NCBI RefSeq assembly: GCF_014697415.1
Contig: NZ_JACJRT010000010.1
Location: 1-35,949 of the forward strand
Direction of reading: 5' to 3'
DNA length: 35,949 nucleotides
Source: Cyanobium sp. FACHB-13342
Lineage (GTDB): Bacteria > Cyanobacteriota > Cyanobacteriia > PCC-6307 > Cyanobiaceae
In this document: positions 1 to 35,949 of the stretch, in pieces
Position numbering within the stretch: the first letter of the stretch is position 1
Layout of the letters: every line of letters starts with the position of its first letter
Translations under genes and position numbers: made by a program
The notes under the pieces: generated by a model
The model's input: the letters and a program-made list of their open reading frames with translations, nothing else
What the model was told of the DNA's origin: nothing
Database searches by the model: none

Positions 1-129
1 TTTGAAACCTTCTACACGAAGAACATTCTTCTGAATGAAGGTCTGCGTGCCTGGATGGCACCGGCTGACCAGCCGCACGAAAACTTCGTCTTCCCTGAAG
101 AGGTTCTGCCCCGCGGCAACGCCCTCTGA
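1..129 (+). CDS. psbD: Photosystem II D2 protein, C-terminal end only (left-truncated)
   Basis: The first 42 codons read as the C-terminus of the D2 reaction-centre protein, including the segments [14 protein letters not shown] and [11 protein letters not shown], which are near-invariant in this family. D2 pairs with D1 in the thylakoid membrane and binds the chlorophylls, pheophytin and quinone of photosystem II. Only the extrinsic tail is in the window; the membrane helices lie to the left. In the usual cyanobacterial psbD-psbC operon psbC begins inside the end of psbD. Here no psbC reading frame overlaps or follows, and a strong terminator sits about 30 bases after the stop. This is therefore most likely the second, monocistronic psbD copy that many cyanobacteria carry. 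The identity is certain; the copy assignment is inferred from context. Confidence 0.96.
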
Positions 130-159
130 TTCCTGGGTTCACTCGGTTTTGGATTGCTC

Positions 160-186
160 AAAGCGCCTCCACGGGGGCGCTTTTTT
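160..186 (+). terminator. Rho-independent terminator of psbD
   Basis: An 8-bp perfect stem, AAAGCGCC (160-167) with GGCGCTTT (176-183), is followed directly by a T run to 186. It lies 31 bases after the psbD stop, so it ends the psbD transcript before the non-coding stretch downstream. Confidence 0.88.
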
Positions 187-209
187 CTTGGCTACATTTC
201 AGGGGTTCT

Positions 210-276
210 GTCAGCAGTGATGTGGTGCCGTTCGTGCCTTCGGGCCCGGCTGGCGCCGAAGGCATCGCCGGCTGAC
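210..276 (+). ncRNA. Candidate structured RNA element (nested stem-loop)
   Basis: Three nested complementary arms are visible: GTCAGC 210-215 with GCTGAC 271-276, GATG 219-222 with CATC 263-266, and CCTTCGG 237-243 with CCGAAGG 256-262. With G236-C263 and T235-A264 used instead of the GATG/CATC pairing, the apical stem becomes 9 bp. The fold is directly followed by a strong Shine-Dalgarno and mini-ORF, the layout of a riboswitch or leader element. It does not match any class I can name: the glutamine-riboswitch core GACGGAAGTAGG is absent. Confidence 0.35.
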
Positions 277-302
277 GCCAATCCCCACAGGAGGAGGTGC
301 CC

Positions 303-356
303 GTGAGTTCCAGTTGTTTCACCCAGGGTCTGCTGATCGCGGAGAACGCCCTCTAG
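303..356 (+). CDS. Possible 17-residue leader peptide (mini-ORF)
   Basis: A GTG codon at 303 opens a 17-codon frame (MSSSCFTQGLLIAENAL, stop TAG 354-356). A repeated, near-perfect Shine-Dalgarno, AGGAGGAGG at 289-297, lies at a workable distance upstream, far stronger than those of most genes here. The peptide has no recognisable domain. A short translated frame placed between a folded element (210-276) and a long hairpin (389-428) resembles a leader-peptide or attenuator arrangement, but this is inference. It could also be chance in GC-rich DNA. Confidence 0.3.
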   Translation: MSSSCFTQGLLIAENAL

Positions 357-388
357 TTGGTTTCGCGGCTGAATCAGGCCCGGCGAGA

Positions 389-428
389 GCCCCCGGTGCT
401 GCGGTCTTCGGACCCCGGCACCGGGGGC
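389..428 (+). promoter_or_regulatory. Long hairpin with TTCG tetraloop in the porin leader
   Basis: An 11-bp perfect stem, 389-399 with 418-428, is continued inward by a G-T and a G-C pair, one C-C mismatch, and GGTC/GACC closing a TTCG tetraloop at 407-410. There is no T run afterwards, so it is not a simple terminator. It should fold very stably in RNA and may be a transcript-stabilising, attenuating or small-RNA element. Confidence 0.5.
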
Positions 429-523
429 ATCGTTCATGGAGCCTGCCCCCGGAGCTGCGTGTCATTGTGCGCAGTGGCACAGGGCCAGGGGCTGGGGCTG
501 TGATACCGGGTCAAGATGTGTGC

Positions 524-550
524 GGCGCATTGCGCCTACTCGTGTGAGGA
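524..550 (+). promoter_or_regulatory. Yfr1 small-RNA target site overlapping the porin ribosome-binding site
   Basis: GTGTGAGGA at 542-550 is perfectly complementary over 9 bases to the ultraconserved unpaired loop of the cyanobacterial small RNA Yfr1 (ACUCCUCACAC). The GAGGA part is also the Shine-Dalgarno of the porin, whose ATG is at 555. A 13-base hairpin, GGCGC-ATT-GCGCC at 524-536, sits just upstream and may hold the site open. Published work on Prochlorococcus MED4 found that Yfr1 represses two som porin mRNAs by this type of pairing near the start codon. The complementarity is seen directly; regulation in this organism is inferred. The yfr1 gene itself is not in the window. Confidence 0.7.
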
Positions 551-554
551 ACCC

Positions 555-2099
555 ATGAAACTCTTTAAGCAACTCCTGGTTGCTCCTGCAGCTCTTGGTC
601 TGCTGGCCCCTGTGGCCGCTACCGCTGCCGAGCTCAACCTGGACGGCGTCAACAAGTACGCCGCCGAGGAGCAAGTCACCAGCATCTCCCAGTTCTCTGA
701 CGTCAAGCCCACCGACTGGGCTTACCAGGCTCTGTCCAACCTGATCGAGCGCTACGGCTGCGTTGCTGGTTATCCCGATGGCACCTACAAGGGTGGCCGG
801 GCCATGACCCGCTTTGAAGCGGCTGCTCTGCTCAACGCTTGCCTCGACCGCGTCACCGAAGTGACCGACGAGCTCAAGAAGCTGATGGCTGAGTTCGAGA
901 AGGAACTCGCCATCCTCAAGGGCCGCGTGGACGGTCTTGAGGCCAAAGTGGGCGAACTGGAAGCCAACCAGTTCTCCACCACCACCAAGCTGAAGGGGAT
1001 CGCCACCTTCACCATCGGCGGTGCCTCCAACGGTGTCGTCAACCCAATTGCGAACCAGACCGTTGCTGCTGCAGCAACCGGTCTCCCTGTTGTCACCCCC
1101 GCCGCTGTCCAGGCTGAGCGCGTCGCGTTCAACTACGACGTCAAGCTGATGCTGGACACCAGCTTCACCGGCAAGGACCTGCTGCGCACCACCCTGCGCT
1201 CCGGCAACGCCGGTGGCTCGGTGTTCGGTGGTGGCGGTTCCGCCCTGCTTGAGAGCTACTTCCAGCAGGAAGGCAACGGCAACGACACCGTCACGATCGA
1301 TCGCCTCTTCTACCAGTTCCCGATCGGTGAAAACTTCACCGGTACCTTCGGTGCCAAGGTGAGCCAGGGCGACATGCTGGCCATGTGGCCCAGCGTGTAC
1401 CCCGCTGATTCGATCCTGGATCGTTTCACCACCGCCGGTGCCAACGGTGCTTACAACCTCAACCTGGGTGCCGGTGCCGGTATCTGGTACGAGAAGGAAG
1501 GCTTCAGCGTTAGCGTGAGCTACGTCTCCAACGAGTACGCCGCTCCCTACAGCTACCAAACTGAGATCACCGGTGGCGGCCTCGGTGATGGCAGCACTAC
1601 CACGGTTCAAGTCGGCTACGCCGGCAACAACTGGGGTGCCGCTTTTGCTTACAACTACACCGAAGCGGCCAGCTTGGTTGGCAACTTCAGCTTCCTGCCC
1701 ACCCAACTTGACGTCTACAACACCGCAGGCGTCAACAACTACGCCCTGAGTGCCTACTGGCAGCCTGAGGAGTCCGGTTGGATCCCCTCGATCAGTGCCG
1801 GTGTGGGTGCCCAGCAGTTCAACGGTGACTCCAATGTCTCCGATGATGCTTGGTCCTGGATGGTTGGCCTGCAGTGGGCCGACGCGATCATCAAGGGCAA
1901 TGCCTTCGGCATCGGCCTGGGTGAAGCCAACACCGAATTCAACCAGTTTGCTTTCGAAGTTTGGTACAAGTTCCAGGTCACCGACAACATCAGCGTGACC
2001 CCCGCGATCTTCTGGATCGAGAACGGTGGTGCAGATGTTTTCGCTGGTACTACCGAAGACAGCTTCGGCGCCGTGCTGAAGACCACCTTCAAGTTCTGA
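555..2099 (+). CDS. SLH-domain outer-membrane porin (Som / iron-uptake-porin type)
   Basis: This 514-residue protein has the cyanobacterial porin layout. A signal peptide at about 1-25 ends near VAATAAE. An SLH domain at about 45-100 (FSDVKPTDWAYQAL, AGYPDGTY, MTRFEAAALLN) anchors it to peptidoglycan. A charged coiled coil follows at about 100-138, then a Gly/Asn/aromatic-rich region of alternating beta strands to the end. The last residue is Phe (TTFKF), typical of outer-membrane barrels. The role is diffusion of small solutes through the outer membrane. I chose the ATG at 555 because it starts the signal peptide and follows a GAGGA Shine-Dalgarno; an in-frame upstream ATG at 516 adds 13 unlikely residues. 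The gene has its own leader and terminators and stands alone. Its Shine-Dalgarno lies within a Yfr1-complementary site. Confidence 0.93.
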   Translation: MKLFKQLLVAPAALGLLAPVAATAAELNLDGVNKYAAEEQVTSISQFSDVKPTDWAYQALSNLIERYGCVAGYPDGTYKGGRAMTRFEAAALLNACLDRVTEVTDELKKLMAEFEKELAILKGRVDGLEAKVGELEANQFSTTTKLKGIATFTIGGASNGVVNPIANQTVAAAATGLPVVTPAAVQAERVAFNYDVKLMLDTSFTGKDLLRTTLRSGNAGGSVFGGGGSALLESYFQQEGNGNDTVTIDRLFYQFPIGENFTGTFGAKVSQGDMLAMWPSVYPADSILDRFTTAGANGAYNLNLGAGAGIWYEKEGFSVSVSYVSNEYAAPYSYQTEITGGGLGDGSTTTVQVGYAGNNWGAAFAYNYTEAASLVGNFSFLPTQLDVYNTAGVNNYALSAYWQPEESGWIPSISAGVGAQQFNGDSNVSDDAWSWMVGLQWADAIIKGNAFGIGLGEANTEFNQFAFEVWYKFQVTDNISVTPAIFWIENGGADVFAGTTEDSFGAVLKTTFKF

Positions 2100-2115
2100 T
2101 CCTCAGAACCAACTG

Positions 2116-2144
2116 GGGCCGGATCCCTCACACATCTCCGGCCC
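2116..2144 (+). terminator. Hairpin after porin (possible first terminator or mRNA-stabilising stem)
   Basis: GGGCCGGA (2116-2123) pairs perfectly with TCCGGCCC (2137-2144), 17 bases after the porin stop. Only a short, mixed pyrimidine tract follows, so termination would be weak. It may mainly protect the 3' end from nucleases, with the better terminator at 2177-2202 downstream. Confidence 0.5.
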
Positions 2145-2176
2145 TTCGTCCTCCACTTCTCAACACACCCTCAATC

Positions 2177-2202
2177 AACCCCGGCTCGCGCTGGGGTTTT
2201 TT
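2177..2202 (+). terminator. Rho-independent terminator of the porin gene
   Basis: AACCCC (2177-2182) pairs with GGGGTT (2193-2198). The stem continues inward through a G-T pair and two G-C pairs to a TCGC loop, giving about 9 bp, and a run of six T (2197-2202) overlaps its 3' side. Confidence 0.85.
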
Positions 2203-2251
2203 GTTGGCTGCCGATTCTCCTGGGCGTCGCGGCCTGCGTTCCTAAAGTCGC

Positions 2252-2977
2252 GTGCAAAGCCCTGTTGCATGCGGAGGCGTTTCCCTGGCTGCTGCTGATT
2301 TCCCTTCCGATCCCTATCGCGTGCTGGGCGTGTCGCCTGCGGCCACCGCTGCCGAGATCAAGGCCGCCTACCGCGCCCTGGTGAAGCGCCATCACCCCGA
2401 TGCCGGCGGTGACGACCGCACCATCCTGGAGCTCAATGCGGCCTGGGAGGTGCTGGGCGATGGGGACCGTCGCCGTCACCATGATCACCGTCATCAGCCT
2501 GTCGCCGCTGCAGAACCCGGGGGGTCTGGTGCCGCCGTCAAGCGCGGCCGCGCCCAGCCTGGTCGTAGTGCCGTCCAAGACACCGCGCTACAGCAGTGGC
2601 TGCAGCTGGTGCATGCGCCGATTGATCGCCTGTTGGCTCAGGTGATCAACCCCTTCCCCTCGCAATTGAAGGCGCTGTCGGCCGATCCTTATGACGACAG
2701 CCTGATGGAGGCTTTCTGCACGTTTTTAGAGCAGGGCCAGGCACGCCTAGAGAAAGTGGAATCGCTCTATCAATCCCAGCCTTGTCCGCCCGGAAGCCAG
2801 GCCTTTGCCCTCGATCTCTACCACTGCCTCAGCCTGGCGAAGGATGCGCTGGCGGAGTTGGAGCGCTACACCATGGGCTATGTGGATTCCTACCTCCACG
2901 ATGGCCGCGAACTCCTGCGCCAGGCCCGCTTGTTGAGGCAAGGCCTCCAGGCCCAGCGGCGGGAATTAGGCCTCTGA
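2252..2977 (+). CDS. J-domain (DnaJ-like) protein
   Basis: The N-terminal part holds a J-domain at about residues 20-75: DPYRVLGV, a helix ending in KAAYRALVKRHHPD with the diagnostic HPD triad at 48-50, then AWEVLGD. J-domains stimulate the ATPase of Hsp70 (DnaK). A basic His/Arg-rich linker follows (about 72-100), then a helical C-terminal region (about 110-241) that I do not recognise. The Gly/Phe, zinc-finger and substrate-binding domains of true DnaJ are absent, so this is a specialised co-chaperone, not DnaJ itself. The start is uncertain. GTG at 2252 is the only standard start in frame before the domain, yet a GGAGG at 2273-2277 lies 7 bases before a CTG at 2285. The last 12 bases overlap the converging O-antigen-ligase-like gene. 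Confidence 0.8.
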   Translation: MQSPVACGGVSLAAADFPSDPYRVLGVSPAATAAEIKAAYRALVKRHHPDAGGDDRTILELNAAWEVLGDGDRRRHHDHRHQPVAAAEPGGSGAAVKRGRAQPGRSAVQDTALQQWLQLVHAPIDRLLAQVINPFPSQLKALSADPYDDSLMEAFCTFLEQGQARLEKVESLYQSQPCPPGSQAFALDLYHCLSLAKDALAELERYTMGYVDSYLHDGRELLRQARLLRQGLQAQRRELGL

Positions 2978-4300
2978 GCTCTCCCTTAGGTTGGCGATCA
3001 AGGCAAGCTCAGGTGAAAACAGGGCGGATAAATATCCGCCTAGAACCATTAACAGCAAGCTGAAGTAAAACGCGGCGAACAACACGGTGTGGGTGGTGAG
3101 CGGAAACAGAATCACGAACAGCGTGGCTCCATAGGGTGATGCCAGGGCCTGGCGTTCGGGCGTGGCCAGGAGAAACCAGCGCCAGCCCAGGCCAATGGCC
3201 AACAGCAATCCAGCCAGCCCAAGCAACCCAGTTTCAGCCGTTACTTCCAGGTAGATGTTATGAGCGTGCTGCGGCTTGCTTCGTTGCTGATGGGGCGCCA
3301 GCTGGGCATACAGTGGATAGGCCGGCCGAAAGGCGTTGATGCCCACACCTGTCAGTGGTCGATCGTGAATCATCTTCAGGCCAGCATCAATCAAGAAGCC
3401 GCGATTACTGCTGAAACGATTGAGCGAATCAAACAGCTGTTTGCTGGCATCCGTATCTGCCGGATTGTCTTGCAGCCGTTGCAAGGAGGACGCCATGTCC
3501 GTGGCGGATGTGGACATCCAGCCCACCCGTTGTTGCAGGGTTGGGGCCAAGGGATAGATGGCCAGCACGGCTGCGATCAGGGTGGCAGCGCCGATCAGGC
3601 GCGTGCGCTTGTTCCAGAGGGTCGAGAGGGCGATCAGCCCCAGCACCAACAGCAGCAGGTTGTTCCGCTGGCCCGAGAGGATCACCGTGACCACCAATCC
3701 GCCGGTCAGGGCGATAGCCCAGCGCTGCCGCTGCCTCAGCGGTTCCCAGAGCACCAGGGGGGTGAGCACCGCCAAAATGATGCCAAAAATGCCATTGGTG
3801 CTGAAGGGGCCATTGATCATCCCCTCCGCTTTCGGCGTGATGCCAAACACATCGGCTCCCGTGATGGCCTGCAGGAGTCCATCGCCGATCCAGGCCGCGA
3901 GCACCACCACCAGGCCTGTTTGCAGCCACTGGTGATCGGCTCGGGTGCGCAAGCCATAGAGCACGCTGATGCCCGCCAGGGCCGCTAGGGCGACGGACGC
4001 GATCTCTCCCCAGCTTTTGCTCGGGGCCAAGGAGGTGGGGATGGAGAGCAGGCCTGGAATCACCAGACACAGCAGCAGGATCCCCAGGCGCCTGGCGGGT
4101 TCGGCCACAGCGGGCAGCTCCCCCCGCAGGCTGATTGCCAGGCCCAGTAGGGCCGAGCCCACCAAGGGCACCCGGTATTCGCCCGGGAAGGGCTGCCAGG
4201 CCACCAGCAGCAAGGCAAACAACCGGCAGAGATTGGGCAGGGTGCAGGCTTGTCTCAGCGCGGCCCGCTTCGGCCACGGCAGGCGGAGCTTGTCCTTCAC
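2966..4300 (-). CDS. O-antigen ligase / polymerase family membrane protein
   Basis: A 444-residue polytopic protein with ten or more hydrophobic segments. It matches the Wzy_C (WaaL/Wzy) family: a buried Arg within SGQRNN at about 209-214, and a large loop at about 250-350 carrying DRPLTGVGINAF and the HAHNIYLEVTAETG block at about 345-358, the conserved His/Asn motif of this family. Members transfer or polymerise undecaprenyl-linked glycans at the periplasmic face of the inner membrane. Specificity (O-antigen ligation, exopolysaccharide polymerisation or protein glycosylation) cannot be read from sequence. Its start lies 4 bases into the end of ndhO upstream, so the two are probably co-transcribed. 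uppP at 29454 recycles the same lipid carrier. Confidence 0.82.
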   Translation of the reverse strand: MKDKLRLPWPKRAALRQACTLPNLCRLFALLLVAWQPFPGEYRVPLVGSALLGLAISLRGELPAVAEPARRLGILLLCLVIPGLLSIPTSLAPSKSWGEIASVALAALAGISVLYGLRTRADHQWLQTGLVVVLAAWIGDGLLQAITGADVFGITPKAEGMINGPFSTNGIFGIILAVLTPLVLWEPLRQRQRWAIALTGGLVVTVILSGQRNNLLLLVLGLIALSTLWNKRTRLIGAATLIAAVLAIYPLAPTLQQRVGWMSTSATDMASSLQRLQDNPADTDASKQLFDSLNRFSSNRGFLIDAGLKMIHDRPLTGVGINAFRPAYPLYAQLAPHQQRSKPQHAHNIYLEVTAETGLLGLAGLLLAIGLGWRWFLLATPERQALASPYGATLFVILFPLTTHTVLFAAFYFSLLLMVLGGYLSALFSPELALIANLRESSEA

Positions 4301-4557
4301 GCGCTAAACGCTTCCAGCTGATCCAGTCGCAGCCACACATCGGGCACGGGGCGTCGCCAGCGCAATTGGGCGTACTCCCCCTTGACGGCCAGGATTTCCC
4401 CAGGGCCCTCCACCACATAACCCGGCAGGGGGGACTCGCTGGCAGCCGCTTCCAGGCTGCCGGCGTAGGCCGTTGGTTTGACCCGCACCAGGCTGCCCTT
4501 CTTGAGCGGTGCTGGCGCTGCGTTGGTGGGGCTCACCGCGGCGGTGGGATCGGCCAT
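4297..4557 (-). CDS. ndhO: NAD(P)H-quinone oxidoreductase subunit O
   Basis: This 86-residue protein matches NdhO in length and in its conserved core: LKKGSLVRVKPTAY, the SPLPGYVVEGPGEIL segment, KGEYAQLRW, and the ending VWLRLDQLEAF. NdhO is a small oxygenic-phototroph-specific subunit of the NDH-1 complex, attached near its ferredoxin-docking side on the thylakoid membrane. NDH-1 drives cyclic electron flow and respiration. The first ~18 residues (Pro/Ala-rich) are variable. It is the first gene of a minus-strand pair with the O-antigen-ligase-like gene, overlapping it by 4 bases. A divergent spacer of 93 bases with an inverted repeat separates it from the SDR gene. Confidence 0.92.
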   Translation of the reverse strand: MADPTAAVSPTNAAPAPLKKGSLVRVKPTAYAGSLEAAASESPLPGYVVEGPGEILAVKGEYAQLRWRRPVPDVWLRLDQLEAFSA

Positions 4558-4577
4558 GGACGACAGAGAAAGGCTCT

Positions 4578-4616
4578 CGTCAGGCTAAGGCCGGAGGCCA
4601 CGGGCCCGGCCTGACG
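4578..4616. repeat. Inverted repeat in the divergent ndhO / SDR promoter region
   Basis: CGTCAGGC at 4578-4585 and GCCTGACG at 4609-4616 are perfect inverted copies 23 bases apart. The GC-rich interior (GGCCGGAGGCC) can form its own small fold. The position between two divergent genes would suit an operator, or a hairpin in the ndhO leader. No known regulator consensus is recognised. Confidence 0.4.
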
Positions 4617-4650
4617 ACCTAGCCTCCCCTGCACGCATGGGGATGAACGG

Positions 4651-5586
4651 ATGCGCCTGTTGCTGCTGGGCTGCTCGGGGTTTGTGGGGCGCGAGCTGGT
4701 GCCGTTTCTGCTGGAACTCGGCCACGAGGTGACCCTGGTGAGCCGCCAGCCCCAGCCCTTCCCCGCCCTGGTGGGCAAGCGCCTCGCCTGCATCCGCCTT
4801 GATCCGGCCGATCCCGCCAGTTGGGCCCATAACGGGCTCGAGGCGGCCCTGGCCCAGGCCGAGGGTGTGGTGAATCTGGCCGGAGAGCCGATTGCTGAGC
4901 GCCGCTGGACCCCAACCCATTGCGAACTGCTGCTGCAGAGCCGGGTGCGCACCACCGAGCTGCTCGTCGCCGCTATGGCGCGGCAGGACCGCCCTCCCGC
5001 GGTGCTTGTCAATGGCTCTGCCGTGGGCTTCTACGGCTCCAGCCTCGAATCCCGGTTCTCCGAGGCGAGCCCCGCTGGCCGCGATTTTCTGGCGCAGATC
5101 TGTCAGCGCTGGGAAGCGGCCGCAGATCAGGTGCCCCCCGGCTGCCGCCTGGTGACCCTGCGCATTGGCATTGTGCTGGGGCCCGATGGGGGCGCTCTCG
5201 GCAAAATGCTGCCGGTGTTCCGCATGGGGTTTGGCGGGCCGATCGGATCCGGTCGCCAGTGGATGAGCTGGATTCACCGCCACGACCTCTGCCGCCTGAT
5301 CGCGACGGCGTTGGAGGATTCCGCCTACAGCGGCACCTACAACGCGGTGAGTCCGGAGCCCGCCACCATGGGCGTCTTCGCTGCTGCCCTGGGCAAGGCG
5401 TTGGGCAGGCCCAGTCTGCTGCCGGTGCCGGGACCGATCCTGCAGCTGCTGCTCGGGGATGGGGCCCAGGTGGTGCTGGAAGGTCAGCAGGTGCTGCCGG
5501 AGCGGCTGCTGGCCCAGGGCTTCCCGTTCCAGTACCCCGGGCTCAGCGCTGCCCTCGCCGCTGCCACCAGCCCAGCAGCCCACTGA
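4651..5586 (+). CDS. TIGR01777-type NAD(P)-binding SDR epimerase-family protein
   Basis: A 311-residue short-chain dehydrogenase-like protein. The Rossmann motif is at the very start (GCSGFVG, residues 7-13). It has the family signatures GVVNLAGEPIAERRW, LVNGSAVGFYG, the RIGIVLGPDGGALGKMLPVFRMGFGGPIGSGRQWMSW-like stretch near residues 170-205, and YNAVSPEPATM. This is the TIGR01777 (SDR39U1-like) family, often mislabelled cell-division inhibitor SulA in cyanobacteria. Its substrate is not established. ATG 4651 is chosen because the nucleotide-binding motif starts at once after it; two ATGs just upstream are out of frame. The last 44 bases overlap the converging small membrane protein gene. 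Confidence 0.85.
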   Translation: MRLLLLGCSGFVGRELVPFLLELGHEVTLVSRQPQPFPALVGKRLACIRLDPADPASWAHNGLEAALAQAEGVVNLAGEPIAERRWTPTHCELLLQSRVRTTELLVAAMARQDRPPAVLVNGSAVGFYGSSLESRFSEASPAGRDFLAQICQRWEAAADQVPPGCRLVTLRIGIVLGPDGGALGKMLPVFRMGFGGPIGSGRQWMSWIHRHDLCRLIATALEDSAYSGTYNAVSPEPATMGVFAAALGKALGRPSLLPVPGPILQLLLGDGAQVVLEGQQVLPERLLAQGFPFQYPGLSAALAAATSPAAH

Positions 5587-5809
5587 GCAGGGCGGCGCCC
5601 ATCAGCAGACCGATCGCCGGGGTGAACAGGGGCTCCCACAGCCGTTGGAACAGCGCCAGGGGCGCCTCCACGTGCTGGCTGTGCAGGGCCACGGCCGTGG
5701 CAAACCAGATCGCCCCAGCGATCACCACGAACACATCCACCACCAGCACCGTGTCCATGGCGCCCTTGAGCTGCTGCAGGGGCCCGGGAGAGGGGTTCGG
5801 AGTGGTCAT
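5543..5809 (-). CDS. Small two-helix membrane protein of unknown function
   Basis: An 88-residue protein with two hydrophobic stretches, about 21-42 (TVLVVDVFVVIAGAIWFATAVA) and 60-80 (PLFTPAIGLLMGAALLSGLLG), and a basic C-terminus, so it probably lies in a membrane as a hairpin. I do not recognise the family with confidence. It is the last gene of a minus-strand run: its ATG overlaps the stop of the LpxB-related gene by 4 bases (ATGA type), implying translational coupling. Its final 44 bases run antisense into the SDR gene. The good coupling and normal composition support it as real. Confidence 0.7.
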   Translation of the reverse strand: MTTPNPSPGPLQQLKGAMDTVLVVDVFVVIAGAIWFATAVALHSQHVEAPLALFQRLWEPLFTPAIGLLMGAALLSGLLGWWQRRGQR

Positions 5810-7032
5810 GGGGGGCTGGCCGCAAGCAGGGCCATGATCGCGGCTGCCATGGTTTGGCTGCCACCGGGCTGGCCGATCCGCTCCAGGCCGATGGCGGCGA
5901 GCTGCTGCCGCCGGGTGGGCCCTCGTTTCGGATCGGTTTGCTCGTCCAGCAGGGTGCGGGCCAAAGCGGCGGAAGCCTGGAGGCTGGGAGTCTGGCCCCT
6001 GCCCCCACCAGCCCAGTGCACGCCAGGGCCCAGCAGGCGGCGCTGGGCTTCGGCAAAGCCCGCCGTGAACTGGGGCCCCTGGCCTGGTAGCTGCAACACC
6101 GGTTTGCCCAGTCCCACGGCCTGCTCCGCTGCCGTGCCGGCCATGCAGAGCACCAGCGAGGCCTGGGGCAGAATTGCCGCAAATTGGCCCCAGGCCAGCT
6201 CCAGGCGCAGGGAGCCGCAGCTGAGATGGTCCTGCCCCTCCAGCTGCCAGCCCAGGGGGCGGGCCAGCTGGGTGATGCGATCCAGGCTGAGGTCGGGCAC
6301 CAGGGCGGCCCGAAGCCTCAGGTTCTGGGCTTGCACCCAGTCGCCGGGCAGCAGCGCCACCAGCTGCAGCATCAGCTTCAGGTTGCGCGCCGCTTCCGGC
6401 AGGCGGCTGCCGGGCACCAGCAGCAATTGCGGCTGCTGGGCGGCGCCGCTTGATGGAGGGCGCGAAGGCTGCGCCGCAGGGGAGGGGCTCACCACATCCA
6501 GAAAGGGGTTGCCCAGGAAGGTCACGGGCCGGGCCAGCTGCTGGCTGAGGTCGCTGGCGGTGAGGCCATCCCGGCTCCAGATGGCCCGGATGGCCGGTCG
6601 CCCCAGCAGCCAGCTGCAGGGCCAGGGCAGTTGCAGGCGGCCCTCGTAGTGGCTGGAGTAGGCCACCAGGTACACGGCGGTGGGCAGGCCCGACAGCCAG
6701 CCCCCCAGCACCGCCAGCACGTCACCCACCGCCAGCACCAGCCCGTAGCCCTGGCGGCGGCGCCGCAGCAGCAGCAGGCGCCCCAGCACATAGAGGAGCT
6801 GGCCCTCCACCAGCTCACTCAGGCGTCCCGCCAGGCTGGTGTACCCCAGGCCTCCGGTGCTGCAGCTGCGGGTGCGGCCCAGCACCGGAATGCCCAGCTG
6901 CCGGTAGGGAGATCCGTGGCCCACCAGGGGCAGGGCTTCCACGGCGATGCCCCGCTCGCGGAGCTGGGCGGCAACCAGGGCGCCACTGAGGTCTTCCCCG
7001 TGGCCGTTGCTGACCAGCAGAACCGGTTTCAA
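5806..7032 (-). CDS. Lipid-A-disaccharide synthase-related glycosyltransferase
   Basis: This 408-residue protein has the GT-B-like architecture of the LpxB-related family found in cyanobacteria (TIGR03492 type). The N-terminal motif SNGHGEDLSG is at residues 8-17, AVGDVLAVLGGWLSGLPTAVYLVAYSSHYEGR follows near 100-130, and the C-terminal half holds LLLVPGSRLPEA, LCMAGTAAEQAVGLGKPVLQLPGQGPQFTAGFAEAQRRLLG near 310-350 and GQPGGSQTMA near the end. The role is unknown. Homology suggests transfer of a sugar to a lipid-linked acceptor, but true LpxB is a distinct family. It overlaps the upstream TPR gene and the downstream small membrane gene by 4 bases each, so the three are surely one operon. Confidence 0.82.
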   Translation of the reverse strand: MKPVLLVSNGHGEDLSGALVAAQLRERGIAVEALPLVGHGSPYRQLGIPVLGRTRSCSTGGLGYTSLAGRLSELVEGQLLYVLGRLLLLRRRRQGYGLVLAVGDVLAVLGGWLSGLPTAVYLVAYSSHYEGRLQLPWPCSWLLGRPAIRAIWSRDGLTASDLSQQLARPVTFLGNPFLDVVSPSPAAQPSRPPSSGAAQQPQLLLVPGSRLPEAARNLKLMLQLVALLPGDWVQAQNLRLRAALVPDLSLDRITQLARPLGWQLEGQDHLSCGSLRLELAWGQFAAILPQASLVLCMAGTAAEQAVGLGKPVLQLPGQGPQFTAGFAEAQRRLLGPGVHWAGGGRGQTPSLQASAALARTLLDEQTDPKRGPTRRQQLAAIGLERIGQPGGSQTMAAAIMALLAASPP

Positions 7033-7451
7033 CCTGCCAGCCAGGCCTTCACCTTTTCCATGGCCTTCCAGCCGGGTTTGCGCTGGAGGCCGTCGGCGAT
7101 GGCCGCGTGGAGGTCTTCGGCCATCTCGGGGGCCATCACCATCACCCGCTGCACGATCTCCACGTGCTCCCGAACCCCCTTGGCGCCGGTTTCGAGCATG
7201 GCCAGGCTCAGGTTGATGCGGGCCTGGGGGTCCTGGCCGTTCAGGCGCACCGCCGTTTTGGCGGACCGCAGGGCTTCCTGGGGCTGGTCGTCCAGCAATT
7301 GCAACCAGGCCAGGCAGGTCCAGCCGGCGGAAAGGCGTGGTTCCTGCTGGGTGATCTGCTGGAAGCTGGCGATCACTTCGGGCAGGGGGCGACCATCGTG
7401 GTAGCCCTGCAGGGCCTGCTCGAACAGCGAGGGGGCGTCGGTGGCTGTCAT
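7029..7451 (-). CDS. Tetratricopeptide-repeat protein
   Basis: A 140-residue soluble helical protein. Residues about 40-75 (LSAGWTCLAWLQLLDDQPQEALRSAKTAVRLNGQDPQARINLSLAML) have the alternating small/large hydrophobic spacing of TPR motifs, a protein-protein interaction fold. The last ~60 residues (EHVEIVQRVMVMAPEMAEDLHAAIADGLQRKPGWKAMEKVKAWLAG) continue as helices. This small TPR protein family occurs in cyanobacteria, but I cannot name a partner. It lies between the IscA-type gene (46 bases upstream) and the LpxB-related gene (4-base overlap). Confidence 0.75.
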   Translation of the reverse strand: MTATDAPSLFEQALQGYHDGRPLPEVIASFQQITQQEPRLSAGWTCLAWLQLLDDQPQEALRSAKTAVRLNGQDPQARINLSLAMLETGAKGVREHVEIVQRVMVMAPEMAEDLHAAIADGLQRKPGWKAMEKVKAWLAG

Positions 7452-7497
7452 GGGCGCGCGGGCCTGGTCGTGCCCTCAGATTGCCACCCGGTGGGGA

Positions 7498-7950
7498 CTA
7501 CACCGCAAACGAGCTGCCGCAGCCGCAGGTCTGGCTGGCATTGGGGTTGGTGAAGTTGAAGCCACCGCCGATCAGGGCGGTGGAGAAGTCGAGCTGCATT
7601 CCGTAGATGTAGAGCAAGCTCTTGGGATCGCACACCACCTCAAAGCTGGGGGCATCGGCCGGTTCGTAGGTGTAGCGCTCGTCGTCGGAGCGGATCTCCT
7701 CAGCCGCCACGAAATCCATCGTGTAGCTCATGCCACTGCAGCCCCCGGAGCGCACGCCCACCCGCAGCACCTTGCCCGCACCCTGCTGGGCCATCAGGGC
7801 GGCCAGCTGCTTCATGGCCGGTTCGGTCACCTGAATGCCCTTGCCATCCCGGCCGGTGTGGGTGGCCGGAGCGGCGGTGGAGGGAGCTGGGGTGTCCGCT
7901 GCTGGGGCGGTAGCTGCTGCGGGCACAGGAGTCACCGTTTCGGCCGTCAT
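7498..7950 (-). CDS. A-type iron-sulfur cluster carrier (HesB/IscA/SufA family)
   Basis: The C-terminal ~110 residues are a full A-type Fe-S carrier domain with the three cluster-binding cysteines: C71 in SGGCSGMSY and C142/C144 in the TCGCGSSF ending. An extra Cys is present at 107. Such proteins receive a nascent Fe-S cluster from SufBCD or an Nfu scaffold and pass it to apo-proteins. The first ~37 residues form a Pro/Ala/Thr-rich, probably disordered extension not usual for the family. The ATG at 7950 has a GAGG-like site upstream. A longer in-frame start at 8070 would add 40 residues with no homology and was rejected. It heads a minus-strand run with the TPR, LpxB-related and small membrane genes and diverges from crtQ. 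Confidence 0.9.
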
Positions 7951-8081
7951 GGCGCTGCCTCGGTCGCAAGAAATGGTCGTGCCTGAACTGTAGGCAGGGT
8001 GGGTTGGGCCTGTCGCTTCAGTCCCATCACCCTCAGGCCAGCGGCCCGCTCCATAGAGTCGGCACACCAAAGGAGAGCAGG

Positions 8082-9560
8082 GTGCGCGTCGCCATCGTGG
8101 GTGCAGGGCTGGCCGGACTGGCGGCGGCGGTGGATCTGGTGGATGCCGGCCACCAGGTGGACCTCTACGAGGCCCGGCCCTTCATGGGCGGCAAGGTGGG
8201 CAGCTGGGTGGATGAGGGCGGCAACCACATCGAGATGGGGCTGCATGTGTTCTTCTTCAACTACGCCAACCTCTTCGCCCTGCTGCGCAAGGTGGGTGCC
8301 ATCGACAACCTGCTGCCCAAGGACCACACCCACCTGTTTGTGAATACGGGCGGGGATCTGCGCGAGCTCGATTTCCGTTTCGCCCTCGGCGCCCCCTTCA
8401 ACGGCCTCAAGGCCTTCTTCACCACTCCCCAGCTCGACTGGATCGACAAGCTGCGCAACGCCCTGGCCCTGGGCACCAGCCCGATCGTGCGGGGTCTGGT
8501 GGATTACGAGGGGGCGATGAAGACGATCCGGGCCCTGGATCGCATCAGCTTTCAGGAGTGGTTTGTGGGCCACGGGGGCAGCGAGCAGAGCATCAAGCGC
8601 ATGTGGAACCCGATCGCCTACGCCCTCGGGTTCATCGATTGCGAGGCGATCTCGGCCCGCTGCATGCTCACCATCTTCATGATGTTTGCCGCGAAAACCG
8701 AGGCCTCCAAGCTCAACCTGCTCAAGGGCTCCCCCCACCGCTGGCTCACCGGTCCGATCCTCGACTACATCCAGCAACGGGGCGGCCAGCTGCACCTGCG
8801 TCATCGGGTCACCGAGGTGCATTTTGAAGAGGCGGTGACGGGCGACACCCGCGTCACCGGGCTCACCTTGGGCACCCCCGACGGGGAGATTCAGGTGCAG
8901 GCCGACACCTACCTGGCGGCATGCGATGTGCCGGGCATTCAGCGGATGATCCCGGAGGCCTGGCGCCGCTGGCCCCTGTTTGACGCCATCTACAAGCTCG
9001 AAGCCGTGCCGGTGGCCACCGTGCAGTTGCGTTACGACGGCTGGGTGACCGAACTGGGTGAATCCCCCCAGGCCCAGGCTGCCCGGGTCGACCTCAGCCG
9101 CCCCACCGGCCTCGACAACTTGCTCTATACCGCCGACGCCGACTTCAGCTGCTTTGCCGACCTGGCCCTGGCCAGCCCGGCGGATTACCGCAAGGAAGGG
9201 CTGGGTTCGCTGCTGCAGTGCGTGCTCACCCCGGGTGATCCCTGGATCCCCAAGAAAACCGAAGAGATCGTGGCCCACACCGATGCCCAGGTGCGCGCCC
9301 TGTTCCCCTCCGCGGCCAACCTCACCCTGGTGTGGAGCAACGTGGTGAAACTGGCCCAGTCGCTCTATCGGGAAGCCCCGGGGATGGAGCCCTTCCGGCC
9401 CGATCAGCGCACGCCGGTGGCGAACTTCTTCCTGGCTGGCAGCTACACCAAGCAGGACTACATCGACTCGATGGAAGGCGCCACCATGAGTGGCAGGCTG
9501 GCCGCGGCGGCGATCCTGGGCCGCCAGGCTGCTTTGGCTACCAACACCTCTGTCGCGTAG
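8082..9560 (+). CDS. crtQ: 9,9'-dicis-zeta-carotene desaturase
   Basis: This 492-residue flavoprotein starts with the FAD dinucleotide-binding motif [11 protein letters not shown] and the following [13 protein letters not shown]. It has plant-type zeta-carotene desaturase signatures: [15 protein letters not shown] near 50, the [14 protein letters not shown] region, [15 protein letters not shown], and the C-terminal flavin-contact block [22 protein letters not shown]. It converts zeta-carotene via neurosporene to lycopene, the precursor of beta-carotene and zeaxanthin, passing electrons to plastoquinone. The start is GTG at 8082, preceded by AAAGGAGA at 8069-8076. Earlier in-frame codons to 8004 add non-homologous residues. 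The SRPBCC gene follows 8 bases later, so the two are co-transcribed. Confidence 0.95.
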
Positions 9561-9568
9561 GAGATTCC

Positions 9569-10039
9569 ATGGGCCGTTGGCTTGAGCACAGCGTCACTGC
9601 GGAGATCCAAGCTTCGGTGCAGCAGGTGTGGGAGGTGTGGAGTGATCTGGAGTCCATGCCCCAGTGGATGCGCTGGATTGAGTCCGTGGAGACGCTGGAG
9701 GATCCCGACCTCACTGACTGGACCCTGGCGGCCCAAGGCTTCCGCTTTCACTGGAAGGCCCGGATCACCCAGCGGGTGGAGGCCCAGCAACTGCACTGGG
9801 AGTCGGTGGGAGGGTTGCCCACCAAAGGCGCGGTCCGCTTCTATCCCCAGGCCCCTGAATGCACGGCGGTGAAGCTCAGCGTGAGTTATGAATTGCCGGG
9901 GGTCTTGGCACCGCTCATGGAACCAAGCATCCTGGGTGGAATTGTCACCAAGGAGCTGCAGGCCAACCTTGACCGATTCCGTGACCTCGTCGAAAGCCGC
10001 AACCCTGAGAGCCGTCAGCTTGAAAGCCGCAACCCCTAA
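9569..10039 (+). CDS. SRPBCC / polyketide cyclase-dehydrase family protein
   Basis: A 156-residue START-like (SRPBCC) protein. It opens with WLEHSVTAEIQASVQQVWEVWSDLESMPQWMRWIESVE, the hallmark of the family, and ends with a long helix (SILGGIVTKELQANLDRFRDLVE). The fold makes a deep hydrophobic pocket, so binding of a lipid or isoprenoid such as a carotenoid is plausible next to crtQ; this is inference from context. ATG 9569 lies just after crtQ with GGAGA as Shine-Dalgarno. The C-terminal tail is a repeat, ESRNP-ESRQL-ESRNP, encoded by three 15-base copies. The last 20 bases overlap the likely start of the downstream lipoprotein gene in another frame. Confidence 0.85.
   Translation: MGRWLEHSVTAEIQASVQQVWEVWSDLESMPQWMRWIESVETLEDPDLTDWTLAAQGFRFHWKARITQRVEAQQLHWESVGGLPTKGAVRFYPQAPECTAVKLSVSYELPGVLAPLMEPSILGGIVTKELQANLDRFRDLVESRNPESRQLESRNP
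9991..10035 (+). repeat. Three degenerate 15-base tandem repeats
   Basis: Three copies of a 15-base unit (consensus GAAAGCCGCAACCCT) encode the C-terminal tail of the SRPBCC protein. Copies one and three share GAAAGCCGCAACCC exactly (9992-10005 and 10022-10035); the middle copy is diverged. The tract also spans the proposed TTG start of the next gene at 10020. Confidence 0.6.
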
Positions 10040-10523
10040 ATCCCCTGGCGTTGTCCTCGGCGTTGCCCTCTTGCTGGCCGCCTGCGGCGGAGAAACCCCT
10101 CCAGACGTCAGCAGCCAGCCCCCTCCGTCTCCACCCCCTGCGCCCGTGGCAGCCGCTCCTGTGGCCGCTCCGGGGCCCGTGGCGGGCCTGACGCCGCTGC
10201 CCAGCACCGACCAGGTGGTGGCCTCCGTCTCCTCAGGTCGGGTGGATCCGTTCGCCCCCCTTCAGACCACTGCTACCCAGGGTGGCGTGCGTCCCGCGCT
10301 CACCCTGCCCCAAGGGTTGGTCTTCAACGGGGTGATCCGGTCCGGGGGCACGCCGGAGGCCCTGGTGCAGTTCTCTGGCGAGTCCGGAACCCTGCGGGTC
10401 GGTCAGAAGGGCGGCCGCACCACCTCCCTGCTTCCCGATGGCTGGAGTGTGGCCAGCATCGACGTCCAGAGGGGCCGACTCACCCTGCGTCAAGCGGGTC
10501 AGTCGGTGACGGCTGAGCTCTGA
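10020..10523 (+). CDS. Putative lipoprotein with Pro/Ala-rich linker and PilP/GspC-like C-terminal domain
   Basis: From the TTG at 10020 this gives 167 residues with a lipoprotein signal: a short basic start, a hydrophobic core VVLGVALLL, and the lipobox LAAC with C22 as the lipidated residue. A long Pro/Ala/Val-rich linker follows (about 25-65). The C-terminal ~95 residues (SGRVDPFAPL, GLVFNGVIR, GTLRVGQKGGRT, SLLPDGWSVASID, RLTLRQAGQSVTAEL) resemble the small beta-domain of pilus assembly protein PilP or GspC. That resemblance is my reading and is not proven. A GTG at 9981 is an alternative start but has no visible Shine-Dalgarno. The 3' end overlaps hemD by 44 bases on the opposite strand. 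Confidence 0.68.
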   Translation: MKAATPKSPGVVLGVALLLAACGGETPPDVSSQPPPSPPPAPVAAAPVAAPGPVAGLTPLPSTDQVVASVSSGRVDPFAPLQTTATQGGVRPALTLPQGLVFNGVIRSGGTPEALVQFSGESGTLRVGQKGGRTTSLLPDGWSVASIDVQRGRLTLRQAGQSVTAEL

Positions 10524-11316
10524 GGCAGCGGCCACAGGCCTCCACCAGCCCGTCCAGGTCGTGGGGATCAGCCTCCTGGTCCACACGGCCGAGCAGGTCT
10601 CGGCAGCGTTCGCTGGTTTGGGGCCCGATCGACACCACGGCCACCCCGTCCAGGCTGGCGAGCCAGGTGGGTCCATAGGCCGCTTCCAGCATCCGGCAGG
10701 TGTGCGTCACCGTCTTGCCGCTGCTGAAGGTGATGGCGTCGAGACGGCGTTGCTCTAGGGCCGCCACGGCAGCGCTGGGCAGGCCCTCCGGGCAGCGGGT
10801 TTCGTAGGCCGCCACCTCCACCACCCGGGCACCGGCATCGGCGAAGGCTTCTGCCAGCAGGGTGCGGCCACCGCTCTGCACCCGCGGTAGCAGCAACCGC
10901 AGCCCCCAGCCGGAGGCGGGGAAATGGTCCAGCAGGCTGTCGGCCACGAAGCTGGGCGGGATGAAATCGGCGGGGGCCCCGAGCGCCTCCAGCTGGGCAG
11001 CGGTTTTGCGGCCCACCGCGGCGATCTTCAGGTGGGCCGGCCGGTGGGCCAGGCCCCGGCCCAGCCGGCGGAGTCGCTGCTCCACCGCTTCCACCCCATT
11101 GCCGCTGGAGAACACCAGCCAGTGGAAGTCGTCGAGCTCGGCCAGGGCGTCGTCGAGGGGGCCCCATTCATCGGGGGGGGTCACCACCAGGGCCGGCAGG
11201 TCCACCACCGAGGCGCCCGCGGCTTCAAACAGGCGCCTGGCCTCCCCCAGCTGGGTCTCGGCCCGCGTCACCGCGATGGTGCGGCCGCGTAGGGACAACT
11301 CGGGGGCCAGGGCCAT
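10480..11316 (-). CDS. hemD: Uroporphyrinogen-III synthase
   Basis: This 278-residue protein matches HemD, a family with low sequence identity but recognisable landmarks: LRGRTIAVTRAETQLGEARRLFEAAGASVVDLPALVVTPP at the start, FHWLVFSSGNGVEAV near 65-78, KIAAVGRKTAAQLEALG near 97-113, VVEVAAYETRCP near 165, and DAITFSSGKTVTH near 195-207. It closes hydroxymethylbilane with inversion of ring D to give uroporphyrinogen III, the branch-point precursor of haem, chlorophyll, phycobilins and sirohaem. It is the last gene of the DUF751-rbfA-GH3-GT2-hemD run, 15 bases after GT2. The final 44 bases lie antisense to the lipoprotein gene. Confidence 0.92.
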   Translation of the reverse strand: MALAPELSLRGRTIAVTRAETQLGEARRLFEAAGASVVDLPALVVTPPDEWGPLDDALAELDDFHWLVFSSGNGVEAVEQRLRRLGRGLAHRPAHLKIAAVGRKTAAQLEALGAPADFIPPSFVADSLLDHFPASGWGLRLLLPRVQSGGRTLLAEAFADAGARVVEVAAYETRCPEGLPSAAVAALEQRRLDAITFSSGKTVTHTCRMLEAAYGPTWLASLDGVAVVSIGPQTSERCRDLLGRVDQEADPHDLDGLVEACGRCLRAQPSPTDPLDAG

Positions 11317-11331
11317 GGCGGGATCTTGGGG

Positions 11332-12540
11332 TCAGTCGTCCAGCTTCACCATCGTGCCGGCCTGGAGGCGCAGGGCCTCGGCTTCGGCGCTCCGGTTCTG
11401 CTGGATCAGCAGGGCGATCGCCTGGCGAAAGGCCAGCCGCGCCCCACCGATGTCGCCGCTGAGCAGCAGGGCCACCGCCAGGTTCTGTTGGGCTGCAGCC
11501 AGGTTGGGGTCGCGTTGCAGGGCGGCGCGATAGGCCGTGATCGCCTCCGGGATGCGCCCCCGACGGCGCTCGGCCAGCCCCAGGTGCAGCCAGCCCAGGG
11601 CCAGCTCCGGGGCCGCGCTGGTGGCGTCGCGGCAGAGGCTGCAGGCCTCGTCCAGGGCGCCCGGGCTCGGGGCATCGCTCTCCTGCAGCAGGGCGGCCAG
11701 GTTCAGCCTGGCCGCCAGGGTGAGCCGTGGCGGCAGGGGCAGGGCCAGGGCCTGGCGGTAGAGGGCGCTGGCGCGGGCTGGGTCGCTGCCGGTTTGGGCC
11801 ATGGCCAGGTGCAGCAGCAGCTCGTAGCGCTCGGGATGGCGGTTGGCCGGGCAGTGGGTCAGCCCCAGCTCCAGCAAGGCGATGCCGCGGTCATGGTGGC
11901 CTTCGCTCACCTCCAGGCTGCCGAGCTTGGCGCAGGCGTAGGGGTCGCCGGGGTGGGCGGCCAGGTCGGCCTCCATGGCCTGCCGCAGCCGTGCGGCCTT
12001 GGCGCCGCTGGCCAGCAGCTCGGGCCTGTAGCCGTCATGGCCCAGGGCCGGTACCCCGCAATCGGCCAGGCGCCAGTGGGGTTCGCGCTCCAGGAGGGCC
12101 AGCACGCTGTCATCCACCATCGAGTGGTACGGGCGGCTCCAGTGGATGGCCGGATGGCGGCGAAACAGCCGGCTGACGTTGGAGTAGGGCGACTGGGTGG
12201 CACCCCGCTCCTCCCGCAGCAGGTTGATCAGCAGCAGATCCGGCTGCGTCATCAGGGTCTGCAGCGGGGCGCGGGCCCCGTCCAGGAGCCACTCATCGGC
12301 ATCGAGCACCAGCACCCAGTCGCCGTGCACGTGCTCCAGGGCCGCATTGCGGGCCGGGGCAAAGTCCCCGGGCCAGGGCAGGTGGTGCACCACGGCCCCC
12401 AGCCCCTCGGCGATGGCCACCGTGGCGTCGCTGGAGCCGGTGTCGAGCAGCACCATCTCGTCGACAAATCCCGCCACCGAGCGCAGGCAGCGCTCCAGCC
12501 GCTCGGCTTCGTTGCGCACGATCATCGAGAGGCTGAGCAT
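11332..12540 (-). CDS. Family-2 glycosyltransferase fused to TPR repeats
   Basis: The N-terminal ~90 residues are a GT-A (GT2) catalytic core: LSLSMIVRNEAERLERCLRSV, DEMVLLDTGSSDATVAIA, GDFAPARNAALEH and the DxD-type motif VLDADEW (D80, D82). This matches the SPBc2-type/SunS-like group of GT2 enzymes. The part after about residue 170 is helical with several TPR-like units (AKLGSLEVSEGHHDRGIALLELGL, LGWLHLGLAERRRGRIPEAITAYRAAL, NLAAAQQNLAVALLLSGDIGGARLAFRQAI). Such GT-TPR fusions glycosylate proteins or build surface glycans; the acceptor here is unknown. It sits 34 bases after the GH3 gene and 15 bases before hemD on the same strand. Confidence 0.86.
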   Translation of the reverse strand: MLSLSMIVRNEAERLERCLRSVAGFVDEMVLLDTGSSDATVAIAEGLGAVVHHLPWPGDFAPARNAALEHVHGDWVLVLDADEWLLDGARAPLQTLMTQPDLLLINLLREERGATQSPYSNVSRLFRRHPAIHWSRPYHSMVDDSVLALLEREPHWRLADCGVPALGHDGYRPELLASGAKAARLRQAMEADLAAHPGDPYACAKLGSLEVSEGHHDRGIALLELGLTHCPANRHPERYELLLHLAMAQTGSDPARASALYRQALALPLPPRLTLAARLNLAALLQESDAPSPGALDEACSLCRDATSAAPELALGWLHLGLAERRRGRIPEAITAYRAALQRDPNLAAAQQNLAVALLLSGDIGGARLAFRQAIALLIQQNRSAEAEALRLQAGTMVKLDD

Positions 12541-12574
12541 GGGCCCGGACTGGACGGAAGGCGCAGGGGGAGCG

Positions 12575-14227
12575 TCAGTCGGTGAAGCCGGCGCCGCCGC
12601 CAGTGTCCCCCAGCCCCAGGGCGCTGCCCAGGGCGTTCAGGGCCTCCGCCTGGGCCAGGGGCATCTGGCCGGGGCTGTACACCCCAGCAACGCCCGCCGG
12701 CAGCAGCGGCCGCAGCTCGTCCCACAGGTAGGGGCTGCCGTACACCACCAAGCCAGCCAGGCGGTCGGCGGCGGCCAGTTGGCGCAGGGCAGCCGGCCAG
12801 GCCTCGGCGCTGCCGGCACTGCCCCGGAAGGGATTGCCCCGCACGAACAGCTGCAGCAGCACGGGCCCCGGGCCGAGGAGGTCCAGGGCCAGCGGAGCTG
12901 TGGGGATGCCGCTCCACAGGCTCGGGCTGCGGCTCTCCAGCAGCACGCTGCGCCAGCCCCGGGCCTCGGGTCGCGCCAGGGCCGGGGCGGTGGGCGGCAG
13001 AAAGCTGGCCGCCAACGCCGTGTCCACCCGGATCAGGCTGATGCCGGGCGGGCTGGCCTCGGGAGCCCTGGTTGCCCCGGCGCCCGCCGCCGCAGGTGCC
13101 GTGGCCTCCAGGGTGGCGCGCACCAGCTCGAGGGCCAGGGCCTGGTCGGGCTGGGCGGCGACCTCGGGGTCGGAGTCCGCCGCCGCCGCGTGGTTCCCCC
13201 AGCGCGCCAGGGCCCGCTCGCGGCGCTCGGCACTGGCTTCTAGCTGGGCCTGGCTCAACCGACCGTTCTGGACGGCCGCCGCGATGGCCGCAATGGCGGC
13301 CCTGGCATCGGCGGGCATCAGCACCAGGTCGGCACCGGCCTCCAGGGCCAGCACCGCCGCTTCGCCAGCGCCGTAGCGGCCAGTGATCGCCTCCATCACC
13401 AGGGCATCGGTGACCACGAGTCCGTCAAAGCCCAGCTCCTGGCGCAGCAGGCCGGTGAGCACCGGCTTCGAGAGGGTGGCGGGCCGGTCTGGGTCGAGGG
13501 CCGGCAGCATCAGGTGGGCGGTCATCACCGAGGCCACGCCGGCGGCGATCGCCTGCTGAAACGGGGGCAGCTCGATCGCCGCCAGCCGCTCGCGGCTGTG
13601 GGGCAGCAGCGGCAGGGTGAGGTGGGAATCGCTGCTGGTGTCGCCGTGGCCGGGGAAGTGCTTGGCGCTGGTGAGCACCCCCTCCGCTTGGGCTCCGCGG
13701 ATGAAGGCCGCCGCCAGCGCCCCTGCCGCCATCGGGTCGTCCCCCCAGGCCCGCACGTTGATCACGGGATTGGCGGGGTTGTTGTTGACGTCGCACACCG
13801 GGCCCAGCACCCAGTTCAGGCCGAGGGCCCGGGCGTCCCGGCCGGTGCACTGGCCATAGCGCTCGGCCAGGGCCACCGCCCGCTCCGGTTCCCGCCCGTA
13901 GAGCCGCCCCAGGGCCAGGGGTGGCACCAGCCAGGTGGCCCCGTCAAAGCGCTGGCCCACGCCCTCTTCCACATCGGCACAGAGCAGCAGGGGTTGGCCG
14001 GCCCAGCGGCGCAGCTGGGCGCAGCGCAGGGCCACCTCGGCGGCGCTGCCGCCCAGCAGGATCACGCCGCCGACCCCCGCCTCCAGCAGCTCCTGCAGTT
14101 CCGCATTCGCCAGCTCCCAGCGGGGATAGCCCCGTTGATGGTCGGCCAACTTGCCGCTGGCCCGCACCACCAGCAGCTGGTGGATCAGCCGCAGCAGGGC
14201 TCGATCTGAGGCGGCTTCAGAGCTCAC
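12575..14227 (-). CDS. Glycoside hydrolase family 3, beta-N-acetylhexosaminidase (NagZ-like)
   Basis: A 550-residue GH3 protein. The catalytic domain (about 1-330) has the NagZ signature [18 protein letters not shown] at about 189-206, including the Asp-His dyad (DSH), and the nucleophile in [11 protein letters not shown] at about residue 274. NagZ-type enzymes release N-acetylglucosamine from peptidoglycan fragments or other beta-linked glycans. A C-terminal region (about 350-550) resembles the second GH3 domain of Bacillus-type NagZ and is absent from short proteobacterial NagZ. I chose GTG 14227, whose first 11 bases overlap the end of rbfA; longer frames read through rbfA and are not homologous. 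No signal peptide is visible, so it probably acts in the cytoplasm. Confidence 0.88.
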
Positions 14228-14609
14228 TGGCTTCGGCCGGTTCGCCCTTCTCCTGCCGCTCTTCCTCCAGCCGGTTGAGCAGGCCCAGCACCGAAGTGCC
14301 CCGTTCAATGCCGCGGTCGAGCACGAACACCACCTCGGGGGTGCGGCGCATCTTCAGTCGTCTGCCCAGCTCGCCCTTCACAAAGGTGCTGGCGGAGCGC
14401 AGCCCCTCCATGGCCTGGCTGCGGTCGTCTTCGCTGCCAAAGACGCTCACGAAAATCTTGCAGTGCTGCAGATCGCCGGCCACCTCCACGGTGGTGACGC
14501 TCACCATCCCCTGGCTGACCCGCTCGTCCTTGATGCCGCCGATCAGCAGCTCGCTCACTTCGCGGCGGATCAGGGAGGCCACCCGCTCCACCCGTCGGCT
14601 CTGTGCCAT
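14217..14609 (-). CDS. rbfA: 30S ribosome-binding factor A
   Basis: This 130-residue protein matches Rbf[20 protein letters not shown] at the start, [23 protein letters not shown] in the KH-like core near 45-67, and [35 protein letters not shown] near 75-110. RbfA binds the 16S rRNA 5' region and helps late 30S assembly, especially in the cold. ATG 14609 is used; a longer in-frame extension upstream (to 14948) would cross the DUF751 gene. It lies 2 bases after the DUF751 stop, and its own end overlaps the GTG start of the GH3 gene by 11 bases, which implies coupled translation. Confidence 0.94.
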
Positions 14610-14611
14610 GG

Positions 14612-14818
14612 CTATGCCAGTGGTGCTGGGTTCACCATCGCACGCAGGATCAGCCCCAGGCTGAGCATGCCGCTGACACCGGCCCCGATCAGGGCCACCG
14701 CCGTGACCGGATTGCGGCCCCGGGCGGCGAGGGGTTCGAACACCGAATTGGCCACCCCCAGGCCAAAGGCCACCAGATAGCGCGGGTAGCGCGTCACATT
14801 CAGGAAGAAGTCCTTCAT
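14612..14818 (-). CDS. DUF751 (Ycf33-related) small membrane protein
   Basis: A 68-residue protein beginning [22 protein letters not shown], with two hydrophobic segments (about 13-27 and 41-61) separated by [14 protein letters not shown]. This is the DUF751 family, conserved through cyanobacteria and related to plastid Ycf33. The biochemical role is unknown; a thylakoid or plasma-membrane location is expected. It heads the minus-strand run DUF751-rbfA-GH3-GT2-hemD. The spacer of 65 bases to the divergent glutathione-transferase-like gene should hold both promoters. Confidence 0.88.
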
Positions 14819-14883
14819 CGCCCGGGGTGGTCGGTGTCTGCTGCGTGCTGGCTACTCTGCCGCCCAGAGGCCGGATTTGACGC

Positions 14884-15603
14884 ATGCAGCTGCACCAGTT
14901 CAGGCATTCCGCCTTCTGCGAGAAGGTGAGGCTGGTGCTCGCCGCCAAACGCCTCGACTACACCGTGGTGGAGGTCACCCCCGGCATCGGCCAACTCGAG
15001 CTGTTCCGCCTCTCCGGCCAGCGGCAGGTGCCGGTGCTGGTGGATGGCGCCGAGGTGATCGCCGATTCCACGGCGATTGCCCTCTACCTCGAGCGGCACC
15101 ATCCCGACGTGCCCCTGCTGCCCACGGCACCGGCCGAGCGGGCCCGGGTGCTGCTGATTGAAGACTGGGCCGATACGGCCCTGGCGGCGGGCTGCCGGCT
15201 GGCCCTGGTGCAGGCGGCCGCGGTGGATCCCCTGCTGCGCACGGCCCTGCTGCCCGATTCCACCCCGGGCCCCCTGCGCCAGCTCGTCAGCAACCTGCCC
15301 TCAGGGGTGATGGCCGGCATGGGTGAGGCGCTGGTCAGCGTGGTGGGAACGGCCGAGCGCCAGCAGCTGCAGACCAACCTGGAGCAACTTGCCCTGCTGG
15401 TGACCGACCAGCCCTACCTGGTCGGCGACCGACTCAGCTTGGCCGATCTGGCCGTGGCGGCCCAGCTGGGGTTGCTCAAGTTTCCCGCCAGCAGCGGAGC
15501 CCCCCTGGCGGGCCTGGGGGTCAGCGGGATCGCCGACCATCCCCTGCTGGAGCCCCTGTTCAGCTGGCGGGATCGGATTGCAACGGAGGCGGGCCGGGGT
15601 TGA
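14884..15603 (+). CDS. Glutathione S-transferase family protein
   Basis: This 239-residue protein has an N-terminal thioredoxin-like GST domain (about 1-78): [24 protein letters not shown] with a Cys at position 12, then [27 protein letters not shown], containing the cis-Pro of the glutathione site and the DST loop. A helical C-terminal domain (about 90-235) includes [26 protein letters not shown]. The catalytic residue is probably the Ser/Cys of SAFCEK, but the class and substrate are unknown. Detoxification or a role in tetrapyrrole or quinone chemistry are the usual guesses. ATG 14884 fits the domain start exactly. Its end overlaps the converging DUF6816-like gene by 44 bases. Confidence 0.86.
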
Positions 15604-16225
15604 GCGGCGTCAGCGCCAGCTGGTAGTGGCCGCTGCTGGTGGCCTTGGCCGCCAAGCCGAGGGCTGGTGAGGGATAGCTGGCCTGCCACTGCTCGGCGCT
15701 CACCGTGCCGTCCGGATCCAGGGCATAGCGGCTCAGGGTCTCCACCCGGCTCACCCGTGGATCGCCGGGGCCATGCAGCACCTGCAGGGCCAGCTCATCG
15801 GCCCAGAAGTGGGCTGGGTCCGGCTGGGCGCTGCGCCGCCCTACCACCGTGGATTCCAGCTGTTGATCGCCGGCCAGCACGGCAATCTGGCGGTTGGGGT
15901 TGGTGGGGTCGTTGGCCACCTGCAGCAGGGCCTCGCCCAGCAGGGCCCGGCCGATCGCGGTGGCGTTGTAGGCCCGATCCCCCACCACGGCGCCCTTGGC
16001 ATTGCGCGCAAACCGCACCTGGTAGTCGAGGTCGTCGCTGTGCACCTGCCACTGGCCGGCCATCCAGGCGGGGTAGGTGAGGTCCTGCTGTCCGGGTCGG
16101 TTCGAGGGGCGCTCCAGGGGAGCGGGCAGGCGCCAGTCGGGCCATTGGCTGGCCCGCTCCGCCAGGGCGGTTGGGCTGAGCGCCAGCAGCAGCGCCAGGA
16201 TGGGGGCCAGTAGGGCTCCTGCCAT
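15560..16225 (-). CDS. Exported DUF6816-like protein (probable thylakoid-lumen or periplasmic)
   Basis: A 221-residue protein with a signal peptide (MAGALLAPILALLLALSPTALAE; cleavage expected near ALA-E at 22). The mature part has LTYPAWMAGQWQVHSDDLDYQVRFARNAKGAVVGDRAYNATAI near 48-90 and ETLSRYALDPDGTVSAEQWQASY near 170-192. These blocks look like a cyanobacterial/plastid lumen family (DUF6816), reminiscent of lipocalin-like calycins; the assignment is from memory of the family and is moderately sure. The start has an excellent Shine-Dalgarno (GGAGGAGG). Its ATG shares a CATG palindrome with the ATG of the divergent CRR7-like gene. The 3' end overlaps the GST gene. Confidence 0.75.
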   Translation of the reverse strand: MAGALLAPILALLLALSPTALAERASQWPDWRLPAPLERPSNRPGQQDLTYPAWMAGQWQVHSDDLDYQVRFARNAKGAVVGDRAYNATAIGRALLGEALLQVANDPTNPNRQIAVLAGDQQLESTVVGRRSAQPDPAHFWADELALQVLHGPGDPRVSRVETLSRYALDPDGTVSAEQWQASYPSPALGLAAKATSSGHYQLALTPLNPGPPPLQSDPAS

Positions 16226-16484
16226 GTCCGATCCCCTCCTCCGGGAGCTTGATCATTACGTGGTGCTGGAGCCGGTGGGGGGGGAGCGGATCCTCACGGC
16301 GGCCGAAACCCTGGCCTGGCTGGCGGACCAGCTCGAAACCCTGGAGGTGGTGCCGGCGGATCTGGCACCCCTGCCCACCGCCATGGAGCGAGCCCAGCGC
16401 CTCCTCGAGACGGCCTGTGAGCTGGAACTGGCACCGGGCCTCGCGATCCAGTGGTTTGCGGTGCGGCTCGAGCCTCCCGGCTGA
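16224..16484 (+). CDS. Chlororespiratory reduction 7 (CRR7)-like protein
   Basis: An 86-residue acidic protein with the family layout: LRELDHYVVLEPVGGERILTAAETLAWLADQL near 6-37, a middle DLAPLPTAMERAQRLLETACELEL, and the ending APGLAIQWFAVRLEPPG. This matches the CRR7 family; in plants CRR7 is needed to assemble the chloroplast NDH complex. A role in NDH-1 biogenesis is inferred, in keeping with ndhO elsewhere in the window. The ATG at 16224 overlaps by two bases the ATG of the divergent exported-protein gene, so its promoter must lie inside that gene. An 8-base G run (16277-16284) lies in the gene. The converging aroK ends 15 bases away. Confidence 0.83.
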   Translation: MSDPLLRELDHYVVLEPVGGERILTAAETLAWLADQLETLEVVPADLAPLPTAMERAQRLLETACELELAPGLAIQWFAVRLEPPG

Positions 16485-16499
16485 TGTCCGCGGGTTGGC

Positions 16500-17126
16500 T
16501 CAGTTCAAGGATGGGCTGATCGTGCCGTCGGCGTGGCGCAGGCTGATGGGGGACGGCGGGGCCGCTGCCGGATCCTTGAGGATCGAGGGCAGGCCCGCCA
16601 GCACCTGGAGGGCCACCTCCGCGGGGCCATGGTCGCCCTGTTGCACATGCAGGTCGGCCTGGGCATAGAGGGGCTGCCGCTGGCCCAGCAGCTCGCCGAG
16701 GCGGACGCTGGGGTCGTCGGCCTCCAGGAGGGGCCGCGGCGTCGGATCGGCGAGGAGGCGCTCCATCAGCAGCCCTGCGGGCGCATCCAGCCACACCACC
16801 ACGCCCTGGCGCATGTGGCCCCAGTTCTCCGGTCGGGTCACGACCCCTCCGCCGGTGGCCACCACCAGGGAATGCCAACCGGCGATCTGGCCGAGCACCG
16901 CCGTTTCCAGGTCGCGGAATCCGGCTTCCCCGTCGCTGGCAAAAATGTCTGGGATCGTGCGCCCCGCCACCTGTTGGAGGGCGTCATCGGCATCGAGAAA
17001 CCGATAGCCCAGCGCCTCGGCCAGGGGCCGACCCACGGCGCTTTTCCCGGCCCCCATCATGCCGACCAGATACAGATTGAGGCCCTGCAGCCGCTGGGCC
17101 AGGGCATGGTGGGAGGGGGTGGTCAT
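16500..17126 (-). CDS. aroK: Shikimate kinase
   Basis: This 208-residue protein has the AroK signature set: LYLVGMMGAGKSAVGRPLAEAL with the Walker A P-loop at 22-29, FLDADDAL with the shikimate-binding Asp near 45-48, EAGFRDLETAVL, VATGGGVVTRPENW, and a lid/adenine-contact part near PTPRPLL. It phosphorylates shikimate at O3 with ATP, the fifth step from DAHP towards chorismate and the aromatic amino acids. It is about 30 residues longer than E. coli AroK, with the extra length at the N-terminus and in a low-complexity C-terminal tail (PAAAPPSPISLRHADGTI). ATG 17126 is used; a longer frame to 17210 has no homology. It diverges from the PTPS-fold gene across a 73-base spacer. Confidence 0.93.
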   Translation of the reverse strand: MTTPSHHALAQRLQGLNLYLVGMMGAGKSAVGRPLAEALGYRFLDADDALQQVAGRTIPDIFASDGEAGFRDLETAVLGQIAGWHSLVVATGGGVVTRPENWGHMRQGVVVWLDAPAGLLMERLLADPTPRPLLEADDPSVRLGELLGQRQPLYAQADLHVQQGDHGPAEVALQVLAGLPSILKDPAAAPPSPISLRHADGTISPSLN

Positions 17127-17199
17127 GGCGGGGTGGTGATGGCGTGGACGCCGGGGCCCTAGGCCCGTTTCTAGGATGGAGGGCCTCCAGCCCAGGGCG

Positions 17200-18180
17200 A
17201 TGACGGCCACTGCACCCGCCCAAGGGAGTTCTTCGGGCCCGAACCTCTCCCCTCACCAGGCCGTTTCCCGCCATGGCCGGGGCCGGCCCTGCGTGATCAC
17301 ACGGCGGGCCACCTTCAGTGCCAGCCACCTCTATTGGTTGCCGGAGCTGAGTGCGGAGGAGAACCAGGTCCGGTTCGGACCCTGCAGCCTGGCCCCTGGC
17401 CATGGCCACAACTACACCTTGATCGTGGCGATGGGCGGGCCCCTCGACGGCGATGGCATGGTGCTCAACCTCTCGGACGTGAAGCACGCCATTCGGGCTG
17501 AGGTGACGGCCCAGCTCGATTTCCGCTTCCTCAACGACGCCTGGCCGGAGTTCGACCTCAGCCGTCCCGAGGGACGGCTGCCCACCACCGAAGCCCTCTG
17601 CCAGGCGATCTGGACCCGCCTGGCCCCCAAGCTGCCCCTGGTGGGGCTGCGCCTGCACGAAACCGACACCCTCTGGGTCGACCTGCTCGCTCCCCTCTCT
17701 GCCCCGACCCCCATGGAAGCCTTCCTCTCGATCCGCACCCACTTCGCCGCCGCCCATCGCCTGGCCCGTCCCGAGCTCTCCCAGGGGGAGAACGAAGCGA
17801 TCTATGGCAAGTGCGCCCGGCCCCACGGCCACGGCCACAACTATCTGCTGGATGTCACCGTGCGGGGTCCTATCGACGCCCGCACCGGCATGGTGTGTGA
17901 TCTGGCGGCCCTGCAGCAGCTGGTCGACGACCTGGTGGTGGAGCCCTTTGACCACACCTTCCTGAACAAGGACGTGGAGCACTTCGCCAGCACCGTGCCC
18001 ACCGCCGAGAACATCGCCCTCCACATCGCCGATCTGCTCACCGGCCCGATCGCCGCCACCGGTGCCCGGCTGCACAAGGTGCGCCTGCAGGAGAGCCCCA
18101 ACAACGCCGCCGAGGTGTTCGCCGAAACTCCCCAGCTGGAGATGGTGCCCGCGGCCCTGGAAGCCCTGGTGGCCGGCTGA
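17200..18180 (+). CDS. Tandem-domain 6-pyruvoyl-tetrahydropterin synthase / 6-carboxytetrahydropterin synthase (QueD) homologue
   Basis: This 326-residue protein holds two T-fold PTPS/QueD domains in tandem, roughly 35-165 and 175-310. Domain 2 keeps the complete set: zinc ligands H186, H211, H213, catalytic C205, the Asp-His pair D251-H252 (FDHTFLN) and E298 (QESPNNAAEV). Domain 1 keeps H43, H68, H70, C62 and E154, but its Asp-His pair reads D107-F108 (LDFRFLN), so the catalytic His is lost. The family makes 6-carboxytetrahydropterin for 7-deazaguanine (queuosine) synthesis, or tetrahydropterins from dihydroneopterin triphosphate. Which reaction occurs here cannot be told from the sequence. 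ATG 17200 is favoured; ATG 17176 would add 8 residues. A reductase gene follows 9 bases downstream. Confidence 0.88.
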   Translation: MTATAPAQGSSSGPNLSPHQAVSRHGRGRPCVITRRATFSASHLYWLPELSAEENQVRFGPCSLAPGHGHNYTLIVAMGGPLDGDGMVLNLSDVKHAIRAEVTAQLDFRFLNDAWPEFDLSRPEGRLPTTEALCQAIWTRLAPKLPLVGLRLHETDTLWVDLLAPLSAPTPMEAFLSIRTHFAAAHRLARPELSQGENEAIYGKCARPHGHGHNYLLDVTVRGPIDARTGMVCDLAALQQLVDDLVVEPFDHTFLNKDVEHFASTVPTAENIALHIADLLTGPIAATGARLHKVRLQESPNNAAEVFAETPQLEMVPAALEALVAG

Positions 18181-18189
18181 GCCACGCCG

Positions 18190-18846
18190 GTGTCGGGCCT
18201 GAAGGTGCCCAGCCTGCGTCTTGTGCTGGCCGTGAGCCTGGATGGCCGGCTGGCCCCTCCCGAGGGCGGTGCGGCCCAGCTGGGAGGCAGTGGGGACCGT
18301 CGGGTGCTGGAGGAGGCCCTGGCCTGGGCCGACGGCTGTCTGATCGGTGCGGAAACCCTGCGGCGCCACGGCAGCACCTGCCTGATCCATGCTCCCGACC
18401 TGCTGGCCCAGCGGCTGGCGTCTGGCCGCGGCAACCAGCCGGTGGCCGTGGTGGTGAGCAGCACGGCGCGTTTGTCCGCTGATCTTCCGTTCTGGCAGCA
18501 GCCCCTGGAGCGCTGGTTGCTGGCCCCAGCAGGGACGCTGCCGCAGCAGGGATTTCAGCGGCAGCTGGACCACGCGGGGTGGCCTGGGGCCCTGGCGGCC
18601 CTTCAGGCCGCTGGATTGGAGCGGCTGGTGGTGCTGGGCGGCGCCAACCTGGCGGCTGGCCTGCTGGCGGGAGGCTGGATCGATGCACTCCAACTCACCC
18701 TTTGCCCCCGTCTGCTGGGTGGGCCCCACAGTTGGGTGCCGCTGCAGGCGGCCGTTCAGGGGGGCGCCTGGCAGCTGGAGGAGCTCCGCCGTTTGCCCGC
18801 TGATGAGCTGCTGGTGCGCTACCGGCGTGTTTTGGCGAAGCCTTGA
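18190..18846 (+). CDS. RibD C-terminal / dihydrofolate-reductase-like protein
   Basis: A 218-residue protein with the RibD_C (DHFR-like) fold: LRLVLAVSLDGRLAPPEGGAAQLGG near 10-33, RVLEEALAWADGCLIGAETLR near 38-58, then VVVLGGANLAAGLLAGGWIDALQLTLCPRLLGG near 145-175. These are NADPH-dependent pyrimidine or pterin reductases; RibD_C reduces the ribosyl-pyrimidine intermediate of riboflavin synthesis. The RibD deaminase domain is absent. Lying 9 bases after a tetrahydropterin-synthase homologue, a pterin reductase role is a reasonable guess. The start is probably GTG 18190; in-frame GTG codons slightly downstream are also possible. The last 28 bases overlap the converging gene. Confidence 0.83.
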   Translation: MSGLKVPSLRLVLAVSLDGRLAPPEGGAAQLGGSGDRRVLEEALAWADGCLIGAETLRRHGSTCLIHAPDLLAQRLASGRGNQPVAVVVSSTARLSADLPFWQQPLERWLLAPAGTLPQQGFQRQLDHAGWPGALAALQAAGLERLVVLGGANLAAGLLAGGWIDALQLTLCPRLLGGPHSWVPLQAAVQGGAWQLEELRRLPADELLVRYRRVLAKP

Positions 18847-19244
18847 GCCAGCTCCTTGAGTGGGATGGCCTGGAGGCTGTCGGCCGGGAGCCCCAGCATC
18901 TTGGCCAGGCAGCGTTTGACCACCACTTCGCTGTCGGTGCCCAAGTCGCCCCGAATCATGTCCCCCAGAATCGCCAGGCTGCGGCCGCTGTCCGCGGTTT
19001 CCTGCACCAGGCACTGGCTGGTGGGCCGGGCCAGCTGGGCGCAGGGGGATTCCAGCTTGGCGGCCAGGGCGGCATTGCCGGATGAGCCGGTCTCCACGCA
19101 GACGGTTTTGAGCCGCTGCTCCAGTTGGGGGCGCATCAGCTGCAGCACGGGCAACAGCAGGCTCGTGAGCAGCACGGGTGCGACCAGGGCACGGATCGGT
19201 TGGGGCACCGCAACGGCACAGCTCTGGTTAGTTTTGCCCCTCAC
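18819..19244 (-). CDS. Hypothetical membrane-anchored or secreted protein
   Basis: A 141-residue protein with one hydrophobic N-terminal segment at about 17-37 (PIRALVAPVLLTSLLLPVLQLM), so either a signal anchor or an uncleaved signal peptide. The remainder is soluble and helical with Cys at about 49, 68, 78 and 112 (TVCVETG, SPCAQLA, SQCLVQE, KRCLAKM), which could pair if exported. I do not recognise the family. It overlaps the reductase gene by 28 bases at its 3' end and diverges from the FemAB-like gene with only about 26 bases between starts. The start is uncertain; in-frame GTG codons downstream of the ATG at 19244 are possible. Confidence 0.6.
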   Translation of the reverse strand: MRGKTNQSCAVAVPQPIRALVAPVLLTSLLLPVLQLMRPQLEQRLKTVCVETGSSGNAALAAKLESPCAQLARPTSQCLVQETADSGRSLAILGDMIRGDLGTDSEVVVKRCLAKMLGLPADSLQAIPLKELAQGFAKTRR

Positions 19245-19270
19245 CCCCCTTGCCGGCCGTCGTGGCAGCC

Positions 19271-20461
19271 ATGGCTGAGTTGCAGGCCCGCTGGCACCAG
19301 AGCCTCTCCGCCATCCCTGAGGACAGCTGGGATCGCCTGCTGACCGCCGCCCACCCCCAGGAGCTGCCCTTCTATCGCTGGCGCTGGCTCCACCAGCTCG
19401 AGGCCAGTGGCAGCATCGTGCCGCGGGAGGGCTGGCAGGGCTGCCACCTGGCCCTGTGGCGCGGTGAGCAGTTGGTGGCGGTGGCGCCGCTGTATCTCAA
19501 GGGCCACAGCTACGGCGAATTTGTTTTCGACCAGAGCTTCGCCCAGCTCGCCGGCCAACTCGGCCTGCGCTACTACCCGAAGTTGGTGGGGATGAGCCCG
19601 GTGAGCCCGATTCAGGGCTACCGCTTTCTGATCGATCCCCACGAAGACGGGGCGGCCTTCACGGCCCTGATGCTCGATCTGATCGATGATTTCTGCCGCC
19701 AGCACGGGATCCTCAGCTGCAACTTGCTCTACGTCGATCCCCAGTGGCAGCCCCTGGCTGAGGCGGCCGGCTGCGCGGCCTGGGTCAACCAGCAGAGCCT
19801 GTGGACCAATCCCGGCCATGGCGACTTTCAGGCCTATCTGGCCAGTTTCAATGCCAACCAACGCCGCAACATCAAGCGGGAGCGCCAGGCCGTGGCGGCG
19901 GCGGGTCTGGTGGTCACCCCCCTGGAGGGGGAAGCCATTCCGCCGGCCCTGGTGGGGCGGATGCACGCGTTCTATGCCCAGCACTGCAGCCGCTGGGGTG
20001 CCTGGGGCAGCAAGTACCTCAGTGAGGCCTTTTTCGCGGCCCTGGCTTCGGACCCGGACCTGCGCCGCCATCTGGTGCTGTTCAGTGCCCACCGCGGCGA
20101 TCCGGCAGAGCCGGTGGCCATGTCCCTGTGCGTGTCCGCCGGGGACCAGCTCTGGGGGCGTTACTGGGGCAGCGACGAGGAGATCGACTGCCTGCATTTC
20201 GAGGTCTGTTACTACGCGCCGATCGCCTGGGCGATCGAGCGGGGCATTCGGACGTTCGATCCCGGTGCCGGCGGCAGTCACAAGCGCCGCCGGGGATTCG
20301 TGGCCCAGCCCCGCGTCAGCCTCCACCGCTGGAGCGATCCCCGCTTCGCTGGGATTCTGCGGGGCTGGCTGCCCGGCGCCAATGCGGAGATGGCCGAGCT
20401 GATGGCGGCCATGAATGCGGAGCTGCCCTTTACGGCTGCCTACGATCCACCCCATGCCTGA
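19271..20461 (+). CDS. FemAB-like GNAT-fold acyltransferase (peptidogalycan biosynthesis-type, PF04339)
   Basis: This 396-residue protein matches the FemAB_like family: ELPFYRWRWLHQLEASGSIVPREGWQGCHLALW near 28-60, VAVAPLYLKGHSYGEFVFDQSFAQ near 70-95, SFNANQRRNIKRERQAVAAAG near 195-215, WGRYWGSDEEIDCLHFEVCYYAPIAWAIERGIRTFDPGAGGSHKRRRGF near 295-345. The family sits in the GNAT superfamily and is annotated as a possible amino-acyl or acyl transferase, but the substrate is unknown. ATG 19271 is chosen; GTG 19262 and TTG 19250 are in-frame alternatives and no start has a strong Shine-Dalgarno. Its stop overlaps the ATG of the DUF4346 gene by 8 bases, so the two are translated together. Confidence 0.87.
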   Translation: MAELQARWHQSLSAIPEDSWDRLLTAAHPQELPFYRWRWLHQLEASGSIVPREGWQGCHLALWRGEQLVAVAPLYLKGHSYGEFVFDQSFAQLAGQLGLRYYPKLVGMSPVSPIQGYRFLIDPHEDGAAFTALMLDLIDDFCRQHGILSCNLLYVDPQWQPLAEAAGCAAWVNQQSLWTNPGHGDFQAYLASFNANQRRNIKRERQAVAAAGLVVTPLEGEAIPPALVGRMHAFYAQHCSRWGAWGSKYLSEAFFAALASDPDLRRHLVLFSAHRGDPAEPVAMSLCVSAGDQLWGRYWGSDEEIDCLHFEVCYYAPIAWAIERGIRTFDPGAGGSHKRRRGFVAQPRVSLHRWSDPRFAGILRGWLPGANAEMAELMAAMNAELPFTAAYDPPHA

Positions 20462-20837
20462 TCTGCCTCCCACCCGCCAGGAGCTCGACGACCGGCTCTC
20501 CCAGCGGTTTATCGCTCTGGATCCGCTGGGCTACTTCCTGATTCGCCTCGACCGGGACACCCAGGAGTTGGTGGCTGAGCACTACGGCAACGGCATCGAT
20601 GAGCGGGGCCTGGCCACCGATCCAGACACCGGAGAGGTGTTGAGCTGCCGGGGCGCTGGCCCCCGCGTGCCGATCGCCGTGTATCGGGCCCGATCGGCCA
20701 AGCAGCTGGGTATCGCCCTCACGGAGGGTCCTGGCCCCCATCCCTTGAGCCGACTGGACCACGCCCTCTACCTCGGCCGGGAACTCCAGCGTGCCGAGGC
20801 CTGCCTGGAGCAGGGCCTGGACTACGTCCAGGACTGA
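20454..20837 (+). CDS. DUF4346 protein
   Basis: A 127-residue soluble protein with the DUF4346 pattern: FIALDPLGYFLIRLDRDTQELVAEHYGNGIDERGLATDPDTGEVLSC near 19-65, then [53 protein letters not shown]. The family is conserved in cyanobacteria; elsewhere similar domains are found next to pterin or B12-related proteins, but no function is known. The ATG at 20454 overlaps the end of the FemAB-like gene by 8 bases. The gene ends 28 bases from the converging radical SAM gene, with a small GTCGG-ACGA-CCGAC hairpin at 20842-20855 between them. Confidence 0.82.
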   Translation: MPDLPPTRQELDDRLSQRFIALDPLGYFLIRLDRDTQELVAEHYGNGIDERGLATDPDTGEVLSCRGAGPRVPIAVYRARSAKQLGIALTEGPGPHPLSRLDHALYLGRELQRAEACLEQGLDYVQD

Positions 20838-20865
20838 CGGGGTCGGACGACCGACGGGTCCCGGT

Positions 20866-22473
20866 TCAGACCGGCTGCAGTTCGCGGCTGGGTTCGGCCG
20901 GGGCTTTGGGGGGATCGGGCGGCAGGGTGGCCAACTGTTCTTCGATCTCGCGGCGCACGATCGAGCGGTATTCGAGGAAATGCTCGTTGTGGGCCAGGAT
21001 CGAGAGGAACCCGGTGAAGCGCTTGGGATTCTGGCGCGCCATGCCGTAGAGCGCCTTCCAGAACCGAACCCGGGTGTTCCGCTTGACCCCCTGGCGCCAG
21101 AGAATGATTCCCAGGGCCCTGAGGTCTACCCAGCTCGGGGGCTTGGCGGGGCGGCTGCCCGGCACGATCAGTTCTTTGTATTTCTGGGGCGGCAGCTTCA
21201 GGAAGTAGGAATAGACGCGATCAATGAAAGCGTTGGGTTCATAGAGGGCGCCAAAGGCATCCACGTATTCATTCGCGATGTCGCGAATCGGCCGGGTGGG
21301 AACGAAATTGAGCAGGTTGGTCTGGTTGACACCCTTGGCCGCCGCCTTGCCTTCAATCAGACGACCTTCCTTCTCGAGGCGATGCCAGAGGGCCGTATTC
21401 GGCAGGGCCTGGAGCATGCCCATCATCGCGTGGGGGATCCCCGTGCGGGTCACAAATTCGACGATGCGGCGGCCGGCGCCATCTTTTTCGCCATCAAAAC
21501 CGATGATGAATCCGGCCATCACCCGCAGGCCGTAGGAGGTGATCTTGTTGACCGAGTCCTCCAGGGAGCTGCGGGTGTTCTGAAGTTTGCCCGCGGTTTC
21601 GAGGCTCGATTCGTCGGGGGTCTCGATGCCGAGGAAGACGCTTTCAAAGCGGCATTCCACCATCATCTGCATCAGGTCGTCATCGGCCGCCAGATCCACG
21701 GAGGCCTCGGTGGCGAAGCTGAAGGGGAATCCGTGGTCAATCTGCCATTGGCGCAGCAGGGGGAGCAGCAGTTTGACGTTGCGCTTGTTGCCGATGAAGT
21801 TGTCGTCCACGAGGAAGACAGATCGACGCCAACCCAGGTCGTAGAGGGTTTGGAGTTCGGCGATTAGCTGTTCTGGATTTTTGGTGCGGGGCTTCCGCCC
21901 GTACAACACGATGATGTCGCAAAACTCGCACTGAAAGGGGCAGCCCCGGGAGAACTGCACAGACATCTCCGAATAGGCGTTCAGTTCGAGCAGGTCGAAG
22001 CGCGGAATCGGCGTGCCGGTGACATCCGGCTTGACCCCATCGGAGCTGAAGCGGCCGGAGGTCTCTCCCCGCTCCAAGGCTTCGATGAACATCGGCAGGG
22101 TGATTTCACCCTCATCGAGGACCTTGAAATCGGCTAGGTCGAGTTCCGGGGCATCCGGGGTGGAACTGGCAAAGGGCCCACCCACGGCCACGGGGATCCC
22201 CCGTTCCTTGGCCGTGGCGATCTGCACGGCCATGTCGGCCTTCTGCACGATCATGCCGGAGATCACCACCAGTTCAGCCCAGTCCCACTCCGCCGGCGTC
22301 ACCTCGCGCACGTTGCGGTCCACCAGCTTCATCTCCCAGTGCTGGGGAAGCAGGGCCGCCACGGTTACCAGTCCCAGCGGTGGGAGCAGCACCTTGCGGT
22401 CGATCAGCTCGAGGATTTTTTCGTAGCTCCAGAAGGTTTTCGGGAACTCGGGATAAACAAAGAGCGTGCGCAT
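20866..22473 (-). CDS. B12-binding-domain radical SAM protein (DUF4070 / HpnP-like group)
   Basis: This 535-residue protein has an N-terminal cobalamin-binding-like domain (about 1-130), a radical SAM domain with the 4Fe-4S motif C178-X3-C182-X2-C185 (SRGCPFQCEFC), and a C-terminal DUF4070-type region (about 400-510). The B12 domain shows VDRNV where B12-binding proteins often have D-x-H-x-x-G, so His-on binding is unlikely. The closest family I can name is the hopanoid C2-methylase HpnP and its relatives, which methylate unreactive carbons. Picocyanobacteria are not known to make hopanoids and no hopanoid gene is nearby, so a different substrate is likely. A strong hairpin at 22521-22548 lies in its 5' leader. 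Confidence 0.85.
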   Translation of the reverse strand: MRTLFVYPEFPKTFWSYEKILELIDRKVLLPPLGLVTVAALLPQHWEMKLVDRNVREVTPAEWDWAELVVISGMIVQKADMAVQIATAKERGIPVAVGGPFASSTPDAPELDLADFKVLDEGEITLPMFIEALERGETSGRFSSDGVKPDVTGTPIPRFDLLELNAYSEMSVQFSRGCPFQCEFCDIIVLYGRKPRTKNPEQLIAELQTLYDLGWRRSVFLVDDNFIGNKRNVKLLLPLLRQWQIDHGFPFSFATEASVDLAADDDLMQMMVECRFESVFLGIETPDESSLETAGKLQNTRSSLEDSVNKITSYGLRVMAGFIIGFDGEKDGAGRRIVEFVTRTGIPHAMMGMLQALPNTALWHRLEKEGRLIEGKAAAKGVNQTNLLNFVPTRPIRDIANEYVDAFGALYEPNAFIDRVYSYFLKLPPQKYKELIVPGSRPAKPPSWVDLRALGIILWRQGVKRNTRVRFWKALYGMARQNPKRFTGFLSILAHNEHFLEYRSIVRREIEEQLATLPPDPPKAPAEPSRELQPV

Positions 22474-22520
22474 TCAGGGCAGCAGAGCTGGGGAGAAAAC
22501 TGGGCTGAGCCGGAGCTCTA

Positions 22521-22548
22521 GGCGCTTGGCCCCTGGGGCCAGGGCGCT
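22521..22548 (-). promoter_or_regulatory. Leader hairpin upstream of the radical SAM gene
   Basis: GGCCC (22528-22532), CTG loop and GGGCC (22536-22540) make a perfect stem. GCGC arms (22522-22525 and 22544-22547) can extend it across a small bulge. It lies about 50 bases before the radical SAM start codon. It does not resemble the cobalamin riboswitch, and it has no T run. Confidence 0.35.
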
Positions 22549-22657
22549 GAGGCTGCGCTGGAAAGCGTCGTAAGTGGGTAAAAGCCTAGGAGGTTTACGG
22601 AAATCCTGAAGCTCGCCGCCGTTCTGCTGTAATGGCCCCATCATTTTCTGGATAGCC

Positions 22658-22750
22658 ATGGGTGTCGCGATCTATCTGGGTCTCGTTGGCGGCGGACTGG
22701 CCGTGGCCATCGCCGCATCCATCGTGCTGCGCGGCATCAAGCTGATCTGA
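22658..22750 (+). CDS. petL: Candidate cytochrome b6-f complex subunit PetL (30 residues)
   Basis: A 30-residue frame forms one transmembrane helix (AIYLGLVGGGLAVAIAASIV) and ends RGIKLI. The length, single helix, N-out start and basic-hydrophobic IKLI tail match PetL, a small peripheral subunit that stabilises the b6-f dimer in the thylakoid membrane. Other one-helix photosynthetic peptides (PetG, PetM, PetN, PsbM, PsaM) do not fit the sequence. A TGTAAT -10-like hexamer (22628-22633) lies 25 bases before the ATG, although the -35 is poor and the Shine-Dalgarno weak. The stop overlaps the converging MFS gene by 14 bases. It stands alone, away from other pet genes. Identification is by short-motif similarity only. 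Confidence 0.62.
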   Translation: MGVAIYLGLVGGGLAVAIAASIVLRGIKLI

Positions 22751-23960
22751 GTTCTAGTCGCAGTCGGTGGCGGAGCTGGAGTTCCGCCAACCCCAGCACC
22801 AGGCCCGTTCCGCCGAGGAGGGCCATCGTGGCCTGCAGCCCGATCATCAGGCTCAGGGCGGCGGCCATCAGGCCACTGAGGCCGCCGCCCCCCAGGAAGG
22901 CGATCTGCCCCAGGCCGGCCATACGCCCCCGAATGGCCATGGGGGAGCCCACCTGGCTGATCAGGTTGACCCCCGACAACAGGCTGGCGGTGCCGGCGCC
23001 AATGGCAAAGGTGGCGGCCAGTCCCAAGCCGCTGGTGGTGGGTTGGCTGAAGCGGGCCAACGCCAGCTGGGCGATGGCCGTGATCAGGGTGCAGCTGCCC
23101 AGCAGCAGGGCTGGCCTTTGGCTCAGCCAGCGACTGTGGCGTTGCAGTACCAGCCCGCCGCTGATGCTGCCGGCGGCCAGCACGCTGGTGAACAGGCCCA
23201 GGGCCTGGGGTGATGGCCCCAGAAGATCCCGGGCCATCAGGGGGGCCAGACCGGGGTGGAAGAACCCCACCAGGCAGGCCACGGCCGTGAAGCGCAGCAC
23301 GTGGCGGAGCACTGGTCCACTGGTGCTCCAGGCGGCCCTCAGGCTGGCGGAGGCACCGGGGGCACTGCGTTGTTCCCGGCTCCGGTCTGGGCTGAGCAGC
23401 CAGACCACCGAGGCGATGGGCAACAAAAAGGTGGCGGCATCGATCGCCAGGGCGGTGCCCGCTCCCGTCCAGGCCAGCAACCAGCCCCCGAGAGGTGGCC
23501 CCACCAGCTTGCCCACGTTGAACACCACCGAGAAGCTGGTGAGGTAGGGCGCCAGTTGCTCGGGGCTCTCCACCAGCAGGGCGCAGTACTTGTTGCGGGC
23601 CGAGAGTTCGTAGGCGCTGGCGATGCCCACCAGCAGGGTGCTCAACAACAGCAGGCTCACCTGCAGCCCCCCATCGGTGAGCGGAATCGCAATGGCCCCG
23701 AGCAGGCCGGCGCCGAACAGCCCCCACTGGGATCGGATCAGCACGCTTTCGCAGCCCAGCCTGTCGGTCATCACGCCGGCGGGACCACTCACCAGCAGGG
23801 TGGGCATGGCCAGAACGGCGAAATGCAGGGCCAGCAGCAGGGGGTTGTTGCTGCCATCGATCAGGATCCAGCCCTTGGCGGTGAGGCCCCCGAACGAGCC
23901 GGCCGTGCTCAGCCCCGACGCCACCAGAAAGGTGGTGCGTTGGTGCTCCCGCCAGTTCAA
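22737..23960 (-). CDS. MFS transporter (EntS/MFS_3-type exporter)
   Basis: A 407-residue protein with about 12 hydrophobic segments and MFS landmarks: [22 protein letters not shown] in the 2-3 loop (a variant of the G-x-L-a-D-r-x-G-r motif), [24 protein letters not shown] in helix 5, and [25 protein letters not shown] in the second half. The MFS_3/EntS subfamily exports siderophores and drugs. The substrate here cannot be told. The start overlaps the end of rimO by 3 bases (TGATG type), so it is the downstream gene of a rimO operon. It ends inside the converging petL candidate. Confidence 0.86.
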
Positions 23961-25333
23961 GCTCCCGTCCGTCGGGAGGCGAGCACGTCGTCCACCATGG
24001 CCCTGGCCCCCACCACTTCACCCACCAGGTCGTAGGTATCGGCGGCGGTGATGCGCACCGGCACCATCGTTCCCGGGGCGGCGCAGAGGCCTCCCTCTCC
24101 CGGCAGCACCCGCACCTCGCCATCCACGTCAGGGGCATAGCGGGCGCAGCGGCCCAGCATCTCGCCGGTGCTCGGGTTCTCCTGTTCGATCAGCACATCC
24201 ACGATCCGGCCCACCCAGGCGCCATTGCGCTCGGCGGCGATCGGCTGCTGCAGGGCCATCAGGCGGTCTTTGCGCTCCTGGGCGATCGCGGCCGGCACCG
24301 GATCCGGCAGGGCGGCCGCCGGGGTGCCTTCCTCCGGGGAGAAGGTGAACACGCCCACGTGGTCGAAGCGCTGCTCGGCCACAAAATCGAGCAGGTGCTG
24401 GAAGTGCGCCTCGGTTTCGCCCGGGAAGCCCACGATGAAGGTGGTGCGCAGCACCGCCTCGGGCAGTTGCTCGCGGATGCGTTGCAGCAGGCCCGCGGTG
24501 ACGTCCGCCTGCCAGGGGCGATTCATGGCCCGCAGCACATCGGGATGGCTGTGTTGCAGGGGTAGATCCAGGTAAGGCAGCACGTTGGGCACCTCCCGAT
24601 AGGCCGCCAGCACCTCGGGCGTCAGTCCGGTGGGGTAGGCGTAATGCACCCGGATCCAGGGGATTTCCACCTCGCCGAGGGCCCGCAGCAGCTGGGCCAG
24701 CTGGGGTTTGCCGTAGAGATCCAGGCCGTAGTTGGTGGTGATCTGGCTGATCAGCACCAGCTCCTGCACACCCTGGGCGGCCAACTGTTGGGCTTCCGCC
24801 ACGATGCTCTCGATCGGGCGGGAGCGTTGATCGCCGCGCAGGTGGGGAATGATGCAGAAGGCGCAGCGGTAGTCGCAGCCCTCGGCCACCTTCAGATAGG
24901 CCACGGCCTCGGAGGTGGTGCGGTAGCGGGGCAGGTGCTCATCGGCCACGAAGGTGGGGATGGCACTCACCTGGTTGACCCGCTCGCCGGCTTCCACCCG
25001 CTCCAGCACGCTGACGATGTGCTGGTAATCGCCTGTGCCCACAATGGCCTTGGCCTCCGGCAGGGAGTCGAGCAGCTCCTCCTGGAAGTGTTGGGCCAGG
25101 CATCCAGCGATGATCAGCTCCTTGCCCTGTTCCGCCAGCTCCACCAGGGTGCGCACCGATTCCTCCCGCGCGTCCTGGATGAAGCTGCAGGTGTTGACCA
25201 CCACCACGTTGGCCTCGCTTTCGTCGGCGCTCACGCCATAGCCGGCCTGGGCCAAGAGGCCGAGCATGTGCTCGGTGTCCACCCGATTTTTTTCGCAGCC
25301 CAGGTGGGCGAAGGCCACGGTTGGTTTGGTCAT
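23957..25333 (-). CDS. rimO: Ribosomal protein S12 (Asp89) methylthiotransferase
   Basis: This 458-residue protein is a full methylthiotransferase. The UPF0004 domain has three cluster cysteines C13 ([12 protein letters not shown]), C49 (NTCSFI) and C78 (AGCLAQ). The radical SAM domain has C153, C157, C160 ([10 protein letters not shown]). A TRAM domain covers about residues 385-455. The [15 protein letters not shown] start and [12 protein letters not shown] stretch mark RimO rather than the tRNA enzyme MiaB (which usually reads GCQMN). It adds a methylthio group to an Asp of ribosomal protein S12. ATG 25333 is well placed. It is the first gene of a minus-strand pair with the MFS exporter and diverges from the VKOR gene. 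Confidence 0.94.
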
Positions 25334-25426
25334 GGGAAAGGGCCAGCCGACTGTCCACCCTATGGGGGCGTCTGAGGTGGCGGTTGAGCCTGGGGCTGCG
25401 AGAATCCACCCAGTGCAGCCGTTGCC

Positions 25427-26353
25427 GTGACCTCCACCCGCCTCAGCCAGCGACTCAGCTCGTCCCGGCGCCGCAGTGACCCAGCCCGTCGCTGGGCTCG
25501 GGTGGCCATGGCCGTGCTCGCCACGATTGGCTTCATCGACACCGGCGCCATCACCCTGAAGCGATGGGGCCTGCTGGGCCCCTTGAGCTGCCCTGGCGGT
25601 GCCGAAGGCTGCGACAAGGTGCTCAACAGTGCCTGGGGCAGTCTGTTTGGGCAGCCCCTGTCGCTCTTCGGCTGTTTGGCCTACGCGGCGGTGCTGGTGC
25701 TGGCGGTGCTGCCGCTGGTGTTGCGGGGAGATTCACGGGCTGCCCTGGCCCAGCGCAGCTGGTGGGGCCTGCTGCTGCTCAGCACCGGCATGGCGGTCTT
25801 CAGCCTCCTGTTGATGGGGCTGATGGTCGTGAAGATCCAGGCGTTCTGCTTTTTCTGTGTGCTTTCCGCATCCCTGAGCCTGGGACTGTTCGTGCTCAGC
25901 CTGGTGGGCGGGGAATGGGACGACCGGGGCCAGGTGCTGTTCCGCGCCGTGATTGTGGCCCTGATCGTGGCCATGCTCGGCCTGGGCTGGGCGGCCTCCG
26001 TGGATCGCCCCGAGACAGCGGCCGGGAAGGGCGTGCCCCCCGCCGTTGTCGCCATCAGCAGCCCGCAGGCGGTGGCTCTGGCTGACCATCTCACCCGCAC
26101 TGGAGCGGTGATGTACACCGCCTATTGGTGTCCCCACTGCCATGAACAGAAGGAGCTGTTCGGCAAGGCTGCTACCGAGCAACTCACCCTGGTGGAGTGC
26201 GCCGCCGATGGGCGCAACAGCCAGAAAGCCCTCTGTGACGCCAAAAAGATCCAGGGTTTCCCCACCTGGGAGATCAACGGCCAACTCGACTCCGGGGTGA
26301 AATCCCTGGCTGAACTCGCCCAGCTCTCGGGCTACACGGGCCCCCTTAGATGA
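25427..26353 (+). CDS. Vitamin K epoxide reductase homologue fused to a thioredoxin domain
   Basis: A 308-residue fusion. Residues about 25-190 form a four- to five-helix VKOR domain with the loop cysteines C55 and C62 and the quinone-site motif CFFC (C141, C144). Residues about 200-308 form a thioredoxin-like domain facing the lumen/periplasm with CPHC (C235, C238). Such proteins oxidise cysteines in exported proteins, passing electrons through the VKOR pair to a quinone; in cyanobacteria they help make disulfides in lumenal photosystem proteins. The start is GTG 25427, just before a basic stretch ([12 protein letters not shown]) that precedes the first helix. Its stop overlaps nadB by 8 bases tail to tail. 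Confidence 0.93.
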
Positions 26354-28007
26354 GCACCCTGGCGGTGGAGGGGGGGTGATCGCGCCGTTGATCGGTGTGG
26401 CGTTGCCAAAACGGTTGGGCTGCGGGAGCGTCCGTGCGGTGATGGCCGCCGCGGCTCTCCTGACGGAACAGGGCTGCCTCCATCAGCAGGCCGGCTAGAA
26501 CCAGGCGCTGGTGGCACTCCTGCAGCCGTTTGAGCGCAGGCACGATGGCGGTGGGCAGGGGGAGGGAGGGGCCTGGCTTCAGGGCCTGGAGCTGCCGCCA
26601 TGCCGGGCTGGCCTCCAGCTCTTGGCGCTGGCGGCGCACCTGCAGGAGGGCCGGTGCCAGGGCATGGGGGCTGCGTTCCACCCCCGCCACCTGCCAGCAG
26701 AGCTCCCGCAGGGCACTGATCTTGGCTTCCAGACTGGCCTGGCTTGGTAGATCCAGGCTTTTGAGCGGGGGATCTGCGGGAGGCTGGTCGGGCAGGGTTG
26801 GTGCTGCCCCCGCGCTAAGGCGGATCTCCCGGAGCTGGCGGGCAAACACCAGGCACTCCATCAGCGAATTGCTGGCCAGCCGGTTGGCTCCATGCACACC
26901 GGTGCAGGCCACCTCCCCCACGGCATAGAGGCCGGGCAGGCTGGTGGCCGCCTCCAGATCGGTCCACACGCCGCCCATCCAGTAGTGGGCCGCGGGGGCC
27001 ACCGGGATGGGGGCGCTGGTGGGGTCCAGGCCCAGGTCGCGGCATCGGCCCAGGATGGTTGGGAATTGCTGCTCCAGGCGGGCCACGCCAACGGGACGCA
27101 GATCCAACCAGAGATGGTCGACGCCGAGGCTGGCCATCCGGCGGGCCAGGGCGCGGCTGACGGCGTCCCGGGGGGCCAGATCACCCCCGGGCAGGCCGGC
27201 CACGGGGCTGGCCCCGTGCGCGTCCACCAGCCGGGCCCCTTCGCCGCGCACCGCCTCGGAAATCAGGAAATGGGGAGCCCCCGGCAGCATCAGGGCCGTG
27301 GGATGGAATTGCACGAATTCCAGGTCGCGCACGACGGCCCCGGCTTGCCAGGCCATCACCACCCCATCGCCGCTGGCCAGGTTGGGATTGGTGGTGTGGG
27401 CAAACAGGTGGCCCCCCCCCCCGGTGGCCAGAACCACGGCCCGGGCCCCCAGCCAGTGGATGCGATCGCCGTCGAGCACCTGCAGTCCAACGCAGCGACC
27501 GTGCTCCACCCAGAGCTGAAGGGCTAGAACCCCTTTGCGCTGCTCCAGCTGGGGCCTTCGCTGCACCTCCCGTTCGAGGGCGTCCACCAGGGCCCCGCCG
27601 GTTCGGTCCTGGGCATGGAGCACCCGTCGGTGGCTGTGGGCGGCCTCCAGGGTGGTGCTGAGACCGTCGCCATCCCGGTCAAAGGCCATGCCCAGCTGGA
27701 GCAGACGCTCCACGCACACCGGGGCCTCATGCACCAGCCGCTCCACGGCCGCCCGATCGCACAGTCCCGCACCGGCACGCAGGGTATCGATGACGTGGCT
27801 GGTGAAGCTGTCGTTGGGGCGGGTGACCGCCGCGATGCCGCCCTGGGCCCAGCGACTGGCGGATCGGGGATTGGTGCGGGCATCACCGGGCGGATCCTGG
27901 TCCTTGCTGAGCAGCAGCACCCGCAGATGGTGGGGCAGTTCGAGGCAGGCCATCAGGCCCGCGGCTCCGCTACCGACGACCACCACATCCCAGGACTGCT
28001 CTGCCAT
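26346..28007 (-). CDS. nadB: L-aspartate oxidase
   Basis: This ~553-residue flavoprotein has the FAD motif VVVVGSGAAGL at 8-18, the SRWAQGGIAAV block, HAQDRTGGALV, an ATGGGG stretch at 194-199, DLEFVQFHPTAL, and the NadB/SdhA hallmark HGANRLASNSLMECLVF near 370-385. It oxidises L-aspartate to iminoaspartate, the first step of de novo NAD synthesis, using O2 or fumarate. An 11-base G run on the coding strand (27412-27422) encodes the ATGGGG glycines and could slip. ATG 28007 is chosen because homology starts there; ATG 28022 would add 5 residues, and neither has a clear Shine-Dalgarno. A C-terminal tail beyond residue ~525 is basic and low in complexity. Confidence 0.92.
   Translation of the reverse strand: MAEQSWDVVVVGSGAAGLMACLELPHHLRVLLLSKDQDPPGDARTNPRSASRWAQGGIAAVTRPNDSFTSHVIDTLRAGAGLCDRAAVERLVHEAPVCVERLLQLGMAFDRDGDGLSTTLEAAHSHRRVLHAQDRTGGALVDALEREVQRRPQLEQRKGVLALQLWVEHGRCVGLQVLDGDRIHWLGARAVVLATGGGGHLFAHTTNPNLASGDGVVMAWQAGAVVRDLEFVQFHPTALMLPGAPHFLISEAVRGEGARLVDAHGASPVAGLPGGDLAPRDAVSRALARRMASLGVDHLWLDLRPVGVARLEQQFPTILGRCRDLGLDPTSAPIPVAPAAHYWMGGVWTDLEAATSLPGLYAVGEVACTGVHGANRLASNSLMECLVFARQLREIRLSAGAAPTLPDQPPADPPLKSLDLPSQASLEAKISALRELCWQVAGVERSPHALAPALLQVRRQRQELEASPAWRQLQALKPGPSLPLPTAIVPALKRLQECHQRLVLAGLLMEAALFRQESRGGHHRTDAPAAQPFWQRHTDQRRDHPPSTARVLI
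27412..27422 (-). repeat. 11-base homopolymer (poly-G on coding strand) in nadB
   Basis: Eleven C on the plus strand, flanked on both sides by GGTGG, form the longest homopolymer I noticed in the window. It reads as GGG GGG GGG GGC for residues G196-G199. The frame is intact with 11; any gain or loss of one base would frameshift nadB. Confidence 0.9.
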
Positions 28008-28040
28008 GGCGGCTGAAGGCATCCGGCAAGGGCCGGCACG

Positions 28041-28071
28041 AAAAAAGCCGCCGGAAGGCCCCGACGGCTTT
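28041..28071 (-). terminator. Rho-independent terminator of psbU
   Basis: Read on the minus strand, AAAGCCGTCGG and CCGGCGGCTTT form an 11-bp stem with one G-T pair around a 6-base loop, followed by a run of T. It lies about 25 bases after the psbU stop and before nadB, so it separates the two co-directional genes. Confidence 0.88.
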
Positions 28072-28094
28072 CAAGGTGAACGGAACTTTAAGGG

Positions 28095-28472
28095 TCAGCG
28101 GTACTGGCCGTCGTTGATGCGGTCGTCGCCTTCGTTGAGGGCGATGGAGGCCGCCGTGACGGTGAAGTTGTCCTTGTACTTGTTGAACAGCTCCTTCTGA
28201 CGCTCGGTGAGATCGAGCTTCAGCACATCATCGACGCTGTTGTAGGGGCCCCCCAGCACGATCTTGCCGGCGAGGGTTGGATACATGCCTGGGTAAGCCT
28301 GAAACCGGCGGACGGAGCAGTTGTTGAGATCCACCTTGCCGGCCCGCTCGGCGATTTTGTCGTCGGCCAGATTGCGCAGGTCTGCGGCCTGGGCGGCCGG
28401 GGGGATCAACAGTGTGACCAGGAGGCCGGCCAGCACCACCCCACTCATCAGCCAGGCAACCAGCCGTTTCAT
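28095..28472 (-). CDS. psbU: Photosystem II 12 kDa extrinsic protein
   Basis: This 125-residue protein matches PsbU. It has a signal peptide (about 1-29, MKRLVAWLMSGVVLAGLLVT and cleavage near AQAAD), then the mature part LADDKIAERAGKVDLNNCSVRRFQAYPGMYPTLAGKIVLGGPYNSVDDVLKL, which is the helix-hairpin-helix-like fold of the family, and ends DDRINDGQYR. PsbU binds on the lumenal side of photosystem II with PsbO and PsbV and stabilises the manganese cluster. ATG 28472 is preferred over a longer frame to 28517 because it starts the signal peptide and has GGAG about 8 bases upstream. It is a single gene with its own terminator. Confidence 0.95.
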   Translation of the reverse strand: MKRLVAWLMSGVVLAGLLVTLLIPPAAQAADLRNLADDKIAERAGKVDLNNCSVRRFQAYPGMYPTLAGKIVLGGPYNSVDDVLKLDLTERQKELFNKYKDNFTVTAASIALNEGDDRINDGQYR

Positions 28473-28599
28473 CACGACACTCCGTTGAACTACGGGAAGG
28501 GAGGCGGCCGGGGCCACCGGAAGCCCAACGTTACAGAGGAGAGACGGAATCCCTTCCTTCAGGCCGGAAGCCTTTTGCAGATCTTCAGATGAAACCGGG

Positions 28600-29370
28600 T
28601 TAAATCAAGCCACTGAGGCCTGGTGCCAACAGGGCTGCCAGGAGGAAGAGGGCATCCACGGCCAAGGTTGTGGCCAGGGCTGCGCTGGTGACACGCCCCA
28701 CCTCGCCCCGTTGCCAAAGCCAGCGGCAGGCTTGAAGCAGCACCACGGCACAGCCGATCACCAGCAGCAGGGGCAGTGGTGACAGCACCTGGAGGGCCGC
28801 CGTTTGCAGCAGCAAAGGCGCGTCTGCCGGGCTGGCACTGAGCACCTGGGGCCAGAAGCCCATTACGCCGCTGGCGGCCATGGCGGCGTCCGTCGCGGCA
28901 GTGCCCAACAGGGATCCCAGGTAAAAGCCGCAGGCCAATTTCCAGGGTCCGCGCAGGCCGGCCAGGGCCAAGGGCAGCACGAAGGCCTCAATCGGTAGGT
29001 GCCAGACCGGATGGAGCCGGCACCAGCCCCAAAAGAGGCAGCCCGCCAGCCAACTGCCGCTGAACCCCACCAACAGTTGGCCCGCCCGGCTGAGCCTGGG
29101 GTTGGCCTGTTGGCTGCACAGCAAGGCCAGGGCCAGCAGTGGGGCCGTGAACAGGGCGGCGCTGAAGGGAGCAAGTCGTACCCAGGGGGCCTGCAGGAAC
29201 ACCGGCAAGGTCACCAGCAGCCCGCTGATCAGGCTGAGGCCGGGGCTCCTGAGGCTGACAAAAAATGGCCAGCTCGGTTGCTCAGGAACCGTCCTGTCGC
29301 CAGCCTGGAAGCCAACTCCGGCTGTGAGGGGGGCCGGGAGAAGTGCGCTGGGACGGGCCCCGACCACCAA
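28600..29370 (-). CDS. DUF3120 membrane protein
   Basis: A ~256-residue membrane protein with about six hydrophobic segments. It matches DUF3120, known from cyanobacteria and plastid-bearing lineages: LPVFLQAPWVRLAPFSAALFTAPLL near 55-80, FWGWCRLHPVWHLPIEAFVLPLALAGLRGPWKLACGFYLGSLLGTAATDA near 112-165, then a variable part ending in a long helix. Function is unknown. The start is uncertain: TTG 29370 or GTG 29367 open the frame without a clear Shine-Dalgarno, and the first ~40 residues are not conserved in appearance, so the true start could be further in. It diverges from uppP across about 80 bases. Confidence 0.8.
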   Translation of the reverse strand: MVVGARPSALLPAPLTAGVGFQAGDRTVPEQPSWPFFVSLRSPGLSLISGLLVTLPVFLQAPWVRLAPFSAALFTAPLLALALLCSQQANPRLSRAGQLLVGFSGSWLAGCLFWGWCRLHPVWHLPIEAFVLPLALAGLRGPWKLACGFYLGSLLGTAATDAAMAASGVMGFWPQVLSASPADAPLLLQTAALQVLSPLPLLLVIGCAVVLLQACRWLWQRGEVGRVTSAALATTLAVDALFLLAALLAPGLSGLI

Positions 29371-29453
29371 GGGATGTGAAGAAAGTTGTCCAACCTTAAG
29401 GGGTCGAACGGGGGAGTCCGGCCATAGGGTCGCCCCAATCTCTGTGCGTCGTG

Positions 29454-30335
29454 ATGTTCCTGTTTGCCGCCGAGCCGGTTCTGCCCCCTGCGGACGTGGG
29501 CTTTTGGGAAGCCTGTTTTCGCTCCTTGGTGCTCGGCGTGGTGCAGGGATTGACCGAGTTCCTGCCGATCAGCAGCACGGCCCATCTCAAGGTGGTTCCG
29601 GTGTTGCTGGGCTGGGGAGATCCCGGTGTGGCGGTGACGGCCGTGATCCAGCTGGGCAGCATCGCCGCAGTGCTGGCCTATTTCCGTGCAGACCTGGCTG
29701 AGGTGCTGCGGGGGGTGGCCAGGGCCTTTCGCCATGGGCAGTGGAACGACCCCTCGGCCCGCATGGGGGTGGCCATTGCCCTGGGCACGGTGCCCATTGT
29801 GTTGGCGGGTCTGGCCCTGAAGCTGTGGGTGCCGGGCTACGACAACTCGCCGCTGCGCAGCATGGCTTCGATCGCGCTGGTCTCGATTGGGATGGCCCTG
29901 TTGCTGGCTTGGGCCGAGTTGGTGGGCCGTCGCCGGCGGGAGCTGGACGACGTGCAGCCGCGAGACGGCCTCTGGGTTGGCCTGGCCCAGGCCCTGGCCC
30001 TAGTGCCTGGGGTGTCCCGCTCCGGCAGCACCCTCACTGCGGCCCTGTTCGACAGCTGGCAGCGGCCCGCGGCGGCCCGGTTCTCGTTTCTGTTGGGCAT
30101 CCCGGCCATCACCCTGGCGGGTCTGGTGTCGCTGAAGGAGGCCTTCTCGGCCCCCGCCGGAGGGGGGCCATGGCCCCTGTTGGTGGGCATCGTCGCTGCG
30201 GCAGTGGTGTCCTGGCTCGCGATTGCCTGGTTGCTGCGTTTTCTGCAGCACAACAGCACCTGGGTGTTCGTGGTGTATCGCCTCCTGTTCGGGGTCGGCA
30301 TCCTGGTGTGGCTGGGCGCCAAAGTGGGGGCCTAG
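29454..30335 (+). CDS. uppP: Undecaprenyl-diphosphatase
   Basis: This 293-residue membrane protein (about eight helices) carries both UppP signatures: VVQGLTEFLPISSTAHL at about 29-45 with the catalytic Glu, and LVPGVSRSGSTLTAAL at about 182-197 with the catalytic Arg/Ser. It dephosphorylates undecaprenyl diphosphate to regenerate the lipid carrier for peptidoglycan and surface polysaccharides, and confers bacitracin tolerance. GTG 29451 and ATG 29454 are adjacent candidates; ATG is chosen. It leads a five-gene plus-strand run (radical SAM/PDZ, TolC-like, BCD transporter, IMPase) with gaps of 16, 27, 4 and -4 bases. Confidence 0.94.
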   Translation: MFLFAAEPVLPPADVGFWEACFRSLVLGVVQGLTEFLPISSTAHLKVVPVLLGWGDPGVAVTAVIQLGSIAAVLAYFRADLAEVLRGVARAFRHGQWNDPSARMGVAIALGTVPIVLAGLALKLWVPGYDNSPLRSMASIALVSIGMALLLAWAELVGRRRRELDDVQPRDGLWVGLAQALALVPGVSRSGSTLTAALFDSWQRPAAARFSFLLGIPAITLAGLVSLKEAFSAPAGGGPWPLLVGIVAAAVVSWLAIAWLLRFLQHNSTWVFVVYRLLFGVGILVWLGAKVGA

Positions 30336-30351
30336 CCAAGGCCTTGACGCC

Positions 30352-31746
30352 GTGTGGAATGAGCCCTCTGCGGGCATTGCCCTTGCCGCCCTGGAGGGCG
30401 ACGCCCCCAGGCTCCCTTCGCCTGCGGTGGTGGCTTCGGTGGAGCCCGGTTCGATCGGCGAGGAACTCGGTTTTCAGCCGGGAGACCGCCTGCTCAGCAT
30501 CAACGGCAGACGACCGCGCGATCTGATCGATCTGCAGGTTCTGGTGGGCGAGGAGGAGCTGGTTCTCGAGGTGGAGGACCCGGACGGCACCCGTCACACC
30601 GTGGAACTGGAGAAGGATCTCGATGAGGGCCTGGGACTGGGGTTTACCGAAGCTCTTTTTGATGGGCTCAAACAGTGCAACAACGCCTGCCCCTTCTGTT
30701 TCATCGACCAGCAGCCCCCGGGACGGCGCAGCAGCCTCTACCTCAAGGACGACGACTTTCGGCTGAGTTTTTTATACGGTTCCTACCTCACCCTCACCAA
30801 TCTCACCGCCGCCGATTGGCAGCGCATTGAGGAGCAGCGGCTCTCCCCTTTGTATGTCTCGGTGCATGCCACCGAGCCCGAGCTGCGCCGTCGCCTGCTG
30901 GTGAACCCCCGGGCAGGCCAGCTGCTGGAGCAGCTGGCCTGGTTTGCCCAGCGCAATCTCCAGATTCACGCCCAGGTGGTGGTCTGCCCCGGCGTCAACG
31001 ATGGCGAGGCCCTGACGCGCACCCTGGAGGACCTGGCGGGATTTGCTGGTGGCGACTGGCCTGCGGTGCTGTCAGCGGCCGTGGTGCCCGTGGGCCTCAC
31101 CCGGTTCCGTCCCGCTGGCGATGCCCTGGTTCCTGTTGATCGGGATCGGGCGCGCCGGGTGATCGCCCAGGTGGAGCCGCTCCAGCAGCAATTCCAGCGG
31201 CGCCTGGACAGCCGTTTTGCCTGGCTGTCAGATGAGTGGTATCTGATCGCGGGACGCCCCTTGCCTCCCCGGGATGCCTACGAGGATCTGCCCCAGCAGG
31301 AGAACGGTGTGGGCAGCATTCGGGCCTTCCTGGAGGCGCTCGATCAGGCCACCCAAGACTTGCCCCATGCCCTGCCCCAGCCCCGGCGGCTCAGCTGGGT
31401 GGTGGGCCGCCTCGTGGCCGAAGCGCTCCAGCCGGTGGTTGCCCGCCTGAATGCGGTGGAGGGTCTGGAGTTGTTGCTCTACGGCCTGCCCAGCCCCTAT
31501 TGGGGCCAGGACCAAGTGGTGACGGGGTTGTTGACGGGTTCTGATCTGCTGAGCGGCCTCGCGGAACGCGACCTGGGCGAAGCGCTGCTCCTGCCAGCCG
31601 TGATGCTGCGTCAGGGCGAGCCCGTCTTCCTTGATGATCTCAGCCTGGCCGAACTGGAACGCCAATTGCCCGTGCCGGTGCGTCTGCTCCATGGTGCAGA
31701 CGATCTTGTGGCCTCATGTTTGGGCGTTCCTTGTCAATCTCCGTAA
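30352..31746 (+). CDS. Radical SAM / PDZ protein (TIGR03279 type, DUF512)
   Basis: A ~464-residue protein with an N-terminal PDZ-like domain (about 25-90: VVASVEPGSIGEELGFQPGDRLLSINGRRPRDLIDLQ), then a radical SAM-like motif C109-X3-C113-X2-C116 (QCNNACPFCFIDQ). The rest carries RSSLYLKDDDFRLSFLYGSYLTLTNLT, YVSVHATEPELRRRLL, and a C-terminal DUF512 region (GSIRAFLEALDQ, PSPYWGQDQVVTGLLTGSDLLSGL, VFLDDLSLAEL). The family is common to cyanobacteria and Firmicutes; no reaction is established. The start is probably GTG 30352, 16 bases after uppP. Starts further upstream would overlap uppP. Position in an operon with uppP and TolC hints at an envelope or photosynthesis-maturation role, but that is inference. 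Confidence 0.86.
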   Translation: MWNEPSAGIALAALEGDAPRLPSPAVVASVEPGSIGEELGFQPGDRLLSINGRRPRDLIDLQVLVGEEELVLEVEDPDGTRHTVELEKDLDEGLGLGFTEALFDGLKQCNNACPFCFIDQQPPGRRSSLYLKDDDFRLSFLYGSYLTLTNLTAADWQRIEEQRLSPLYVSVHATEPELRRRLLVNPRAGQLLEQLAWFAQRNLQIHAQVVVCPGVNDGEALTRTLEDLAGFAGGDWPAVLSAAVVPVGLTRFRPAGDALVPVDRDRARRVIAQVEPLQQQFQRRLDSRFAWLSDEWYLIAGRPLPPRDAYEDLPQQENGVGSIRAFLEALDQATQDLPHALPQPRRLSWVVGRLVAEALQPVVARLNAVEGLELLLYGLPSPYWGQDQVVTGLLTGSDLLSGLAERDLGEALLLPAVMLRQGEPVFLDDLSLAELERQLPVPVRLLHGADDLVASCLGVPCQSP

Positions 31747-31773
31747 GATTCGCGCGATAGCACTGTTCCTGGC

Positions 31774-33594
31774 GTGTCTCAATTCCACCTGCGTATAGCT
31801 CTCCTCGGCCTGCTGGGGGCGCCGATGGTTGCGCTTGCCGCCGAGGCCCAGGAGCCCACTGCACCTGCATCCACCGCGTCCCAGCAGGTGGCCTCCCAGG
31901 CCGATGCCGGCCTGCCGATGCCCCCGCCCCTGCCGCTGGCCCCGGAAACCCTGCGCAGCGTCACCACCACCGGTCCGGCCGAGGTGGTTAACCTCAAGCT
32001 GCAGGACGCCACCAGACCGCGCCAGCCCGTGCCCGTGACCGAAGTCACCGAGCGCACCACCACCACCACCACCAAGCAGCGGGGGTATCGCCCCCGGTTG
32101 AACCCAACCCTGGTCACCCCCGCCGCCACCAAGCTGGCCCCTGGTCTGGAGAACCTGCCGGCCCCGGCGTCCCTGGCTCTGCCCGTGAGCATCGATCAGG
32201 TCCGCATCATGGAACTGCGGCCCCTCAGCCTCGGGGACGTGGAGAACCTGGCCGAGGTCAACAACCCCAACCTCAAGGCGATCGCCAGCCAGGTGGATCA
32301 GGCCCAGAGCAACCTGCGGGCCCAGATTTCCCAGTGGTATCCCAACCTCAACTTGGACGCCTCCTCCCTGCCTGTCTTCACGACGGGTCAGGCCAGATCT
32401 AAAAATGCCGCCGGCATCACCACCGAGGCGGCCACGGATCGCTGGGACTTGGGTGCGGCCATCACGGCCCAGTGGTCGTTGATCAACCCCCAGCGGGTGC
32501 CCACGATTGCGGCGGCCCGTGACCAGTTTGAGAAGGCCAAATACCAATATGTGATTTCCCTCCGGGACCTGCGTCTCCAGGCGGCGACGGCCTATTTCGA
32601 TTTGCAGCAGGCCGACGACCAAGTGCGCATTGGTCAGGAGTCGGTGCGGGCTTCGATCGTGAGCCTGCGGGATGCCAAAGCCCGCTTCCAGGCTGGTGTG
32701 GCCACCAAGCTTGAGGTGCTCGAGGCGGAAACCCAGCTCTCCCGCGACCAGCAGCTGCTCACCTCGTCCCTGGCGGAGCAGGCGATTGCCCGCCGCGCCC
32801 TGGCGGCTCTGCTGGACTTGCCGCAGAACGTCACCCCTACCGCCAAGGATCCCTCCCGGGTGGTCGGTGTTTGGCAGCCATCCCTCCAGGAGAGCATCAT
32901 CGCGGCCTACACCTTCCGCGAGGAGCTGGATCAGGCCCTGCTCGACATCTCCATTGCCAACAGCCAGGCCAATGCAGCCCTGGGGCAGGTGCAGCCGTTC
33001 CTCAACATCTTTGCCGGCTTCTCCGGCAACGTGTTTGACGGCCAGGATCCCGTGATCGTGGCCCAGCCTGGCGTGGATGGCACCAACTACGACACGGCCC
33101 TGGGCGTCAACCTCAGCTGGCGGATCTTCGATGGCGGTGCGGCGGCAGCCCAGTCCCGCCAGAACAAGCAGCTCGCCCAGGAGAACACCTTCCGCTTTGC
33201 CCAGCGTCGTGACGGCATCCGCCAGGAGGTGGAAACCAGCTTCTACGAGCTGGAGAAGAACAACCGCAACATCGTCACCACCTCCCGGGAAGTGATCTCG
33301 GCCCGGGAGTCGTTGCGGCTCGCCCGCCTGAGGTTCCAGGCCGGCGTCACCACCCAACGGGAAGTGGTGGACAACCAGCGCGATCTCACCCAGGCCGAGG
33401 TGCGCTACTCCAACTCCATCACCGATTACAACAAGCGTTTGGCCGAGTTGCGCCGCCGCACGGGCCTCGACCAGGTGGCCGGGTGCACACCCCTGGCGCT
33501 GCCGGCGGTCAAACCACCTGGGGCTTCAGCGGTGCCCGTTGAGCCCACTCCCCTGATCCCGGCCTGCCAGGCCGCATCGATGGGGGCCATCTGA
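31774..33594 (+). CDS. TolC-family outer-membrane efflux channel
   Basis: A 606-residue protein with a signal peptide (MSQFHLRIALLGLLGAPMVALAAEA), a ~120-residue low-complexity Pro/Thr/Ala-rich linker (with a six-Thr tract), and two TolC halves (about 145-340 and 345-565). Diagnostic parts are LSLGDVENLAEVNNPNLKAIASQVDQAQSNLRAQISQWYPNLNL, RLQAATAYFDLQQADDQVRIGQESV, and RLRFQAGVTTQREVVDNQRDLTQAEVRYSNSITDYNKRLAELRRRTGL. It forms the trimeric outer-membrane exit duct for RND, ABC or type I export. GTG 31774 starts the signal peptide. The 27-base gap to the previous gene and 4-base gap to the next place it inside the uppP operon. Confidence 0.92.
   Translation: MSQFHLRIALLGLLGAPMVALAAEAQEPTAPASTASQQVASQADAGLPMPPPLPLAPETLRSVTTTGPAEVVNLKLQDATRPRQPVPVTEVTERTTTTTTKQRGYRPRLNPTLVTPAATKLAPGLENLPAPASLALPVSIDQVRIMELRPLSLGDVENLAEVNNPNLKAIASQVDQAQSNLRAQISQWYPNLNLDASSLPVFTTGQARSKNAAGITTEAATDRWDLGAAITAQWSLINPQRVPTIAAARDQFEKAKYQYVISLRDLRLQAATAYFDLQQADDQVRIGQESVRASIVSLRDAKARFQAGVATKLEVLEAETQLSRDQQLLTSSLAEQAIARRALAALLDLPQNVTPTAKDPSRVVGVWQPSLQESIIAAYTFREELDQALLDISIANSQANAALGQVQPFLNIFAGFSGNVFDGQDPVIVAQPGVDGTNYDTALGVNLSWRIFDGGAAAAQSRQNKQLAQENTFRFAQRRDGIRQEVETSFYELEKNNRNIVTTSREVISARESLRLARLRFQAGVTTQREVVDNQRDLTQAEVRYSNSITDYNKRLAELRRRTGLDQVAGCTPLALPAVKPPGASAVPVEPTPLIPACQAASMGAI
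32056..32073 (+). repeat. (ACC)6 trinucleotide repeat in the TolC-like gene
   Basis: Six in-frame ACC codons give a six-threonine tract in the N-terminal linker. Length change by whole units would not shift the frame. Confidence 0.85.
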
Positions 33595-33598
33595 TTCG

Positions 33599-35020
33599 GT
33601 GACTGGGGCCCCAGCGGACCAGGGCCGCTCCCTGGGCCTGGTCAACACCATGCGGCTGGGGCTGTTTCAGGGTTGCCTGGGTTGCCTGGCGGTGATTTTT
33701 GCCGGTTTGCTCAACCGGATCATGCTCAGCGAGCTTGACTTCCCCGGGCTGCTGGTGGGCGGAGCCCTGGCCTTTGAACAGTTCGTGGCCCCCTCGCGGG
33801 TGCTGTTCGGTCAGATCTCCGATGCCCATCCGTGGGCCGGTCGCCACCGCATCCCCTACATCTGGTTGGGCACAGCCCTGTTCTGTGGCCTGGCGGTGCT
33901 GTCCATCCCGCTGATTTTCCATGTGGGGCGCCTGCTGCAGGCAGGCGCCCAGCCGGAGCTCGCCTTTGGGATTGCGGCCTTGTGTGGACTGTTTGCGCTC
34001 TACGGGCTGGCCATTTCCCTGGCCACCACCCCCTATCTGGCCCTGGTGATTGACCGCACCAGCGAGGCGGAACGGCCCCGGGCGGTGGGACTGATCTGGT
34101 GCCTGCTCACGGTGGGGATCGTGATCGGAGCCATCGCCATCAGCCTCAGTCTGCGCCGACTCGATGGCATCACCGATCCCTCCTTGCTGGAACCCGTCTT
34201 GCTGGGCTTCATGGGTCGGGTCGCAGGGGTGGTGCTGGGCCTCACGGTCGTGGCCACCCTGGGCCTGGACCCCCGCGTCAGCACGGGCGGCCCCACCGGT
34301 TCAGCTGGAGAACGGCGGGATGACGCCATCACCCTGGCCCAGGCCTGGACCCTGATCACCTCCAGCCGTCAGGTGCTGGTCTTCTTCTCCTTTCTGGTGC
34401 TGTTCACCCTGGGCCTGTTTCTCCAGGACCCAATTCTGGAAAGCTATGCCGCCGACGTGTTTGGCATGCCCATCGCCGCCACCGCCTCCCTCAATGCCCT
34501 CTGGGGGATGGGCACGTTGGCGGGTCTGCTGTTGGCGGGCTTCTGGATCGTGCCCCAACTCGGCAAGCTGGCCACGGCCCGTCTGGGCTGTCAGTTGATT
34601 CTGGCCAGCCTGGTGCTGCTGGCGCTGGCCGGTCTGGTGGCCAGGGTGCCCGTGCTCCAGGTGGTGATGGTGCTATTCGGCCTGGCGGCCGGCATCGGCA
34701 CCAACAGTGCCCTGGTGTTGATGCTCGACCTCACCCTGCCGGAGGCGGCCGGCACCTTTGTCGGAGTGTGGGGCTTGGCCCAGGCCCTCTCCCGCGCCCT
34801 GGGCAAGGTCATGGGCGGCGGATTGTTTGATCTCGGCCGGGGGCTCCAGCAGATTTTCGATCTCGGGGCGTCCCCCTATCCCCCCTATGCCCTGGTGTTC
34901 CTCGTGGAAGCGACGGTGGCGTTTGCGGCCCTGGTGTTGCTGAGTCGTCTCAACCTGCGTCAGTTCAGGGAGGATACGGGTAGGAGTCTCAGCAAGGTGC
35001 TGGCCCTCGAGCTCGGATGA
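33599..35020 (+). CDS. BCD family MFS protein (PucC/LhaA-type chlorophyll-protein assembly)
   Basis: A 473-residue protein with about 12 membrane segments in the PucC (BCD) subfamily of MFS. Evidence: TMRLGLFQGCLGCLAVIFAGLLNRIMLSELDFPGLLVG at the start, APSRVLFGQISDAHPWAGRHRIPYIWLGTALF near 62-95, ATTPYLALVIDRTSEAERPRAVGLIWCLLTVGIVIGAI near 140-180, and TNSALVLMLDLTLPEAAGTFVGVWGLAQALSRALGKVMGGGL near 360-405. In purple bacteria and cyanobacteria these proteins help deliver chlorophyll or assemble light-harvesting and photosystem proteins. The start is GTG 33599, four bases after the TolC-like stop. Its end overlaps the IMPase gene by 4 bases (ATGA). Confidence 0.9.
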   Translation: MTGAPADQGRSLGLVNTMRLGLFQGCLGCLAVIFAGLLNRIMLSELDFPGLLVGGALAFEQFVAPSRVLFGQISDAHPWAGRHRIPYIWLGTALFCGLAVLSIPLIFHVGRLLQAGAQPELAFGIAALCGLFALYGLAISLATTPYLALVIDRTSEAERPRAVGLIWCLLTVGIVIGAIAISLSLRRLDGITDPSLLEPVLLGFMGRVAGVVLGLTVVATLGLDPRVSTGGPTGSAGERRDDAITLAQAWTLITSSRQVLVFFSFLVLFTLGLFLQDPILESYAADVFGMPIAATASLNALWGMGTLAGLLLAGFWIVPQLGKLATARLGCQLILASLVLLALAGLVARVPVLQVVMVLFGLAAGIGTNSALVLMLDLTLPEAAGTFVGVWGLAQALSRALGKVMGGGLFDLGRGLQQIFDLGASPYPPYALVFLVEATVAFAALVLLSRLNLRQFREDTGRSLSKVLALELG

Positions 35021-35826
35021 ACGCTGAACCCCTCGCCCCGTTGGCCCCGGCCCTTGACCCCGGACTGGTTGCCCTGATTGATCAGGTGGCCGAACGGCAA
35101 CGGGCTGATTTCGGCCACATGGCCTCCGATCTCAAGGCCGACGGCAGCCTGATCACCGCCTGCGATCGCTGGAGTGACGCCACCCTGGTGGAGGGGCTGG
35201 CGCGCTGCTTTCCAGGAGAGGGGGTGCTGAGCGAGGAAGGCGACAAGACCGTGCCCGGATCCGACGCCTACTGGGTGGTCGATCCCCTGGATGGCACCAC
35301 CAATTTTGCGGCGGGGATTCCCTACTGGGCCATCTCCCTGGCCCGTTTTGAGGGCGGCCTCCCGGTGCTGGCGGTGCTGGACGTTCCCCCATTGCGTCAG
35401 CGCATTGTGGCGATCCGGGGTCAGGGGGCCTGGCGCAATGGCCGCCTGCTGCAGCCCCCCTCGTTGCAGACCCATCCGGCGGGTTGTGCCTCCCTCTGCA
35501 GCCGTTCGATTGGGGTGCTGCAGAAGCTCCCCAACCAACGCTTCCCAGGGAAAATCCGGCTGTTGGGGGTGGCCAGCCTCAATCTGGTGAGTGTGGCCAT
35601 GGGGCAGACCGTGTCGGCGCTGGAAGCGACGCCGAAGATCTGGGATCTGGCTGCGGCTTGGCTGGTGCTCTCCGAACTCAACTGCCCCACCCGGTGGTTG
35701 GTGCGCTCGCCGGAAGGGATTGGCGCTGGGGTGGATCTCTCTGCCGCAGATTTCCCAGTGCTGGCGGCGGATCGGCCGGAGACCCTGGCGCGCTTCATGC
35801 CCTGGGCCGAGGCGCTGATCTCCTGA
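35017..35826 (+). CDS. Inositol monophosphatase family protein
   Basis: This 269-residue protein has the Li+-sensitive phosphatase signature set: SDLKADGSLITACDRWSD near 38-54, GVLSEEGD at 69-76, WVVDPLDGTTNFAAGIPYW at 86-104 with metal ligands D89 and D92, and the second signature IWDLAAAWLVLSE near 209-221 with D210. It cleaves phosphate from inositol phosphate, or from another substrate such as 3'-phosphoadenosine-5'-phosphate or histidinol phosphate; the sequence alone does not decide. The ATG overlaps the BCD-transporter stop by 4 bases, so it is the last gene of the uppP run. No terminator follows within the short space before the next promoter. Confidence 0.92.
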   Translation: MNAEPLAPLAPALDPGLVALIDQVAERQRADFGHMASDLKADGSLITACDRWSDATLVEGLARCFPGEGVLSEEGDKTVPGSDAYWVVDPLDGTTNFAAGIPYWAISLARFEGGLPVLAVLDVPPLRQRIVAIRGQGAWRNGRLLQPPSLQTHPAGCASLCSRSIGVLQKLPNQRFPGKIRLLGVASLNLVSVAMGQTVSALEATPKIWDLAAAWLVLSELNCPTRWLVRSPEGIGAGVDLSAADFPVLAADRPETLARFMPWAEALIS

Positions 35827-35828
35827 CC

Positions 35829-35858
35829 TTGTCCTTGGGGGCACTGAGGTGTTATGTT
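35829..35858 (+). promoter_or_regulatory. Candidate sigma-70-type promoter at the right edge
   Basis: TTGTCC (35829-35834) and TATGTT (35853-35858) each match 4 of 6 consensus bases with an 18-base spacer. The sequence after it is a G/C-rich discriminator (GGACTGCGCGCGG), as in growth-rate-controlled stable-RNA promoters. The start of transcription would be near 35864. Confidence 0.5.
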
Positions 35859-35863
35859 TTTGG

Positions 35864-35949
35864 ACTGCGCGCGGAAGGGAGACCTGAGCGAGCAGGCTTA
35901 CGACAGAAGGAGGCGCGAGCCGACGGTGTTGTAAGTTTTCTGAGTCGCC
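35864..35949 (+). ncRNA. Structured leader or small RNA running off the window
   Basis: Downstream of the candidate promoter there is no open frame. A small hairpin CCTG-AGCGAG-CAGG (35883-35896) is followed by a 9-bp stem, CTTACGACA (35897-35905) with TGTTGTAAG (35927-35935, one G-T pair). An inner GGC-GCGA-GCC tetraloop hairpin lies inside it, and TTTTC follows at once. The element is either a ~75-base small RNA with an intrinsic terminator, or the leader of a stable-RNA operon (rRNA is a guess) starting beyond the edge. Confidence 0.4.

Follow-up and report, generated by a model that had tools for sequence, protein, structure and literature searches.

Almost all cyanobacteria are reported to have the small RNA Yfr1, although its published targets differ between Prochlorococcus and Nostoc. 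In Escherichia coli the ribosome-binding site of the OmpF porin is blocked by the small RNA MicF, and the life of an outer membrane protein mRNA, that of ompA, is prolonged by a 5'-terminal stem-loop. The sequences of these two systems are unrelated to the cyanobacterial porin leader described here, which within approximately 31 nt nevertheless seems to hold both devices.

Yfr1 represses PMM1121 of Prochlorococcus MED4 by 4.7- and 3.8-fold in an E. coli reporter, and expression is restored by co-expression of Yfr2, an RNA that counteracts Yfr1 (PMC6778093). The MED4 genes PMM1119 and PMM1121 (som) resemble what is proposed for the present locus in the small RNA involved, in encoding a homologous kind of porin and in repression through the 5' UTR (PMC6778093); the present locus differs in being GC-rich and in having a leader with a GGCGC hairpin. 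Yfr1 also represses alr0834 of Nostoc PCC 7120 in E. coli reporter strains, and this gene likewise encodes a homologous porin with Yfr1 pairing predicted just upstream of its start (PMC6974561). Unlike the organism studied here, Nostoc PCC 7120 is filamentous and has a wider set of published Yfr1 targets that includes cell-wall genes. The 50 most active start sites of Synechococcus CC9605 at sea include one for a porin (PMC5069720), and in S. elongatus UTEX 2973 somA is up in high light (PMC6091082). Repression by Yfr1 and its relief by Yfr2 were demonstrated by others in other species, and would apply to the present organism by analogy. Repression of porins by Yfr1 is already published; what the present analysis adds, relative to the open-licence literature searched, is a 5' hairpin conserved by shape and the spread of the pairing site across the class.

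The porin leader and its small RNAs

The window, the whole stretch of DNA that was analysed, comprises 35,949 nt of Cyanobium sp. FACHB-13342, and the leader and porin features lie on its forward strand. The porin coding sequence occupies positions 555-2099, from the ATG at 555 to a stop codon ending at 2099, and encodes a protein of 514 amino acids with SLH and OprB Pfam domains. The sequence at 524-554, immediately before the ATG, reads GGCGCATTGCGCC-TACTC-GTGTGAGGA-ACCC. Its first part is a mini-hairpin (524-536) with a 5-bp stem and a 3-nt loop (GGCGC-ATT-GCGCC), placed at the predicted mRNA 5' end. The link TACTC (537-541), which in relatives is T-rich and pyrimidine-rich, leads to the Yfr1 box GTGTGAGGA (542-550), separated from the ATG by 4 nt and containing the Shine-Dalgarno sequence GAGGA (546-550). 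The 13-base hairpin that an earlier note on this DNA had placed immediately upstream of the box is therefore present, but 5 nt away from it. A putative promoter element, the -10-like hexamer CAAGAT (512-517), lies 6 nt before the hairpin; it agrees with TATAAT at only three of six positions and is a weak -10. GATTAT stands equally far from the hairpin in two relatives, G106 and G126.

It is highly probable, in our estimation, that this leader is a Yfr1-operated switch of the following form. The porin mRNA would start at about position 524, giving a leader of about 31 nt in three parts: the mini-hairpin at the 5' terminus, then a short link rich in pyrimidines, then the Yfr1 box with its Shine-Dalgarno sequence. 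The Yfr1 loop would pair with the box and compete with the 30S subunit, causing porin translation to drop; since the Yfr1-box duplex covers the Shine-Dalgarno sequence, pairing should block initiation. Relief of the block could come from a Cyano-1 RNA, taken to be of the Yfr2 type, which has the 11 nt of the target and could titrate Yfr1. The end of the mRNA is probably shielded from decay by the 5' hairpin, which may also assist in keeping the box open, and the outcome would be a long-lived message switched at the level of translation.

The genome assembly (99.39% complete, 18 contigs) was searched for Yfr1 with the Rfam model RF01116 at a cut-off of 38 bits, yielding one match above the cut-off (G000:C16:19936-19992, 64.1 bits). 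Its neighbours are guaB, an ORF of the IMP-dehydrogenase type, and trxA, a thioredoxin ORF, both named from their translations; it so lies between the two genes near which the earlier note had suggested looking for it. All nine bases of the box can pair without mismatch with a part of the loop sequence of this Yfr1, ACTCCTCACAC, as had been claimed for the nine-base pairing that takes in the Shine-Dalgarno sequence. The duplex of box and loop has a predicted energy of -16.3 kcal/mol. In a further prediction the box gave -15.1 kcal/mol with the Yfr1 loop and -5.6 kcal/mol with an assumed sequence of the 16S tail, with which the 5' GTGT of the box forms no pairs.

Two copies of ACTCCTCACAC exist in the genome, one being the yfr1 loop and the other the opposite strand of a Cyano-1 RNA (L001; Rfam RF01701, 46.4 bits against a cut-off of 41), presumably a member of the Yfr2 family, a name that appears alongside Cyano-1 in one paper of the literature search. 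The Cyano-1 RNA therefore carries the whole target sequence, GTGTGAGGAGT, which is the full 11-nt complement of the Yfr1 loop, and Yfr1 is the sole candidate in this genome with the exact 11-mer. The sequence TGTGAGGA has 20 copies in the genome, counting both strands, against nine for the reversed pattern. At all three porin N-termini found, those of the window (L010) and of L016 and L017, a copy precedes the ATG by 4 nt; two further porin-like places are short C-terminal pieces. Two more copies fall within RNA genes, one on the opposite strand of yfr1 and one in the Cyano-1 RNA. Five of the remaining 15 copies (L012, L015, L022, L023 and L028) are followed at 4-16 nt by a nominal start codon, which was not taken as a gene start.

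The interval between the porin and an upstream ORF named psbD, which ends at position 129, contains further elements. A Shine-Dalgarno-like GGAGGAGGTG, a 17-codon ORF at 303-356 (MSSSCFTQGLLIAENAL) and a terminator-like hairpin with arms at 389-399 and 418-428 form a unit at 291-428 that is kept in L305, L306, L307 and L309, with the frame intact and the amino acids changed; it may be an independent small transcript or a leader peptide. An imperfect palindrome, GTCATTGTGCGCAGTGGCACAGG (approximately 458-484), lies upstream of the porin promoter and is a candidate transcription-factor site; a unit resembling it occurs in about five tandem repeats in Synechococcus sp. 8F6 (L307). No match to positions 190-556 of the window was found among phage records.

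Conservation of the pairing site

GTGTGAGGA occurs once in the window when both strands are counted. With 0.22 copies expected by chance, and at least one copy in 21 of 100 shuffled versions of the window, the 9-mer match alone is weak evidence, and conservation was assessed by comparison. A porin was present in 140 of 151 genomes (E ≤ 1e-30) and a Yfr1 match, under strict filters, in 119. Each of 30 Yfr1 loci from these 119 genomes had the exact 11-mer within approximately 3 kb, in 28 cases inside the central part tested. Porin leaders were scored by the best 9-mer within the last 26 nt. They were a selection taken mainly from listed matches starting at query residue 1 and gave 161 rows, three from the genome itself; after leaving out two that were too short (L151 and L141) and removing one duplicate (L128, identical to L088), 158 distinct family leaders, three of them own, were retained.

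The exact 9-mer was kept in 110 of the 158 leaders, which lifts the site above chance; a further 26 scored 8/9, four scored 7/9 and 18 scored 6/9 or less. The pairing site is thus conserved, at 8/9 or better, in 136 of 158 orthologous leaders. A control scan 84-110 nt upstream gave nothing above 7/9 in 159 rows and a score of 7 in four, one duplicate row included. Three of the 18 low scorers have a wrong or doubtful start and were kept in the count (L143, L150 and L169); by eye, the full 9-mer is present in L143. In 115 nonredundant leaders preselected at 7/9 or better, the nine box columns were conserved at 0.92, 0.97, 0.99, 1.00, 1.00, 1.00, 1.00, 0.97 and 0.86, against 0.27-0.46 for columns -40 to -6, with the five T-rich columns adjacent to the box at 0.36-0.72. 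The preselection favours the box columns; the raw scores of the 158 leaders are independent of it. The 9-mer is therefore retained while its flanks drift, the pattern that the earlier note would take as a sign of selection. Close relatives also retain it: in 28 of 32 loci from named relatives, the exact 9-mer occurred in 18 leaders and GTGTGAGG, with the last base changed, in nine, one being boxless. With yfr1 present and the 9-mer kept in relatives, the proposal that the same switch exists in this GC-rich relative of Prochlorococcus is supported. In L171 and L190, palindromes with ATAACGGTTAT, which we take to resemble Fur boxes, lie just upstream of the porin leaders.

Outside the family, 25 porin loci were inspected that belong to other families of the class; they were among the best search matches and are not a random sample. 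Thirteen have 9/9 before a plausible ATG (the second ATG in L271; L258 and L259 are alike), and a fourteenth, L267, has the 9-mer before a start with an N-terminus unlike that of a porin. The other leaders scored 8/9 in six cases, 7/9 in three and 6/9 or less in two. The distance from box to ATG varies between 2 and 13 nt in these leaders, some of which, such as L258, have a separate AGGAG in between. This variable spacing and the separate AGGAG argue that the box is not merely a Shine-Dalgarno sequence.

The same observations bear on one alternative, namely that GTGTGAGGA is a good Shine-Dalgarno sequence with a chance extension at its 5' side and that Yfr1 is uninvolved. GAGGA is indeed a plausible Shine-Dalgarno sequence at the right distance from the ATG, and the frequency of chance 9-mers in the shuffled window would suit this explanation. 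Against it, GTGT, a part dispensable for the ribosome, is as well conserved as GAGG, with values of 0.92-1.00 in the preselected leaders (at least 7/9), and outside the family the box can stand up to 13 nt from the ATG with AGGAG supplied separately. A fortuitous extension is accordingly very improbable. The porin box is, from these sequence comparisons, most likely a real control point for porin making, and its retention throughout the class points to a single Yfr1 target held in common, probably an ancestral one.

Porins of cyanophages were compared in the same way. The porin of S-SRM01 (L337 1411-2889) has 47.7% identity to the window porin over 94% of the query; its start was read 18 nt ahead of the annotated position, which gives MKLNQLMLAPVALG, and its leader contains no Yfr1 box, the best match being 4/9 within the last 26 nt. 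No box was found in the leader of the porin relative of S-CREM1 (L338), also at 4/9. The phage leaders may have replaced the host leader. S-PM2 gave a weaker match to the window porin, restricted to SLH, and a porin scan of viral contigs yielded no relative.

Genomes with a low-scoring leader or no Yfr1 match

Of the 18 leaders at 6/9 or less, 14 come from genomes in which Yfr1 was matched (G017, G117, G136, G131 and G061 among them), so the box is sometimes lost while Yfr1 stays. In G025, the guaB-trxA interval (L279 1501-1557) contains a yfr1 remnant that keeps ACTCCTCACAC with both stems gone; it scores 17.9 bits and has a minimum free energy of -1.4 kcal/mol, compared with -21.4 kcal/mol for the Cyanobium Yfr1. 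All three porin leaders of G025 are boxless, and two have AAGGAG instead. Judged from its sequence, G025 is a case of joint decay of yfr1 and box, in one genome that is the sole found member of its genus.

No RF01116 match was obtained in 32 of the 151 genomes, and none above the cut-off appeared in the 16 of these that were rechecked with relaxed filters. Use of Yfr1-less genomes as a natural experiment failed as planned: 15 of the 16 rechecked genomes still contain ACTCCTCACAC, and joint decay was found in G025 only. Three genera without an RF01116 match (g9, g11 and g40) keep the box in most of the leaders fetched. By eye, ACTCCTCACAC stands before a terminator-like hairpin in three of three g40, three of four g11 and three of six g9 genomes, at one site each, and at one of two sites in G013; two further g9 sites resemble the opposite strand of a Yfr2-like RNA. 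An Rfam scan of L226, L229 and L236 gave neither Yfr1 nor Yfr10.

These genera lend some weight to the idea that the box is targeted not by Yfr1 but by another small RNA with the same loop, Yfr10-like or unnamed, since they keep the box and hold ACTCCTCACAC, often before a terminator-like hairpin. A Yfr10 with the same motif is published (PMC6778093), and Rfam detects Yfr10 in L224. In the Cyanobium genome, however, ACTCCTCACAC occurs only in yfr1 and opposite the Cyano-1 RNA, and we give this alternative little credence for the window porin, if a shade more than a chance extension. Yfr1 itself is preferred as the regulator here. Units of ACTCCTCACAC and a terminator-like hairpin were seen in L226-L228, L230-L232, L234, L237, L238 and L219, from genomes without an RF01116 match; it is possible that they are unlisted Yfr10-like small RNAs.

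The hairpin upstream of the box

Stems were sought in the 115 nonredundant leaders as at least 5 Watson-Crick base pairs with a loop of 3-8 nt, and were compared with block shuffles. Stems ending 0-4, 5-9 and 10-14 nt before the box occurred in 12, 34 and 18 leaders, compared with 3.0, 2.6 and 3.3 after shuffling. This totals 64 leader-bins against 8.9, an approximately sevenfold enrichment in which one leader can contribute to several bins. Bins farther away at 25-29, 60-64 and 70-74 nt (11, 16 and 7 leaders) also exceeded the shuffle maximum. A stem ending within 16 nt of the box was present in 66 of the 115 leaders, 26 more had a stem of at least 5 bp by looser rules (G-U pairs and slightly wider limits), and 23 had none by either set of rules. 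With the limits on loop and distance relaxed, nine of 19 leaders outside the family had a stem, where 2.8 were expected.

The 40 nt preceding the box had a mean z of -1.25, compared with -0.34 for a control stretch, and reached p ≤ 0.05 in 34 leader segments against eight control segments (n = 111 each). The corresponding 40-nt segment of the window was no more stable than its shuffles (z -0.09), and the minimum-energy fold of the isolated segment 502-541 pairs bases other than those of the 524-536 hairpin. The 524-536 hairpin itself was predicted with a probability near 1 when the transcript was made to start at 524, 510 or 480.

The 66 stem-bearing leaders contain 36 different inner stems, with loops of 3-8 nt, and GGCGC/GCGCC recurs in 25 of them. 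This recurrence, together with a position at the predicted start site, is what would be expected if the palindrome at 524-536 were a DNA operator for a transcription factor and not an RNA hairpin. A single operator would hardly be replaced at the same place by so many stems and loops, some requiring G-U pairs; this variety indicates an RNA hairpin, and an operator is unlikely, if less so than either alternative considered for the box. The RNA hairpin is, on comparison of the leaders, conserved by its shape and not its letters, and it is the part added to the published regulation. No hairpin in porin leaders was noted in the titles and abstract openings of open-licence literature, which does not imply its absence from print.

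Among the 66 leaders, a TATAAT-like hexamer ends at a distance of 5, 6 or 7 nt ahead of the hairpin 6, 11 and 5 times, respectively, and 0-3 times at the other listed distances. This peak in relatives suggests that the hairpin stands at the mRNA 5' end, and the hairpin of the window is probably the 5' end of the porin mRNA, with the reservation that its own -10-like hexamer is weak. In MED4, som mRNA is among the longest-lived, with a half-life measured as 28.6 min on arrays and as 13.0 min in qRT-PCR, the median being 2.4 min, although the paper warns that array half-lives are too long for highly expressed genes (PMC2897979). By analogy, the long som half-life fits a protected 5' end, of which it is no proof. 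If the 5' hairpin stabilises porin mRNA, this would help to explain both the durable som transcripts of Prochlorococcus and a translational repressor that spares its target. It may be, although we would put this at slightly under an even chance, that cyanobacterial porin mRNAs share a module, undescribed in the literature searched, of a shape-kept 5'-terminal hairpin, a pyrimidine link and a Yfr1 box that makes them long-lived and subject to switching at translation alone, and that Yfr1, along with other small RNAs sharing its loop, has porin control as its ancestral role throughout the class.

The earlier note had further proposed that the hairpin presents the box as single-stranded. Opening the box was predicted to cost a mean of 4.99 kcal/mol in native leaders and 5.56 kcal/mol with the 5' arm shuffled, a mean difference of 0.57 kcal/mol; the hairpin made the box cheaper to open in 48 of 66 leaders. 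In the window leader, with a start at 524, several box bases are partly paired (unpaired probability 0.15-0.87). The modelling therefore weakly supports the proposal: opening is cheaper in most leaders, but the box of the window itself is not fully free. A CCTC approximately 9 nt before the box occurs in 34 of the 115 leaders (for example L207 and L216), against nine and three in two control stretches. It could pair in cis with the GAGG of the box, imitating the Yfr1 loop, or it may be only part of the pyrimidine tract.
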